Source of the DNA: Planotetraspora silvatica
Lineage (GTDB): Bacteria; Actinomycetota; Actinomycetes; Streptosporangiales; Streptosporangiaceae
Assembly: GCF_016863315.1 (NCBI RefSeq)
Contig: NZ_BOOQ01000002.1
Location: 1-64,000 of the forward strand
Reading direction: 5' to 3'
DNA length: 64,000 nt
Both the position numbers and the translations under genes were made by a program. The notes beneath the pieces are model-generated. The model did not search any database. It was not told the DNA's origin and saw only the letters and a list, made by a program, of their open reading frames with translations. Shown piece by piece: positions 1-64,000 of this stretch (its first letter is position 1; each line of letters opens with the position of its first letter).

Positions 1-378
1 CGGTCATCGCGTCCGCGATCGGACCCACCAGGACCACGCCCGAAACCACGGTCAGACGCGCCAGACCCACGACCGAAACCGCGGTCGGAGGGGGCAGATC
101 CACGGCTGAAGCCACGGTCATCGCGCCCACGCTCAGACCCACCAGGACCACGCCCGAAACCACGATCGGACGCACCGGAACCGCGGCCGAAACCACCGGA
201 CGGCCCAGACCCACGGCTGAAACCGCGGTCGGAGGGGGCAGACCCGCGGCTGAAGCCACGGTCATCGCGCCCACGCTCAGACCCACCAGGACCACGCCCG
301 AAACCACGATCGGACGCGCCAGACCCCCGGCCGAAACCACCGGACGGCCCAGACCCACGGCTGAAACCGCGGTCGTCA
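1..378 (-). repeat. In-frame tandem minisatellite (about 144 bp unit) inside the RGG-rich tail
   Basis: Copies begin with CGGTCATCGC (plus strand) at 1, 115 and 259. The second unit is 144 bp (48 codons). The first is 114 bp and lacks a 30-bp block (10 codons). The third matches the second from 259 to about 376 and then diverges. All length differences are multiples of three, so the reading frame is kept. The unit encodes alternating DRGF(S/G)RG and SGPSGGFGRG segments. Confidence 0.85.
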
Positions 379-830
379 CTCCGGCCACCCCGGTCGTCCT
401 GGCGGCGCTCGCCGCGGTCCGAGCGGGTGTCATCCGGCCGGCCGTACCCGCCGCGAGAACCGCCGCGGTCTGCTCGGAAGGAGTCGTGGTCGCCGCTCCT
501 GAAGCGGTCCCGGTCCCCGCCAGGCCTGCCGTACGAGCCGGAACCGCCCCGGTCGCCTGAGTCGCCGGAGCGGGGGGCTCCGTCCCGGCGGGATCCGGCG
601 TCCGGGCGGTAGCCGGAACCGGCGTCTGAGCGGGAGCCTCCGCGCCTGTCGCCCTGGGGGCGACCCTGAGATCCGCTCCGGAATCCGCCGCCCGATCCGC
701 TTCTGGGCGAGTCTCCCGACCCTCTTCTGGCGTCGCCGGCACCGCGACCGGACCCGCCGGATCCTCCGCGCTGACCGGTGTTCCGGCTTCGACCGCGTCC
801 ATCACCGGACGGGGTAGGCCTGCTGTTCAC
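1..830 (-). CDS. Partial CDS: Arg/Gly/Ser-rich N-terminus, probably of an RluB-type rRNA pseudouridine synthase
   Basis: The reading frame is open from a GTG at 830 to the window edge, so only about 276 N-terminal codons are present. They encode a low-complexity chain of RG, RGG and SGPS-like segments with many Asp and no recognisable fold. The start overlaps the scpB stop (GTGA) and has AGAGGAG just upstream, so the two genes are translationally coupled. In actinobacteria the gene after scpA-scpB is normally a 23S rRNA pseudouridine synthase of the RluB family, often with a long disordered basic N-terminal tail. The assignment rests on that synteny; the catalytic domain lies outside the window. 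The tail would be expected to bind RNA non-specifically. It carries an in-frame DNA repeat (separate entry). Confidence 0.65.
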   Translation of the reverse strand, partial: MNSRPTPSGDGRGRSRNTGQRGGSGGSGRGAGDARRGSGDSPRSGSGGGFRSGSQGRPQGDRRGGSRSDAGSGYRPDAGSRRDGAPRSGDSGDRGGSGSYGRPGGDRDRFRSGDHDSFRADRGGSRGGYGRPDDTRSDRGERRQDDRGGRSDDRGFSRGSGPSGGFGRGSGASDRGFGRGPGGSERGRDDRGFSRGSAPSDRGFSRGSGPSGGFGRGSGASDRGFGRGPGGSERGRDDRGFSRGSAPSDRGFGRGSGASDRGFGRGPGGSDRGRDD

Positions 831-1537
831 TTCTGCTCCTCTAGGGTTTCCACGTTGTCCGGGAGGAAGGGGGCGAGTTCAGGAAGCTCTCCGAGCTCCT
901 TCAGCCCCAGTCTCTCCAGGAAGTAACTGGTCGTCCGGTAAAGCACGGCCTGGCTCTCCGGGTCGACTCCGGCCTCTTCGACGAGGCCTCGCGCGAGCAG
1001 CGTCCGCATGACGCCGTCGCTGCTCACACCGCGAACCGCCGCCACCCTGGCTCGGCTCACCGGTTGCCGGTAGGCCACCACGGCGAGCGTCTCCAGCGCG
1101 GCCTGGGTCAGCCGGGCCTGCTGGCCGTCCCTGACGAACCGCTCCACCAGCGCAGCGCACTCCGCGCGCGTGTAGAAGCGCCAGCCGCCCGCCACTTCCC
1201 GGAGGTCGAAACCCCTTCCGGCGGCGGTGTATTCCGCGGACAGTTCGCGCAGGGCCGCAGTGATCTCGTTCGTCGGACGCTCCAGGACCTGGGCGAGCAT
1301 GACGTCGGCCACGGGCTCGTCGACCACCATGAGGATCGACTCGAGCGCCGCGCCGAGGCTCGGCCCCGTGCCGGCGGGGTCCTGGTCGTCCCCGGGCGTC
1401 GCCGCGGCCTCGTCCGGCTCTTCCAGAACGTTCTCCACCGGGCTCTGGACGTCACCGACCGCGCCGGGAGCGCCGTCGGGCTCGTCCGGCACGTCCGCCT
1501 CGCGGCCGACGGGGTCGGGGGCGTCGCTGCGTTCCAT
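827..1537 (-). CDS. scpB: Segregation and condensation protein B (ScpB)
   Basis: ScpB is the winged-helix partner of the SMC-ScpA condensin complex used in chromosome organisation and segregation. The family region begins near SLGAALESILMVVDEPV and runs through AAYRQPVSRA-type winged-helix segments (LTQAALETLAVVAYRQPVSR) to a GLKELGELPELAPFLP tail, as in other ScpB proteins. An acidic, proline-rich stretch of about 65 residues precedes it and is not conserved. I placed the start at ATG 1537 because GAGGAG lies directly upstream; the frame also has possible starts at 1579 and GTG 1621 (264 aa). The stop overlaps the next gene. It lies 217 bp downstream of scpA on the same strand, and this gap contains a short direct repeat of GGGTGAGCC-type sequence. 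Confidence 0.92.
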   Translation of the reverse strand: MERSDAPDPVGREADVPDEPDGAPGAVGDVQSPVENVLEEPDEAAATPGDDQDPAGTGPSLGAALESILMVVDEPVADVMLAQVLERPTNEITAALRELSAEYTAAGRGFDLREVAGGWRFYTRAECAALVERFVRDGQQARLTQAALETLAVVAYRQPVSRARVAAVRGVSSDGVMRTLLARGLVEEAGVDPESQAVLYRTTSYFLERLGLKELGELPELAPFLPDNVETLEEQK

Positions 1538-1754
1538 AGCTCCTCGTTCGTCGTTCCGGAGGTCCGCCGTGTTCATGTTCATCGTGCCGCGGCCGGCCCT
1601 GATCATCCTGCCGTGGCTCACCCTCGTCGTTCCTGTCGTGGGCTCACCCTGATCATCATGCGGCGCGTCCTGTGCTCATCGTGCCGGAGGATCGCCGTGG
1701 TCGTCGTCCCGCGGAGCCGGTGCGGAGCCCACACGTGCGCCCGATCCTCCCGGG

Positions 1755-2624
1755 TCATTCATCCGGCCCGCCGGCGGCCTTGTCGTCCCCGGCTTCGCCG
1801 GTGCCGCCGCCCTTGCCCTCGTCGTAGTCGTCCCCGACGGAGACGTCACCGTCGTCGGCGCCCGTCCACGTCACGTAGAGGTCGCCCAGGGGCTCGAGTT
1901 GCTCGAAGGAGACCGCGGCCTCCCGGAAGAGCTCCAGGACGGCCAGGAAGCGGGCGACGGTCTCCCACGTCCCCGCGGAGTCGGCCGTCAGGGCCCGGAA
2001 GGTCGCCTTCTTCACCCGCCTCAGCCGCTCGACAAGGATAGCGGCCTGCTCGCGCACGCTGGCGAGCGGTTGGTACATGTGGCTCACCGAGACGGACGGC
2101 GGCTCCTTGGGCGTGAACGCCCTCGCCGCGATCTTCGCCAGCTGCTCGGGCCCGATGCCGAGGACGAGCTCGGGCAACAGGTCGGCGAACCGTTTCTCCA
2201 GGGGCACGGCACGCGGGAAACGCAGTGCCTCCTCCGCCATCCGGCCAGAGAAGATCTTGGCGACCTCCTTGTACGCCCGGTACTGGAGAAGGCGGGCGAA
2301 CAGCAGGTCACGGGCCTCGAGGAGGGCGAGGTCCTCCTCGTCCTCCACCTCGCCGGTGGGCAGGAGCCTGGCCGCCTTCAGGTCGAGCAGCGTCGCCGCG
2401 ACCAGAAGGAAGTGGCTGGTCTGGTCGAGGTCCCACTCCGGGCCCCGTGACCGGATGTACGCGATGAACTCGTCGGTGACCTTGTGCAGGGACACCTCGG
2501 TGATGTCGAGCTTGTGCTTGGAGATCAGGCCGAGCAGCAGGTCGAACGGGCCCTCGAAGACGTCCAGATGCACCTGGAAGCCTTCCTGCGCCGGGCTCTC
2601 CCGCTCGGTCTCCTGCTCGATCAC
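1755..2624 (-). CDS. scpA: Segregation and condensation protein A (ScpA)
   Basis: ScpA is the kleisin subunit that bridges SMC heads and binds ScpB. The product (289 aa from GTG 2624) has the characteristic N-terminal FEGPFDLLLGLISKHKLDIT motif that contacts SMC, a helical middle region (LLDLKAARLLP, ARDLLFARLLQYRAYKEVA) and a C-terminal winged-helix part (ATFRALTADSAGTWETVARFLAVLEL). It ends in a non-conserved acidic, Gly-rich tail. The frame stays open upstream to 2783, but the extra residues resemble no ScpA and fall in AT-rich intergenic DNA. GTG 2624 has GAGGGAC about 10 bp upstream. Expected partner genes are scpB (downstream) and parA (here displaced to 7.1 kb). Confidence 0.93.
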   Translation of the reverse strand: MIEQETERESPAQEGFQVHLDVFEGPFDLLLGLISKHKLDITEVSLHKVTDEFIAYIRSRGPEWDLDQTSHFLLVAATLLDLKAARLLPTGEVEDEEDLALLEARDLLFARLLQYRAYKEVAKIFSGRMAEEALRFPRAVPLEKRFADLLPELVLGIGPEQLAKIAARAFTPKEPPSVSVSHMYQPLASVREQAAILVERLRRVKKATFRALTADSAGTWETVARFLAVLELFREAAVSFEQLEPLGDLYVTWTGADDGDVSVGDDYDEGKGGGTGEAGDDKAAGGPDE

Positions 2625-3016
2625 GCTCTCATTGTCCCTCACACGGGGGACCGCTGCCGGAGGCCTGGGGAATCCGCCTCCACGGCCTGCGACGGCCGAA
2701 CAAGTCCCCTTTCCCCGACTAACAACTCCATACGGGTTATTCAGACATCCCGTTGCCGGATAAAAAAGACCAGAACTCGCCAAATCCGGCGCATTGACGA
2801 ACTTATACGGGCCGTAAATCGGTAGTACGCCCCCTTAATCGACAAACCAGGAGTGACATCCTCTTGTAATGAATTAGTGCTTGTGACTCAAGTATAGGAA
2901 TCAAGGGCACCATTCCCCACGGAAAGCGTCGAGCAAACTCGAAGAATTTGGACAATTTCTCATCGTTGACGAACCCATTTATGCCCTGTTAACGAAGAAG
3001 GCGCATTGTCGCGACT
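2625..3016. other. AT-rich intergenic region upstream of scpA and of the collagen-like gene
   Basis: About 390 bp clearly richer in A+T than its surroundings, especially 2760-3010, lying between the divergent scpA and collagen-like genes. It should hold both promoters. A TTGACG at 2966-2971 is a possible -35 for the plus-strand gene, but I see no convincing -10. No ORF or structured RNA was recognised. The base composition suggests a recently acquired or rearranged segment. Confidence 0.5.
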
Positions 3017-4318
3017 ATGGCCGGGTACCCCTTGTTCGCAGCCGCTGTAGCGGTTCATGGATTTGATTCTCTCGAATCACGAACGACATGGAATGCGATG
3101 ACTTCTAGTAGTTACAGGCGCGCTTCCACTCCTGGTTCCGGTAGGAGCATCCGGGTGTTGGGGGTCGCGACGACGGCAATCGGCGCCATTCTGGCTCTCT
3201 CCTGCCAGACGCCGGCGAGTGCCGTAATCGGGGCGAAAAGCGCGACTTCCCTCCAGTCACGAGGTGACTTCGACAACCCTCGCGCGGCGCGCAACGTCAT
3301 TCGTATTGCCGAAAGTTCACGGCATCTGACCCGAATGCTCGACGACGAAGACGACGGATGCCACGGACGGCGCTGCAGGGGCGGCGACGGTTTCGACGGC
3401 GGCGGCGGAGCGAGAGGCCCGCAGGGCCCGCCCGGGCCGCGCGGCCCCGGCGGTCCGCAGGGTCCTGGCGGCCCGCCCGGCTCCACCGGCCCGGCGGGTC
3501 CTGCCGGAACACCCGGAGCGACCGGCGCCACCGGCCCCCAGGGTCCCGCCGGTCCTGCCGGCGGCCCTCCCGGACCTCAGGGCCCCGCCGGACCGGCAGG
3601 CGCCCAGGGGCCCGCGGGCACACCGGGCGCCACAGGACCGGCAGGCCCTGCAGGCGCTCAGGGACCCGCCGGACCAGCGGGTGCGATCGGCGCGACGGGT
3701 GCCCAAGGCCCCGCCGGACCCGCGGGCGCCCAGGGCCTCGTCGGACCAGCCGGGCCTCAGGGGGCCGCGGGTCCCGCGGGTGCGACCGGCGCCACCGGCG
3801 CGACAGGCGCTCAAGGGCTTGTCGGACCAGCGGGCCCCGCGGGTGCGACCGGAGCGACAGGTGCGACCGGAGCCGCCGGAGCGACGGGCGCTCAAGGACC
3901 TGTCGGGCCGGCCGGACCCCAGGGCGTCGCCGGACCTCAGGGCCCGCTCGCGCCGCCGGCCAGCGTCGACACGACATTCCTGCTGCTGAGCAAGTTCATC
4001 GCGTCCGTCCAGAACGACGGCCGGACGTTCGTCCGCGACCCGCGTACGGATCCGCTCTGGCATGACCTTTCCACTCTGCCGGGGTACCCCCCGTCGGGCG
4101 CGCGCTCGGTCGGCACGACAGTGATCCTCGACGGTGTCGGCATCGCGTTCCTGCACGTGACGGTGGAGACAGCGACGGGCGGGATCTTCCAGACGGCGTG
4201 TAACGTCGGCATTCCGCTCCCACTCGGCGGGTTTCTCGCGCCAGGACAGCCTCTCGGGCCTCCGGCCTACCCGGCGAACTGCACGGCGTGGGTGGATCAC
4301 ACACCGCCGAACAACTGA
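3017..4318 (+). CDS. Secreted collagen-like (Gly-X-Y repeat) protein
   Basis: The product is up to 433 aa. A signal peptide is visible if translation starts at ATG 3098 (Arg-rich start, hydrophobic core [12 protein letters not shown], cleavage after TPASA). ATG 3017 gives a longer N-terminus, and neither has a strong ribosome site. After a short acidic/Cys segment ([12 protein letters not shown]) comes a collagen-like region of about 190 residues, made of GPQ, GPA, GAT and GAQ triplets. The register breaks once, where an extra Gly is inserted ([10 protein letters not shown]). A C-terminal domain of about 110 residues with two Cys follows; I do not recognise it, but such domains often trimerise the helix. 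Bacterial collagen-like proteins are usually exported surface or adhesion proteins. No sortase motif or C-terminal membrane anchor is seen. A strong hairpin terminator follows. Confidence 0.85.
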
Positions 4319-4349
4319 GTTCGCGGAAAGACATTCGCGGAAAGACAAC

Positions 4350-4385
4350 GAGTGCCGTGCCGGGCTGCCGCCCGGCACGGCACTC
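4350..4385 (+). terminator. Hairpin terminator of the collagen-like gene
   Basis: A perfect 16-bp inverted repeat, GAGTGCCGTGCCGGGC, with a TGCC loop, 31 bp after the stop codon. There is no long T-run, as is usual in actinobacteria. A 14-bp tandem duplication (TTCGCGGAAAGACA, 4320-4347) sits just before it. Confidence 0.8.
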
Positions 4386-4486
4386 GCCGTTTCACGACAC
4401 CGTTTCCACGGCGAATCCGCGGTCGACGGTGAATCACGACGCCGGCGGAAACCCGGGGACGGCGATCTCCGGAGGAACCGGGTCGC

Positions 4487-4852
4487 TCACGCCGTTTGGG
4501 CGGGAAGGTTCTCGCGCGCCCAGCGGGCGACCTGGTCCAGCGCGGGCATCAGCGCCTGGCCCCGCTCGGTCAGCTCGTACGACACCGTGACGGGCGGTCC
4601 CTCACAGACGGTGCGCGTGACGAGTCCCTCCTCGGCCAACTCCGACAGACGGTCGGAGAGCACCGAATCGCTCACTCCCCCGATCGCACGCGACAGCTCG
4701 CGGAATCCGGCGGGACCCGGCCGAAGGCAGCCCAGCACCACGGCGGTCCAGCGCTTCCCCAGAACCGAGAAGGCTCGCGTCAACGCGGCATCACCGCGCT
4801 CACAGCACTCCACCTCGGCGGGTGAGGGGGGTTCGGACGTCACGGAGGCCAT
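4487..4852 (-). CDS. HxlR-family transcriptional regulator
   Basis: A 121-residue winged-helix regulator. The HxlR signature is clear: an N-terminal Cys (EVECCERGDAAL), the FSVLGKRWTAVVLGCL helix, the FRELSRAIGGVSDSVLSDRL recognition region, EEGLVTRTV, and the wing VTVSYELTERGQALMPAL. Several HxlR proteins sense electrophiles or redox state through the N-terminal Cys; whether this one does is unknown. It is divergent from an NDH-2-like flavoprotein gene with an 84-bp shared promoter region, so regulation of that gene and of itself is the likely role. Confidence 0.9.
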   Translation of the reverse strand: MASVTSEPPSPAEVECCERGDAALTRAFSVLGKRWTAVVLGCLRPGPAGFRELSRAIGGVSDSVLSDRLSELAEEGLVTRTVCEGPPVTVSYELTERGQALMPALDQVARWARENLPAQTA

Positions 4853-4882
4853 CCTAGCCGGTTGCTTGCCACTTCGACTTTC

Positions 4883-4893
4883 CTAGCTGCTAG
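4883..4893. promoter_or_regulatory. Candidate operator between the HxlR regulator and the flavoprotein gene
   Basis: A perfect palindrome, CTAGC-T-GCTAG, lies midway in the divergent promoter region, flanked by the near-repeats CTTCGACTT and GTCTTCGC. Its position fits a site through which the HxlR protein could control both genes; binding is inferred. Confidence 0.4.
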
Positions 4894-4936
4894 TCTTCGC
4901 ATGGTCACCCGTAAATACCGAGTTAGGACAACCGTA

Positions 4937-6061
4937 ATGACCGACAACACCGGCGGGCGCCCGAGCGTCGTCATCGTGGGCGGCGGATACGGCGGGGTCA
5001 ACGCCGCCAAGGGCCTCGACGACGTCGCCGACGTGACCCTCGTGGACGCCAGCGAGATCTTCGTCCACAACGTCGCGGCATGGCGCGCCCTGGTCGAGCC
5101 CGTCTGGCTGGACCAGATCTTCATGCCCTACGACCGCCTGCTGACCCACGGGCGGTTCCTGCACGATCGCGCCGTGACCGTCGACGGCCGGCGCGTCACC
5201 CTGGCCTCCGGGAAGGAACTCGAGCCCGACTACCTGATCCTGGCGACCGGCTCGTCCTACCCCTTCCCCGCCAAGACCGACGCGCCGGATGCGGAGACGG
5301 CGAAGGCGAGGTTCCGGGGAGCGCACGAGGAACTCCTGCGCGCCGGGCGGGTGCTGCTGGTCGGCGCCGGCCCCACCGGCCTGGAGCTCGCGGGTGAGAT
5401 CAAGGCGTTCTTCCCCGACAAACACGTGACGATCGTCGACATCGCATCCGACGTACTGCCCGGCCCGTTCGACCAGTCGCTTCGCGACGATCTCCGGCGC
5501 CAACTGGACGAGATCGGCGTCGAGGTCAAGCTCGGCAGCCGCCTGAGGGAGCTGCCGGACACCGCCCCCGCCACGTTCGGCGAGATCACGATCGCCACGG
5601 AGGACGGCGACAAGCTGACGGCGGACATCTGGTTCCGCTGCTTCGGCCTCACCCCGGAGTCGGGCTACCTGACGGGCTCCCTCGCCGAGACACGCGACGA
5701 GAGGGGCTACCTCCGCGTCGACGGGCACCTGCAGGTGATCGGGCACGACCGCGTTTACGCACTCGGCGACATCACCGACGCCGACCGCAACACGGCCGGT
5801 GGCGCGACCTACCAGGCGCAGCTGCTCGCGGCGAACCTCCGGACGCTGATCACCGGCGAGGGTGAGCTCGGCACGTGGCAACCGCTCCCGCCCATCATCG
5901 TCGTGCCGCTCGGCCCGGAGAAGGGTGCCAGCTGGATTCCCGGCGAGGACGGCGTCGCGAAGCTGGCCGGACCCGACGTGACCGCTGCGGTGAAGGGCAG
6001 CGCCATGCTGGTGGGCAACTACAGCGCGCTGTTCGACGGCCCCGGCGGCACGCAGTCCTGA
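4937..6061 (+). CDS. NDH-2/FSP1-like NAD(P)H-dependent FAD oxidoreductase
   Basis: A 374-residue pyridine-nucleotide-disulfide-type flavoprotein. The FAD Rossmann motif VVIVGGGYGGVNAAKGL is at the N-terminus, a second Rossmann motif for NAD(P)H (VLLVGAGPTGLELAGEI) is near residue 145, and the FAD-binding VYALGDITD motif is near residue 275. The redox-active CxxC of disulfide reductases is absent. It therefore resembles type II NADH dehydrogenases and ferroptosis-suppressor-like (AIFM2) quinone reductases. ATG 4937 is chosen because AGGAC lies 8 bp upstream and the Rossmann motif follows at the usual distance. Divergent from an HxlR repressor, it may be induced by quinones or electrophiles. 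Confidence 0.82.
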   Translation: MTDNTGGRPSVVIVGGGYGGVNAAKGLDDVADVTLVDASEIFVHNVAAWRALVEPVWLDQIFMPYDRLLTHGRFLHDRAVTVDGRRVTLASGKELEPDYLILATGSSYPFPAKTDAPDAETAKARFRGAHEELLRAGRVLLVGAGPTGLELAGEIKAFFPDKHVTIVDIASDVLPGPFDQSLRDDLRRQLDEIGVEVKLGSRLRELPDTAPATFGEITIATEDGDKLTADIWFRCFGLTPESGYLTGSLAETRDERGYLRVDGHLQVIGHDRVYALGDITDADRNTAGGATYQAQLLAANLRTLITGEGELGTWQPLPPIIVVPLGPEKGASWIPGEDGVAKLAGPDVTAAVKGSAMLVGNYSALFDGPGGTQS

Positions 6062-6068
6062 TCAAGCC

Positions 6069-6111
6069 GCTCAGGAGGACCGGGCCGCCATGGCGGCATG
6101 CGCTCCTGAGC
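6069..6111. terminator. Branched hairpin terminator between convergent genes
   Basis: The outer stem GCTCAGGAG/CTCCTGAGC (6069-6077 with 6103-6111) encloses a second perfect palindrome, GCCGCCATGGCGGC (6084-6097). It lies just after the flavoprotein stop and could serve both convergent genes. Confidence 0.6.
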
Positions 6112-6277
6112 GAACCGCTCCGTACGGCCGTGCCCGGCATTCGGTGACGTAGCCCGCGGAGCGCCGGGCAGAGGTGCTCCGCTCATGGGGCGCCTCGGCC
6201 CGGGCAGGGCCGGCCGAGCCAGGCAGGACCCGACACGCGTACGGTCCCGATGCGGGGGCTCGGAACCGGGCGTGACG

Positions 6278-7171
6278 TCAGACCCGCGAAGGCCACCGGA
6301 CGAGCAGCTCACGAGCCAGCTCGCGGTAGGCGGTGGCACCCATGGAACCCGGGTCGAACTGGGTGATGGGCTCGCCGGCCAGGGTGGCGTCGGGGAACCG
6401 CACCGTCCGGTTGATGACGGTGTGGAAGACCTTGTCGCCGAAGCCCTGCATGATCGTCTGCAGCACTTCCCGCGCGTGCAGCGTCCGCGGGTCGTACATC
6501 GTCGCCAGCAGGCCGTCGATCTCGAGGTCCTTGTTCAGACGCTCCTGCACCTTGCCGATCGACTCCATCAGCAACGCGACGCCGCGCAGCGCGAAGAACT
6601 CGCACTCCAGCGGGATCATCACGCTGTCCGCGCAGGTCAGCGCGTTCACGGTGAGCAGGCCAAGGGACGGCTGGCAGTCGATGAGGATGATGTCGTAGTG
6701 CGGCAGGAGCGGCTCGAGCGACCGCTGCAGCGCGTACTCGCGCGCCACCTCGTTCACGAGCCTGATCTCCGCGCCGGACAGGAAGATGTTGCTCGGCAGC
6801 AGATCCATGCCCTCGACGGAGGTCTTGAGCAGCACGTCGTCGACCGTGACGTCCGGCTCCTCCATGATGAGGTCGTACATGGTCGACTCCAGCGGCCGCG
6901 GGTCGATGCCGAGCCCGACCGACAGGGCGCCCTGGGGGTCGAAGTCCACGAGCAGCACCCGCTGGCCCACCTCGGCCAGCGCGGCGCCCAGGTTGATCGT
7001 GGTGGTCGTCTTGCCGACGCCGCCCTTCTGGTTCACCATGGCGACGATCCGCGCGGGACCGTGCGTCTCCGGCGCTATCGGCTCCGGGAATACGGGGCGG
7101 GGGCGACCGGTCGGCCCGATCTCACCGCCGGGATTCCCCGCGGTCCACGTCGCATCTGTGGTCGCAGTCAA
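6278..7171 (-). CDS. ParA/Soj-family chromosome-partitioning ATPase
   Basis: A 297-residue deviant-Walker ATPase. KGGVGKTTTTINLG at residues 49-62 is the signature P-loop with its extra Lys. DFDPQGALSVGLG (Walker A') and IILIDCQPSLGLLTVNAL (Walker B region) follow. I chose TTG 7171 because AGGGAGG lies 8 bp upstream; the longer frame to 7270 has no such signal. This is the ParA paralogue usually found immediately upstream of scpA-scpB in actinobacteria, not the parAB pair near the origin; no ParB gene is adjacent. Here 4.5 kb of plus-strand genes separates it from scpA. It follows xerD on the same strand. Confidence 0.88.
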   Translation of the reverse strand: MTATTDATWTAGNPGGEIGPTGRPRPVFPEPIAPETHGPARIVAMVNQKGGVGKTTTTINLGAALAEVGQRVLLVDFDPQGALSVGLGIDPRPLESTMYDLIMEEPDVTVDDVLLKTSVEGMDLLPSNIFLSGAEIRLVNEVAREYALQRSLEPLLPHYDIILIDCQPSLGLLTVNALTCADSVMIPLECEFFALRGVALLMESIGKVQERLNKDLEIDGLLATMYDPRTLHAREVLQTIMQGFGDKVFHTVINRTVRFPDATLAGEPITQFDPGSMGATAYRELARELLVRWPSRV

Positions 7172-7293
7172 CTGACGAACCTCCCTGATGGACCGAACCT
7201 GATCGAATTTAGAGCGTAGGACCCCATGCGGCAAGGCGGCGCGCCAGGGGCCCGCGATATTCAACGCCATATTGTGCGCGGAACCAAATGCGT

Positions 7294-8208
7294 TCAGTGC
7301 CGCGCCCGGGGATGGGCGGCGGCGTAGACCTCGCGGAGCCTGTCGACCGTCACAAGTGTGTACACCTGCGTCGTGGTGACCGACGCGTGGCCCAGCAACT
7401 CTTGGACAACCCTAACGTCGGCGCCTCCGTCAAGGAGGTGGGTTGCGAATGAATGCCGCAACATATGCGGAGAAACACCAGAAAGGCCCGCCCGCTCCGC
7501 CGCCGCCTGGAGGACCTCCCAGGCGCCCTGACGGGTCAGCCTGCCCCCCCGGGCGTTGAGGAACAGCGCGGGCGTCCCCCGGCCGTGAGCGGCGATCTGG
7601 GGCCTCGCCCGGACCATGTAGGCGTCCAGGGCCCCCCGGGCGAACCGGCCCAGCGGGACGATCCTCGATCTGCCGCCCTTGCCGCGCAGCCGCACCTGGT
7701 CGTGATCGGGCTCCTCGCGCGGGGAGACGTCGTCGACGGCCAGCCCGACCGCCTCGGAGATCCGCGCGCCCGTGCCGTACAGGACCTCCAGGAGCGCGCG
7801 GTTGCGCAGGGTCAGCGGCGCGTCCTCCGGGCCCGAGGCCGCGATGAGCAGCTCCACGTCCGCCACCGTGATCGCCTTCGGCAGCCTGCGCAGCTGCCGC
7901 GGCGGCCGGACCTCGTGCGCGGGGTCGTGACCGGTCACGCCCTCACGGACCGCGAAGCGGTGCAGGCCGCGCACCGCCGAGACCGCCCGGGCCGCCGAAC
8001 TGGCGACCAGGGCGGGGTGCTCCGCGTCGCCCTCCCGCAGCGAGGCGAGGAAGGCGACCACGTCGGACTCGGTGATCTGAGAGAAGGACCCGACCCCCTG
8101 CGCCGCGAGATGATCGAGGTAGCGGCGCAGGTCACGGCGGTAGGAAGCGAGCGTGTTGGCAGCCAGACCCCGCTCCACCGCCAGGTGCGCGAGGTAGCTG
8201 GACAGCAC
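7294..8208 (-). CDS. xerD: Site-specific tyrosine recombinase XerD
   Basis: XerD, with XerC, resolves chromosome dimers at dif. The 304-residue product has the N-terminal SAM-like core-binding domain ([20 protein letters not shown]). All catalytic residues are visible: Arg149 (GTGARISE), Lys177 (RGKGGR), His248 and Arg251 ([12 protein letters not shown]), His274 (LLGHAS) and nucleophile Tyr283 (TTTQVYT). It starts at GTG 8208, 36 bp downstream of the Nudix gene; AGGGGG further upstream might permit an earlier non-standard start. Full-length and intact, it belongs to the conserved pyrG-nudix-xerD-parA order, so it is a housekeeping enzyme and not a phage integrase. Confidence 0.94.
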
Positions 8209-8243
8209 CGCCTCCGGCTCGCTCAGGACGTCCCCCTACGGAC

Positions 8244-10636
<2,393 letters not shown>

Positions 10637-10693
10637 CTACGTGCGCGAACCCACCATGGTCAAGGGCGCGACCAGGAGGTACCTTGTCCCGTT

Positions 10694-11425
10694 ATGTCGA
10701 TCGTGAAGCGCGCCGTGGGCCGATTGGCCCACCGGACATGGGCCTACCTGCGGGAGGCGGCCGCTCTCAGCCCCGGCTCCACAGGGGGTTACCGGTTCCG
10801 TCATCTCGGCGAGGGAGCGTGCGTGTCGTTCCCGCTCGGCGCGATCTTCGGTGAGGCCTGGATCGAGATCGGGGACCACACACTGATCGGGGAAAGGGTG
10901 TCGATCTCCGCCGGAATGGGCCCCGGCGTGGACCTCGGGCCCGACTCGATCGTGCGTATCGGCCGCGCCTGCTCCATCGGCAGGGGCAGCCACATCGTCG
11001 GGCACCAGTCGATCGACGTCGGCGACGACGTGTTCACCGGCCCGTACGTCTACATCACCGACCAGAACCACGTCTACGACGATCCCGAGACGCCCATCGG
11101 GCGGCAGTGGCCGCGCAACAATCCCGTCTCGATCGGCTCGGGCTCGTGGCTGGGGACGGGGGCGATCATCCTGCCGGGCACGCGCATCGGCCGCCAGTCG
11201 GTCGTCGCGGCCGGCGCCGTCGTCCGCGGCGAGTTCCCCGACCACTCCGTGATCGCGGGCGTCCCCGCCAAGATCGTCCGTCGGCACTCCCCCGAGCGGG
11301 GGTGGCACAGCCCCCTCCTGCCGGTCCTCCCGGAGGAACCGCAGGTCTTCGAGGCTCGTACGGCTCCCGCCTGGCCGGGCCCGCCGGCGACCCGGCCGAC
11401 CATCGCCGGGGCCGGACCCTGCTGA
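10694..11425 (+). CDS. Hexapeptide-repeat (left-handed beta-helix) acyltransferase
   Basis: A 243-residue protein built on hexapeptide repeats (IGRACSIGRGSHIVGHQSIDVGDDVFTGPYVYI, VSIGSGSWLGTGAIILPGTRIGRQSVVAAGAVV) that ends in the family motif HSVIAGVPAKIVRR. TDQNHVYDDPETPI carries the Asn-His typical of the WbbJ/NodL/maltose O-acetyltransferase group. The C-terminal 30 residues are proline-rich and unconserved. It probably O-acetylates a glycan or sugar precursor; the acceptor is unknown. AGGAGG lies 14 bp before ATG 10694, longer than usual. Divergent from pyrG. Confidence 0.83.
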   Translation: MSIVKRAVGRLAHRTWAYLREAAALSPGSTGGYRFRHLGEGACVSFPLGAIFGEAWIEIGDHTLIGERVSISAGMGPGVDLGPDSIVRIGRACSIGRGSHIVGHQSIDVGDDVFTGPYVYITDQNHVYDDPETPIGRQWPRNNPVSIGSGSWLGTGAIILPGTRIGRQSVVAAGAVVRGEFPDHSVIAGVPAKIVRRHSPERGWHSPLLPVLPEEPQVFEARTAPAWPGPPATRPTIAGAGPC

Positions 11426-11486
11426 CCCCCGCCCTGATCGCCGGAGCGACCGGGCCGCGATGATCGCCCCGGCGGCGGGTGCGCCG

Positions 11487-11615
11487 TCAGCAGCAGCTGA
11501 TGTACGGACTTTGCGCGGCCTCGTCGTGAGGTGTGGGCCCCGCTGCCACGACCCCGGCGATCACACCGGCGCCGATGAGGGCGGCCACCACGAAGTGCCT
11601 CAGGTATCTGCGCAC
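11487..11615 (-). CDS. Small secreted-peptide precursor (42 aa) downstream of the AfsR-type regulator
   Basis: A 42-codon gene from GTG 11615, preceded by a near-perfect Shine-Dalgarno (AGGAGG, 4 bp spacing). The product has a basic start (MRRYLRH), one hydrophobic segment (FVVAALIGAGVIAGVVAAG) and a short polar tail ending QSPYISCC, so it looks like a signal peptide plus a mature peptide of about 16 residues with a C-terminal Cys-Cys. It lies 101 bp after the stop of the SARP/NB-ARC/TPR regulator on the same strand. The gap is AT-rich, with a possible -10 (GATAAT, 11657-11652), so it may have its own promoter. No modification or export enzymes are adjacent. Its role is unknown; a signal peptide for the TPR regulator or an AfsS-like effector are two inferences. 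Confidence 0.7.
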   Translation of the reverse strand: MRRYLRHFVVAALIGAGVIAGVVAAGPTPHDEAAQSPYISCC

Positions 11616-11716
11616 AGCGCCTCCTGTCGAGATTGGATCAAGATAAATCGCATTATCTGACCAGAAGATCTCGAATGCACACCAAGATGTCGGAGAAGCT
11701 GACACAGCCGGTTCGG

Positions 11717-14629
11717 TCAGCCTCGGCCCAGGATCCTCGCCTGTTCCTCCAGCGCGCGCCGTTCGTCGTTCCGGTCGCCGGTGTCCCTGGCGATCCGCAC
11801 GGCGTGGGCGATCTGCTCCGACGCCTCGTCCACGTCGCCCAGCAGCCGCGACGACCTGGCCAGGGCGACCAGGGTCTCCGACAACTCGAGACTCTGCGCG
11901 CACTCGCCGAACCTGGTCACGGCGTCTCTGAGCCGCCCGCGCGCCGCGGCGGCGTCCCCGCGGGCGAGGTCCGCCTCCCCCAGCCGCCTCAGCGTCATCG
12001 CCTCGTGCATGAGGTCTCCGGTCTCGCGTGACAGCTCCAGCGCCTCCCGCAGGACCGCGACGGCCTCAGCCAGGGTCCCGAGCGACGTGTGCGCCTCACC
12101 CGCCATGATCAGCGCGTACCGCTCGCCCGCCACGGAGCCGACGCGTCTACTGATGACGAGCTGCTGCTCGGCGAACCGCAACGCCTCGTCATGACGCTCC
12201 AGGAGGAGATGTGCGCTGGCGAGGTTACCGAGCGCCCGCATCTCGCCGAAGCCGTCGCCCAGTTCCCGGCACAGCTCGAGCTCCGCCTTGAGGCAGTCCA
12301 GCTCCGCCGCGTCGTCGTTGAGTGCGCGGTAGGCCATCGAGAGCATGGACAGGGCCTGCGACTCACTCACGCGGTCCCCGAGACGGCGGGCGGTCTCCAC
12401 CGAGGCGGCGCCGAGCGCGCGCATGTCGTTGCGGTATCTGTGCGCGGCGGGGTGCCATCTCAGGTTGAGCGCGATCGCGAGCGCGAGGCGGGCGGTGCCC
12501 TCGTCGGCATCCCAGGCCTGCTCGGCGATCGACAGGAGGTTGGGCAGCTCCCGGTCCAGCCAGCGCTCGGCGTCCTCCCGGCCGCGTAGAGCCAGCGGCG
12601 CCTGTGGCACGGCGGGCATGGCGGCGTGCTCTCGATGGGGCTCCACCAGGCGCACGGCCGCTCCCGTGGTGGCGAGGTGGAAGCCGAGCACACGGCGTAG
12701 CGCCGCGATCCGCTCCGCCGGCTCGATCTCCAGTGCCCGCTCCTGCGCGAACAGCCGGATCAGGTCGTGCATGGTGTAGCGGTCGGGTACCGGTCCATCG
12801 ACCAGCCGGGCGTCGAACAGCCTCTCGATGATCTCTTCGGCGATCCGGGGCTGCGTGTCGAGCAGCGCGGCCACCACCTCCAGACCCACGTCCGGCACCC
12901 GCAGCAGCCCGATCAGGCGGAACGCCCGCGCGGCCTCGCGCTCAACGGCCTGCCCACTGGCGGCCAGCGCCGTGTAGCTGACGGCGATGCTGCCGCGGAC
13001 GCCGGCCTCGCCGCTTCGCAGCTCGTCCAGCCGCCTGCTCTCGTCCTCCAGACGTTCGATGAGCATGTCGGCCGACCAACCGGCCCTCCCGGCAAGCCGC
13101 GCACCGGCGACGTGCAGGGCCAGGGGGAATCCGTCACAGAGGACGGCCAGGCGCTCGACGGCCTTCTCGGAGTGCTCGACGCCGCCGGACCGGAACCGCC
13201 GTACGAGCATCATGACGGCCTCGTCCCGCGGCAGGGGCCCGAGGTTGACGTGCGAACCGGGAGCGGCGCGCGCCAGGCTCTCGCGAGACGTCAGCAGGAT
13301 GGTGGACCCCGCGGTCATCGGCAGCAGGGGCTCGACCTGCGAGATCGAGAAGGCGTCGTCCAGGAGGAGCAGGACCCGCTTGTCGTGAAGCATCGTGCGC
13401 AGGGCCGACGCGGCCTCGTCGGCGTCCGGGGGGAGGTTCGCCTCCGGCATGCCGAACGTCCGCAGGAGCCGGCCGATCAGTTCCTCCGTGTCGAGTCGCC
13501 GCACTCCGGGCATGGCGCCGCGGAGGTTGACGTACACCTGCCCGTCGGGGAAGAGCGACATGGCCCGGCGCGCAGCGCGCAGCGCCAGAGCCGACTTGCC
13601 CGTTCCAGGGGGACCGCAGATGGCCACCACGGGCGCGGGCGCCGACCCGTCCGGCGGGGCCAGCCACGAGGTCAGCCGGGTGAGCTCCTGTTCCCGGCCG
13701 ACGAAGTGGGGCACGTCGGAGGGGAGCTGCCTCGGCACCGCCGGGGGCGGACTCGCGGCGTCATCCCGCCCGGCCGCGGGTCCGCCGGTGCGGCTTCCGT
13801 CATCGGTGCCCGCCGGGACGTCGTCCGTGGCTGGAGCGCCGCGACCCGACCCGGAGGGTCCGTACGGCGACGCCAGGATGAGATCGGGATCCGCGGCGAG
13901 GATCCGCTGGTGGAGCCGCTGAATGGAGTGGGCGGGCTCGACTCCCAGGTCCTCGACCAGGCGTCGCCTCAACTCCTGGAAGGCCGCGAGCGCGTCCGCC
14001 CGCCTCCCGTCACGTGACAGGGCGAGCATCAACTCGCCCCACGGCCGCTCTCGCAGCGGGTGGTCGCGGACCCACGCGCGCAGCGGGCTGATCATCTCGG
14101 CGTGCATGCCGAGGTCGAGCCGCGCCTCGGCCCAGTCCTCGAACACACTCAGCCGTTCTTCCCGCAACTCCGTGGCGACCTGCTCCAGGGCCAGGGTCAT
14201 CGGCACGTCCTGGAACGGGTCGTCACGCCACAGCAGGAGAGCGCGCTGGAAGAGCGCCTCGGCCCTGGCCCCCTCGCCGGACTTGAGCGCGGCCCTGCCC
14301 CTTGCCGCGAGGTCGGTGAAGGCGCCCAGGTCTAGCTCGCCCGGCCGTACGGCGAGGCGGTAGCCGTCCCCCGCCGTCTCGATGGGCGAGGCCTCGCCGG
14401 AGGGGGACAGCAGCCGGCGCAGGTCGGAGACATAGGTCTTGAGGTTGCCGCGGGCGGACGCGGGCGGGGTCCCGTCCCACAGGTGCTCCACGAGCCGGTC
14501 GGCGGGCACGACCCTGCCCCCGGCCACGAGCAGCGCGACGAGAACCTGGCGGTGCTTGGGACGTACGACGTGGATCTCCCGGCCCGTGTCGTCACGGACC
14601 CGGACAGGACCGAGGAGCCGGTACTCCAC
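11717..14629 (-). CDS. AfsR/SARP-family regulator with NB-ARC ATPase and TPR domains
   Basis: A 970-residue regulator. Residues 1-95 form an OmpR-like DNA-binding domain (PKHRQVLVALLVAGGRVVPADRLVEHLW, LKTYVSDLRRLL). Residues 100-245 form the bacterial transcriptional activation domain (BTAD). A disordered Pro/Gly/Asp-rich linker spans 255-300. The NB-ARC/STAND ATPase starts near 310, with Walker A GPPGTGKS at about 339-346 and Walker B VLLLLDDAF near 420. The C-terminal 350 residues are TPR-like helices. AfsR-type proteins activate antibiotic or developmental genes, with the TPR part as sensor. GTG 14629 is supported by GGAGG. Neighbours on the same strand are a DUF6193 gene upstream and a secreted-peptide gene downstream. 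Confidence 0.9.
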   Translation of the reverse strand: MEYRLLGPVRVRDDTGREIHVVRPKHRQVLVALLVAGGRVVPADRLVEHLWDGTPPASARGNLKTYVSDLRRLLSPSGEASPIETAGDGYRLAVRPGELDLGAFTDLAARGRAALKSGEGARAEALFQRALLLWRDDPFQDVPMTLALEQVATELREERLSVFEDWAEARLDLGMHAEMISPLRAWVRDHPLRERPWGELMLALSRDGRRADALAAFQELRRRLVEDLGVEPAHSIQRLHQRILAADPDLILASPYGPSGSGRGAPATDDVPAGTDDGSRTGGPAAGRDDAASPPPAVPRQLPSDVPHFVGREQELTRLTSWLAPPDGSAPAPVVAICGPPGTGKSALALRAARRAMSLFPDGQVYVNLRGAMPGVRRLDTEELIGRLLRTFGMPEANLPPDADEAASALRTMLHDKRVLLLLDDAFSISQVEPLLPMTAGSTILLTSRESLARAAPGSHVNLGPLPRDEAVMMLVRRFRSGGVEHSEKAVERLAVLCDGFPLALHVAGARLAGRAGWSADMLIERLEDESRRLDELRSGEAGVRGSIAVSYTALAASGQAVEREAARAFRLIGLLRVPDVGLEVVAALLDTQPRIAEEIIERLFDARLVDGPVPDRYTMHDLIRLFAQERALEIEPAERIAALRRVLGFHLATTGAAVRLVEPHREHAAMPAVPQAPLALRGREDAERWLDRELPNLLSIAEQAWDADEGTARLALAIALNLRWHPAAHRYRNDMRALGAASVETARRLGDRVSESQALSMLSMAYRALNDDAAELDCLKAELELCRELGDGFGEMRALGNLASAHLLLERHDEALRFAEQQLVISRRVGSVAGERYALIMAGEAHTSLGTLAEAVAVLREALELSRETGDLMHEAMTLRRLGEADLARGDAAAARGRLRDAVTRFGECAQSLELSETLVALARSSRLLGDVDEASEQIAHAVRIARDTGDRNDERRALEEQARILGRG

Positions 14630-14757
14630 GCGGCCTCCGGCGATGAGGCGATAAGTCGTGAAACGCCTCAGATCCTAGGCATCCGCCCCTCCCACAGCAA
14701 GATCAGCAGGTCGCGACGCGGCGATCTCGTCAGCGCCGGCTCGGTGGGGCCACGGCA

Positions 14758-15465
14758 TCAGGGAAGATACGAGACAAGCGTTTCCAGTGCCTCCTCGAGT
14801 GACCCCACCTGCTTCCTCGATTCGCTCGAATCGGTGGACAGGACTCTGTACGTCCCGCGGGGCAACGGCGATATCCAGACCTCACCCATGGTCCTGTCCC
14901 ACGGGTCATTCGCGAGACGCAGGGTTCCATGGCTGACATACGGCATCAGCTTCCGCAGCCGATCATTCGAATGGACGGCTCTGAGTAGATCCATAACCTC
15001 GGCGAGCCCGTCGTCTCCGAGGAGGAGGCTCCATTGAACCCCGACCGGGTCTCCGCGCTCGTATCCTCGCGCCAGGGCGCTCGTAGACATGAACGGAAAG
15101 CGGGTCACCAACTCGTCCAGGGTGAGGCCGCGGCGCCACGCCTCCGCCATCGAGACGACGGCATCGAGTTCGGCGGTCCCACCGCTCGCCCACAAATGCA
15201 CGTCGCCGCCGATGCTGATGGAGAACTTGCGCACCTCGGCGCCGAGAAGGATTCTGATCGTGCCGCGGTCGGAACCGATCGCGGCGCTGTTGAACCGGCC
15301 GGTGAGCGGCTCGGTCTCTATCTCCCCCAGGTCGACGTGAGCGTCCGCCGCGCCGGCGCGCAAAGCGGGGGCGAGGCCGCCTGACTCGACGAGGTCCGGG
15401 TAGAGACCGGCGTCGAGGACCTCCGACACCTGCGGGGCGGCGTGCCCGCTTCCATCCGTTGTCAC
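14758..15465 (-). CDS. DUF6193-family protein, candidate immunity protein of the adjacent RHS toxin
   Basis: About 235 residues. The C-terminal half matches my recollection of the DUF6193 pattern: a helical LTLDELVTRFPFMSTSALARGYERG segment, VQWSLLLGDD, LRKLMPYVSHGTLRLAND, then SLEEALETLVSYLP. No signal peptide or membrane segment is seen, so it is probably cytoplasmic. It lies 121 bp downstream of the RHS gene on the same strand, the standard place for the immunity gene of a polymorphic toxin; the immunity role is inferred from position only. GTG 15465 has GAGGTGG upstream. An earlier GTG at 15522 would lie inside a strong hairpin, which argues against it. Confidence 0.65.
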   Translation of the reverse strand: MTTDGSGHAAPQVSEVLDAGLYPDLVESGGLAPALRAGAADAHVDLGEIETEPLTGRFNSAAIGSDRGTIRILLGAEVRKFSISIGGDVHLWASGGTAELDAVVSMAEAWRRGLTLDELVTRFPFMSTSALARGYERGDPVGVQWSLLLGDDGLAEVMDLLRAVHSNDRLRKLMPYVSHGTLRLANDPWDRTMGEVWISPLPRGTYRVLSTDSSESRKQVGSLEEALETLVSYLP

Positions 15466-15516
15466 AGGAAACACCACCTCAGAACGGTTCCCCTCGGGGA
15501 TGGATGCTATCTCGTG

Positions 15517-15563
15517 AGGCACGCCCGGCCTTCTGCGAAGACCGTCGGGAGCCGGGCGTGCCT
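15517..15563. terminator. Long-stem hairpin between the RHS gene and the DUF6193 gene
   Basis: A perfect 13-bp inverted repeat, AGGCACGCCCGGC, separated by 21 bp, begins 24 bp after the RHS stop. It could terminate or attenuate transcription before the putative immunity gene, or stabilise the 3' end of the toxin mRNA. There is no T-run. Confidence 0.55.
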
Positions 15564-15586
15564 TTCGGCTGTTCGGAAGAGACCGC

Positions 15587-18500
15587 TCAGAAATGGAAAT
15601 CTCTCAATGCGCCCCCGAATGACGTCCAGTCCGGCTCCGCGACACTCAGGAGATCACCGGCGTCATCGTAGAACTTGACGGAACTCCATGGCCGGCGTCC
15701 GTTGGCGACGGCTCTTGAGATCCATCCCATTTCCTCTTCGGTCGCCAGGGGGTTCACGTCCTTCACCCGCCCGAGCCCTCTCATGGCCATGTCCTTGAAG
15801 CCACCCGAGAAGCCCTTCGTAGAGACGTGCAGATCGATGCTGCCGTCGCCGATCGCCTTTTGCACGGGCGCCCGCCACTCGTCCACGCCAAGATTCAGGA
15901 AGTGCTTGAGACCTCTATTTTCCGCGAACTGCCGGAGCCCCTGATTCTGGTATCCCAACGCGACCCCGCAGTTGTGGACCAGGACCGGGGTCGTGCCGGC
16001 GAGGACGTAGAAGGAGTGGAAATCCTTGACGGTGAGGTCGTGGACCAGGGGGTGGCCCTGGGCAACGGCCGCGGAGACGACATGAAGGGTTCTGCCGTCG
16101 GGAGTCCGGACGGTGTCGGCGGAGGTCAGCTCGTCGGCCCGGACCCAGGTCTGATCCTCGGCATCCCAGAACAGGTGGTGCTCGGTCGCGAGGATGACGC
16201 CGGTGGCGTCGCCCTTGGCGCCGTCGGTGTCGACGGTGACCTGGACCAGGCCGACGTAGCCGACACCGGAGTAGGCCGCGAGGACGACCTTGGCCACGGT
16301 CTTGCCCGTCGCCGGATCCGTCGCCAGGACCTTGTCGCCGGGCCTGACCTTCTCGATCGCCTTGGTCGTGCCGTCGGCCAGCTTCACCAGGGTGCCGGCG
16401 ACGAAGCTGTTGCAGCCGGACTTGCTCGAGCCCGCGCGCGGGCCTCCCCCGGCGCCCTTGGCCGCCGCCCCCTCCGCCGCTTCAGCGCCCGCCGCGGCGT
16501 CCTCGGCGGCCCCGCCGGCGCGCCCGACCGCCGCTCTGACCTTGCCGGCGGCCTTGCTGACGGCTCCGCTGACGACTCTGCCCGCCGCGGTCGTGGCCAG
16601 CTTGCCCATGGCGGCGGCGACGGCCTTGCCGGCGGCTCCGCCCGCCGCTCCGATGACGGCTCCGACCGCGGCCGCCTTGAACGCGCCGCCGGCGCTCCAC
16701 TCGTCCCGTGGCGTGGAGACCAGGTAGCCGGCGAGGTTGCCGGCGGCTCCGCCGGCCGCCGCGCAGCCGATGCTGCCCGCCCCGCCGGTGGCCGCCTCGC
16801 AGCCGATCGTGACGACGATCGAGACGGTGACGCTGACGATGGTCGCCTTGTGCTGGTTCCAGAAGGTGTGGGCCTTGCAACCGAAGTCCCACCGGCCGCA
16901 GTGCGGCGGGTTGTACGGCGCCGGGGGGTTGTAGTCGGGGTGCGGCGTGTGCTTTTTGCCGCCGCCACCACCGAAGTTCTCATTGTCGTAGTCGCAGTGG
17001 TAGGCCGTGCAGAACGGGCCGTCCTCCGGCCGCATCCCGGAGGGGTCGGACTTCACGACCGGGCTGTTGTCGGCGTAGGCGTAGCCGTTCCAGCTCTGCG
17101 GATCGGAGGTGTCGAAGACCGGGTCGACGGAGATGAACCGGCCGGTCTCGGCGTCGTACTCGCGAGCGCCCAGATGAGTCAGCTCGGTGCTCTGGTCGAT
17201 GGTGCCGCCGACGAAGCCTCGCTCCCCCGGCCAGGACGCCGGCGCGGGGCCGCGTAACTGCCCGAAGGGGGTGAACCGGCGCCGGGTGGCCGCCTGAGCG
17301 GCGGTGTCGTCGACCGAGGTGTCGGCGCTGCCGTGCGAGTCGGCGCCGAGCCAGGTCAGGCCCTTGGCGGTGCGCGCGGCGATGGTCTGCCCGGCGTGGG
17401 AGTAGTAGCGGGTCGCGGTCTTCGCGCCGCTCTTGTCGAGCCGGATCTCCATCCCCGCGACGTACAGGGTGGTGGAGGTGGGGTCGCGGCGGATGAGCCG
17501 GTCGCCTCCGGCGTCGTAGACGTACGTGCTGACGCCTGAGGGGTCGGTGGATTGGGCGAGGTGGCCCTCCACGTCCCAGTCCAGGGTCCGGCCGGCGCCA
17601 CGCTCGGTCGTGTTGCCCGCGGCGTCGTAGTCGTAGGTGTCGGTCTGCCCGTCGCGGGCGCCGCCCTTGAAGGAGACCGACGTCAGCGTGTGCGGCTGGG
17701 GCTTGCCGGCGCCCGCGTAGGTGAAGGTCTTGGCGGTGTCACCGGCCGGGTCGTGGTCGACCTCCTTGGTCCGGTTGCCCACGGTGTCGTAGGAGAAGGA
17801 CTGCCAGTACGGCGCGGGGCCGCCGACGGCCGCCTGGGAGGGGGCGTCGCACCCGCCGGTGGTGGTCCAGGCCTCGGTGAGGCGCTGGAGGTAGTCCTGC
17901 TGGAAGCACTGGACGTCCGGCGACTGGCCTGAGGGAGTGTCGGCGATCTTGGTGATGTTGCCGGAGTCGTCGTAGGTGTAGTTGGCGTCGGCCACCGAGA
18001 TCGGGGCGGTCTCCCGTTCGTACAGGGAACGGGTGAGCCGGTTGGTGCCCTCCTCGTAGAAGTTGGTCTCCTTGACCCGCTTGCCGCCCGTCGACATCGT
18101 CATGTCGAGGACCTGGCCGAGCTTGGAGTACGTCGTCGAGGTGACGTAGTCGGTCAGGCCGCGTGTGGTGGTCGGGTCGCCCAGTTCGTCGTAGCCGTAC
18201 AACATCGTCTCGCCGAGCAGGCCACCCGCGCCGGGCAGGACCGTGCGGCGGACGGTGCCGTCGGGGTTGTAGTCGGTGCTCGTCTTGTACGTGCCTTGCA
18301 GCGCCCCCTCGGAGGCCGGGATGACCGTCTGGGTCTTGGTCGGCCGGTAGGCGTCGTCGTAGGCGGTGACGGAGCTGACGTAGGCGTCCAGCGCTCCCGT
18401 GGCGGAGTTCTTGACGTACCGGGTGGAGGAGACCGGCTGACCCTTGACGGCGGTTCCGTCGGCCAGCGTGTCGAAGGTCCACTCCGCGAGCTTGGTGCCG

Positions 18501-21500
18501 CTCGTGGAGGTTCCCGCGTACTCGGCGGTCTTGCGGCCGAGGGTGTCGTAGGTGACGTACAGGCTCTGCCCGCGGGCGTCGGTCACCGTCTGGAGCCGGT
18601 CGGTCGTGTCGTCGTACGTCAGCGTCGAGGTGCCCTTGTCGGGGTCGTCGACCTGGTTCATCCGGCCGCGCAGGTCGTAGTGGTAGGTCCATACGCTGCC
18701 CGCGGTGTCGGTGACCGTGGCGGGCTGCCCGGTGCGCGTGTAGGTGTACTTGGTGGCGTCGTAGTCGCCGGACGGGCCGTCGCCCTTGTACTGCCGGACC
18801 TCGGTGGTCTCCCCCTGCGCGTTGACGATCTCGGTGACGGGGGTCGAGCCGGGCGGCGGGTCGACGCTGGTCCGGTCTCCGCCGTAGGTCGTGGTGGTGC
18901 GCCACTGCTCGCTGCCGCGCTTGCGGAAGACCTCCGCCGTGGGCCACTCCATGCCGTTGTAGACCGTGACGGTCTGGCCGGGCACGTCGTCGTCGCTCTC
19001 CGGAGTCGACAGCGTGGTGCCCGGCGTTCCCTCGGTGTAGTAGGCCTGGTCGGTCTTGGCCACCAGGCCGCGGGTGTCGTAGAAGGTTCCGTCGACCACC
19101 CGTCCGCCGCCGGGCGCGGGCTGCTGGGTCTGGCGCTGCCGGAGCAGGCCGTCGTACAGCGCGTATCCCGTGGTGTAGCCGGCGCCGTCGTTGCGCAACG
19201 TCGAGGTGGAGACGGCGGTCGGTCCGTCGGTGCGGATCAGGTAGTCGAACTTCATGTTCGGGACCGAGGGGTACGCCGACTTGGCGTGACCGGGCATCCA
19301 GACGCCGGTCAACCGGCCGAGGGGATCGTAGGCCATCTCCGCGCGCTTGCCGTTGGGGTCGGTCGTCGCGGTGGCCAGACCCCAGGCCGGCTCGATCTGG
19401 GTCGTGCTGGCGAAGCCGAGCGCGTTGGTCTCCTGCTTGGACGTCGCCAGGCCGGTGGCCGGGGTGTAGGACGTCCTCGTCGTGGCGCCGGTGGCGTCGG
19501 TGACCACCAGCGGCCGGCCGTACACGTCGAAGGTGGTGCTCCCGGCGGTGGCGTACACCGGGCCGCCGTTCCATGAGCCGAGCTTCTCGGTCTTGGTCAC
19601 GTCGCCCTTGGTGGGCGCGACGCCGAACGCCTTGCCGTCGTAGTACCTGCGCACGTCGGAGACCACGTCCGCCGGGCGGTTGGGGGTATCCGTGCAGGCC
19701 TTGGTCACCGTCTCCACGCGGGTGGCGTAGGAGACCATCCATCTGGCGGAGTCCCGCGCGTACGTGGTGCGCACACACTGGTCGTCATCGGGTACGGCCA
19801 CGTCACCCAGGTCGCTGACCTGCGTCGCCAGCCCGTCGCCGTTGTAGCCGGTGTCGACCTCGGTGCGCCGCCAGCCTCCGGAGGACAGGGCGGTGCGCGC
19901 GTGCTCCTCGTCGCCGCGCACCATGTTCGCCGTGGTGGTGCCCCAGGAGCGCACCCGCTTGGCCGTCTGCTTGACCCAGTAGCCGCTGATCGTGCCGGTC
20001 ATCGCCGGTCCGCCGGGGCCGTCGTAGTGGATCTCCTCGAGGACGCGCCCCTGGAGCGCCTCGGCGTCGTCGATGGCGGCGCCTTCGGAGTCGGCGACCT
20101 TCACATCTCTGGTGCCGCCTCCGGACAGTTCGTCGCCGTCCATGCCGCGGAAGTAGGTGAACTCGGCCTGCGACCGAGTCTCGCCGGGGGCTCCGCGGAT
20201 CACCCGCACCTTGCCGTAGCCGCGCCACTGCGACCAGGTCTTGTACTTCTCCTTGGTCAGCCCGTCGTCGTCATCGTGATGCCAGGCGCCGCCGCCGAGG
20301 TACTCGTAGGTGTCCAGCACGTCCGGCGCGCCGCCCGTACGGTCGATCTGCTGCACCTGGGTGACCACGTACTTGTGGAACCAGTCCAGCTTGGGCGTGA
20401 TCGCGCCCTCCGGGGACCAGTACTGCGGATAGCACCGCCGCGTGTTCGAGTCGGGGGCGGGCGTGTCGCCGGCCACGCAGTCGGGGTCGGAGTAGGTGAC
20501 CGACAGAGCGCCGCCGGTCTCGTTGTCGATCGCGGAGATCCGCCACTTGGTGAGGGGCGGCCGCCCCTCGATCGCGTCGACCCGGTTGGGCATCTGCACC
20601 CCGGCGAACCTCACCTGCGGCACCGACGCCGTCCCGCCGACCTTGCCGGAATGGTCGATCCCCGCCAGCCAGAGCGTCGCGGCCGTACCGTCACCGGGGG
20701 CGCGCATCTCCTGGTTCAGCGTCCAGGTGTCCACGTCCTTGTAGGTGGTGCCGGAGGTCAGCACCTGGGTGGTGACGCCGGCCAGGCGCTTGCGGGTCCA
20801 GAACGTCGGCGAGTACCTGTCGAGACACTTGTCGCCGGAGTCGCAGTTCTGGTCGTACGGCACGTCCGGCCAGTACTTGGCGTTGTCCTTGGTGAGCTTG
20901 TCGGCCGCGCAGTCGAAGCTCGAGGTCGGGATACACCGCTCCTTGGCGTCGAAGACCACACGGTCGGGGGCCGAGGAGGAGAACACGGCGTCGGACCGCT
21001 GCCCGTAGTCGATGCGCTTGAGGTAGCCGCCACGGGTGTAGACGGTCGGCGTGCCGTTGGGCTGCCCGTCGGTCAGCGTGGTGACGTCGCGCCGGTAGTA
21101 GTTGGTCTCCGGGGCGTACCAGAAGGTGCTGACGGTGCCGTGCGGGTCCACGACGTAGTCGAGGTTCCACCGCCACGCCTGTTGGCACCAGGAGTCGGAG
21201 AAGGCGGCCTTGTGACACGGCTCCCCGTCGTCGTCGCCGAACACCGGCACCGTCCAGGTCGACTGGGTCTCCGGCTTGCCGCTCGTCCAGCCCGGCAGAT
21301 GGTTCAGCCCGAAGTAGTACTGGGTGCCGTCGGGGGTGGTGACCCGCCAGTGCTCGCCCCCGTTGGCGCCGTTGTCGGCGTCCTTCAGCTTCTCGACCTT
21401 GGACCCGTCGTCGTCCTGCGGCTGCCACGTGCCGGTCGCGTCGTCGCGGACCAGCTCGGTCGCCTGGCCGTTCAGGGACAGGGTGGCGTTGTCGTTGCCC

Positions 21501-22675
21501 CAGCACTGGTCGGACCGCTTGGGCGTGACGCCGTCGTCGGCGCACTGCTTGTACTTGCGCTCGATGAAGCCGGGCCAGTAGTCGAAACCCTCGCCGATCC
21601 ACGAGGCCTGGTTGTTGGTGGCCACGGTGCGGCCGTCGACGCTTCCGGAGGAGTACGCGAGGTCGATGGAGGGCGCCGGCCCGCCCGGGGTGGGCGGCAT
21701 GCGCAGCGGATAGGACCAGGAGAAGGCGCCGCTCTGCTCGCTGACGCCCCACGTCGCCGACGCCGACAGGGCGGTCGCCTCGTAGGAGCCCGCCGAACCG
21801 GACGGCGCGGCCTCGGCGGCAAGTGTCATCGGGGCCGCCGAGGCGACGTCCACGTCGGCGTCCAGACGGCCGGTCCTGGTGTCGTTGCGGGTCGCCAGCG
21901 GCGTGCGGGTCTGGCATTCGGGCCGGTCGGGGGTGATCGCCGCGCATTCGGGCAGTTTGACCAGCCGGAGCCGGGAGCCCCAGTCGCCGCCGTAGGCGTA
22001 CCGGAACCCCGAATAGTCGACCTCGACCGCCATACGCGCCGCGGTGGCCGGCCTGGCCTGGGGCGTCAGCCGGATGCCGAGACCGTCGATCCGCGACCTC
22101 GCCGCCGTTCGCGCGTCCAGCGTCCGCACCTCGATGGGCGGCGGCGCGGCGGGAACGGCGGTGGGAGACGTGGCGCCGGCCGGTCCCCGCCGCCCGGCCG
22201 GAGCCTCGTCGCTCCCCCGCGCGGCCGGCGTCGCCTGGCCCAGCCATACCGGCAGCCCCCCGGCCTTGACCTTCGTGCCGCCGCCCGCCCCAGCCGCCGG
22301 CGGCCGCGCGTCCTGCTTCGCAGCCGGCGGCCCGGCCGGGGTCGCGCCATCCGCCGTCGGAGTCACGACGGAGGGCGAGGTGGGATCGGGCTGGGGCAGG
22401 TTCACCACCGCGGCGCCGGCCGCCGGCCAGGTCACCGGTGGCGCGCCCTTCAGGTCGTACGCCGCCCCCGGGTCCGTCACGGGCCCCCGTGCCTTGACGG
22501 CGTGGCCGGGAACGGGATGTTGCTCCTGGGCCTGATGCCACCCCGGGTCGGCGGCGGCCTCGGCGGTGACCGGGCTGAGCAACGCGGCGGGCACCACGAC
22601 GGCGAGCATTCCGGCGATCAGCTTCCAGCCTCGCCTTGAACCGGGCACGGTTTCCTCCGGGGACATCGGTGACAC
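15587..22675 (-). CDS. Secreted RHS-repeat polymorphic toxin with Hint (intein-like) pretoxin domain
   Basis: A 2362-residue protein. Residues 1-41 form a signal peptide (RRGWKLIAGMLAVVVPAALLSPVTAEA). A large N-terminal beta-rich region is followed by YD/RHS repeats (for example GNRTKEVDHD, YDYDAAGNTTERG, YVYDAGGDRLIRRD), which build a hollow shell. The conserved core end LTHLGAREYDAETGRFISVD is near residue 1830. After it come an Ala/Gly-rich hydrophobic stretch (about 1930-2050) and a Hint autoprotease module (about 2085-2235) from GCNSFVAGTLVKLADG to TTPVLVHNC, with the nucleophile Cys and terminal Asn-Cys present. The last 127 residues, after VHNC, are the variable toxin domain; I cannot name its activity with confidence. 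LamG gene upstream, DUF6193 gene downstream. Confidence 0.9.
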   Translation of the reverse strand: MSPMSPEETVPGSRRGWKLIAGMLAVVVPAALLSPVTAEAAADPGWHQAQEQHPVPGHAVKARGPVTDPGAAYDLKGAPPVTWPAAGAAVVNLPQPDPTSPSVVTPTADGATPAGPPAAKQDARPPAAGAGGGTKVKAGGLPVWLGQATPAARGSDEAPAGRRGPAGATSPTAVPAAPPPIEVRTLDARTAARSRIDGLGIRLTPQARPATAARMAVEVDYSGFRYAYGGDWGSRLRLVKLPECAAITPDRPECQTRTPLATRNDTRTGRLDADVDVASAAPMTLAAEAAPSGSAGSYEATALSASATWGVSEQSGAFSWSYPLRMPPTPGGPAPSIDLAYSSGSVDGRTVATNNQASWIGEGFDYWPGFIERKYKQCADDGVTPKRSDQCWGNDNATLSLNGQATELVRDDATGTWQPQDDDGSKVEKLKDADNGANGGEHWRVTTPDGTQYYFGLNHLPGWTSGKPETQSTWTVPVFGDDDGEPCHKAAFSDSWCQQAWRWNLDYVVDPHGTVSTFWYAPETNYYRRDVTTLTDGQPNGTPTVYTRGGYLKRIDYGQRSDAVFSSSAPDRVVFDAKERCIPTSSFDCAADKLTKDNAKYWPDVPYDQNCDSGDKCLDRYSPTFWTRKRLAGVTTQVLTSGTTYKDVDTWTLNQEMRAPGDGTAATLWLAGIDHSGKVGGTASVPQVRFAGVQMPNRVDAIEGRPPLTKWRISAIDNETGGALSVTYSDPDCVAGDTPAPDSNTRRCYPQYWSPEGAITPKLDWFHKYVVTQVQQIDRTGGAPDVLDTYEYLGGGAWHHDDDDGLTKEKYKTWSQWRGYGKVRVIRGAPGETRSQAEFTYFRGMDGDELSGGGTRDVKVADSEGAAIDDAEALQGRVLEEIHYDGPGGPAMTGTISGYWVKQTAKRVRSWGTTTANMVRGDEEHARTALSSGGWRRTEVDTGYNGDGLATQVSDLGDVAVPDDDQCVRTTYARDSARWMVSYATRVETVTKACTDTPNRPADVVSDVRRYYDGKAFGVAPTKGDVTKTEKLGSWNGGPVYATAGSTTFDVYGRPLVVTDATGATTRTSYTPATGLATSKQETNALGFASTTQIEPAWGLATATTDPNGKRAEMAYDPLGRLTGVWMPGHAKSAYPSVPNMKFDYLIRTDGPTAVSTSTLRNDGAGYTTGYALYDGLLRQRQTQQPAPGGGRVVDGTFYDTRGLVAKTDQAYYTEGTPGTTLSTPESDDDVPGQTVTVYNGMEWPTAEVFRKRGSEQWRTTTTYGGDRTSVDPPPGSTPVTEIVNAQGETTEVRQYKGDGPSGDYDATKYTYTRTGQPATVTDTAGSVWTYHYDLRGRMNQVDDPDKGTSTLTYDDTTDRLQTVTDARGQSLYVTYDTLGRKTAEYAGTSTSGTKLAEWTFDTLADGTAVKGQPVSSTRYVKNSATGALDAYVSSVTAYDDAYRPTKTQTVIPASEGALQGTYKTSTDYNPDGTVRRTVLPGAGGLLGETMLYGYDELGDPTTTRGLTDYVTSTTYSKLGQVLDMTMSTGGKRVKETNFYEEGTNRLTRSLYERETAPISVADANYTYDDSGNITKIADTPSGQSPDVQCFQQDYLQRLTEAWTTTGGCDAPSQAAVGGPAPYWQSFSYDTVGNRTKEVDHDPAGDTAKTFTYAGAGKPQPHTLTSVSFKGGARDGQTDTYDYDAAGNTTERGAGRTLDWDVEGHLAQSTDPSGVSTYVYDAGGDRLIRRDPTSTTLYVAGMEIRLDKSGAKTATRYYSHAGQTIAARTAKGLTWLGADSHGSADTSVDDTAAQAATRRRFTPFGQLRGPAPASWPGERGFVGGTIDQSTELTHLGAREYDAETGRFISVDPVFDTSDPQSWNGYAYADNSPVVKSDPSGMRPEDGPFCTAYHCDYDNENFGGGGGKKHTPHPDYNPPAPYNPPHCGRWDFGCKAHTFWNQHKATIVSVTVSIVVTIGCEAATGGAGSIGCAAAGGAAGNLAGYLVSTPRDEWSAGGAFKAAAVGAVIGAAGGAAGKAVAAAMGKLATTAAGRVVSGAVSKAAGKVRAAVGRAGGAAEDAAAGAEAAEGAAAKGAGGGPRAGSSKSGCNSFVAGTLVKLADGTTKAIEKVRPGDKVLATDPATGKTVAKVVLAAYSGVGYVGLVQVTVDTDGAKGDATGVILATEHHLFWDAEDQTWVRADELTSADTVRTPDGRTLHVVSAAVAQGHPLVHDLTVKDFHSFYVLAGTTPVLVHNCGVALGYQNQGLRQFAENRGLKHFLNLGVDEWRAPVQKAIGDGSIDLHVSTKGFSGGFKDMAMRGLGRVKDVNPLATEEEMGWISRAVANGRRPWSSVKFYDDAGDLLSVAEPDWTSFGGALRDFHF

Positions 22676-22706
22676 GTGGGCGAACGTCGTCGGGAAGGCG
22701 GCGGGC

Positions 22707-25700
22707 CTAGCCCTCGATGGGGAGATTCATCGCGAGGTCGAGCACCTGACGGTCGGTCAGGGTGCCGGTGTAGACGCGGACGTCGTCGACGTCGCCGGCG
22801 AAGTAGTCCGCATAAGAGCCCCGGTACTTGACCCGGCCGATCTGCAGGCCGCCCGCGGCGTGCCAGCCGGTGGACGGCCGCCGGTCGGAGAGCTGGCCGT
22901 TGACGTAGAGCCGGATCTCCTTGGCGACCTCGTCGTACACACCGGCCAGGTGGGTCCAGCCGTTGATCGCCGAGCAGTCGATCGGCTCGGCCGACTTGGC
23001 CACCGTCATGGCCTCGGAGTCGGTGTCGTCGCTGGCCGTGGAGAATCCCCAGCGGGAGACCTTCACTCCGTTCTCGGTGTAGATGCGGTAGCTGAGGTAG
23101 AAGCCGCTGTTGCGCACGCCGTCCTGCCCGAGGACGCTCATCACCCGCGCCGGGAGCGCGCAGGTGTCGTCGCCGGCCAGGCGCACCCACGCGGACACGG
23201 CATAGCTGTGGTCGGTTCTGACGGCGGCCGAGGACGTGAACGCGTAGCCCTTCACACCGTCGAGGCTCAGCACGGCGCCGCCATCGACGCCGTCGTCGGA
23301 CCATGCGGCGCCCGTAGCGAGTTTCGCGGCCGCACCTCCGTCGGCGCCCGCGGCGGTGGTGCCCGTCCCCTCGTCGAACGTCCACCGGCCGAGCGGGCCG
23401 GGAGGCTGCTTGGCCATGGCCGCGATCTCGTTGCCGAGGGCGGGGTCGTTGACCGTACGAGGGTCGTCGGACAGGATCCGGTCCCAGACCCGGACGTCGT
23501 CGATGTCGCCGGCGAAGTTCTCGATGAAATGGCTGCGCCATTTCATCCGTCCGAGCTGCAGCGGGCCGGTCGCGTCCCAGGGCGTGTACGGATAAGCCGC
23601 CGGGGCCGACTGGAGCTTTCCGTTCACATAGAGGCGGATCTGCTTGGCGGGCGCGTCGTACACGCCGGTCAGGTGGGTCCACACGTTGGCCTGCGGCTCG
23701 CTGTCGCTCAAAGCCCGGATGGTGATCTCGGTGTCGGTGTCGGCGTCGTACTTGTTGAAGATCCAGCGTTTGTAGGCGGACGAGTAGTAGAGCTGGAAGC
23801 CTGAACCGTGCACGCCGGACTGGCTCGCCACCGTGGAGTTCTTCGTCGTGTCGGCCAGCCGGACCCACGCCGATACGCTCAACCCTCGGTCGGTGTGCAC
23901 CACCGGGCCTGACGTGCTGCCGTATCCGGTGCTCCCGTCGACGTGTACGGCGCCGCCCACGCGGCCTCCGGTCCAGCCGGTTCCCCCGGCCAGCGTGAGG
24001 GGATGCGGCGTGGGAGCCGAGTCGGCCGCCACTCCTCCCGCGGTCTCGTCCATGCGCCACTGCCCGACCGGGTCGGCGCCCGCCTTGACGTAGAAGCTGT
24101 AGACGGCGGGGGTCTTGCCGACGTTGCCCGCCCGGTCGACCGGGAAGACGTACAGGGTGTTGAGCCAGTCGTGGCGGGGAGCGACGGGCACGGTGACGGA
24201 GGTCTGCCCGGCGGGGATCGTCACCTGCGTCGCGGGAGTGGCGAGGGCCGGCTCCTCCAGGGCGAACCTGAAGGCCGACACGTCGGTCTCACCGTCGCCC
24301 GCGGCGAACGTGAACGCTCCTGTCAGCCCGACGCCGCCCCGCCAGTCGTCGGGCGTGTCGGCGGGATAGTCGGCGGAGCTCACCTCCGGCAGCGTGGCGG
24401 GGTCGACGGTGTCGACCGTGAACTCGCACCAGGTGCTCCACGCGCTGGAGTCCGTGCCGTCGTAGGCCTTGACCTTGTAGGAGTAGGTCTCGCCGTCGAC
24501 GAGGTTGGTCAGCGTGATCGCGTGGTCGGTCGCCGCGGTGGTGTACTTGTAGGCGGTCTTGCCCCCGCCGGGCAGCGTCGAGGTGATCTCCTCCCAGGCT
24601 CCGGCGGTGCTGTCGTAGTGATTCATGACGAACTCGGCCCGCACGCCGTCGTCGGCCTTGTCCGGGTCGTAGATCTTCGCCTTGAGCTGGAGGGGACTCT
24701 GCGCGTCGCCCGCGTTGACGTACGGCCGGGCCGCCCCGGTGACGCAGGGGGTGCCGGGGTAGGTGCCCACGCCCGACGGCGCCACCGGTGGGGTGTTGTA
24801 GTCGACGACGAGCTTCGGCGAGTTGGTGAATCCCTTCCAGCCCCACGTGCTGCTGCCGGTGTCGTCGTAGTCCCGCAGCCCGAAGGTCGTGTTCGCCCAG
24901 CCGCCCTTGGCCGCCTTCACGATCGTGCCGGTCACATCGAACTCGACGCCCTTCGCGGGGCAGGAGGAGCTGTAGCCGGCGTCGGAGGAGACACTGCCGA
25001 GCGAGTCCATCCAGGACGGCTGGTGGCTCCAGTTGGTGGACTTGGTGATGCCGCCGGTGAGCCACAGCTGCACGGCCTGCGGGCTGTCGGTGCATCCCCA
25101 CGACTTGGACTGCGTGATGCGGAAGGTCGCCTTGAGGATGTGCTTGCCGTTCACGTTGTCGGAGTCCATCCGGAAGAACGACCGCTTGATCCCGCTGCCG
25201 TAGTTGCCCGCTTCCGGCATGTGGGTGGAGTTCCAGTACTCCTGATCCGGGAAGGCGCGGTCCACGTAGGTCCAGGCCTGCTTGGACCCCGACCATTGCG
25301 GGTCGAGGTACACCGGGTAGGTGGTGTCCGGGCCGTTGAGCAGCCGGGTGTCGGGGGTCAGCACCACCGCCTCCTTCGCGGCCTCCACGCCCATCACCGC
25401 CTGCCGGCCGTCCACCTTGGCCTGGGTGGTCAGCGGACGGGCGAGCACCCTTCCCGACGAGTCCCACATGCGCGGCGCCGGCGAGTGGAACACGGCCGTG
25501 CCGTCGGCGTCCACGGCGCTCAGCCCGCCGGCCTCGGTCTCCCGCACCGAGACCCCGGTGCCGCGCGTCCCGAACGTGAGCCTCGCCAGCGCCGGATTCG
25601 CCGCGGCCTCACGGGTCTTGACCACGAGGACCTCGGAGTACCCGAGCACGGACGCGGTGACCTGCAGGTCGACCCCGGGCAGCACCGACGCGTACGTCGC

Positions 25701-26183
25701 GGTGTCCTCATCGAGGACGGGCCTGGGCAACGTGCCCGGCCAGGTCGTCGCGACCGAACGCTTGCCGTCGCCGATGGTCGCGAGCGGCGCCGTCCCCCCT
25801 CCGGAGAACGACAGGCTCAGCGGGGCCGCCACCGGACGCACGGTTCCGTCGGCGGCGAATTCCAAGGTGGTGTCGACATCGACCCATGCACCGCCTCGCC
25901 GTACCCGCTCGGGCAGGGCCGCGGTCTCGGAGGTGAAGCTGCCGTCGGCGTTGGCGAACACCTGGCGGTTCTCTGTGCGCAGGGGCAGCACCTCCACCCG
26001 CCGCCCGGACGAGCGGGCCAGCTCCGATGCCTGCCCCTCGGTGGGCCCGACCGGTGGAGCGTCAACGGCGGTCGCGGCCCTCGCGGGACTCGTTCCGGCC
26101 GCAGCGCCACCCGCGTGCACGGCGCCGGCCATCAGCAGGACGGTGGCGGCGAAGACGACGCCGTGTGGGCGAGGGCGCATCAT
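22707..26183 (-). CDS. Secreted multidomain protein with two LamG-like domains, upstream partner of the RHS toxin
   Basis: A 1158-residue exported protein: signal peptide ending near GAVHAGGAAAG, then a beta-rich region (about 60-280) of the type found at the N-terminus of actinobacterial RHS-associated proteins. A DNRLRE-like region follows (about 290-470: THMPEAGNYGSGIKRSFFRMD, ILKATFRITQSKSWGC), then a fibronectin-III-like part near 480-600. Two concanavalin/LamG-like jellyroll domains come last, one at about 700-905 (GQWRMDETAGG) and one at 925-1145 (GRWTFDEGTGTT), both with the ISAWVRL-type strand (SVSAWVRL, AVSAWVRL). The domains suggest glycan or cell-surface binding. Its stop is 31 bp before the RHS start, so the two form an operon. 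Confidence 0.82.
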   Translation of the reverse strand: MMRPRPHGVVFAATVLLMAGAVHAGGAAAGTSPARAATAVDAPPVGPTEGQASELARSSGRRVEVLPLRTENRQVFANADGSFTSETAALPERVRRGGAWVDVDTTLEFAADGTVRPVAAPLSLSFSGGGTAPLATIGDGKRSVATTWPGTLPRPVLDEDTATYASVLPGVDLQVTASVLGYSEVLVVKTREAAANPALARLTFGTRGTGVSVRETEAGGLSAVDADGTAVFHSPAPRMWDSSGRVLARPLTTQAKVDGRQAVMGVEAAKEAVVLTPDTRLLNGPDTTYPVYLDPQWSGSKQAWTYVDRAFPDQEYWNSTHMPEAGNYGSGIKRSFFRMDSDNVNGKHILKATFRITQSKSWGCTDSPQAVQLWLTGGITKSTNWSHQPSWMDSLGSVSSDAGYSSSCPAKGVEFDVTGTIVKAAKGGWANTTFGLRDYDDTGSSTWGWKGFTNSPKLVVDYNTPPVAPSGVGTYPGTPCVTGAARPYVNAGDAQSPLQLKAKIYDPDKADDGVRAEFVMNHYDSTAGAWEEITSTLPGGGKTAYKYTTAATDHAITLTNLVDGETYSYKVKAYDGTDSSAWSTWCEFTVDTVDPATLPEVSSADYPADTPDDWRGGVGLTGAFTFAAGDGETDVSAFRFALEEPALATPATQVTIPAGQTSVTVPVAPRHDWLNTLYVFPVDRAGNVGKTPAVYSFYVKAGADPVGQWRMDETAGGVAADSAPTPHPLTLAGGTGWTGGRVGGAVHVDGSTGYGSTSGPVVHTDRGLSVSAWVRLADTTKNSTVASQSGVHGSGFQLYYSSAYKRWIFNKYDADTDTEITIRALSDSEPQANVWTHLTGVYDAPAKQIRLYVNGKLQSAPAAYPYTPWDATGPLQLGRMKWRSHFIENFAGDIDDVRVWDRILSDDPRTVNDPALGNEIAAMAKQPPGPLGRWTFDEGTGTTAAGADGGAAAKLATGAAWSDDGVDGGAVLSLDGVKGYAFTSSAAVRTDHSYAVSAWVRLAGDDTCALPARVMSVLGQDGVRNSGFYLSYRIYTENGVKVSRWGFSTASDDTDSEAMTVAKSAEPIDCSAINGWTHLAGVYDEVAKEIRLYVNGQLSDRRPSTGWHAAGGLQIGRVKYRGSYADYFAGDVDDVRVYTGTLTDRQVLDLAMNLPIEG

Positions 26184-26435
26184 TGTTCTCCATGGCGGAA
26201 CGCTCAGATCGGACGTTTCGCCGCCAGTCGATCAGGGCCCGGTCCACGGCTGGTTCACCGGAAATGAACCGGCCCGATCCGGTCGAACATACTTTCCGAT
26301 CTTTCGGGGATGCCGTCGTGATTGGAGCGCCCGATCGGGGACACAGGGACAGAGCTGTCCGTTAATGTCTTCGCCTGACCGGATGGCGACGGCCGCGTGG
26401 CGCCCGACCACGTGGCGAAGCAGGAGGAGGTGCCG

Positions 26436-27035
26436 ATGTTCGCGGCGCTGACCGGGCTCGGCCTGTCGACCGCGGCGGGGCTCAACGCCTACATCCCGCT
26501 CATGGTCGTCGGCCTGCTCGCCAACCTCACCGACGCCGTACGGCTGCCGCAGGGCTACGAATGGCTATCCAACGGCTGGGTCCTGGCGGTCATCGGGGTG
26601 CTGCTGGTCGCCGAGTTCGTGCTCGACAAGGTCCCCGTAGTCGACCACGTCAACGACATCATCCAGACGGCCGTACGGCCGGCCTCCGGGGGCGTGGTCT
26701 TCAGCGCCACCGCGGCCGCGGCCAGGCTGGACGAATCGACGTGGATGGCCGAGCATCCGGCGGTCGGCTGGGTCCTCGGCATCGCGGTCGCCCTGGCCGT
26801 CCATCTGGTCAAGTCGGGCGCCCGCCCCGTCGTCAACGCGACCACGGCGGGTTTCGGCGCGCCCGTCGTCAGCACGGTCGAGGACGCGAGTTCGCTGGGC
26901 ATGAGCCTCATCGCGATCTTCCTGCCGGTGCTCGTCATCGTGGCGATGGTTGTTCTGGCGTTCGTCGCCTGGCTGCTCCTGCGCCGGGTCCGCCGCTATC
27001 GGGAGGCCCGCCGAGCCCGCCCCGCCGGACCGTGA
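26436..27035 (+). CDS. DUF4126 family membrane protein
   Basis: 199 residues with hydrophobic segments at FAALTGLGLSTAAGLNAYIPLMVVGLL, WVLAVIGVLLVAEFVLDKV, VGWVLGIAVALAVHLV and a C-terminal LIAIFLPVLVIVAMVVLAFVAWLLL followed by Arg-rich residues. The GLNAYIPL and DKVPVVDHVNDIIQTAVRPASGG segments are typical of DUF4126, whose function is not established. ATG 26436 has AGGAGGAGG upstream. Its TGA stop (27033-27035) lies inside the first box of a large intergenic repeat array. Confidence 0.85.
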   Translation: MFAALTGLGLSTAAGLNAYIPLMVVGLLANLTDAVRLPQGYEWLSNGWVLAVIGVLLVAEFVLDKVPVVDHVNDIIQTAVRPASGGVVFSATAAAARLDESTWMAEHPAVGWVLGIAVALAVHLVKSGARPVVNATTAGFGAPVVSTVEDASSLGMSLIAIFLPVLVIVAMVVLAFVAWLLLRRVRRYREARRARPAGP

Positions 27036-27406
27036 TCATGCACAGGTTCGGCGTCAGGGCCCCTGACCCGGCGCGATCGTATCCGTGATCATGCACAGAT
27101 TCGGTGATCAGGCCCACGAGCAGGGCCCACATCTTCCGTGATCATGCACAGGTTCGGTGTCAGGGCGCTTGGCCTGGCGCGATGGCATTCGTGATCATGC
27201 GTACGACTTTCCCGAAGCCCGATTGCCGGCCGCTACTGCATGATCACGAATGGGATCCGCACTGCTCACCTGCGCTTTCCCGAACCTGCGCATGATCACA
27301 AACATCGTTTCGGCAGGTCAGCAGCCATCGCGGTGAACCTGTGCATGATCACGGCGGGAGTTGGCGCAGGCGAGGGGGGCGATCGCCGAACTTGTGCATG
27401 ATCACG
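27031..27406. repeat. Oriented 53-bp-period repeat array A between convergent genes
   Basis: Eight copies of a 21-bp box (C + GTGATCATGCACAGGTTCGG). Rightward copies start at 27031, 27084, 27137 and 27190 (degenerate), exactly 53 bp apart. Leftward copies end at 27248 (short), 27300, 27353 and 27406, 52-53 bp apart. The 32-bp segments between boxes are not random: at a fixed offset they carry a weaker TGACCTG-like box, for example TGACCCG, TGGCCTG and TGACCTG. The array fills the gap between DUF4126 (plus) and the ArsR gene (minus), and its two outermost boxes contain both genes' TGA stop codons. 53 bp is close to five helical turns. No cas gene or transposase is near. Confidence 0.92.
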
Positions 27407-27773
27407 CCAAGGGGGGCGAGGGGGTCAAACCGTTGCCGGGGGCGTCGACCTCTTGCGGTACGGAGCCGAGGACGGCGGCCAGCAGGCCGGGGAAACGCTC
27501 GTCCAGGTCCTCCCGGCGCAGGCTGACGTACCGCTGCCGGCCATGGGGGACGTTGCGGACCACCCCCGCCTCCCGCAGCGTCTTCAAGTGGTGGGAGAGC
27601 GTGGACTTGGGGATCTCCGCGCCGGCCGGCTGGCAGGCCGCCACCTCGATCGGGCCCTCGACGAGGGATCGCGCGATCGCCAGCCGCGACGGATCGCTCA
27701 GGGCGAACAGCACGTCGGTCAGGGCCAGGTCCGCCGTGTCCGGGTGCGCCAGGTCCCGTGAGGTTCCACTCAT
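27402..27773 (-). CDS. ArsR/SmtB-family transcriptional regulator
   Basis: A 123-residue winged helix. DVLFALSDPSRLAIARSLVEG is the usual ArsR entry helix, EIPKSTLSHHLKTLREAGVVRNV the recognition helix and GRQRYVSLRREDLDERFPGLL the wing and dimer helix. The metal-binding ELCVCDL motif is absent and a single Cys (VAACQPAG) is present, so it probably does not sense metal. ATG 27773 begins at the conserved length; no clear ribosome site, possibly a leaderless or short-leader mRNA. Divergent from an MFS exporter gene with two matching operator-like palindromes between them. Its stop codon lies within repeat array A. Confidence 0.9.
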   Translation of the reverse strand: MSGTSRDLAHPDTADLALTDVLFALSDPSRLAIARSLVEGPIEVAACQPAGAEIPKSTLSHHLKTLREAGVVRNVPHGRQRYVSLRREDLDERFPGLLAAVLGSVPQEVDAPGNGLTPSPPLA

Positions 27774-27774
27774 G

Positions 27775-27839
27775 GTTCGACAATAGTTGAACAGTGAGCC
27801 CCTGCGGCGTAGTCTCCAACAGTTCGAAAATTTTGGAAC
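27775..27839. promoter_or_regulatory. Twin operator-like palindromes between ArsR and MFS genes
   Basis: Two GTTC-N10-GAAC inverted repeats: GTTCGACAATAGTTGAAC at 27775-27792 and GTTCGAAAATTTTGGAAC at 27822-27839 (extended by flanking CA/TG). Start-to-start spacing is 47 bp. Identical half-sites and spacing in the divergent promoter region make them good candidates for ArsR binding and repression of both genes. Confidence 0.65.
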
Positions 27840-27860
27840 TGTATTGAAGGAGAGCCGGGC

Positions 27861-29156
27861 ATGCACCGCACCGACGATCGTCCGCCCACGGCTCGCGCCG
27901 CGCGGCGGATGCCCCGAGCCGCCGGCTTCTGGCTGGTCGGCGGGACCCTGCTGGCCTTCATGGCCGCATCGAGCACCCCATCCCCGCTCTATGTGGTCTA
28001 CCAGCAGCGATGGGACTTCTCCGCCGCCACGCTCACCGCCGTCTTCGCCGTCTACGTCCTGGCCCTGCTGATCGCGTTGCTGACCGTCGGAGGGTTGTCC
28101 GACCATCTGGGCCGTCGCCCCGTCCTGGCCGCCGCCCTGCTGGTCGAGGCGGCCGCCATGGTCGTGTTCATGGAGGCCGACGGGGTCGGGCTCCTGCTGC
28201 TGGCCCGGATCCTTCAGGGCCTCGCCACGGGCGCGGCGGCCGGCGCCATCAGCGCCGCCGTGGTGGACCTGCAGCCCTTCCCGGGCTCACGGCTGGGAGC
28301 GCTGACCAACAGTGTGGCGCCCACCGTGGGACTGGCCGTGGGAGCGCTGGGGGCCGGGCTGCTCGTGCAGTACGCCCCCGCCCCGACGACCCTCCCGTTC
28401 GCCCTTCTCGCGGCCGTCTTCGTGCTCCTGACGGTCGCCGTGGCCTTCCTGCCGGAAACGGTCTCGCGGCGCAAGGGGGCCCTCGCGTCGCTGCGCCCAC
28501 GGGCCTCGGTGCCGCCCCGGGCACGGCGGGCGTTCCTCACCGCCGTCCCCTGCCTCGTGGCGACGTGGGCGATGGGAGGGCTCTACCTCTCCCTGGGCGG
28601 CTCGGTGACGGCCGGCGTCCTGCACGTCACCAACCACCTGGTGGGCGGACTCGTGATCACCACCCTCACGGGCGCGGGCGCCGTGGCCTCGATCGTGGTC
28701 CGCGACATGGAACCACGCCGCGTCATGACCGCGGGATCGGCCGCCCTGGCCGTCGGAACCGCGCTCGCGCTGGCCGCGATCGCCGGGGCGTCGGCGCCGC
28801 TGTTCTTCATCGGCACCGCCGTCGCGGGCGGCGGCTTCGGCGCCGCCTTCCTCGGTGCCTTCCGCTCGCTCGCTCAACTCGCGGAACCCGCGGAGCGAGC
28901 GGAGTTGTTCGCCTCCATCTACGTGGTCAGCTACCTCGCGTTCAGCGTGCCCGCGGTCTTGGCCGGGCTGGCCGTCCCGTCCGCCGGCCTGCGGACCACG
29001 GCCACCGCCTACGGGGTCTTGGTCCTGGTGCTGGCGCTGCTCGCCGTGGTCGCCGGAGCCGTCCGGCGGCGGCCTCGCCCCGGCACCCCACACGCGGCAG
29101 AGGCTGCACACGCCCCCGAAGCCGTCCCCGGCCCCGAGGCGGTCCGTACCCCTTGA
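27861..29156 (+). CDS. MFS transporter (drug-efflux-like)
   Basis: A 431-residue major facilitator protein with about 12 hydrophobic segments. The loop 2-3 MFS motif is visible as GGLSDHLGRRPVL, the first helix is preceded by Arg-rich residues, and the C-terminus is a Pro/Ala/Glu-rich tail of about 30 residues. ILQGLATGAAAGAISAAVVDLQP resembles motif C-type segments of exporters. The substrate cannot be deduced. AAGGAGAG lies 7 bp before ATG 27861. It is divergently paired with an ArsR repressor and probably induced by its ligand. Confidence 0.88.
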   Translation: MHRTDDRPPTARAARRMPRAAGFWLVGGTLLAFMAASSTPSPLYVVYQQRWDFSAATLTAVFAVYVLALLIALLTVGGLSDHLGRRPVLAAALLVEAAAMVVFMEADGVGLLLLARILQGLATGAAAGAISAAVVDLQPFPGSRLGALTNSVAPTVGLAVGALGAGLLVQYAPAPTTLPFALLAAVFVLLTVAVAFLPETVSRRKGALASLRPRASVPPRARRAFLTAVPCLVATWAMGGLYLSLGGSVTAGVLHVTNHLVGGLVITTLTGAGAVASIVVRDMEPRRVMTAGSAALAVGTALALAAIAGASAPLFFIGTAVAGGGFGAAFLGAFRSLAQLAEPAERAELFASIYVVSYLAFSVPAVLAGLAVPSAGLRTTATAYGVLVLVLALLAVVAGAVRRRPRPGTPHAAEAAHAPEAVPGPEAVRTP

Positions 29157-29170
29157 GCCGCCCCCACCCC

Positions 29171-29203
29171 GCCCCCTCCCGCCCCGCTGGAGCAGGAGGG
29201 GGC
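29171..29203. terminator. Hairpin between convergent MFS and uvrB genes
   Basis: A 9-bp stem, GCCCCCTCC/GGAGGGGGC, with a 15-nt loop, lies in the 67-bp gap between the two stops; it probably serves both directions. Confidence 0.55.
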
Positions 29204-29223
29204 CGGTCGGGCAGGATCCGGGG

Positions 29224-31335
<2,112 letters not shown>

Positions 31336-31420
31336 CGGCCGATCTCCACTCTTCGCTTGCCGTGGGGCGACTCGTGCGTCGGCGGCGACTCCGCCCGCCA
31401 CGCAGGGCCCACACCTTCAT

Positions 31421-31443
31421 AACCTACGCGCGGGCACCGACAT
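31421..31443 (-). promoter_or_regulatory. RecA-NDp-type (PafBC-class) DNA-damage promoter of uvrB
   Basis: Read on the minus strand the sequence is ATGTCGGTG, 8 bp, TAGGTT. The actinobacterial damage-promoter consensus, from memory TTGTCRGTG-N8-TANNNT, is matched except for the first base. It sits 86 bp upstream of the uvrB start. In mycobacteria this class is activated by PafBC independently of LexA. Confidence 0.75.
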
Positions 31444-31471
31444 TTCCCGGCGCGGATCCGCAAGCCGGGCG

Positions 31472-32227
31472 TCAGGCGGACAGGAGCGCCGCCGTGGCCT
31501 GGTCGGAGGGCAGGAACGCCTCGAGCTTCAGCTCGGCGATCGTGACGTCCACGGCGGTCGCGAAGGTGGTGACCGTGGTCATGAGCCGGAGCTCGCCGCG
31601 TGAGGAGCGCAGGTGCAGCGGCACGGCGAACCCCAGGTGATCAGGCGACGGCCGCATCTCGGGGACGTACGTCTCCAGCTCGGCGTGCAGCTCCGCGATC
31701 CTGCCCGCGGGGTCGTGCGGGGCCGCCTGGCGGAGCCGTTCGAGGATGTGGCGGGCCCATTCGGCGAAGTTCATGATCCGGGGCGCCAGGCCGTCCGGGT
31801 GCAACGCCAGGCGGTAGGCGTTGGTCCCCGGCCCGACGAGTCCGGGGGCCGCCCCCTCGGTGATCAGCCCGAACGCCTCGTTGGCCGCGACGAGATCGCC
31901 GTACCGGTCGACCACGATGGCCGGGTAGGGCTCGTGACCGGCCAGGATGTGCCGCAGCGCGGTCCGTACGGGAGCCAGGGCGGGGTCGTCGAGGGAGGTC
32001 TCCGGGTAGGCGGGCGCGTATCCGGCGGCCAGCAGCAGCTCGTTGCGCTCCCGGAGGGGCAGTTCCAGCGATTCCGCCAGCCGTACGACCATGGTCCTGC
32101 CGGGAGCCGACCGGCCGCTCTCGATGAAGCTGAGGTGCCGCTGGGTCGTCCCCGCCCGCAGGGCGAGGTCGAGCTGGCTCAGCCGGCGCCCGGTGCGCCG
32201 CTCCCGCAGCGCCTGAGGAAAGTCCAC
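31472..32227 (-). CDS. XRE-family regulator with MmyB-like ligand-binding domain
   Basis: 251 residues from GTG 32227. The N-terminal helix-turn-helix is LRERRTGRRLSQLDLALRAGTTQRHLSFIESGRSAPGRTMVVRLAESL. A C-terminal PAS-like ligand-binding domain of the MmyB-like type follows (YPAIVVDRYGDLVAANEAFGLITEG, LHPDGLAPRIMNFAEWARHIL, LHLRSSRGELRLMTTVTTFATAVDVTIAELKLEAFLP). In this very common actinobacterial pairing the regulator controls the adjacent, divergently oriented oxidoreductase. A palindrome lies in the 88-bp intergenic region. The longer upstream frame lacks homology. Confidence 0.88.
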   Translation of the reverse strand: MDFPQALRERRTGRRLSQLDLALRAGTTQRHLSFIESGRSAPGRTMVVRLAESLELPLRERNELLLAAGYAPAYPETSLDDPALAPVRTALRHILAGHEPYPAIVVDRYGDLVAANEAFGLITEGAAPGLVGPGTNAYRLALHPDGLAPRIMNFAEWARHILERLRQAAPHDPAGRIAELHAELETYVPEMRPSPDHLGFAVPLHLRSSRGELRLMTTVTTFATAVDVTIAELKLEAFLPSDQATAALLSA

Positions 32228-32263
32228 CCGGCCAGTTGTAGCCCCTGCTCCCGTGGCCCGGCC

Positions 32264-32279
32264 ATTCCCCCCGGGGAAT
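32264..32279. promoter_or_regulatory. Palindrome between the XRE regulator and the LLM oxidoreductase
   Basis: ATTCCCCCCGGGGAAT (7-bp arms, 2-bp centre), located between the two start codons; the probable operator of the XRE-family regulator. Confidence 0.5.
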
Positions 32280-32315
32280 TGAGACGCCTCAGGACGGGTC
32301 GGCACGCTGGGGCGC

Positions 32316-33281
32316 ATGACCCACGACATCCGGTTCGGCGTGCTCCTGCCCACGGGAAGGGCCCAGTGGGGCGACGCCGCCGATCCCAGGGAGCTCATCG
32401 GCTTCGCCGTCCGGGCGGAACGGCTCGGGTACGACTCGCTGTTCGTCAACGACTCGCTGATCTCCCCGCGCGTCGAGGCGCTCACGATGCTCGCCGCCCT
32501 CGCGCCCGTCACGACGCGGGCCACGCTCGGCACCGGCGCCCTCCTGCCGTTCCTGCGCCGCCCCGTGCAGACCGCGCAGGCCCTCGCCTCGATCGACCTG
32601 CTCAGCGGAGGACGGCTGGCCGTGGCGGTCGGCGCGGGCTTCCCGGGGCGTTTCGGCCGGCCCTTCTACGACCTATCGGAGGTGCCGTGGCCGCGCCGGT
32701 TCGAAAGACTCGACGAGACCGTCGCCCTGTGGCGCCTGCTCTGGTCGACGGAGGGACCCACCTCGTTCCACGGCGAGATCCTGCGGTTCGACGACATCCC
32801 CGCGCCCACCCCGCCCTTCAGGAAGGGCGGGCCGCCCGTCTGGCTGGCCGGCGCGACTCCCGCGGCGCTCTCCCGCGCCGGGCGGCTCTACGACGGCTGG
32901 CTGCCCTATCCGCCGGATCCCGCCGATTATCGGTCCGGCCTGGAGACGATCCGGGAGACGGCGGAGGCGGCCTCCCGCGACCCCGGCGCGATCACTGCGG
33001 CGCTCTTCGTCTCGGTGCTGATCTCCGAAAGCGCCGAGAGCGGCCGCCGCGCTCTCGACGGGTACGCCCGGGTCGCCTACGGGCTTCCGCTGGAAGAGCT
33101 CGAGAAGATCCAGGCGGTGGTCACGGGACCCGCGGAACAGGTGAAGGCCGAACTCAGCCGCTACACGGCCGCCGGGGCCCGCCACGTGGTGGCCAGGATC
33201 GGCGCACTCGATCTCACCACGCAGACCGATCAGCTGGAACGGCTCGCGGAGATCATCCCGGGCATGTGCCGGGAGGCCTGA
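32316..33281 (+). CDS. LLM-class (luciferase-like) F420- or flavin-dependent oxidoreductase
   Basis: A 321-residue TIM-barrel protein of the bacterial luciferase-like monooxygenase family. Typical segments are IRFGVLLPTGRAQWGD, AERLGYDSLFVND, LGTGALLPFLRRPVQTAQALASIDLLSGGRLAVAVGAGFP and PPVWLAGATPAALSRAGRLYDGWLPYPP. Many actinobacterial members use coenzyme F420; cofactor and substrate are not readable from sequence. Divergent from an XRE/MmyB-like regulator, whose ligand may be its substrate or product. Ends 24 bp before the end of the convergent transporter gene. Confidence 0.87.
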   Translation: MTHDIRFGVLLPTGRAQWGDAADPRELIGFAVRAERLGYDSLFVNDSLISPRVEALTMLAALAPVTTRATLGTGALLPFLRRPVQTAQALASIDLLSGGRLAVAVGAGFPGRFGRPFYDLSEVPWPRRFERLDETVALWRLLWSTEGPTSFHGEILRFDDIPAPTPPFRKGGPPVWLAGATPAALSRAGRLYDGWLPYPPDPADYRSGLETIRETAEAASRDPGAITAALFVSVLISESAESGRRALDGYARVAYGLPLEELEKIQAVVTGPAEQVKAELSRYTAAGARHVVARIGALDLTTQTDQLERLAEIIPGMCREA

Positions 33282-33304
33282 GGGCGGCGGCGCAGACGGT
33301 CCGC

Positions 33305-34498
33305 TCACGTCGTGAGCAGCAGCGTGGCCACGGCGGCGGCGATGCCGGTGACCGCGAGACCCGCGCCCGTGAGCATGAACTTCGCCAGAGGGACGCGCAC
33401 CTCCCGGCGGCGGCACCACTCGAACCACAGCAGGGTCGCGAGCGAGCCCCACGGCGTGATCACCGCCCCCAGGTTGACCCCGATGAGCAGCGACAACAAC
33501 GGGATGTGGTGGGCCGCCGGAATGACCTGCTCCCCCGCGACGTAGGCCGGGAGGTTGTTCACCACATTGGACAGCCCCGCCCCGGCCGCGGCCGCGCGGT
33601 AGGCGCCGTCGCCGGCGCCGTCCGGCCCGATGATCACGTTCATCACCGTTTCGAGGCCGAACCTGCCCAGCGTGGGCACGACGAGGAACAGCCCGGTGAC
33701 GAACACCAGCAACCGCCAGGGGACGAGACCCCAGCGGAGTCTCCCCCGGTCACGCCAGGCGAAGACGGCGACGACGACTACGGCGGCGATCAGCGCGGCC
33801 ACCTCGATCGGCGCCCCGGCCAGGATTCCCGCGACGAACAGCGCACAGGCCACGGCGGCGACGGCGAACAGCGTGCGATCGGCGATCGAAGGAGCGGGCG
33901 GCGGCATGTAGCGGTCGTCCCCGCGCTCCCCTCGCCGCCAGTAGAAGATCCACAGAAACGCCATCGTGACCGCGACGCCCACCAGGGCCGGCGCCCACAT
34001 GCGGGCGGCGAACTCCCGCGTGCCGAGCGCCAGCCTGCTCATCGCGAGGAGATTGGTGAGGTTGGAGACCGGCAGGAGCAGGCTCGCGGTGTTGGCGAGC
34101 CACACCGTCGTCATCACGAGCGGAAGCGGCGCGATCTTCGCCCGTGGCGCCAGCGCCAGCATGACGGGGGTCAGCAACACGGCCGTCGTGTCGAGATTCA
34201 GGAATATCGTGACCAAAGATGCGAAAGCCGTACAAAGCACGAAGAGGGCGGCGTAGCTGCCGCGGCCGACGATGGCGAGCCGCGTGGCGACGACATCGAA
34301 GACCTGCGCCTCCTTCGTCAGCTCCGCCAGGACGACGACCGCGCACAGGAAGACCAGGAGCGGCGCGATCCGGTCGACGCTCTCACGGGCCGTCGCGGCC
34401 GGGAGCAGCCCCGTGATCACGAACAGCACGCCCAGCGTGAGCAACCCCGCACTGATCCAGTCCAGTACGCCCAGCCGCCGCAACCTCACCGGCGCCAC
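33305..34498 (-). CDS. ArsB/SLC13-type membrane transporter
   Basis: 397 residues with about 11 membrane segments. Two halves each carry an ion-transporter re-entrant signature: FLNLDTTAVLLTPVMLALAP in the first and GLSNVVNNLPAYVAG in the second (the NNLPA motif typical of ArsB/Na+ symporter-like proteins). LTNLLAMSRL and NLGAVITPWGSLATLLW are also characteristic. The ion-transporter superfamily includes arsenite pumps, citrate/dicarboxylate and sulfate carriers. No arsR, arsC or arsA gene adjoins, so arsenite specificity is only one possibility. Confidence 0.8.
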   Translation of the reverse strand: MAPVRLRRLGVLDWISAGLLTLGVLFVITGLLPAATARESVDRIAPLLVFLCAVVVLAELTKEAQVFDVVATRLAIVGRGSYAALFVLCTAFASLVTIFLNLDTTAVLLTPVMLALAPRAKIAPLPLVMTTVWLANTASLLLPVSNLTNLLAMSRLALGTREFAARMWAPALVGVAVTMAFLWIFYWRRGERGDDRYMPPPAPSIADRTLFAVAAVACALFVAGILAGAPIEVAALIAAVVVVAVFAWRDRGRLRWGLVPWRLLVFVTGLFLVVPTLGRFGLETVMNVIIGPDGAGDGAYRAAAAGAGLSNVVNNLPAYVAGEQVIPAAHHIPLLSLLIGVNLGAVITPWGSLATLLWFEWCRRREVRVPLAKFMLTGAGLAVTGIAAAVATLLLTT

Positions 34499-34545
34499 CT
34501 TCCCCGAGGACGGGCGGTGACACTGTGGCCTGCGTCACCCGGCGG

Positions 34546-35136
34546 TCATCGGGATCGGAGACCGGCCCACACCTCGGCGACCCGGGCGTCGAGCGCGTCC
34601 AGGGAGCCCTCGTTGTCGATCACGATGTCCGCGATCTTCAGGCGGTCCTCGCGGGAGGCCTGAGCCGCGAGCCGCGCTCGCGCCTCCGATTCGGGCATGT
34701 CCCGGAACTTGCGCAGACGTTCAAGACGGATCTCATCGGAGGCGTCGACGACGATCACCACGTCGTAGAGACCCGCGAGGTTGTTCTCGGCCAGCAACGG
34801 GACGTCATAGACCACGATCGAGCCCTCGGGGGCCGCCTGCTGGAGTTCCCCCACGCGGGCGCCCACCTTCGGATGGACGATTCCGTTGAGGATCTTCAAC
34901 TTCCCGGTGTCCGCGAAGACGATCGAGCCGAGCCTCTCCCGATCGAGCGTGCCGTCCGAGCGCAGGATGCCCTCACCGAACGCCTCGACGATCTCGGCGA
35001 GCCCTGGCGTCCCCGGTTCCACCACCTCACGGGCGATCTTGTCGGCGTCGATGACCACCGCACCACCGGCCGCGAGCCTCCTGGAGACCTCGCTCTTCCC
35101 CGAACCTATGCCGCCCGTCAGGCCAACCTTGAGCAC
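34546..35136 (-). CDS. coaE: Dephospho-CoA kinase
   Basis: CoaE performs the last step of coenzyme A synthesis, phosphorylating the 3'-OH of dephospho-CoA. The product is 196 aa, the usual length, with P-loop [17 protein letters not shown] at the N-terminus, the [15 protein letters not shown] segment, LNGIVHPKV and the lid region [34 protein letters not shown]. Located next to a GNAT gene and rpsA, as in many actinobacteria. Confidence 0.95.
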
Positions 35137-35158
35137 GCCCGAAGCCTACCGAGGGATC

Positions 35159-35614
35159 TCAGACGTCGCGCCGGAGGTGTACCAGGGTCAGATGGTCCTG
35201 CACGCGCTCCCTGTGGGTCTCGCGGTAGCCGAGACGGCGATAGAGCCGGAGGTTCCCGCCGGACAGATGGCCGGTGAACAGGTCGAAGGTCGTGGCGTCC
35301 GGCAGGGCGTCGTGGAGCGCTGCGAGCAGGCCGCCCCCGATCCCCTCGCCCTGACGATCCGGCGCGACGACGAGACGGCCCACGAGGCAGGTGGACCCGT
35401 TGAGCCTGCCCCGGACCGAGCCGACGATCCGCGCGCCCGCGGTCGCCTTCAGCACGACCCCGGTCCCGATGAACTCGCGGACCTGCTCGGCGGACTCGAC
35501 GAGGGGCCCGATAAACGGATCGCCGTACAACTGGGCCTCGGTCACGTATGCGGCCCGCTGGAGAGTGAGGATCTCCCCCGCGTCTTCGGGGAGGGCGCGC
35601 GTGATGTCCACCAC
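35159..35614 (-). CDS. GNAT-family N-acetyltransferase
   Basis: 151 residues from GTG 35614. The acetyl-CoA-binding motif A is clear (LVGRLVVAPDRQGEGIGGGLLAALHD), and NLRLYRRLGYRETHRE is motif B. The N-terminus VDITRALPEDAGEILTLQRAAYVTEAQLY is typical of small actinobacterial acetyltransferases lying between rpsA and coaE. The substrate is unknown. Separated from coaE by 22 bp, so probably co-transcribed with it. Confidence 0.87.
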   Translation of the reverse strand: MVDITRALPEDAGEILTLQRAAYVTEAQLYGDPFIGPLVESAEQVREFIGTGVVLKATAGARIVGSVRGRLNGSTCLVGRLVVAPDRQGEGIGGGLLAALHDALPDATTFDLFTGHLSGGNLRLYRRLGYRETHRERVQDHLTLVHLRRDV

Positions 35615-35688
35615 GCCGCAACCCTATCGGCGGTCCGGGAGAGCGGCCGCTCCACCTCCGGCACCCGAACCCGAACCCGGGAACGCGG

Positions 35689-35712
35689 AAGGCCCCGCCG
35701 AAGCGGGGCCTT
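35689..35712 (-). terminator. Terminator of rpsA
   Basis: A 10-bp stem, AAGGCCCCGC/GCGGGGCCTT, with loop CGAA, 24 bp after the rpsA stop codon. Confidence 0.85.
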
Positions 35713-35735
35713 CACTGCGTTCACTTCAGGTGCGG

Positions 35736-37205
35736 TCAGCTCTGGCCGCCGGCCAGCTTCTCGCGAAGAGCGGCGAGCGCCTCGTCGGACGCGAGAGCAC
35801 CACCGGTCGTCGGAGCCGGGCTCGCGGTCTCGCCGGTGTAGGACGACGGGGCGGCCTCGCTGGCCTCCGCCTCCTCGGCGCGAGCCTTCTCGACCTGCGT
35901 CTTGTGCGCTTCGAAGCGGGCCTGAGCCTCGGCGTACTGCCGCTCCCACTCCTCACGCTGCTTGTCGAACCCGTCGAGCCACTCGCCGGTCTCGGCGTCG
36001 AAGCCCTCGGGGTAGATGTAGTTGCCCTGGTCGTCGTAGGTCGCCGCCATGCCGTAGAGCGTGGGGTCGAACTCGACGTCGGCGCCGATCGCACCCTCGT
36101 TCGCCTGCTTCAGCGACAGGGAGATGCGACGACGGTCCAGGTCGATGTCGATGATCTTGACGAAGATCTCGTCGCCGACCTGCACGACCTGCTCGGGGAT
36201 CTCCACGTGACGCTCGGCCAGCTCGGAGATGTGCACCAGACCCTCGATGCCCTCCTCGACCCGGACGAACGCGCCGAACGGAACCAGCTTGGTGACCCGG
36301 CCGGGCACGACCTGGCCGATCTGGTGCGTACGGGCGAACTGCTGCCAGGGGTCCTCCTGCGTCGCCTTGAGCGACAGCGAGACCCGCTCGCGCTCCATGT
36401 CGACGTCGAGAACCTCGACAGTGACCTCCTGGCCGACTTCGACGACCTCAGAGGGGTGGTCGATGTGCTTCCAGGACAGCTCGGAGACGTGGACCAGACC
36501 GTCGACTCCGCCGAGGTCCACGAAGGCGCCGAAGTTGACGATCGAGGAGACGACGCCCTTGCGGACCTGACCCTTCTGCAGGGTGTTGAGGAACGTCTGG
36601 CGCACCTCGGACTGCGTCTGCTCGAGCCAGGCGCGGCGGGACAGGACCACGTTGTTGCGGTTCTTGTCCAGCTCGATGATCTTCGCCTCGAGCTCGCGGC
36701 CGACGTACGGCTGCAGGTCGCGGACGCGGCGCATCTCGACCAGGGAGGCCGGGAGGAAGCCGCGGAGGCCGATGTCGAGGATGAGACCACCCTTGACGAC
36801 CTCGATGACCGTGCCGGTGACGATGCCGTCCTCGTCCTTGATCTTCTCGATCGTGCCCCAGGCCCGCTCGTACTGAGCGCGCTTCTTGGACAGGATCAGA
36901 CGGCCTTCCTTGTCCTCCTTCTGGAGAACCAGGGCCTCGACGTGCTCTCCGACGGCGACGACCTCAGCGGGGTCGACGTCGTGCTTGATGGAGAGTTCAC
37001 GCGAGGGGATGACACCCTCGGTCTTGTAGCCGATGTCGAGCAAGACCTCGTCTCGATCGACCTTGACGACGGTGCCTTCAACGATGTCTCCGTCGTTGAA
37101 GTACTTGATGGTCTCGTCGATCGCGGCGAGGAAGGCCTCCTCGGAACCGATGTCGTTGACCGCTACCTGCGGGGTGTTCGAGGTGGCCTCAGTGCTGCTC
37201 GTCAT
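35736..37205 (-). CDS. rpsA: 30S ribosomal protein S1
   Basis: 489 residues with four S1 RNA-binding domains: GDIVEGTVVKVDRDEVLLDIGYKTEG, DGIVTGTVIEVVKGGLILDIGLRGFLP, GQVRKGVVSSIVNFGAFVDLGGVDGLVHVSELS and GQVVPGRVTKLVPFGAFVRVEEGIEGLVHISELA. Domains three and four carry the classic NFGAFVD/FGAFVR and HVSELS/HISELA signatures. A Glu/Ala-rich acidic tail follows. This four-domain form is usual for actinobacteria. ATG 37205 is the conserved start. A good sigma-70-type promoter lies about 150 bp upstream, giving a long leader, and a strong terminator follows. Confidence 0.96.
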   Translation of the reverse strand: MTSSTEATSNTPQVAVNDIGSEEAFLAAIDETIKYFNDGDIVEGTVVKVDRDEVLLDIGYKTEGVIPSRELSIKHDVDPAEVVAVGEHVEALVLQKEDKEGRLILSKKRAQYERAWGTIEKIKDEDGIVTGTVIEVVKGGLILDIGLRGFLPASLVEMRRVRDLQPYVGRELEAKIIELDKNRNNVVLSRRAWLEQTQSEVRQTFLNTLQKGQVRKGVVSSIVNFGAFVDLGGVDGLVHVSELSWKHIDHPSEVVEVGQEVTVEVLDVDMERERVSLSLKATQEDPWQQFARTHQIGQVVPGRVTKLVPFGAFVRVEEGIEGLVHISELAERHVEIPEQVVQVGDEIFVKIIDIDLDRRRISLSLKQANEGAIGADVEFDPTLYGMAATYDDQGNYIYPEGFDAETGEWLDGFDKQREEWERQYAEAQARFEAHKTQVEKARAEEAEASEAAPSSYTGETASPAPTTGGALASDEALAALREKLAGGQS

Positions 37206-37353
37206 GTGTGGAGTTGCTCCGAACCGGACAGATGTCGTTGTGACGGAAGCGCGGCGGGCCTGTTTTCGCTCATCAGAGGCACCTGGCGAAGCATCGATGA
37301 TCGAGCGCGAGCCGCTCCGTACGAGACGCGCGCGAGCCCACAGCGCAGCGATC

Positions 37354-37382
37354 AGCATATGAGACGTGGCGGGCTGGGTCAA
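37354..37382 (-). promoter_or_regulatory. Sigma-70-type promoter of rpsA
   Basis: On the minus strand: TTGACC (37382-37377), 17-bp spacer, TATGCT (37359-37354). Transcription would begin near 37347, giving a 5' leader of about 140 nt before the rpsA ATG. S1 autoregulation through the leader, known in other bacteria, is possible but not shown. Confidence 0.7.
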
Positions 37383-37403
37383 TCCGATACAAGCCTGAAC
37401 ACG

Positions 37404-38477
37404 CTAGTACGCGATGACGCTTTTAGCCTGGCTTGGCGTGATTTTGCCTCGGAGTTTCTTCGGGACCGAGATATGCGCGGGATCGCCGTCCGACGTGTAG
37501 CGCTCCCCCGGCCGCTTGTCCAGCCAATCAAGCCAGTACTGCGTGCAGTAAATGGGGCAGCCCGACTTCTTCTCGTTCGACTGCACCCGCGGGATCGCGT
37601 ACCGGTCGAAGGCTTTCGCGTAGGGCGAAACCGACGGCCGTGCCGAAGCTAGGAAAACTCCATCAAAATGATATTTTGTCCCGTCCCAGGACCCTTCGTG
37701 GGCGACACTCCCCTTCTTCGGAGGCGAGCCGTACGGCAGGGCGAACGTCGTGGACGACGGGACGCCGATCTCCTTGAGCAGCCGCTCCTGCTTGACGATC
37801 TGCTCCGACACCTTCTTGGCCTTCATCCGGTGCAGGTCGGGGTGGGTGTAGGTGTGGTTGGCGACCTCGAACCCGTGGCCGAGGAGCCATTTCACCGCCC
37901 GCTCCTCCTGCGACCTGTCCCTGATCCCGAACGGGTTCCGGTTGACCCAGAAGGTCGCCACGGGCCGGAACTCCGGATGCTTCGCGGCGACCTCGTAGAG
38001 GATCTCGACCACCGTGTTCTTCTTGGGGTTCCCGTGCGCGTCGAGGGCGAAGTGGCTGGGGTTCCCGTCGTCGAAGGTCAGTACGACGGGGTGCGTCCCG
38101 GCCGGGACGTTGAACTTCCCCGACACGAACTCGGCGGCCGTGATCGGCACGTACTTCTCCCTGACCAGCCGCTCCAGCTCGGCGCGCAGCTGCTTCGGGG
38201 TCCGGTCGATGGAGGCGCGCCGCTTGGCCAGCAGCCGGTGGTACATGATCACCGGGATCATGCCCGCCTCGTTGGCCTTCACCTTCCGGGCGGCCTCGGC
38301 GGGGGTCGGCCGACCGGCCGGATGGCTCACGGAGGGCGTGGGAACAGGCGTGATCCTGGTCCTGGCCGCCGGCCGTCCGGCGTCGGATGAGGGCAGCAGT
38401 GTCACGACGACCAGGCCGACGACGACCACGGCCGCGTTGGCGAGGACACCGGCCCGGGCAAGACTCCGCACAGTCAT
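37404..38477 (-). CDS. Secreted or membrane-anchored polysaccharide deacetylase
   Basis: 357 residues. An N-terminal signal-anchor (ARAGVLANAAVVVVGLVVVTLLPSS) is followed by a Pro/Thr-rich linker and a NodB-type deacetylase domain. Motif 1 (VVLTFDDGNPSH) supplies the catalytic Asp and metal Asp, and motif 2 (NHTYTHPDL) supplies the two metal-binding His. TFALPYGSPP is motif 3. Two Cys (GCPIYCTQYW) near the C-terminus may form a disulfide outside the cell. Probable substrates are cell-wall or surface N-acetylated glycans. Divergent from the DUF2127 gene. Confidence 0.87.
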   Translation of the reverse strand: MTVRSLARAGVLANAAVVVVGLVVVTLLPSSDAGRPAARTRITPVPTPSVSHPAGRPTPAEAARKVKANEAGMIPVIMYHRLLAKRRASIDRTPKQLRAELERLVREKYVPITAAEFVSGKFNVPAGTHPVVLTFDDGNPSHFALDAHGNPKKNTVVEILYEVAAKHPEFRPVATFWVNRNPFGIRDRSQEERAVKWLLGHGFEVANHTYTHPDLHRMKAKKVSEQIVKQERLLKEIGVPSSTTFALPYGSPPKKGSVAHEGSWDGTKYHFDGVFLASARPSVSPYAKAFDRYAIPRVQSNEKKSGCPIYCTQYWLDWLDKRPGERYTSDGDPAHISVPKKLRGKITPSQAKSVIAY

Positions 38478-38528
38478 TTGACCTTAGTGCCGCTCTCTGC
38501 CCGAGATGGTGTGTGTTGCAATTTTTGT

Positions 38529-39509
38529 GTGGATTGGAGCCTCCGGGCATGTGGCCGGCGTGGTCACGTCACGTTCGCGCCCGACGACCCCGCGCTGCGC
38601 GGCCGCCTCCGCGCGGACACCGCCATGGGCGAGGCCTGGCGGTGCCTCCGGTGCGGCGACTTCGTCGTCGGCGAGGTCCACGGGGCCGGGCCCGCGGGAG
38701 CCGCGCCGATCGTACTGCGCGGCAGGGCACTTCGTGACGCGACGATCCTGCGGCTGATCGCCGTGTTCCGATGGGTGAAGGGCGTGCTCGTCCTCGCCGC
38801 GGCCTACGGGGTGTGGCGATTCCGGGCCGACCACGACGCCGTGAACCGGGCCTTCAAGGCGAATCTGCCGCTGCTCCAGCCGATCGCCGACCGGCTCGGG
38901 TGGAACCTGGACCAGTCCGGCGCGGTTCACACGGTCAGGACCGCACTGGCGGCGACCACCACGACGCTGACCTGGATCATGCTCGCCCTGATCGTCCTCG
39001 GCACGTTGTGGATGATCGAAGGCTTGGGGCTGTGGCTGCTGAAGCGGTGGGGCGAGTACTTCTCCGTGATCGCCACATCGGCGTTCATCCCCGTGGAGAT
39101 CCACGAGATCGCCGAGAAGGTCACCGGGACACGTGTGGTGATCCTGCTGATCAACATCGCCGTCGTGCTCTACATCGCGCTGAGCAAACGGCTGTTCGGC
39201 CTGCGCGGCGGGCGGCCCGCCCACGAGGCGGAACGGCGCGAGGCGAGCATCCTGGAAGTCGAGGCGGCGGCCGTGCAGCGGACGGCGTACGCCCGGCCGC
39301 CGGAGGGCGATGCGAAGGCCGTGACACCTCGTGGGCCCGCGGCGACGCCGCCCACCGCGGCACCTCGTGGGCGAGCCGCGACGCCGCCCACCGCGGCTCC
39401 ACCCGCACCCGGCGGACAGACGCCGCCTCCCCCCGTGGACGGAGACGGCGCCGGCCCACTCAGTGGCCGGCGTCCTCCCAGGTCGAGCCGACACCGACGG
39501 AGACACTGA
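38529..39509 (+). CDS. DUF2127-family membrane protein with N-terminal Cys/His motif
   Basis: About 326 residues from GTG 38529 (VDWSLRACGRRGHVTFAP). The first 50 residues hold Cys and His residues (ACGRRGH, WRCLRCGD) that could bind zinc. Four hydrophobic segments follow (ILRLIAVFRWVKGVLVLAAAYG; LTWIMLALIVLGTLWMIEGLGLWLL; YFSVIATSAFIPVEIHEI; VVILLINIAVVLYIAL), matching DUF2127. The C-terminal 100 residues are Pro/Ala-rich and contain a 36-bp tandem duplication. The last 50 bp overlap the 3' end of polA on the opposite strand. No Shine-Dalgarno is evident. Function unknown. Confidence 0.75.
   Translation: MDWSLRACGRRGHVTFAPDDPALRGRLRADTAMGEAWRCLRCGDFVVGEVHGAGPAGAAPIVLRGRALRDATILRLIAVFRWVKGVLVLAAAYGVWRFRADHDAVNRAFKANLPLLQPIADRLGWNLDQSGAVHTVRTALAATTTTLTWIMLALIVLGTLWMIEGLGLWLLKRWGEYFSVIATSAFIPVEIHEIAEKVTGTRVVILLINIAVVLYIALSKRLFGLRGGRPAHEAERREASILEVEAAAVQRTAYARPPEGDAKAVTPRGPAATPPTAAPRGRAATPPTAAPPAPGGQTPPPPVDGDGAGPLSGRRPPRSSRHRRRH
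39325..39396 (+). repeat. 36-bp tandem duplication in the DUF2127 gene tail
   Basis: Two 36-bp copies (39325-39360, 39361-39396), nearly identical, encoding the repeated TPRG/APRG-xAATPPTAA block; in frame. Confidence 0.85.
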
Positions 39510-42141
39510 GCGGCACCCGCAGGGAGTAGGCCGCGCACATCTGGTCCCGCACCATCGCGGTGAGCTCGTCGAGCTCTCCCGGGGCCACCTCGAACACCAG
39601 TTCGTCGTGGACCTGGAGGAGCATCCGCGAGCGCATCCCCTCGATCGCCCGCTGCACGTTGAGCATCGCGACCTTGATGATGTCGGCGGCCGATCCCTGG
39701 ATCGGCGCGTTGAGGGCCATCCGCTCGGCCATCTCCCTGCGCTGCCTGTTGTCGCTGGTCAGGTCGGGCAGGTAGCGGCGGCGGCCGAGGATCGTCTCGG
39801 TGTAGCCATCCGTGCGGGCCTGGGCGACGATCGCCTCGAGGTAGTCGCGGACACCGCCGAACTCCTCGAAGTACTCGTCCTTGAGGGCCCTCGCCTCGGC
39901 GACGGGGATGTTGAGCTGCCCCGACAACCCGAAGTCGGACAGGCCATACGCCAGGCCGTAGTTCATCGCCTTGATCCGCGCCCGGAGCTCGCCGTCGACC
40001 TGCTCGGCCGGGATGTCGAAGACCCGGGCCGCGGTCGCCTGGTGGAAGTCGTGGCCCGACTCGAACGCGGCGATCAGCGAGGCGTCCTCCGACAGATGAG
40101 CCATGATCCGCAGCTCGATCTGGCTGTAGTCGGCCGTCAGCAGCGTCTCGTAGCCCTCCCCGACGACGAAGCCCTTGCGGATGCGCCGGCCCTCGGCCGT
40201 GCGGATGGGGATGTTCTGCAGGTTGGGCTTCTCGCTGGACAGGCGGCCGGTCGCGGCGACGATCTGGTTGAACGTGGTGTGGATCCGCCCGTCGTCGGAG
40301 ATCTCCTTGATCAGGCCCTCGACCGTGGTCCGCAGCTTGGTCTGGTCGCGGTGCCTCAGCAGGATCGTCGGCAGCTCGTGGTCGGTCTGCGCGGCGAGCC
40401 AGGCCAGCGCGTCGGCGTCGGTCGTGTAACCGGTCTTGATCCGCTTGGTCTTGGGCAGGCCGAGCCGGACGAACAGGATCTCCTGGAGCTGCTTGGGCGA
40501 GCCGAGGTTGAACTGCTCCCCCACCGCCTCGTGGGCCGCCTCGACGGCCTGCTTCACCGCGGCGCCGAACTCGGCCTCCAGCGCGGCGAAATACTGCCGG
40601 TCGGCGGCGATGCCGGCCCGCTCCACCTCGGCGAGGACCCGGACCAGCGGCAACTCGACGTCGGTGACCAGGCGCGTGCCGCCGCGCTTGGACAGGTGGT
40701 CCTCCAGCGACTCGGCCAGATCGCGGACGGCCTGGGCCCGGAGCGCCAGGTCCTTGGCCACACCGGCGTCGGCGTCCTCGAACAGGGACCCCTGCCCGCC
40801 GGGCGCGGATTCGGCCCGCAGCTCCCTGTGCAGGTAGCGCAGCACGAGGTCGTCGAGCGGGAACGACCGCTGCCCCGGCATCGCGAGATAGGCCGCGAGG
40901 GCGGTGTCGCAGGTGAGCCCCCGCAGGTCGAACCCGAGCGCCCACAGGGCCAGCAGCGGCCCCTTCGCATCGTGCACGGCCTTCGGCTTCGACTCGTCGG
41001 CCAGCCACGCGCCGAGGGCCGCCTCGTCCTCAGGTGTCAGCCGCGTGGGATCGACGTACGCCGCACCCGCCTCGGCGGCGATCGCGATGCCGTCCACCCG
41101 CCCGGTGCCGCTGCCGTACACGCCGTCGAAGGCGAGGCCTGCCCTGCTCTCGGTGAGCGTGCCGAGCCACCCGGCGACCTGGCCGGGCTCGAGCACCGTG
41201 ACCTCGAGCTCGAAGCCCTCCTCCACCTCGGGCTCGGCCGTGCCGAGGGTCTTGAAGAGCCGCTCGCGCAGCTCCCCGCGGATCTGGAGCGAGTCGAGCA
41301 GCTTGTTGACCTCTTCGCGCTCCCACTCGCCCATCCGGAGGTCGCTCGCCTCGACGCCGAGCTCCACGTCGCGCCTCAGCTCGGTCAGCATCCGGTTGTG
41401 GATGACCTGGCCGAGGTGCTCGCGGAGCTTGTCGCCGACCTTGCCCTTGACCTCGTCGGCCCGCCTGACCAGCTCGTCCAGCGAGCCGTACTCCGAGATC
41501 CACTTGGTGGCGGTCTTCTCGCCCACGCTGGGGATGCCCGGCAGGTTGTCGCTCGGGTCGCCGCGAAGCGCCGCGAAGTCGGGATACTGCCCCGGCGTGA
41601 GGCCGTACTTCTCCATGACGGTCGCGGGGGTGAACCGGGTCATGTCACTGATGCCGCGGCGCGTCATCAGCACCGTGACGTCGTCGTTGACGAGTTGGAG
41701 CGCGTCGCGGTCGCCGGTGACGATCAGGACGTCCATGCCCTTGCCGGCCGCCTGGGTGGCGAGGGTGGCGATCAGGTCGTCGGCCTCGAACCCGGCCTGC
41801 CACATCCGGGGGATCCGCAGCGTGTCGAGCAGCTCGAAGATCAGCTGCACCTGCCCGCGGAAGTCCTCAGGAGTCTCGCTCCTGTTCGCCTTGTACCCCT
41901 CGAACGCCTCGTGCCTGAAGGTGGGTTCACTGCGGTCGAAACAGACCACGACATGACTCGGCTGCTCATCGCGGAGGATATTGGCCAGCATCGAGGTGAA
42001 GCCGTACACCGCCTCCGTGTGCTGCCCGTCGGTCGTCATGAGATTGGCGTCCTTAAGGGCGTAGAACGCACGGTACGCAAGAGAATGGCCGTCCAGCAGC
42101 AGCAGGCGGGGACGGCTGGGGGTCGCTTCACTCTTCGGCAC
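39460..42141 (-). CDS. polA: DNA polymerase I
   Basis: PolA fills gaps in repair and removes Okazaki primers. The 893-aa product has the 5'-3' exonuclease domain (LLLLDGHSLAYRAFYAL, VVCFDRSEPTFRHEAF, LPGIPSVGEKTATKW), a central domain corresponding to the 3'-5' exonuclease whose acidic motifs appear degenerate, as usual in actinobacteria, and the polymerase domain with motif A (TADYSQIELRIMAHLSED), the NYGLAYGLSDFGLSGQL region of motif B, and motif C (LLQVHDELVFEV). Starts at GTG 42141. The stop region overlaps the convergent DUF2127 gene by 50 bp. Confidence 0.96.
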   Translation of the reverse strand: MPKSEATPSRPRLLLLDGHSLAYRAFYALKDANLMTTDGQHTEAVYGFTSMLANILRDEQPSHVVVCFDRSEPTFRHEAFEGYKANRSETPEDFRGQVQLIFELLDTLRIPRMWQAGFEADDLIATLATQAAGKGMDVLIVTGDRDALQLVNDDVTVLMTRRGISDMTRFTPATVMEKYGLTPGQYPDFAALRGDPSDNLPGIPSVGEKTATKWISEYGSLDELVRRADEVKGKVGDKLREHLGQVIHNRMLTELRRDVELGVEASDLRMGEWEREEVNKLLDSLQIRGELRERLFKTLGTAEPEVEEGFELEVTVLEPGQVAGWLGTLTESRAGLAFDGVYGSGTGRVDGIAIAAEAGAAYVDPTRLTPEDEAALGAWLADESKPKAVHDAKGPLLALWALGFDLRGLTCDTALAAYLAMPGQRSFPLDDLVLRYLHRELRAESAPGGQGSLFEDADAGVAKDLALRAQAVRDLAESLEDHLSKRGGTRLVTDVELPLVRVLAEVERAGIAADRQYFAALEAEFGAAVKQAVEAAHEAVGEQFNLGSPKQLQEILFVRLGLPKTKRIKTGYTTDADALAWLAAQTDHELPTILLRHRDQTKLRTTVEGLIKEISDDGRIHTTFNQIVAATGRLSSEKPNLQNIPIRTAEGRRIRKGFVVGEGYETLLTADYSQIELRIMAHLSEDASLIAAFESGHDFHQATAARVFDIPAEQVDGELRARIKAMNYGLAYGLSDFGLSGQLNIPVAEARALKDEYFEEFGGVRDYLEAIVAQARTDGYTETILGRRRYLPDLTSDNRQRREMAERMALNAPIQGSAADIIKVAMLNVQRAIEGMRSRMLLQVHDELVFEVAPGELDELTAMVRDQMCAAYSLRVPLSVSVGVGSTWEDAGH

Positions 42142-42203
42142 ACCCGCAGCCTAGTCTCCGTCTACGACACGAATCCCGGGCTCTTCCCACAGGAGGGATC
42201 CCT

Positions 42204-42620
42204 TTGACCTTGACCAATCCCGACGAGTTCATCGCGGCCGCGAACGAGGCCGCGAAGAGCCACCTGCCCGAGCGCATGGGAATCGAGATCCTTGAGGCGA
42301 GCCCGGAGCGGGTCGTCGGGCGCATGCCCGTCGCGGGCAACACCCAGCCGTACGGCCTGCTGCACGGCGGCGCCTCGGTCGTGCTGGCCGAGACGCTGGG
42401 GTCCATCGGGTCCGCCCTGCACGCCGGGGAGGGCAGGATCGCCGTGGGCATCGAGATCAACGCCACCCATCACCGCTCGGCGACCTCCGGTCACGTGACC
42501 GGCGTCGCCACCCGGACGCACGGCGGCCGCACTCTCGCGACGTACGAGATCGAGATCACCGACGAGGAGGGCCGCCGGATCTGCACCTCGCGGCTCACCT
42601 GCATGCTGCGCGACGTCTGA
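42204..42620 (+). CDS. Hotdog-fold thioesterase (PaaI/YbgC-like)
   Basis: 138 residues of the PaaI-type acyl-CoA thioesterase family: ERMGIEILEASPERVVGRMPV, the catalytic-loop motif NTQPYGLLHGGASVVLAETLGS (HGG) and VGIEINATHHRSATSGHVTGVATRTHGGRTLATYEIEITDEEGRRICTSRLTC. Start is TTG 42204 with AGGAGGG 6 bp upstream. Divergent from polA, a common actinobacterial arrangement. Probably hydrolyses an aromatic or hydroxybenzoyl-type CoA ester; the substrate is not readable. Confidence 0.9.
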   Translation: MTLTNPDEFIAAANEAAKSHLPERMGIEILEASPERVVGRMPVAGNTQPYGLLHGGASVVLAETLGSIGSALHAGEGRIAVGIEINATHHRSATSGHVTGVATRTHGGRTLATYEIEITDEEGRRICTSRLTCMLRDV

Positions 42621-42695
42621 GACCCCGGAAAGGGCGCGACACGCGGAGTAGTACAACGACATACCGCCGCAAAACGGATGAGGTTGCGACTCTCT

Positions 42696-42725
42696 TTGCA
42701 CGCGACCCTCTCCGGTCGCTACCGT
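42696..42725 (+). promoter_or_regulatory. Sigma-70-type promoter of the small RNA
   Basis: TTGCAC (42696-42701), 18-bp spacer, TACCGT (42720-42725). The start point would be near 42731-42735, just before the hairpin-rich segment. Confidence 0.65.
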
Positions 42726-42731
42726 TGTGGC

Positions 42732-42823
42732 CCCAGAGAGCCCGTGGAAGACCGAGTAGACAACGTGCAGAGCCGGGGAAGCTCTGCACGGTCCCAAAGG
42801 TCAGCCACGGGCTCACTGTTTTT
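42732..42823 (+). ncRNA. Candidate structured small RNA, about 90 nt, family unknown
   Basis: A promoter is followed by a self-closed fold: outer stem GAGCCCGTGG/CCACGGGCTC (42738-42747 with 42805-42814, 10 bp perfect), a short GACC/GGTC helix (42750-42753 with 42799-42802) and an inner 10-bp stem CGTGCAGAGC/GCTCTGCACG (42764-42773 with 42781-42790) closing a CGGGGAA loop. ACTGTTTTT follows directly, so the outer stem doubles as an intrinsic terminator. No ORF fits. It lies between the thioesterase gene and the liv operon, both on the plus strand. It lacks the GGAAG/AGCA signature of SRP RNA and the C-rich loops of 6C RNA. It may be a free regulatory RNA or a terminated liv leader. Confidence 0.65.
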
Positions 42824-42883
42824 CCCGTAGCCGTTCAATAGAGGATCTCTCCGGCAAATCGGTTCTGACCTGGGAAGCCATTC

Positions 42884-42920
42884 TCACGTGAGTGACACGC
42901 CATGGTCACCGATTGGTGAC
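42884..42920 (+). promoter_or_regulatory. Palindromes in the liv operon leader region
   Basis: TCACGTGA (42884-42891) and GTCACC-GATT-GGTGAC (42905-42920) lie 120-160 bp upstream of livH. They may be operators for the transport operon; no regulator is assigned. Confidence 0.35.
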
Positions 42921-43043
42921 GAACAACCCCGAACCGGGCGACTCGGGCTTATGCTCCGCCACAACGTCGTCGACCCGAGGCGATTGTCGTGTGTTCGGAA
43001 TGGCGGGCGACCCACCCGCCATGACCCAAATAAGGGAGCACCA

Positions 43044-44327
43044 TTGCGCAGAGCCGTGATCGCGTTCACGGCCTTCCTGGGCGGACTCGTTCTTCTCCTC
43101 TCCTCCCCCGCCTGGGCGGAAGGGGAGGCGCTGAAGGGCACACTCCAAAACCAAGGCCAGCCGGTGAACGGCGTCAAGATCAGCGTGGTGGCCGAGGACG
43201 GAAGCCCCGTCGCCGCGGTCACCACCGGAGCCGACGGCACGTGGGAGGTCCCCGTCTCGAAGGCCGGCAAGTACAAGGTCACCCTCGACCAGAAGACGCT
43301 TCCCTCGGGGATCGGCCTCAAGTTCAAGGACAAGGGCACGCTCGACGTCCAGGTGTATGAGGGGAACCAGCGCAACGTGCTGTTCGCCCTCGCGCCCGCC
43401 GGGCAGCAGAACGGGGGGAACGCCTCCGGCGAGTCGGCCTCCTCGGTCTGGGACCGCGTCGCCCAGTTGACCTTCGAGGGCTTCAACCTCGGCCTCATCA
43501 TCGCGCTCGCGGCGATGGGCCTGTCCCTCGTCTTCGGCACCACCGGCCTGACGAACTTCGCGCACGGCGAACTGCTCACCCTGGGGGCCATGGCGGCCTA
43601 CTTGTTCAACGCCGTCCTCGGCGTCCCGCTCATCCTGTCCGCGGTGATCGCGGTCGTCATCGGCGGCGCCTTCGGCTATCTGCAAGATCGCTTCTTCTGG
43701 GGACAACTGCGCAAACGTGGCAGCAGCCTCGTCGCCATGATGATCATCTCGATCGGCCTCGCCCTGTTCCTGCGCTACATCTTCCTGTTCCTCTTCGGCG
43801 GGGAGAGCAGGCCCTTCGCCGAATACAACGCCCAGCCGGGCATCCAGGTCGGCCCGATCTCGGCGGCGCCCAAGAACTTCATCGCGATGGGCGTCGAACT
43901 CGCCGTCCTGGTGATCGTCGGCGTGGCCCTGCTCAAGACCCGCACCGGCAAGGCGGCCCGCGCGGTCGCCGACAACCCGGCGCTGGCCGCGTCCTCCGGC
44001 ATCAACGTCGAGCGCGTCATCCAGATCATCTGGACCGTCGGCGGCGCCGTCGCCGCGCTCGCGGGCGTCATGCTGGGCCTCGCCCAGAACATCAACTACC
44101 AGATGGGCTTCCAGATCCTGCTGCTCGTCTTCGCGGGCGTCACCCTCGGTGGCCTCGGCACCGCATTCGGCGCACTCGTCGGCTCGCTCGTCGTCGGCCT
44201 GTTCATCCAGCTGTCCACCCTCGTGGTGCCGACCGAGCTGAAGACCGTCGGCGCGCTGCTGGTGCTCATCCTCGTCATGCTCTTCCGGCCGCAGGGCATC
44301 CTCGGCCGCCGCGAGCGCATCGGCTGA
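43044..44327 (+). CDS. livH: Branched-chain amino acid ABC transporter permease LivH with N-terminal extracytoplasmic domain
   Basis: 427 residues from TTG 43044 (GGGAG 5-6 bp upstream). Unlike standard LivH it begins with a signal peptide (VIAFTAFLGGLVLLLSSPAWA) and a 100-residue beta-sandwich resembling carboxypeptidase regulatory-like domains (LKGTLQNQGQPVNGVKISVVAEDGSPVAAVTTGADGTWEV). The membrane permease follows (FNLGLIIALAAMGLSLVFGTTGLTNFAHGELLTLGA; LRYIFLFLFGG; AVADNPALAASSGINVERVIQIIWTVGG). It forms the channel with LivM. First gene of livHMGF. Confidence 0.92.
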   Translation: MRRAVIAFTAFLGGLVLLLSSPAWAEGEALKGTLQNQGQPVNGVKISVVAEDGSPVAAVTTGADGTWEVPVSKAGKYKVTLDQKTLPSGIGLKFKDKGTLDVQVYEGNQRNVLFALAPAGQQNGGNASGESASSVWDRVAQLTFEGFNLGLIIALAAMGLSLVFGTTGLTNFAHGELLTLGAMAAYLFNAVLGVPLILSAVIAVVIGGAFGYLQDRFFWGQLRKRGSSLVAMMIISIGLALFLRYIFLFLFGGESRPFAEYNAQPGIQVGPISAAPKNFIAMGVELAVLVIVGVALLKTRTGKAARAVADNPALAASSGINVERVIQIIWTVGGAVAALAGVMLGLAQNINYQMGFQILLLVFAGVTLGGLGTAFGALVGSLVVGLFIQLSTLVVPTELKTVGALLVLILVMLFRPQGILGRRERIG

Positions 44328-44340
44328 TCGGAGACCACAC

Positions 44341-45330
44341 GTGGACTGGAACACCATCTTCGTGACCACGGTCAAGGCCTCGATCGGCCTGGAGACCGTC
44401 GTCTACGCGCTCGCCGCGATCGGCGTCAACATCCAGTTCGGCTACGCCGGGCTGCTCAACTTCGGCCAGGCGGCCTTCCTCGGCGTCGCCGCGTACGGCC
44501 TGGCCGTCATCGTCTCGACGTTCGGCCTGTCGTTCTGGCTCGGCATCGCCGTGGGTCTCGTGGCCACAGTGGTCCTCGCGTTCCTGCTGGGCATCCCGAC
44601 CCTCCGGCTGCGCGCCGACTACCTCGCCATCGTGACCATCGCGGCGGCGGAGATCGTCCGTCTCGTCTTCCGGTCGGTGGCGTTCAAGGACGTCTTCGGC
44701 GGCTCCGACGGGCGGCAGAACTTCTCCGGCGACTTCTACGCCATGAACCCCTACGCCCCCGGCTCGTACGGCATCGGCCCGATCAAGTTCGACGAGCGGA
44801 CCACGTGGGTCCTGACGGTCGGCTGGATTCTGATCGCGCTCTCCTGCGTGCTGGTCTACCTGCTGATGAAGAGCCCGTGGGGCCGCGTCCTGAAGGCCAT
44901 CAGGGAAGACGAGGACGCCGTGCGCAGCCTCGGCAAGAACGTCTTCTCCTACAAGATGCAGGCGCTCGTCCTCGGCGGCGTCATCGGCTGCCTCGGCGGC
45001 TTCATCTTCGGCCTGGGCCAGGCATCCATCCAGCCCGACCTGTTCGGCACCGAGTTCACGTTCTACGCGTACACGATCGTGATCCTCGGAGGCGCGGCCC
45101 GGGTCTTCAGCCCCGTCGTCGGCGCCGCGATCTTCTGGGTGCTGCTGGTCTTCGTCGGCAACACGCTGAGCGAGGCCGTCGGCGCCGGGGTCTTCGGCTC
45201 CGCGATCACCGTCACCCAGGTCGGTTCCGTGCGCTTCATCCTGGTCGGCCTCGGCCTGATGCTCCTGCTCATCTTCCGGCCCCAGGGCATCTTCGGCGAC
45301 AAGAGGGAGATCGCGCTCGATGCACGCTGA
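44341..45330 (+). CDS. livM: Branched-chain amino acid ABC transporter permease LivM
   Basis: 329 residues from GTG 44341, 13 bp after livH. LivM-type permease with GVNIQFGYAGLLNFGQAAFLGVAAYG, the cytoplasmic coupling segment SPWGRVLKAIREDEDAVRSLGKN, and the end LLLIFRPQGIFGDKREI. Pairs with LivH; overlaps livG by 11 bp. Confidence 0.93.
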   Translation: MDWNTIFVTTVKASIGLETVVYALAAIGVNIQFGYAGLLNFGQAAFLGVAAYGLAVIVSTFGLSFWLGIAVGLVATVVLAFLLGIPTLRLRADYLAIVTIAAAEIVRLVFRSVAFKDVFGGSDGRQNFSGDFYAMNPYAPGSYGIGPIKFDERTTWVLTVGWILIALSCVLVYLLMKSPWGRVLKAIREDEDAVRSLGKNVFSYKMQALVLGGVIGCLGGFIFGLGQASIQPDLFGTEFTFYAYTIVILGGAARVFSPVVGAAIFWVLLVFVGNTLSEAVGAGVFGSAITVTQVGSVRFILVGLGLMLLLIFRPQGIFGDKREIALDAR

Positions 45331-46252
45331 CACCACCGTGACCAGCAAGAAGGCCGCCGCGCTCGCGGCCTTCGAGGGAATCGACTCCGAGCCCGGCGTA
45401 CCCAAGCCCGATCCCATCCTCGTCATCGAGAAGGTCGTGCGCAGGTTCGGCGGCCTCACCGCGGTGGACGTCGACCACGTCGAGGTCCAGCGCGGCTCGA
45501 TCACCGCGCTCATCGGGCCGAACGGAGCGGGGAAGACCACGTTCTTCAACCAGCTCACCGGGTTCGACACCGCGGACGAGGGCTCCTGGTCCTTCAACGG
45601 CAAGCCGCTCAGGGGCGTCCCGGCCCACCGGGTGGCCCGCAGCGGCATGGTGCGCACCTTCCAGCTCACCAAGGCCCTGTCCAAGCTGACCGTCATGGAG
45701 AACATGCGGCTGGGGGCGCAGAACCAGCGCGGCGAGAACTTCTTCCGCGCCCTGATCCCCGGCAGCTGGCGCGGGCAGGAAGACGAGATCACCGAGCGGG
45801 CCGAGGAGCTCCTCGAGCGGTTCAAGCTCGCGGCCAAGCGGGACGACTTCGCCGGCTCCCTGTCGGGCGGCCAGCGCAAGCTGCTCGAGATGGCCCGCGC
45901 GCTCATGGTCGGCCCTGAGCTCGTCATGCTCGACGAGCCCATGGCCGGCGTGAACCCGGCGCTGACCCAGTCCCTCCTCGGCCACGTCAAGGACCTGCGC
46001 GAGGAGGGCATGACCGTGCTCTTCGTCGAGCACGACATGGACATGGTGCGCGACATCAGCGACTGGGTCATCGTCATGGCGCAGGGCACGGTCATCGCCG
46101 AGGGCCCGCCGGACACGATCATGTCGGATAACCGGGTCATCGACGCCTACCTCGGCGCCCATCACGACGCGCCGATGTCGGTCGAGGAGGCCGAGGAGCA
46201 GCTGCAGGAGGCCGAGGCCGAGCTCGAGGCCGAGATCGAGGAGAAGGCATGA
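45320..46252 (+). CDS. livG: Branched-chain amino acid ABC transporter ATPase LivG
   Basis: 310 residues. Walker A GPNGAGKTTFFNQLTGF, signature LSGGQRKLLEMARAL, Walker B ELVMLDEPMAGVNP, H-loop FVEHDMDMV. About 45 extra residues precede the ABC domain, and a Glu/Ala-rich coiled tail (VEEAEEQLQEAEAELEAEIEEKA) follows. Couples ATP hydrolysis to LivHM with LivF; ATGA overlap with livF. Confidence 0.93.
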   Translation: MHADTTVTSKKAAALAAFEGIDSEPGVPKPDPILVIEKVVRRFGGLTAVDVDHVEVQRGSITALIGPNGAGKTTFFNQLTGFDTADEGSWSFNGKPLRGVPAHRVARSGMVRTFQLTKALSKLTVMENMRLGAQNQRGENFFRALIPGSWRGQEDEITERAEELLERFKLAAKRDDFAGSLSGGQRKLLEMARALMVGPELVMLDEPMAGVNPALTQSLLGHVKDLREEGMTVLFVEHDMDMVRDISDWVIVMAQGTVIAEGPPDTIMSDNRVIDAYLGAHHDAPMSVEEAEEQLQEAEAELEAEIEEKA

Positions 46253-47160
46253 GCGAGCCAGAGCCGAACGCCGAGCGCGCCGAAGGCGCCGACGACGCGG
46301 TGGCCGTCCCGGCCGCGCGCGCCGCGGAGCAGGACGCCCCTGAGCCCGAGACCGGCACGGAGGACACCGCGGAGGACATCACGGAGGACACCGCCTCCGT
46401 GGCCGTCATCGACCGGGGCGACCATCTGGCCGGGGCGCAGGACGCGGTCCTGCGCGCCGACGAGCTGTACGCGGGCTACGTCCCCGGCGTCAACATCCTC
46501 AACGGAGCCGACCTCTATGTGAAGAAGGGCGAGCTCATCGGCATCATCGGCCCCAACGGAGCCGGGAAGTCGACGCTGCTCAAGTCGCTGTTCGGGCTGG
46601 TGAACGTGCGCACGGGCACGGTCACGCTGAACGGCGAGGACATCACCAACCTCAAGGCCCACTCGCTGGTCGCCAGAGGCGTCGGGTACGTCCCGCAGAC
46701 CAACAACGTGTTCCCCAGCCTCACCATCGAGGAGAACCTGGAGATGGGCGCCTTCCAGGTGCCCGGCAAGTTCAAGGAACGCTTCGAGTTCGTCTGCGAG
46801 ATCTTCCCGGCGCTCAAGGAACGCCGCAAGCAGCGGGCCGGATCCCTGTCCGGCGGCGAGCGCCAGATGGTCGCCATGGGCCGGGCGCTCATGACCGAGC
46901 CGTCGGTCCTCCTGCTCGACGAGCCGTCGGCCGGTCTGTCGCCCAAGCTGCAGGACCTGGTCTTCATCCAGGCCCAGCAGATCAACAAGGCCGGCGTGAC
47001 GATCATCATGGTGGAGCAGAACGCGCGCCGCTGTCTGCAGATCTGCCATCGGGGCTACGTCCTGGACCAGGGCCGCAACGCCTACATGGCCAGCGGACGC
47101 GAGCTCATCAACGACCCCAAGGTCATCCAGCTCTACCTCGGCACGCTGGCCCGCGCCTAG
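46249..47160 (+). CDS. livF: Branched-chain amino acid ABC transporter ATPase LivF
   Basis: 303 residues. Walker A GPNGAGKSTLLKSLFG, signature LSGGERQMVAMGRAL, Walker B VLLLDEPSAGLSP, H-loop residue replaced by Gln as in other LivF (MVEQNARR). It carries an unusual acidic N-terminal extension of about 70 residues (Glu/Asp/Ala-rich) before the ABC domain, of unknown role. Last gene of the operon; a strong terminator follows. Confidence 0.93.
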   Translation: MSEPEPNAERAEGADDAVAVPAARAAEQDAPEPETGTEDTAEDITEDTASVAVIDRGDHLAGAQDAVLRADELYAGYVPGVNILNGADLYVKKGELIGIIGPNGAGKSTLLKSLFGLVNVRTGTVTLNGEDITNLKAHSLVARGVGYVPQTNNVFPSLTIEENLEMGAFQVPGKFKERFEFVCEIFPALKERRKQRAGSLSGGERQMVAMGRALMTEPSVLLLDEPSAGLSPKLQDLVFIQAQQINKAGVTIIMVEQNARRCLQICHRGYVLDQGRNAYMASGRELINDPKVIQLYLGTLARA

Positions 47161-47168
47161 CACGCCGT

Positions 47169-47209
47169 CACGAAGGGCCCCGGGTGGTTCGCCGCCCGGG
47201 GCCTTCGTG
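47169..47209 (+). terminator. Terminator of livHMGF
   Basis: CACGAAGG-CCCCGGG pairs with CCCGGGGCCTTCGTG around a 10-nt loop, with one bulged G, 9 bp after the livF stop. Confidence 0.85.
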
Positions 47210-47288
47210 ATCTCCGGTACGGCGTCCGCCACCGCCTTGTGACCTTTTGCCCGCGAGATCGCGGAACAGGGCGACCACAATGGGCGTC

Positions 47289-47771
47289 ATGACCCGAACC
47301 ACTCTGGGGTCGGCGCCGGCCCTCGCGGCGCTCACGATCGTCCTCAGCGCCTGCCTGAGCGCCTGCCAGAGCGCCCCTCACGGCGCCCGGACGGGATCCG
47401 CGTCCTCCACCGCCACGACCGGCTCCTCGGCGGACAGGGCCGTCTACGTGACCGGCGCCGGGCCCGATGACGACGCCTGCACCCGGGTGGTCTCCGCCAT
47501 CGGCTACCTCGAGCTCTCTCTGCTCCCCGCCGGCCAGGAGGACGCCCAGCGCTACGACGGCGACGTGCGCGGCCGCTTCGGCTACGTGCGCGGCACACTC
47601 GCGATGTACGGCCCGCATCTCCCCGCGTCCCTTGCCGGGCCCGCCGCGACCATCGAGGAGGTCGGCACGCCCCTGTCGACGGCCGGTACCGACCCCTCCA
47701 CGCGGCCCGCGCTGCTCCGCGAGTACCGCAAGGCCTCCCGCTCCATCACCTCGGCCTGCCCGAGGCCCTGA
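47289..47771 (+). CDS. Small putative lipoprotein, unknown function
   Basis: 160 residues from ATG 47289 (ATG 47280 is possible). The N-terminus is a lipoprotein signal with two overlapping lipobox Cys (ALTIVLSACLSACQS), followed by a Ser/Thr/Ala-rich linker and a region of about 100 residues with two Cys (DDDACTRVV, ITSACPRP) that could form a disulfide. I do not recognise a family. It lies between the liv terminator and the livK terminator; codon use is typical of the host. Confidence 0.65.
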   Translation: MTRTTLGSAPALAALTIVLSACLSACQSAPHGARTGSASSTATTGSSADRAVYVTGAGPDDDACTRVVSAIGYLELSLLPAGQEDAQRYDGDVRGRFGYVRGTLAMYGPHLPASLAGPAATIEEVGTPLSTAGTDPSTRPALLREYRKASRSITSACPRP

Positions 47772-47897
47772 GACCGCGCCAGGCGCGCGGCGGGCACGGC
47801 GGTGAACGCGCGGCGGTGGACGCACGACGGTCACGGCTGTGGACGCACGACGGGCACGGCTGTGGGCATGCGGCGAAGACGGCGGTGGACATGCGAA

Positions 47898-47927
47898 AAG
47901 GGCCCGGTCCGTCAGGACCGGGCCCTT
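47898..47927 (-). terminator. Terminator of livK
   Basis: A perfect 13-bp stem, AAGGGCCCGGTCC/GGACCGGGCCCTT, with a 4-nt loop. On the minus strand it is followed by TTTTCG, fitting the gene ending at 47967. Confidence 0.9.
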
Positions 47928-47966
47928 CACGTCAGCACTTCGTCTACAGCGCTGCCATCACCGATG

Positions 47967-49256
47967 TCAGCCGTCGATCTTGCCGGTGTTGAAGGCGATG
48001 TTCTTGTTGGTGTTGTCCGCGCCGTACTGGTAGACGCCGATGGTGGCCTCTGCCGGGTCACCGGCGGCGTTGAACTCGATCGGGCCCGAGACACCGTCGT
48101 AGTCGATGTCCTTGCCGGCCGCGAGCAGGTCGGCGCAGGACTTGTAGTCCTTGCACTTCTCGCCGCCGCTGGAGACCTCGGTCAGCTTCGCCGCGATGTC
48201 GGCGCCCGCGTCGCTCTTGGCCGCGGTCGCCGCGAGAGCGGTGAGGATCGTGGCGTCGTAGGACTCGGGACCGTAGTTGAAGTCCTTCAGGCTCGGGTCG
48301 GCCGTCTTGAGCTTCGCCTTGAAGTCGTCGGAGACCTCGGCGCCGGGCTGCGTGCCCTTCGCGCCGTCCAGCGTGCCCTTGGGGAAGCCGTCCTTGCCGG
48401 TGCCGTAGTTGGACAGGTTGCCGTCGACGAAGTACCACTTCACCTTGTCGGCGGTCAGGCCCTGCTTGACCAGCTCAGGCACGATCTTCTTCGTCTCGTC
48501 GAAGCCGATCAGCGCGATGGCCTTGGGGTTGGCTTCCTTGATCTTCGCGACGTCCGCGGAGAAGTCGGCCGCCTTCGGGTCGTAGATGACCTTCGAGACG
48601 ACCTGGCCGCCGCCGCCCTCGACCGCCTTCTGAACGTTGTCCGCCAGGCCGGTGCCGTACGCGTCCTGGAGGGCGAGGATGCCCACGCTGTCGCTGCCGT
48701 CGGCGAGGATGAGGTCGCCGAGCACGCGGCCCTGGAGAACGTCCGGCGGCGCCGTACGGAAGTACAGGCCCTTGTCGTTATACGTCGTGAACTCGTCAGA
48801 GGTGTTGGCGGGCGAGATCTGCACCACGCCGGCGCCCGTGATCTTGTCGATGACCGACAGCGAAACAGAAGAGGACGCCGCACCGATGATGGTGTCGGCC
48901 TTCTGCTGGATCAGCTTGTCAACCGACTGCGAGGCAATGTTGGTCGAGGTGTCACCCGAGTCGGTGTCGATCTCGACGGCCGGCTTGCCGAGGACGCCGC
49001 CGGCCGCGTTGATCTCCTGAACCGCCAGCTTGACACCCGCGAACTCCGGCGGGCCAAGGAAGGCGAGCGAACCGGTCTGCGGCAGCAGCGTGCCGACGGT
49101 GAGAACGCCGTCGCCCTTGGCAGCGACGGGCGCTGAGGAGGCGGGCGCCGAAGACGTCGGCGCGGCGGTCTCCTCGCCACCGCCACAGGCCGTCAGGGCG
49201 AGGCTGGCGGCCGCGGCGACGGCCAGCACGCGCCCAAGGGGGGCAATGCGGATCAT
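47967..49256 (-). CDS. livK: Branched-chain amino acid substrate-binding lipoprotein LivK
   Basis: 429 residues. Lipoprotein signal (VLAVAAAASLALTACGGGEE, lipobox LTAC), Ala/Ser/Pro linker, then a type I periplasmic-binding fold (LTVGTLLPQTGSLAFLGPPEFAGVKLAVQEINAAGG, GAASSSVSLSVIDKITGAGVVQISPANTS, FNYGPESYDATILTALAA). It should deliver branched-chain amino acids to LivHMGF, encoded convergently upstream. GAAGGAG precedes ATG 49256. It has its own promoter region (49257-49528) and terminator, so its expression can exceed that of the membrane parts. Confidence 0.92.
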   Translation of the reverse strand: MIRIAPLGRVLAVAAAASLALTACGGGEETAAPTSSAPASSAPVAAKGDGVLTVGTLLPQTGSLAFLGPPEFAGVKLAVQEINAAGGVLGKPAVEIDTDSGDTSTNIASQSVDKLIQQKADTIIGAASSSVSLSVIDKITGAGVVQISPANTSDEFTTYNDKGLYFRTAPPDVLQGRVLGDLILADGSDSVGILALQDAYGTGLADNVQKAVEGGGGQVVSKVIYDPKAADFSADVAKIKEANPKAIALIGFDETKKIVPELVKQGLTADKVKWYFVDGNLSNYGTGKDGFPKGTLDGAKGTQPGAEVSDDFKAKLKTADPSLKDFNYGPESYDATILTALAATAAKSDAGADIAAKLTEVSSGGEKCKDYKSCADLLAAGKDIDYDGVSGPIEFNAAGDPAEATIGVYQYGADNTNKNIAFNTGKIDG

Positions 49257-49528
49257 GAAGCATCTCCTTCATCCAGGCCGGGAAACGGCAGCATCGCCGA
49301 CCGGTCCCGATCGAATGGTGGAAACGTACATACCGCAAGGGACCTCCGACCAGGCATGCGTCAGAACTGTCCACACTTGGTTGCGGAGTCGTAATAACTC
49401 CTCAACTTATGAGGGGAACCTTTCTGACCAGGAGCCCGGTGTGCGCTCTCTCCGCACATTTCGCCACAGGCGTCACAACCGGCACACGGATACCACTGAG
49501 CACTGATATTCACTCCGCCATAAAGGCG

Positions 49529-50125
49529 TCACGCGGACGGTCCGGCTTCTCCGGCGCCGTCGTCGACGACGGCCTGGGCCACCTGGCGCATGCTCAGCCG
49601 CCGGTCCATCGACGCCTTCTGGATCCACCGGAACGCCTGCGGCTCGGTCCATCCGTGCCGGGTCATGAGCAGGCCTTTCGCCCGCTCCACCAATTTCCTG
49701 GTCTCCAGTCGCTCGGAAAGGGTGGAGACCTCTTTCTCCAGCGCCGAGATCTCCTCGTGGCGGCTGACCGCCATTTCGATCGCCGGAACCAGGTCGCCCT
49801 TGGTGAACGGCTTGACCAGATAGGCCATGGCCCCCGCGTCCCTGGCGCGCTCGACCAGATCGCGCTGCGAGAACGCGGTCAGGATGAGACAGGGCGCGAT
49901 CCGCTCGGACACGATCCGCTCAGCGGCCGAGATCCCGTCGAGGACCGGCATCTTCACGTCGAGGATCACCAGGTCGGGCCGCAACTCCATGGCCAGCTTG
50001 ACCGCGGTCTCGCCGTCGCCCGCCTCCCCCACGACGGCGTAGCCGTCCTCTTCGAGCATCTCCTTGAGGTCGAGACGGATCAGTGCCTCGTCTTCCGCGA
50101 TCACCACTCGCCGCTGCGTACTCAC
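49529..50125 (-). CDS. ANTAR-domain response regulator (PdtaR-like)
   Basis: 198 residues: a receiver domain (RVVIAEDEALIRLDLKEMLEEDGY, phospho-Asp in PDLVILDVKMPVLDG, Thr in CLILTAFSQ, Lys in AYLVKPFTKGD) followed by a coiled linker and an RNA-binding ANTAR domain (ERLETRKLVERAKGLLMTRHGWTEPQAFRWIQKASMDRRLSMRQVAQAVVDD). ANTAR proteins act by antitermination on paired-hairpin RNA. This orthologue, near pyk and the liv genes, is conserved across actinobacteria (PdtaR in mycobacteria). GTG 50125 or TTG 50131 may be the start. No partner kinase gene is adjacent. Confidence 0.92.
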   Translation of the reverse strand: MSTQRRVVIAEDEALIRLDLKEMLEEDGYAVVGEAGDGETAVKLAMELRPDLVILDVKMPVLDGISAAERIVSERIAPCLILTAFSQRDLVERARDAGAMAYLVKPFTKGDLVPAIEMAVSRHEEISALEKEVSTLSERLETRKLVERAKGLLMTRHGWTEPQAFRWIQKASMDRRLSMRQVAQAVVDDGAGEAGPSA

Positions 50126-50245
50126 GCACAAGAGGTTACCGACGTCCGCTACATTAGGACCACGCCAGGGGCCACGCGGTCGATCATCTCTCCGCTAAGC
50201 TCTATGACGACGGGTTCGGACAAGTCAACGTATGTCCGGATTGAA

Positions 50246-50320
50246 GCCCCGGTACCCCAATTGGCATGAGGGAGCGGATTCAAAACCCGTACAGTGTGGG
50301 TTCGAGTCCCACCCGGGGCA
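50246..50320 (+). tRNA. tRNA-Leu(CAA)-like, short variable loop
   Basis: 75 nt. Acceptor GCCCCGG/CCGGGGC is perfect, the T-arm GTGGG-TTCGAGT-CCCAC is perfect, the D-loop contains GG, and the D-stem is CCC/GGG. The anticodon loop TTCAAAA (50279-50285) gives anticodon CAA (leucine, UUG codon). Odd points: the variable region is only 5 nt (ACAGT), whereas leucine tRNAs normally have a long arm; position 10 is C rather than G; the last anticodon-stem pair is A-C. CCA is not encoded. The body is class I, so amino-acid identity is uncertain. Confidence 0.75.
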
Positions 50321-50430
50321 CTTGCAGTAATCGTAAAAAATCATCTCCGAAATCTCACCGGCGGACGCCGTCATCGACGCACGTGACCCGGTCGACGCGA
50401 CTTCGGGCTCTCCCCTGCTTCCGGCACCGA

Positions 50431-51600
50431 TCAGGTGTCCGGCAGGAGCCGTACGGCGTCGAGGGCGAGGGACAATTCCACGGCGTCGCGCGGCCGCGAC
50501 GGCGAGCGCCCGGTCATCTGCTCGATCCTGCGCACCCGGTTGAAGACGGTGTTCCGATGGCAGTACAGCTCGCTCGCCACCCGCACCGCCGAGCCCTCGC
50601 ACCGGAGCCAGGCCTCCAGAGTGGCCAGGAGCACCCCGCGTTCCGGTGAGGACAACACCGGCCCGAGCACACCGCTCGCCAGGTGCCTGGCCAGCTCAGG
50701 CTGGCAGACCACCAGCGCGGCGGGCAGCCGCCGGTCGAGCCTGGCGATCTCCGGTCGGGCGCCGGTACACGTCCGCATGGCGAGCTCGGCCATCCGCCGG
50801 GCGTTGCCGAGCTCCGCGAGCCCCTCGACGACGGGGCTGATGCCGGCGATCCCGCACACGATGGGCCTGATGGCCTCGACGAGGTCGTCCAGCGACCGGT
50901 CGCCCATGAACACCACGGCCATCTCGTAGTCGGTCCGCATGCGCCACAGGAACAGCAGGCCGCCGATGATCTCGGGCCGGTGGACCCGCTCGGGGAGCCG
51001 CGTTGTGACGACCGCATAGCGGCCGTGTTCCGGGAGCTCCAGGGCGGCCGCCGCGACCTGTCCGACGGCCGCGTCCGCCCGGCCTTCGAGCAGGGCGTCC
51101 AGCATCGCGTGCACCCGCTCGTTCCCCCGGCCGAGCAGCTCGTTCTCCCGGCGGCGGTACGCGTCGGCCGCCGCCACGGCCTGCCGGTCGATGGCGTGCC
51201 ACACGTGAGTGGCGCTGCGCAGCAGTGCGGGCAGCTTCTCCGGGTTCCGGTCGCCGACGATGTCGATGAAGCCGTTCCACGTGACCTGGGCGGCCAGCCG
51301 GTAGCTGCGCATGAGCGAGTCGAGCGGCAGCCCGTGCTCGGCCCGCCTGCGCCCCACCGTCTGCGCGTACTCGACGTCCCGTCGTTCGTGCCGCGGCTGG
51401 AGGATGGCGGTGATGCCGATGCGCAGCCCCTCGTACGTGCTCTTCCAGTGGTCCTCGATGGGGATGTTGATCCGGTAGGCCTCGTCGTTCTCCCTGCCGC
51501 GTTTCACGAGCTCGTCGGTGAGCTCGGGGATCCGTTCCAGCAAAAAGGCGGCGGAGGTCCTCAGCAGTTCCCGGATCTCGGATTCCGTCCTGGACCTCAT
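50431..51600 (-). CDS. PucR-type helix-turn-helix regulator
   Basis: 389 residues from ATG 51600. The C-terminus has the PucR/CdaR-type helix-turn-helix ([42 protein letters not shown]). The middle resembles the GGDEF-like domain of this family, and the N-terminal 160 residues are helical ([31 protein letters not shown]), as in the RsbRD/PucR-like sensors. Such regulators usually control the neighbouring catabolic or uptake genes. It is divergent from the second liv-type operon, with two palindromes between them, so it probably activates it in response to the transported compound. The frame continues upstream without homology. Confidence 0.87.
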
Positions 51601-51664
51601 GCGTCCGAATGTGCCAGCACTTCGGGTCTGGAACAAGGTTCGGTTCTCGTTTCGTGACCGTGGA

Positions 51665-51696
51665 TTGTGCTGTCGCACAAGTCGTGTGTCAACGAC
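51665..51696. promoter_or_regulatory. Palindromes between PucR-type regulator and second ABC operon
   Basis: TTGTGC-TGTC-GCACAA (51665-51680) and GTCGT-GTGTCA-ACGAC (51681-51696) are immediately adjacent and lie in the divergent promoter region; candidate regulator sites. Confidence 0.45.
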
Positions 51697-51787
51697 ATGG
51701 GCTGAGGACCCGACTTGCCGGGCAGATCTGGACGCGGCTCGACGCGATGGGTTGTCTGTGCCTTCATCGGAGTCACAGGAGGGGTTG

Positions 51788-52618
51788 ATGGCTGGTGAGG
51801 CAGGCCTGGAGATCACGGATCTGGCGGTGCACTACGGCCCCGTACGCGCGTTGAGAGGAATCCGCGTCACCGTTCCGCGCGGTGCGGTGGTGGCGGTCCT
51901 CGGTGCGAACGGCGCGGGCAAGACGACGCTCCTTCGCGCCGTGTCGGGCACTCTGCGGTTCCACCGGGGCGGGGTCACCTCCGGCACGGTGTCCTTCGGC
52001 GGCTCACGGCTGAACGGGTCGCCGGCGACCGCCGTCGCGCGTGGCGTGGTCCAGGTGCCGGAGGGCCGCCGCGTCTTCGCCCGGATGACCGTGGCCGAGA
52101 ATCTGCGGGCCGGCGCGCTGGGCGTCCGCGATCGCGGGAAGGCGGGCGAGGCGCGTGACCGGGTCCACTCCCTCTTCCCGATCCTCGCGGAACGGGCGCA
52201 CCAGAGGGCGGGCCTGTTGTCGGGCGGCGAGCAGCAGATGCTCTCGATCGGACGGGCCCTGATGGCGAACCCGTCGATGTTGCTGCTCGACGAGCCCACT
52301 CTCGGCCTCGCTCCGATGATGGCGGCCCGCATCGCGGCCACGATCAGAGAGATCAACGCGCAGGGCACCTCCGTGCTGCTGGTGGAGCAGAACGCGGCGA
52401 TGGCCCTGGGGCTGGCGTCCCACGCGTACGTGCTGGAGGTGGGCGAGGTCGCCCTGTCGGGCCCGGCGGCGGAGCTGGCCGCCAGCGACGAGGTACGGCG
52501 CCGGTATCTGGGCGTCGGCACGCCCGAGACAGACCGACCGGTTGGTATCGACGCGGAGGACCTCCCGCCGGGGGAGCCGCCGCGACCGGTCCGGACGTTG
52601 TCGAGGTGGACGGCGTGA
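51788..52618 (+). CDS. LivF-type ABC transporter ATPase (second system)
   Basis: 276 residues from ATG 51788 (AGGAGGGG upstream). Walker [17 protein letters not shown], signature [15 protein letters not shown], Walker [22 protein letters not shown]-type H-loop ([12 protein letters not shown]). Belongs to the hydrophobic amino acid uptake family; the specific substrate is unknown. First gene of an F-G-H-M-K operon under a divergent PucR-type regulator. A Pro-rich tail overlaps the next gene by 13 bp. Confidence 0.9.
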
Positions 52619-53394
52619 TCCCGGAACTCGTGGTCAGCGACGTCACGGTCAGGTTCGCCGGCCTCGTCGCGCTCGACGCCGTGAGCTTCACGGTCAGGCC
52701 CGGCAGCACGCACGCGCTCATCGGGCCGAACGGCGCGGGCAAGTCGACGTGCTTCAACGTGCTGTCCGGCGTGTACCGGGCGACGTCGGGCAGCGTGCGG
52801 TTCGGCGACGCCGAGCTGACGGCGTCGCGGCCGCACCAGGTGGCGGCGCTCGGAGTGGCGCGCACGTTCCAGAACATCGCCTTGTCCCCTCGGCTCACGG
52901 TGCGGGACAACCTCATGCTCGGCCGCCACCGGCTGACCACGAGCGGCTTCGTCTCCGCCGGGCTGCGGCTGCCCTCGGCGCGGCGGGAGGCCGTACGGCA
53001 CGGCGCGCGGGTGGAGGAGATCGCCGCGTTCGTCGGCGTCGCCGACGCGCTGCCCACGCCGGTGGGGCTGCTGCCGTACGGGACGCAGAAGCGCGTCGAG
53101 CTCGCCCGGGCGCTGTGCATGGAGCCGCGCCTGCTGCTCCTCGACGAACCGGTCGCCGGCATGAACGGCGAGGAGCGGCGGGAGATGGCCGACCTGATCG
53201 TCTCCGTACGGGAGAGCCTCGGCATCTCGATCCTGCTGGTCGAGCACGACATGGGGATCGTCATGCGGATCGCCGACTCCGTGACCGTCCTCGACTTCGG
53301 CAGGCGCATCGCCGACGGCGAGCCCGACGAGATCCAACGCGATCCCGAGGTGATCCGCGCCTACCTCGGCGACATCGAGGAGAGCGCCTCATGA
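52606..53394 (+). CDS. LivG-type ABC transporter ATPase (second system)
   Basis: 262 residues from GTG 52606. Walker A GPNGAGKSTCFNVLSGV, Q-loop ARTFQNIAL, signature replaced by LPYGTQKRVELARAL, Walker B LLLLDEPVAGMN, H-loop LVEHDMGIVM. The C-loop YGTQ differs from LSGGQ, as in many LivG proteins of this branch. Partner of the preceding ATPase; ATGA overlap with the permease gene. Confidence 0.9.
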   Translation: MDGVIPELVVSDVTVRFAGLVALDAVSFTVRPGSTHALIGPNGAGKSTCFNVLSGVYRATSGSVRFGDAELTASRPHQVAALGVARTFQNIALSPRLTVRDNLMLGRHRLTTSGFVSAGLRLPSARREAVRHGARVEEIAAFVGVADALPTPVGLLPYGTQKRVELARALCMEPRLLLLDEPVAGMNGEERREMADLIVSVRESLGISILLVEHDMGIVMRIADSVTVLDFGRRIADGEPDEIQRDPEVIRAYLGDIEESAS

Positions 53395-54281
53395 CCACCT
53401 TCCTGGAGCTTCTCGTCAACGGGATCTCCGTCGGAGCCGTGTACGCGCTGATCGCGCTCGGGTTCGTCGTCATCTTCAAGGCGACCGAGGTGGTGAACTT
53501 CACGCACGCCTCGTTGCTGCTCGCGGGCGGGTTCCTGGTCGCGAAGCTGCATCCGGCGCTCGGCTTCTGGCTCGCCCTGGCGGCCGGGGTCGCGGGCGCC
53601 GCGCTGGTCGGGGCGCTCATCGAGTTCCTGATCATCAGACGGGCGCGCGTCGGATCGCACGGCGTGCTGGCGATCGTGACGATCGGCGTGGACATCCTGC
53701 TGACGACCGAGCTCACCCGGGAGATCGGAACCGACGTCCTCGCCCTTGGCGATCCGTGGCGGGACCAGGTCCTGCACCTGGGCCCGATCACGATCGCCGA
53801 GACCCGCATCGTCGCCCTGGGTGTCGCCGCAGCGCTGATCACGGCGTTCCTGCTCGCGTTCAAGTTCACGGGGTGGGGCGTGGCCATGCGGGCCACCGCG
53901 GAGGACGCGGAGACCGCCGCCCTGATGGGCGTACGGCTCGGCCGGGTCTCGCTCAGCGCCTGGGCCGTGGCGGGTGCGCTGGCCGCGATCGCGGCCCTGT
54001 TCCTGTGCGTCTTCCCCACGCCGGGTCTGGACCGCAGCACGACGGCCGCCGCCATGAAGGCCTTCCCCGCGGCGATCCTCGGCGGGCTGGACTCGACGAC
54101 CGGCGCGCTGGCCGGCGGGCTGATCGTCGGGGTGACCGAGGCGCTGATGAGCGGATACCAGAGTCAGCTGGCCTTCCTCGGGCGCGGCATCGGCGATGCC
54201 GCGCCGTTCCTGGTGATGATCGCGATCCTGCTGTTCCGGCCCGCCGGGATCTTCGGCACGAAGGAGTTGGCCCGTGTCTAG
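53391..54281 (+). CDS. LivH-type ABC transporter permease (second system)
   Basis: 296 residues. Permease signature LLVNGISVGAVYALIALGFVVIFKATEVVNFTHASLLLAGGFLVAKL at the N-terminus, coupling segment AMRATAEDAETAALMGVRLGRV, C-terminal FLVMIAILLFRPAGIFGTKE. Standard length, without the N-terminal extracytoplasmic domain seen in the first livH. Overlaps its neighbours at both ends. Confidence 0.91.
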   Translation: MTTFLELLVNGISVGAVYALIALGFVVIFKATEVVNFTHASLLLAGGFLVAKLHPALGFWLALAAGVAGAALVGALIEFLIIRRARVGSHGVLAIVTIGVDILLTTELTREIGTDVLALGDPWRDQVLHLGPITIAETRIVALGVAAALITAFLLAFKFTGWGVAMRATAEDAETAALMGVRLGRVSLSAWAVAGALAAIAALFLCVFPTPGLDRSTTAAAMKAFPAAILGGLDSTTGALAGGLIVGVTEALMSGYQSQLAFLGRGIGDAAPFLVMIAILLFRPAGIFGTKELARV

Positions 54282-55362
54282 GAGATCGAGGTGGATCACG
54301 CTCGGCGCCGTCTGGGGGGTGGTCGTGGTGGCCGCGGTCGTCGCGCCCTTCTACCTGGAGGGCTTCTGGCTCCAGACGGGCCTGTTCGCGATGTCGGCGG
54401 CGGTCGGCGCCATCGGCATCAACCTGCTGACCGGGGCGACCGGGCAGTTGTCGCTCGGCCACGCGTTCTTCCTCGCCGTCGGCGCGTACGCCTACGTGTA
54501 CCTGTCGACCGACGTGGGGCTGCCGACTCCCCTGGCCGCCGTCGTCGCGGTGATCCTCGCGGGCGTCGCGGGCGGGTTGTTCAGCCCGATCGCGGGACGC
54601 CTGAAGGGCGCCTATCTGGGCATCGCCACCCTCGCGCTGATCTTCGGGGGTCAGCACGTGCTCTTCAACGCCGAGCCGCTCACGGGCGGCTACAACGGCC
54701 GCGCGGTGCCTCCGATGGAGCTGTTCGGCTTCGTGTTCGCGGACTCCCCCGGCCTCGTCCTGCTCAACGTGCCCTTCGGGGCGCTGGAACGGTTGTGGTT
54801 CCTCGGCCTCCTGGTGCTCGCCGCCGCGGCGGCGTTCGCGCGAGGCGTGCTGCGCGGCCGTCCCGGCCTCGCCATGAACACCATCAGGGACCACGAGATC
54901 GCGGCGGGGGTGATGGGCGTCCCGGTCGCGCGTTACCGCGCGGGCGTGTTCGTCCTGTCGTCCATGTACGGCGGGCTGGCCGGCGTGCTCGTCGCCCTGG
55001 TCTTCCAGCGGGCGGTGCCGGACTACTTCGGCTTCCTGTTGTCGCTCGACTATCTCGCCATGATCGTGATCGGGGGTCTCGGATCGGTCGCGGGGGCCGT
55101 CATCGGGGCGGTGTTCGTCTCCCTCCTCCCCCAGCTGCTGACGCGTTACAGCGACGCCCTGCCGCTGGTGGCCGAGCCCGGTTCCGGCGGGGTGTCCCCT
55201 GCCGAGGCCGCGCGCATCCTCTACGGCGCCGCCGTCGTGACGGTGGTGCTGTTCCTGCCCGGCGGTCTGCACGGGCTCGCCACGCGGCTCCGCCGCGTCA
55301 TCCCTCGAATCAAGGAGCTCAGATGGCCAAATTCGGCACCCGCGCCCGCATCGCGACGCTAG
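54274..55362 (+). CDS. LivM-type ABC transporter permease (second system)
   Basis: 362 residues from GTG 54274. LivM features: LLTGATGQLSLGHAFFLAVGAYAYVYL, NTIRDHEIAAGVMGVPVARYRAGVFVLSSMYGGLAG, YLAMIVIGGLGSVAGAVIGAVFVSLLPQLL. The C-terminus ends in basic residues and overlaps the start of the binding-protein gene by 40 bp, an unusually long same-strand overlap. Confidence 0.91.
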   Translation: MSRRSRWITLGAVWGVVVVAAVVAPFYLEGFWLQTGLFAMSAAVGAIGINLLTGATGQLSLGHAFFLAVGAYAYVYLSTDVGLPTPLAAVVAVILAGVAGGLFSPIAGRLKGAYLGIATLALIFGGQHVLFNAEPLTGGYNGRAVPPMELFGFVFADSPGLVLLNVPFGALERLWFLGLLVLAAAAAFARGVLRGRPGLAMNTIRDHEIAAGVMGVPVARYRAGVFVLSSMYGGLAGVLVALVFQRAVPDYFGFLLSLDYLAMIVIGGLGSVAGAVIGAVFVSLLPQLLTRYSDALPLVAEPGSGGVSPAEAARILYGAAVVTVVLFLPGGLHGLATRLRRVIPRIKELRWPNSAPAPASRR

Positions 55363-56585
55363 CCGTCCTCGCCCTGGCGGCGGCCTCCTGCGCCAGCGAC
55401 AAGGCGGTGGGCGGAGCGCCCGCCACCGGCGGCGACGGCGTGAAGACCGGTCCGGGTGTGACCGCCACGACGATCACCGTGGGCGTGGTCACGGACCTGA
55501 CCGGGCCGTACGCCTCCCTCGGGAAGAGCCTGACCCAGGCGCAGCAGCTGTACTTCGAGCAGGCCAACGCCGCGGGCGGAGCGTGCGGACGCAAGTACGA
55601 GGTCATCGTCCGCGACCACGGCTACGACACGCAGAAGGCGGTCGCCGCCTACACGGAGATCGGGCCGAAGTCCGCGGCGATCCCGCAGTTCATCGGCTCG
55701 CCCATGGTCACGGCGCTCAAGCAGCGCATCGACACCGACAAGCTCCTCACCATCCCGATGGCGTGGGCGACGTCCCTGCTGGGCAGCCGGGCGATCCAGG
55801 TGACCGGCACGACGTACGACATCGACATGATCAACGGTGTGGACTTCCTCACGAAGGAGAAGGGCATCAAGGCCGGCGACAAGCTCGGGCACCTGTACTT
55901 CGAGGGCGACTACGGCGAGAGCGCGCTCAACGGCTCGAAGTACGCCGCGGACAAGCTCGGCCTGGAGATCGTGGAGCAGAAGATCAAGGCCACCGACCAG
56001 GACATGAGCGCGCAGGTCGCCGCGTTCAAGGCGGCGAAGGTCAAGGCCGTGCTCGTCTCGGTCGGGCCGAGGCAGGCCGCGTCGCTCGTCGGTGTCGCGC
56101 TGGCGGGCGGCATGGACGTGCCGTTCGTCGGCAGCAACTCCGCCTACTCGCCGCAACTGCTCGGCACGCCGGCGGCGCCCGCGCTGCTGAAGGACTTCTA
56201 CGTCATGACGGCCGGAGCGCCGGTGAGCGCGCCCATGCCCGCGATGCAGAAGCTGGTCGCCGACTATCAGGCGAAATATCCCGGGCAGACCCTCGACAAC
56301 GCCGTCCCCACCGGCTGGAGCGCCGCCATGATCGTGGATGAGGCGGTCAAGAAGGCCTGCGCCGCCAAGGACCTCAGCCACGAGGGCATCCTGGCCGCGC
56401 ACCGCTCCCAGTCGACCTTCGAAGGCGGCTTCGGCACCCCGATGGACTTCACGTTCTTCGACAAGCCGGCGTCCCGGGCGTCCTACATCCTCAAGCCCGA
56501 CAAGGCCGCGATCGGCGGCTCGGTCGTCCTCAAGGAGGCCGCGGTCTCCGACCTCGCCAAGGACTACCCGGTCCCGGTCGGCTGA
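55323..56585 (+). CDS. Branched-chain-type ABC transporter substrate-binding lipoprotein (second system)
   Basis: 420 residues. Lipoprotein signal IATLAVLALAAASCAS (lipobox AASC), then a type I binding fold (TITVGVVTDLTGPYASLGKSLTQAQQLYFEQANAAGGACGRKYEVIVRDHGYD, GHLYFEGDYGESALNG, VGSNSAYSPQLLGTPAAPALLKDFYV). The AGGACGRKYEV segment is reminiscent of binding proteins for urea/amide or aromatic ligands, but the ligand cannot be assigned. Last gene of the operon, within the coding region of the preceding permease; a perfect hairpin terminator follows. Confidence 0.88.
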   Translation: MAKFGTRARIATLAVLALAAASCASDKAVGGAPATGGDGVKTGPGVTATTITVGVVTDLTGPYASLGKSLTQAQQLYFEQANAAGGACGRKYEVIVRDHGYDTQKAVAAYTEIGPKSAAIPQFIGSPMVTALKQRIDTDKLLTIPMAWATSLLGSRAIQVTGTTYDIDMINGVDFLTKEKGIKAGDKLGHLYFEGDYGESALNGSKYAADKLGLEIVEQKIKATDQDMSAQVAAFKAAKVKAVLVSVGPRQAASLVGVALAGGMDVPFVGSNSAYSPQLLGTPAAPALLKDFYVMTAGAPVSAPMPAMQKLVADYQAKYPGQTLDNAVPTGWSAAMIVDEAVKKACAAKDLSHEGILAAHRSQSTFEGGFGTPMDFTFFDKPASRASYILKPDKAAIGGSVVLKEAAVSDLAKDYPVPVG

Positions 56586-56614
56586 CCGCGGGAATCCGGC
56601 GGATCCGGAAACCG

Positions 56615-56644
56615 GTACGGCTCGCGTGGGGGCGCGAGCCGTAC
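56615..56644. terminator. Terminator between the second liv-type operon and the ABC exporter genes
   Basis: A perfect 12-bp inverted repeat, GTACGGCTCGCG/CGCGAGCCGTAC, with loop TGGGGG, between convergent genes. Confidence 0.85.
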
Positions 56645-56694
56645 GGCGGCTCCCCCGGCCACCCGGCGGGTCAGGCCGGGCAGGCCGAGGCGGG

Positions 56695-58509
56695 TCAGGC
56701 GAGGCTGTCGACCCAGGCCTGGTGGAGCCGGGAGAACCGGCCGGATCCCTCGATGAGCCGGTCGGGCGGGCCGTCCTCGACGATGCGCCCGCCCTCGATG
56801 ACGAGCACCCGGTCGGCGATCTCCACCGTGGAGAGGCGGTGGGCGATGATCAGCGCGGTCCTGTCGGCGAGGATGGTCCGCAGGGCCCGCTGGACCATCC
56901 GCTCGCTCGGCACGTCGAGGCTCGAGGTCGCCTCGTCGAGGATCAGCACGGCGGGGTCGGCGAGGAACGCCCTGGCGAACGCGACGAGCTGGCGCTGCCC
57001 CGCCGATATCCGGCCGCCCCGCTTGCCGACCTGGGTGTGGTAGCCGTCGGGGAGCGCTGTGATGAACTCGTGGGCGCCGATCGCCTCGGCGGCCTCGACG
57101 ACCGCCTCCATGGGCGCGCCGGGACGGCCGAACCCGATGTTGTCCGCGATCGTCCCGGTGAACAGGAAGTTCTCCTGGGTCACCATGACCACGAACCGGC
57201 GCAGCGTGGCCTCGTCCAGGTCGCGCAGGTCCACGCCGTCGAGCATGACCCGCCCGGACACGGGGTCGTAGAAGCGCGAGATGAGCTTGGCCAGCGTCGT
57301 CTTGCCCGCACCGGTCGTCCCCACCACCGCGACGGTCTGGCCCGCGGGGATCTCCAGGTCCAGCCGGGGCAGGACCCGCGGGCCCTCCCCGTAGGCGAAC
57401 TCGACGGCGTCGAACCGAAGCGCCCCGCTCGCACGGGCCAGCTCCCCGGGCCGGGGCGGCTCCGCCACGCCCGGCTGCTCCTCCAGGACCCCTGACAGCT
57501 TCTCGAGGGCGGCGCCGGCCGACTGGAGCGCGTTGTAGAACTGGCTGATCTCCTGCATCGGCTCGTAGAACTGGCGGAGGTAGAGCAGGAACGCCGCCAG
57601 CACGCCCACCGTGACCGTGCCGTGCAACGCGAGCCACCCGCCGTACAGCAGGACGAGCGCGACCGTGACGTTGCCGATGAGCTTGATCCCGGGCATAAAG
57701 ATCGCGATGAGACGCGACCCGCGCGTGTTGGCCTCGCGGTAGTCGGCGTTGAGCCTCTCGAAGATCTCCTGGTTGCGCGGCTCCCTGCGGAAGGCCTGCA
57801 CCGCGCGGACCCCGGTCATCGACTCCACGAAGTGCACGATGACCAGCGCGACGGTCTCGCGGGTCCGGCGGTAGGCGGCGCTCGACTCCCGGCGGAACCA
57901 GCGCGTGAACAGCAGCAGCACAGGCAGCGGCAGCAGCGCCACGAGGCCGAGGTGGACGTCGAGCACCAGGAGCATGGCGGCCGTGCCGAACAGCGTGAGC
58001 ACCGCGGTGACCAGGCCGTCGAAGCCGGAGTCCAGCAGTTCGGCGATGGCCTCGACATCGGAGGTGAGCCGTGAGATCACCCGGCCGGACGTGTAGCCCT
58101 CGTGGAACGACAACGACAACTTCTGGAAGTGCGTGAAGACCCGGCGCCGCAACTCGAGCAGGATGTCCTGCCCGATCCGCCCGGCGAGCTGGAGGAACGC
58201 CTGCCGTGTGACGGCCTGGACCAGCGCGGCCCCCACGATCGCCGCCACGATCGTCAGCAGCGTGCCCGAACCCCGCCCGTCGGCCATCGGCGGGATGCCG
58301 CTGTCGATGCCGGTCTTCACCAGGTACGGCAGGGCGAGGCCGGCCGCGTTGGACACCACGATGACGGCGGTCAGCAGCGCGATCGCCCTCTTGTGCGGGC
58401 GCAGGAGATCGCCGAGCAGCCGGCGGGAGCGCGACCGCAGCAGGAGGGAGACGGTCTCGGGGATGTGGTCCTTGTCCTCGGCCGCGACACCGCGCCAGGA
58501 GTCGCTCAC
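56695..58509 (-). CDS. ABC exporter half-transporter (heterodimer subunit with consensus Walker B)
   Basis: 604 residues from GTG 58509, overlapping the upstream exporter stop (GTGA). Six membrane segments (for example AIALLTAVIVVSNAAGLALPYLV; VTVALVLLYGGWLAL) precede an ATPase domain with Walker A GTTGAGKTTLAKLISRF, Walker B VLILDEATSSLD with the catalytic Glu, and H-loop IIAHRLSTVE. Its C-loop is ISAGQ instead of LSGGQ. Together with the partner's Asp substitution this makes one degenerate and one canonical ATP site, the pattern of heterodimeric multidrug/lipid exporters. Confidence 0.9.
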   Translation of the reverse strand: MSDSWRGVAAEDKDHIPETVSLLLRSRSRRLLGDLLRPHKRAIALLTAVIVVSNAAGLALPYLVKTGIDSGIPPMADGRGSGTLLTIVAAIVGAALVQAVTRQAFLQLAGRIGQDILLELRRRVFTHFQKLSLSFHEGYTSGRVISRLTSDVEAIAELLDSGFDGLVTAVLTLFGTAAMLLVLDVHLGLVALLPLPVLLLFTRWFRRESSAAYRRTRETVALVIVHFVESMTGVRAVQAFRREPRNQEIFERLNADYREANTRGSRLIAIFMPGIKLIGNVTVALVLLYGGWLALHGTVTVGVLAAFLLYLRQFYEPMQEISQFYNALQSAGAALEKLSGVLEEQPGVAEPPRPGELARASGALRFDAVEFAYGEGPRVLPRLDLEIPAGQTVAVVGTTGAGKTTLAKLISRFYDPVSGRVMLDGVDLRDLDEATLRRFVVMVTQENFLFTGTIADNIGFGRPGAPMEAVVEAAEAIGAHEFITALPDGYHTQVGKRGGRISAGQRQLVAFARAFLADPAVLILDEATSSLDVPSERMVQRALRTILADRTALIIAHRLSTVEIADRVLVIEGGRIVEDGPPDRLIEGSGRFSRLHQAWVDSLA

Positions 58510-60296
58510 CGCAGCGCCCTGTCGGGGTCGAGGTCGGCGTCCTGGGCGAGCAGGGCCCGGTATTCGGGGACCGTGGCGAGCAGGTCGGGATGTCGGCCGA
58601 CGTGCTGGATGGTTCCGTCCCTGAGCAGTGCCACCCGGTCGGCGAGCAGCACGGTCGAGGCCCTGTGGGCGACGACCAGGCCGGTCGCGTCGGCGAGGAC
58701 CCGGCGCAGCGCCTCCTCCACCAGCGCCTCGGTCTCGACGTCCAGCGCCGACAACGTGTCGTCCAGGACGAGGATCCGCGGCTTGCCGAGGACCGCGCGG
58801 GCGAGGGCGAGCCGTTGCCGCTGCCCGCCGGACAACGACATCCCCTGCTCCCCGATCCTGGTGTCCAGCCCCCACGGCAGGTCGTACACGAAAGTGGCCT
58901 GGGCGATCTCCAGGGCCTCCCGGACGTCGTCCTCGCCGGCGTCGCCGTGGCCCAGCATGACGTTCTCCCTGACGCTCATCGAGAACAGCGTCGGCTCCTC
59001 GAACGCCGTCGCGACCACCGACCGGAGCGCGGGCAGCGTCAGGTCGCGGACGTCGTGCCCGTCGACGGTGACGCGGCCGCCCGTGACGTCGATGAGCCGT
59101 GGGACGAGTGCCGTGAGCGTGGTCTTCCCCGAGCCCGTCGCCCCGACGACGGCGATGGTCTCCCCCGGCCGCACGTCCAGCCACACGTCGCGCAACACCG
59201 GGCGCGCGCTGCCGGGATGGCGGAACTCCACACCCTCGAACCGGAGATGCCCGCGCGGGCGCTCGATGACCTCGGTCCCTCCGACGATCTCCGGGACGGT
59301 GTCCAGCACCTCGGTGACGCGGTCGGCCGAGGTCATGGCCTCCTGTCCCATCGCGAGGATGTAGCCGAGGGAGGCGACCGGCCAGACGAGCTGGAGGACG
59401 AGCGTCGTGAACGCCACCAGGGTGCCGAGGGTGAGCGCGTCACGCGCGACGGCGAGCGCGCCGACGAGCACGACCATGGCCAGGGTGACGTTCGGGACCA
59501 CCTCGAGGAAGGTGAAGAACCGCGAGGCCAGCCGTACCTTGGCGAGCGACGTCTGGTGGATCCCTCGGGCGGTCTCGTCGAACCCCTCGTAGAGGTGCCG
59601 GCTGCGGCCGAACGCCTTGATCGTCCGGATGCCCACCGCCGCCTCCTCGACGAGGGTGGCGAGGTCGCCCTGCTGGTCCTGGACCCGGCGGGAGATGCCG
59701 ATGTACCGCTTCTCGAACCGGAGAGACAACACGATGATCGGCACGGCCGAGACCGCGACGATCAGGCCGAGCGGCCAGTACATGTGGAACAGGACGATGG
59801 TGACGGCGATGAGCTGGAGCACGTTCATGACGAGGAACAGCGCGCCGAACCCGAGGAATCTGCGGATCGTCGAGAGGTCGGTCGTCGCCCTCGACAACAA
59901 CTGGCCCGACTGCCATTCGCCGTGGAAGCTCATCGGCAGGCTCTGCAGCCGGCGGTAGAGGTCGTCGCGGATCGCCGTCTCCAGGCCGAGGACCGGCCCC
60001 GCCTGCGACCATCTCCGGACGAAGATGAGGACCGCCTCCGCGATCCCCAGCACGAGGGCGAGCAGGCCGAGCGGCAGAAGGCCCCCGAGGTCGCCGTGGC
60101 CGACGGGCCCGTCGATGATCTGCTTGCCCACGAGCGGGACGGCGGTGCCCGCGGCGATGCCGAGGAACGCGGCCACCCACGACACGACGAGCACGCGGTT
60201 GTAGGGCCTGAGGTAGGACTTCAGCCGCCACAGCGCGCGCCACGAGGGTTGCCGGGCGCCCGGGACCGCATCTGGATCATCGTCATCTGAAGGCAT
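58506..60296 (-). CDS. ABC exporter half-transporter (heterodimer subunit with degenerate Walker B)
   Basis: 596 residues from ATG 60296. Six-helix exporter domain (VLVVSWVAAFLGIAAGTAVPLVGKQIID; FLGFGALFLVMNVLQLIAVTIVLF) and ATPase domain with Walker A GATGSGKTTLTALV, canonical C-loop LSGGQRQRLALARAV, and Walker B ILVLDDTLSALD, in which the catalytic Glu is Asp. H-loop VVAHRASTV. Forms a heterodimer with the downstream gene product (4-bp overlap). Substrate unknown. A GTG at 60311 is less likely because the ribosome site would abut it. Confidence 0.9.
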   Translation of the reverse strand: MPSDDDDPDAVPGARQPSWRALWRLKSYLRPYNRVLVVSWVAAFLGIAAGTAVPLVGKQIIDGPVGHGDLGGLLPLGLLALVLGIAEAVLIFVRRWSQAGPVLGLETAIRDDLYRRLQSLPMSFHGEWQSGQLLSRATTDLSTIRRFLGFGALFLVMNVLQLIAVTIVLFHMYWPLGLIVAVSAVPIIVLSLRFEKRYIGISRRVQDQQGDLATLVEEAAVGIRTIKAFGRSRHLYEGFDETARGIHQTSLAKVRLASRFFTFLEVVPNVTLAMVVLVGALAVARDALTLGTLVAFTTLVLQLVWPVASLGYILAMGQEAMTSADRVTEVLDTVPEIVGGTEVIERPRGHLRFEGVEFRHPGSARPVLRDVWLDVRPGETIAVVGATGSGKTTLTALVPRLIDVTGGRVTVDGHDVRDLTLPALRSVVATAFEEPTLFSMSVRENVMLGHGDAGEDDVREALEIAQATFVYDLPWGLDTRIGEQGMSLSGGQRQRLALARAVLGKPRILVLDDTLSALDVETEALVEEALRRVLADATGLVVAHRASTVLLADRVALLRDGTIQHVGRHPDLLATVPEYRALLAQDADLDPDRALR

Positions 60297-60419
60297 CGTC
60301 GGGCGCAGCACTCCTCACCGGCGCATGAAGACGGGATCGGGCCTCTCGCACCTGCCATGGTTCATCAGGGGAATGGCGCGATCAACCGGTTTTCCCGGGT
60401 CACCGGGGGTCACACGCGA

Positions 60420-60447
60420 AACGGCCACCGCCGGAGCGGTGGCCGTT
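60420..60447 (-). terminator. Terminator of pyk
   Basis: A perfect 12-bp stem, AACGGCCACCGC/GCGGTGGCCGTT, with loop CGGA, 16 bp after the pyk stop. Confidence 0.88.
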
Positions 60448-60463
60448 CTCTGAGCGGAGTCGA

Positions 60464-61894
60464 TCAGCGGGTGTTGGACACCGCGGAGCCGATCGTGTGC
60501 ACCCGGAGCGCGTTGGTCGACCCGGGGTTCCCGGGCGGGGAGCCGGCGACAATGACGATCTTGTCGCCCTTCTCGCAGTGGCCGAGGGTCAGCAACGACG
60601 CCTCGACCTGGCGGACCATGTCGTCGGTGTGGTGCACGAACGGGACCTCGAAGGTCTCGACGCCCCACGTCAGCGCGAGCTGGCCGCGGACCTGCGGGTT
60701 GGAGGTGAAGGCCAGCAGCGGAATCGACGACCGGTAGCGGGCGAGGCGGCGGGCGGTCTCGCCGGACATCGTGAAGGCCACCAGGGCCTTGGCCCCCACG
60801 ATCGCACCGACCTCGGCCGCGGCGCGCGCGATGGCGCCACCGGTGGTCTCGGGCAGGCGGTCGAGGTGGTGGGTGGCGTGCAGCGTGGTGCCCTCGGCGG
60901 CGGTGGCGATGCGGGCCATCGTGGCGACCGACTCGATCGGGTAGGTGCCCACCGAGGTCTCACCGGAGAGCATGACCGCGTCGGCGCCGTCCATCACCGC
61001 GTACGCGACGTCAGAGGTCTCGGCGCGGGTCGGGCGAGGGGCGCTCATCATCGAGTCGAGCATCTGAGTGGCCACGATGACCGGGTGGGCCTTCTCCCGG
61101 CACAGCTCGATGCAGCGGCGCTGCACGATCGGGACCTGCTCGAGCGGGAGCTCCACGCCCAGGTCGCCACGGGCGACCATGACGCCGTCGAACGCGTCGA
61201 CGATCTCCTCGAGCTGATCGACCGCCTGCGGCTTCTCGATCTTGGCGAGGAGCGGCAGGTGCACGCCCTCCTCATCCATGATGTCGCGGACCACCTGGGC
61301 GTCCTCCGCCGTCCGCACGAACGACAGGGCGATCATGTCGAAGCCCGTGCGGAGCGCCCAGCGCAGGTCCGCCTCGTCCTTCTCGGTGAGCGTCGGGGCG
61401 CTGACGGCGACACCCGGGAGGTTGAGACCCTTGTTGTCGGAGATCATTCCGCCGATGACCACACGCGTGACGACGCGCGGGCCCTCCACGGCGGTCACCT
61501 CGAGGTTGAGGCGGCCGTCGTCCACGAGGATCGTGTCACCCGGATTCACGTCACCGGGCAGACCCGCATAGGTGGTGGAGACGATGTCCCGGTCTCCGGG
61601 GACGTCCTCGGTGGTGACGGTGAACACGTCGCCGAAGCCGAGCCGTACGGGACCGGACGCGAACCGGCCGACGCGGATCTTGGGACCCTGGAGGTCGGCG
61701 AGTACGCCTACGGCCTCACCCAGCTCGTCGGCGGCGGCCCTGACCCGGTCGAACACCTCCTTGTGCAGCTCGTGGCTGCCGTGGGAGAGGTTGAAACGGG
61801 CCACGTTCATCCCTGCGGCGATGAGCTCACGCAAACGCTCCGGCGAGGAGGTGGCGGGCCCAAGGGTACAGACGATCTTTGCTCGACGACTCAC
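60464..61894 (-). CDS. pyk: Pyruvate kinase
   Basis: Catalyses phosphoenolpyruvate + ADP to pyruvate + ATP in glycolysis. 476 residues from GTG 61894 (AGGGTGGGG upstream). Signature segments: [83 protein letters not shown] (catalytic Lys in AKIEKP), [12 protein letters not shown] and [27 protein letters not shown]. Length and domains are normal. Located near the ANTAR regulator and liv genes, as in other actinobacteria. Confidence 0.96.
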
Positions 61895-62003
61895 ATACCC
61901 CACCCTAATTGGTACAGACCACTTGGTAGTGACGACCCACATACCTGTCGCCAAATGTTCAGAGACTTCACGTGATCACCCACGTGCCCTAACGTGACCA
62001 TCC

Positions 62004-62855
62004 ATGGGACGTATCCGGGCATGGGGCGCAGTTGCGGCACTCGTCTTGGCGGCCGCCTGTTCAGCTCAGGCTACCGAATCGGACCAGCCCCCGGCCGGGG
62101 TTTCCGTGTCACTGAACCAGTGGCGCAGCGGCGAGGCCGCCCACGCGATCGAGGTGTCCGTCCGGAACGACACCACGACGCCGGTGCGATTCCAGGACGT
62201 GCAACTCGTCACCGCCTCGTTCGTGAAACTTCCCCCCGAGCGGGTGGACACGACACTCGGCCGGACTCCCCGGACCGACCTCCGGATCCCGTACGGCCAG
62301 GCCCGCTGCGATCCGGCACGGATCCCCGCGGTCCAGCCGGCGACGGTGATCGCCCACATCCAGGTGGGAAACGAGCCGCTCCGGAAGGTCACCTTCACCA
62401 TCCCGCACCCCGACCGGACATTGAGCGGGCTGGTGAACGCCGAATGCGGGGCCTTCATCCTGCGGGAGTCGGCTGACGTCACGTTCGGCGATTCCTGGAC
62501 ACACGAGGGCAAGGTGCTGAACGGGGTCCTCCTCGTCACGAGGAAGAACGGCAACGAGGCGGTCTCGATCGACGACCTCGGCGGCACCACCCACTTCAAC
62601 ATCCTGCCGGTGTCGGGCAAACGCCATCCGGTCGTGGTGCTCGAGCCGGGGGTCCGGAGCCTGGAGATCCCTGTGGTGGTCACCCCCGCGCGTTGCGACC
62701 CGCACGCGTTCGGCGAGGCCAAGAAGGCGTACCTGTTCCCCGTCTGGGGCACCGTGGCCGCCGGGGAGACCTACTGGCTGATCGCCACTCCGTCGAAGCA
62801 GACGCAGGCGACCATGTTGTCGTACGCGGAGGACACCTGCGGCATCTCCAGTTGA
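62004..62855 (+). CDS. Putative lipoprotein, unknown function
   Basis: 283 residues. Lipoprotein signal MGRIRAWGAVAALVLAAACSAQ (lipobox AAAC). The rest is beta-rich, with segments like VSVRNDTTTPVRFQDVQLV and VTFTIPHPDRTLSGLVNAECGAF. Four further Cys (QARCDPARI, NAECGAF, ARCDPHAFGE, EDTCGISS) are spaced as two similar halves, each containing ARCDP, suggesting an internal duplication with disulfides. I recognise no named family. Its start lies 109 bp from the divergent pyk start with no clear ribosome site. Repeat array B starts 42 bp after its stop. Confidence 0.7.
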   Translation: MGRIRAWGAVAALVLAAACSAQATESDQPPAGVSVSLNQWRSGEAAHAIEVSVRNDTTTPVRFQDVQLVTASFVKLPPERVDTTLGRTPRTDLRIPYGQARCDPARIPAVQPATVIAHIQVGNEPLRKVTFTIPHPDRTLSGLVNAECGAFILRESADVTFGDSWTHEGKVLNGVLLVTRKNGNEAVSIDDLGGTTHFNILPVSGKRHPVVVLEPGVRSLEIPVVVTPARCDPHAFGEAKKAYLFPVWGTVAAGETYWLIATPSKQTQATMLSYAEDTCGISS

Positions 62856-62897
62856 TCAGCGGGCCATATCCCCCAGGGCCCCGCCCCCCTTTTGGGT

Positions 62898-63304
62898 GGT
62901 GATCATGCACAGGTTCGGTGAACGGCCCATTGACATGCACAAACCCCAGCCGTGATCATGCACGAGTTCGGCAAAATGGCCCTGACCTGCGGATTCCGCT
63001 TCCGTGATCATGCACGGATTCGGGAAAGCGCCCCACCACCAGGGCGAATTCAACGCGTGATCATGCAACGAGCCCGCCATTGCATGATCACGGCCGATAT
63101 CGGCCCAGGTCGACGACCCGATCGCCGAACGTGTGCATGATCACGCCCGCGGTTTGACCAGGTCACGCGGCAAGATCCCGAATCCGTGCATGATCACGGA
63201 CCGGGTTCGCCCACGTCCACGGCACACTCGCCGAACTCGTGCATGATCACGAACCCGGGAACCTTAGGTCACCAGACCTTTCCCCGAACCTGTGCATGAT
63301 CACG
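62898..63304. repeat. Oriented 53-bp-period repeat array B between convergent genes
   Basis: Nine copies of the same 21-bp box as array A. Four rightward copies start at 62898, 62951, 63003 and 63056 (steps 53, 52, 53). Five leftward copies end at 63092, 63145, 63198, 63251 and 63304 (all 53). Counting inwards, first and ninth copies share variant CAGG, second and eighth CGAG, third and seventh CGGA after TGCA. The two central copies form a 12-bp hairpin (CGTGATCATGCA, 13-nt loop). The inter-box segments again hold a TGACCTG-like box at the same offset. It fills the gap between a lipoprotein gene (plus) and a subtilase gene (minus). Confidence 0.93.
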
Positions 63305-63311
63305 CCCGATT

Positions 63312-64000
63312 TCAGGGGGTGACGGTGGCGGCTTGGGCGGCGTTGGCTATGCCGTGGCCGAAGAAGCCGTTCTTCTCCTTGGTCCCCTCACACGTCTGCG
63401 TGGCCGTGCCGTACTTGAAGGCGCGCGGCGTCGGGCAGGACGTCTGGGTCGCCGACGCGTACAGGAGCTTCTCCACCTGGTTCGGGTCCATGGCCAGACC
63501 GCCCTTGCCGGGCACGCCGAACCGGCTGATGATGATCGCCGCGATTCCCGTCACATGCGGGGCGGCCATCGAGGTGCCCTCGAGGTACTGGTAGTAGGCG
63601 CACGTCCCCCCATGGCAGTCGCGCACGACGGACGCGTCGACCGGGTTGCCGCTGGCGTCGATCTGGTGCCCGGCCTTCAGCACGGCGGTCGGGGCCGCGG
63701 CGAGGATCTCCCTGCGCTCCCCGATCAGAGAGGTCCCGCTGTCGAAGATGTCGCCGCCCGGCGCAGCGATGTCGGTCTGCTCGACCCCGTAGTCGGAGTA
63801 GGCCGCCTTCTGGCCGCTGGGCCCCACCGAGGAAACCGCGATGACTCCGGGAAGCTCGGTCGGCACGTTGAGGCAGGTGTTGTCGACCGTGCGCTCCTTC
63901 TCGGCCCCGAGCGGATAGTCGGGACTGGCCGTGTCCTTGCTCGGCCTGCCCAGGTCGGAGCCGCTGTTGCCGATGGCGGTGACCATGGTGACGCCGCGCT
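63312..64000 (-). CDS. S8 family serine peptidase (subtilase), C-terminal part
   Basis: Open to the window edge; the N-terminus lies beyond 64000. The visible 229 codons include the oxyanion-hole region (GVTMVTAIGNSGSD), LPGVIAVSSVGPSGQKAAYSDYGVEQTDIAAPGGDI, and the catalytic Ser motif EGTSMAAPHVTGIAAIIISRFG. The catalytic Asp and His must be upstream. Four Cys in the visible part (NTCLNVP, VRDCHGGTCAYYQ, TQTSCPTP) suggest disulfides in a secreted enzyme. The C-terminus ends shortly after GHGIANAAQAATVTP. Its stop lies 8 bp from the last box of repeat array B. Confidence 0.9.
   Translation of the reverse strand, partial: RGVTMVTAIGNSGSDLGRPSKDTASPDYPLGAEKERTVDNTCLNVPTELPGVIAVSSVGPSGQKAAYSDYGVEQTDIAAPGGDIFDSGTSLIGERREILAAAPTAVLKAGHQIDASGNPVDASVVRDCHGGTCAYYQYLEGTSMAAPHVTGIAAIIISRFGVPGKGGLAMDPNQVEKLLYASATQTSCPTPRAFKYGTATQTCEGTKEKNGFFGHGIANAAQAATVTP

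Follow-up and report, generated by a model that had tools for sequence, protein, structure and literature searches.

Inward-facing arrays of a 53-bp-phased box between genes of Planotetraspora as predicted sites of a DNA-binding protein

The array between a DUF4126 gene and an ArsR-type gene

The window, meaning the whole 64,000-nucleotide stretch of Planotetraspora silvatica DNA that was analyzed, carries a DUF4126 gene on the plus strand (ending at 27035) and an ArsR-type HTH gene on the minus strand (ending at 27402) that converge on 8 copies of a short box, and the outermost box on each side contains the TGA stop codon of the adjoining gene. The features are listed below.

26397..27035, plus strand: DUF4126 gene, convergent on the array
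27031..27052, plus strand: box 1 of the left half-array, with TTCG tail; contains the left gene's TGA stop at 27033-27035
27084..27105, plus strand: box 2, TTCG tail present
27137..27158, plus strand: box 3, TTCG tail present
27190..27202, plus strand: box 4, terminal (innermost) box of the left half, without TTCG tail, 2 mismatches
27203..27235, no strand: centre between the half-arrays; z 0.3 between the 11-mer cores, no strong hairpin
27236..27248, minus strand: box 5, terminal box of the right half, without TTCG tail, 1 mismatch
27279..27300, minus strand: box 6, TTCG tail present
27332..27353, minus strand: box 7, tail reads TTCA
27385..27406, minus strand: box 8, with TTCG tail; contains the right gene's TGA stop at 27404-27402
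27402..27773, minus strand: ArsR-type HTH gene, convergent on the array
62899..63303, no strand: second array of the same kind, between a plus-strand gene and a subtilase gene on the minus strand

The first-pass annotation had described 8 inward-pointing boxes between convergent genes at a period of 53 bp with one step of 52, and a word search of the window bears out the positions, the period, the orientation, and the flanking genes. The plus-strand boxes start at 27032, 27085, 27138, and 27191 (0, 0, 0, and 2 mismatches to GTGATCATGCAC) in steps of 53, 53, and 53 bp, and the minus-strand boxes lie at 27236-27247, 27288-27299, 27341-27352, and 27394-27405 (1, 1, 0, and 0 mismatches) in steps of 52, 53, and 53 bp; the first-pass coordinates had counted in the conserved base preceding each box. 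Its box length of 21 bp holds for the full word (cGTGATCATGCACaggTTCGg, about 21 bp); the 2 innermost boxes (27191 and 27236) lack the TTCG tail, and the box at 27341 has TTCA instead.

A ninth, weak match at 27104 (plus strand, 2 mismatches) lies within a spacer. At up to 2 mismatches, the window holds 26 matches; 100 shuffles gave 3.68 on average and never more than 10. Thirteen same-strand pairs lie 52-54 bp apart, compared with 0 in 30 first-order Markov simulations. The second array has plus-strand boxes at 62899, 62952, 63004, and 63057 and minus-strand boxes at 63080, 63133, 63186, 63239, and 63292. A degenerate box pair in opposition was also seen at 38241-38265, with GTGATCATGTAC on the minus and GGGATCATGCCC on the plus strand.

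A genome-wide family and its place among genes

We identified 698 exact boxes in the 8.66-Mb source genome (G000), 360 on one strand and 338 on the other, and none with the reversed word as control. Among the matches listed, at least 20 array sites lie on contig C2 up to 620 kb, about 1 per 31 kb, from which we infer a genome total of the order of 280 arrays; the spacing of 20 arrays on this one contig (CV 0.63, P 0.018) is suggestive only of an even distribution. A consensus built from 64 exact boxes in the first 464 kb of C2 gives the unit as cGTGATCATGCAC-aggTTCGg-N12-yGACCTGc-N, with the next box at 53 bp, and a half-array ends in a terminal box without the TTCG tail.

With spacing left unfiltered, 62 of the 70 same-strand neighbors 15-130 bp apart on C2 were at 53 bp and 3 at 52, and at other loci, which partly overlap this set, 586 of 677 were at 53, 35 at 52, and 7 at 54. 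The spacing is therefore far from random genome-wide, and so is the orientation (below). The strict step supports the first-pass view that the boxes are set near whole helical turns, and several direct repeats at a protected step are also what characterizes phased protein-binding arrays of the centromere or iteron kind. The first-pass view that this is no simple tandem repeat is likewise supported. Spacers of different arrays are 52% alike in the source genome, so the arrays are not recent copies of one another. One array of near-identical 53-bp units was seen in G085 (L208, 296-570), apparently a fresh tandem duplication that shows how arrays may grow.

Defining an array as at least 2 same-strand boxes 51-55 bp apart, we collected 171 arrays from at least six genomes, dropping exact duplicates and retaining orthologues, and read their context from gene calls made by a purpose-written script rather than a standard gene finder. 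Seventy-six arrays were two-sided, every one of them pointing inward, and 95 were one-sided. Outward switches do exist in other families (L305 and L306). The flanking genes were convergent in 66 cases, tandem in 82, and divergent in 23, against a baseline on C2 of 65 convergent, 265 tandem, and 65 divergent gene pairs (n = 395), so the convergent setting claimed from the first locus survives as a tendency. The median distance from an array to an adjoining stop codon is 18 bp (214 cases, including 30 in which the stop falls inside a box at the same place), and to an adjoining start codon 86.5 bp (128 cases). Tandem arrays were closer to the 3' end of the upstream gene in 58 of 82 cases. Arrays thus favor gene ends, as a preference rather than a rule. 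The same holds for the proposal that boxes keep one orientation relative to each gene's 3' end: of the one-sided arrays in tandem settings, 31 were sense and 18 antisense (P 0.085), which leaves a tendency and no rule. Half-arrays bracketing a gene at 0.3-6 kb followed no rule either (+- 13, -+ 9, ++ 7, -- 6).

Conservation within the genus and spread beyond it

Orthologous arrays of 3 Planotetraspora genomes (G004, G003, and G002, in this order) were aligned to those of the source genome. Identity was 0.972, 0.973, and 0.950 in the 11-bp box, 0.859, 0.703, and 0.859 in spacer stretch 19-31, 0.870, 0.739, and 0.835 in spacer stretch 40-52, 0.920, 0.823, and 0.870 in flanking intergenic DNA, and 0.970, 0.910, and 0.927 in genes. 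Most spacer letters therefore change at least as fast as the flanking intergenic DNA against a close relative. Across 8 arrays with equal unit counts in G000 and G004, we counted 4 indels to 181 substitutions in units and 6 to 19 in array centres, compared with 27 to 91 for the intergenic flanks and 6 to 301 for genes. The length of a unit is thus protected to about the same degree as a reading frame, even though its letters change. The contrast is weak between G000 and G003 (22 to 124 in units versus 47 to 161 in flanks), where 3 equal-count arrays were available and the alignment is doubtful.

The number of units varies between orthologous arrays. All six G002 orthologues compared were shorter or reduced, 2 of them (244008 and 381906) to a single inverted pair that retains the outermost boxes, and one locus has right-pointing boxes only in G000 and left-pointing boxes only in G003. 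An array follows thiI at the orthologous site in G000, G003, G004, and G001. The centre of this array (G000 C2 244008-244638) holds a strong palindrome, GTACGGCATG...CATGCCGTAC, kept in all 4 genomes, and its surroundings vary among them. Half-arrays flank an FdhD-family gene on both sides in P. mira, G001, and G085, members of 2 GTDB genera. At the 3' end of the DUF4126 gene, the box was absent in 13 other genomes with a match, including G001 and G002, and G115 has a single box palindrome there; the 3' end of thiI in G143, G209, and G238 carries GC-rich hairpins without the box.

In G001 the box itself has changed, with 165 exact copies versus 1194 at one mismatch. The unit box there reads GTGATCATGCAGAAGTTCG, with G at position 11 in 80 and A at position 13 in 82 of the 109 boxes read, and the innermost boxes mostly retain GTGATCATGCAC. 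In the array after thiI, 4 of the 5 tailed unit boxes have the new form and one has a near variant; the new form thus stands inside an orthologous array, which means that an old site took on the new word. Such a concerted change is what either protein co-evolution or an active homogenizing process would leave.

Among 60 relatives, exact boxes numbered 165, 231, 652, and 623 in the 4 genomes of the same genus and 0-6 in the others. Direct-repeat pairs of TGATCWTGC were found in 53 of 297 family genomes (reversed control: 1 in each of two genomes, otherwise 0). Rich in them are Planotetraspora, G085 (555), which GTDB places in another genus, G109 (249), G209 (128), and G077 (126), followed by G060 (56), G238 (46), G143 (40), and G216 (22). 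The word varies by clade: genus g55 has TGATCTTGCA with TCGCA at a step of 53 bp, G077 arrays have a step of 41 bp, and the core reads TGATCTTGC in g55, g86, and g72. Inverted pairs were identified in 42 of the 297 genomes (control 1 in two) and form long palindromes in G028, G114, G115, and others. These single palindromes of other genera mostly lie 5-30 bp downstream of stop codons, and the 26 with gene context were tandem in 18, convergent in 8, and divergent in 0 cases. Some single matches are one old inherited site of a genus, found in five g6 genomes; in all 5 that were read (L272-L276), a single box palindrome lies between the same two genes.

A class-wide search matched 31 of 394 genomes. 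Outside the family, the core occurs with other tails and looser spacing in G329 (65), G388 (43), G327 (23), G447 (5), and G535 (3). Loci of this kind were seen in other actinomycete families at L300-L303 (G329), L304-L308 (G388), L309-L311 (G327), and L312-L314 (G447), and G327 also has an unbroken run of 18 boxes in 22-bp steps. The f6 matches read are one recurring site that is probably coding.

Protein sites, RNA elements, or a mobile repeat

The arrays might act as RNA, as bidirectional terminators whose halves pair or whose centre forms a hairpin, and folding gives this reading some of what it needs. Centres shorter than 30 bp fold strongly (z below -2 in 41 of 43) because the terminal boxes pair, and the whole array at 27031-27406 folds at z -9.0 against shuffles, as any inverted array must; centres of greater length reach z below -2 in just 6 of 33. 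Strong local hairpins were found at 10 of 15 array loci, as against 13 of the 39 convergent gaps that have no array and 2 of the 60 windows drawn at random; the comparison with the gaps is biased toward the longer array loci. The lean of tandem arrays toward upstream 3' ends would also suit a terminator, as would the palindromes of other genera, which sit just past stop codons and never between divergent genes; among 33 distinct 39-nt palindromes (of 45) in G114, 3 of 8 arm pairs covary at P<0.01. Against the RNA reading, 95 of the 171 arrays are one-sided and show no hairpin past the terminal box (mean z -0.08), and 339 distinct non-redundant units show no clear base-pair covariation. In these units, the tail and GACCTG form a candidate stem, but its two sides pair neither more nor less often than expected of independent columns; column pair 40-51 scores 0.082 against a maximum of 0.080 in 20 shuffles, and with its neighbor 41-50 in fourth rank this hints at most at a very small stem in the unit. 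When spacers are compared across the two halves of a single array, they are 55.9% alike in G000, against 52.1% for spacers of different arrays; the corresponding figures in G001 are 52.2% and 54.2%. The spacers are thus not generally kept complementary. A strict step of direct repeats serves no hairpin role, and the 23 divergent arrays and the 18 antisense arrays among the 49 one-sided tandem ones argue against a pure 3'-end terminator. An intrinsic terminator has a conserved hairpin in every functional copy, which the arrays do not show and the single palindromes of other genera partly do, and the one Rfam match (27.5 bits, gathering score 197) was taken as chance. We consider a terminator acting as RNA improbable, and the sense RNA elements in 3' ends offered by the first-pass annotation are disfavored by the units' want of clear covariation; given the z of -9.0 for the array and the bodies of one-sided arrays, which fold at a mean z of -1.76 (30 of 95 below -2), an RNA role may exist beside protein sites.

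The chief alternative is a repeat that spread as a mobile element, either MITE-like or of a new REP-like kind, and seeded palindromes at gene ends, which grew into arrays in some lineages; the boxes would then be recognition ends, and today they may have no function or one gained later. It would account for the hundreds of copies, for the single palindromes elsewhere with a common core and clade-specific tails, and for patchiness in genus g86, where G143, G209, G216, and G238 carry the array pairs counted above and the other genomes searched 0-3. Several results speak against it. RAYT (PF01797) is missing from 11 of the 17 box-bearing genomes tested (G000, G002, G003, G004, G085, G077, G209, G238, G028, G115, and G074) and present in the other six (G001, G109, G060, G143, G216, and G114), and 7 of the 9 genomes that have no multi-copy arrays carry it; a REP/RAYT family, defined by this Y1 transposase gene, was rejected on that ground. 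In the part of each genome that was read, 1061 proteins near sampled arrays were grouped, and the 25 largest groups, judged by eye on their first 90 residues, included no recurrent transposase. None of the six G002 orthologues was a fully empty site, as the two that are down to one pair keep both outermost boxes, and no target duplication was found at 27032. Searches of phage, plasmid, and viral collections gave no match, and array spacers diverge while box and unit length are conserved. We therefore regard a mobile origin as unlikely, though the most serious competitor, and it is compatible with protein sites if an old mobile repeat was co-opted. A CRISPR array does not fit, since opposed strands are used and the spacers share TTCG and GACCTG positions.

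The arrays might instead be sites of a known regulator; the only named lead, ArgR, is in our judgment very improbable. In Streptomyces coelicolor, a fragment near SCO5864 is positive for ArgR in a band-shift assay, and the ARG box assigned to it contains CGTGATCATGCAC, listed in Table 1 at 11.8 bits among band-shift-bound fragments (PMC5839063). That box was placed by a model inside a longer fragment (PMC5839063), the arrays lack the left half of the ARG palindrome, the core becomes TGATCTTGC in g55, g86, and g72, and the lead comes from a single sequence match in a single paper.

No description of such arrays was found among the literature matches listed, and known systems resemble them in part. 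REP/BIME elements with RAYT likewise form hundreds of short intergenic repeats, often as inverted pairs near 3' ends, whereas the arrays here are long direct repeats with selected spacing, mostly in genomes lacking RAYT. The DNA uptake sequences of Neisseriaceae likewise repeat a short word hundreds of times, in dialects that differ by clade and sometimes as inverted pairs that serve as terminators, but boxes here are clustered in phased arrays. MIRU of mycobacteria are likewise actinobacterial intergenic repeats, some about 53 bp, that overlap stop codons, but their copies are near-identical tandem units, whereas spacers here are unrelated and strands are used in opposition. Plasmid centromeres such as sopC of the F plasmid and parS of pSM19035 are also rows of protein sites at a fixed step; they occur once per plasmid, whereas here hundreds of intergenic arrays face inward and no ParB is known for the box. 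The sopC step is given as 43 bp (PMC9499535).

From the sequence comparisons, we lean toward reading the arrays as helically phased sites of a putative sequence-specific DNA-binding protein that coats gene boundaries, a combined claim we hold at somewhat better than even. Its first part, phased protein sites, is probable; a boundary role between transcription units is a tentative addition. Sites for a DNA-binding protein were among the 3 roles proposed at first, and as predicted sites they are supported. The box and the unit length are kept while spacer letters drift, all two-sided arrays point inward, the arrays recur genome-wide at conserved loci, including the thiI and FdhD-family sites, and arrays of other genera step at 53 or 41 bp, each near a whole number of turns, a helical-phase argument that draws on these two period classes only. 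The variable unit number speaks against it, as does the folding of the array and of one-sided bodies as RNA; the divergent and antisense arrays do so as far as a pure 3'-end terminator is meant, and the weak G000-G003 indel contrast, from a doubtful alignment, counts neither way. Each array would be a row of asymmetric sites, in which the protein would read the core GTGATCATGCA, then TTCG about one turn on and GACCTG about three turns on. As 53 bp is about five turns, the subunits would sit on one face of the DNA, touch, and cooperate in a rigid stretch, with 2 rows facing one another over a short intergenic centre. The bound stretch would act as a boundary that stops or separates polymerases, and possibly also as a chromosome-organizing site.

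It is conceivable, though on the doubtful side, that this is a boundary system undescribed in the literature searched: a two-part protein reading the old core GTGATCATGCA together with a tail that changes fast and differs by clade, polymerizing in 53- or 41-bp steps, fencing hundreds of loci, and changing together with its tail. If tail and protein change together, most genomic copies would shift in concert, as the unit boxes of G001 have done, and the arrays offer a clear case of a dispersed, putative binding word changing in concert between species. If the protein reading is right, these genomes would hold hundreds of natural constructs that separate the sequence, spacing, and orientation of a binding site, with spacer letters free and length fixed, and would give a handle on how phased protein filaments in actinomycetes, where U-tract terminators are said to be scarce, mark gene ends or organize the chromosome.
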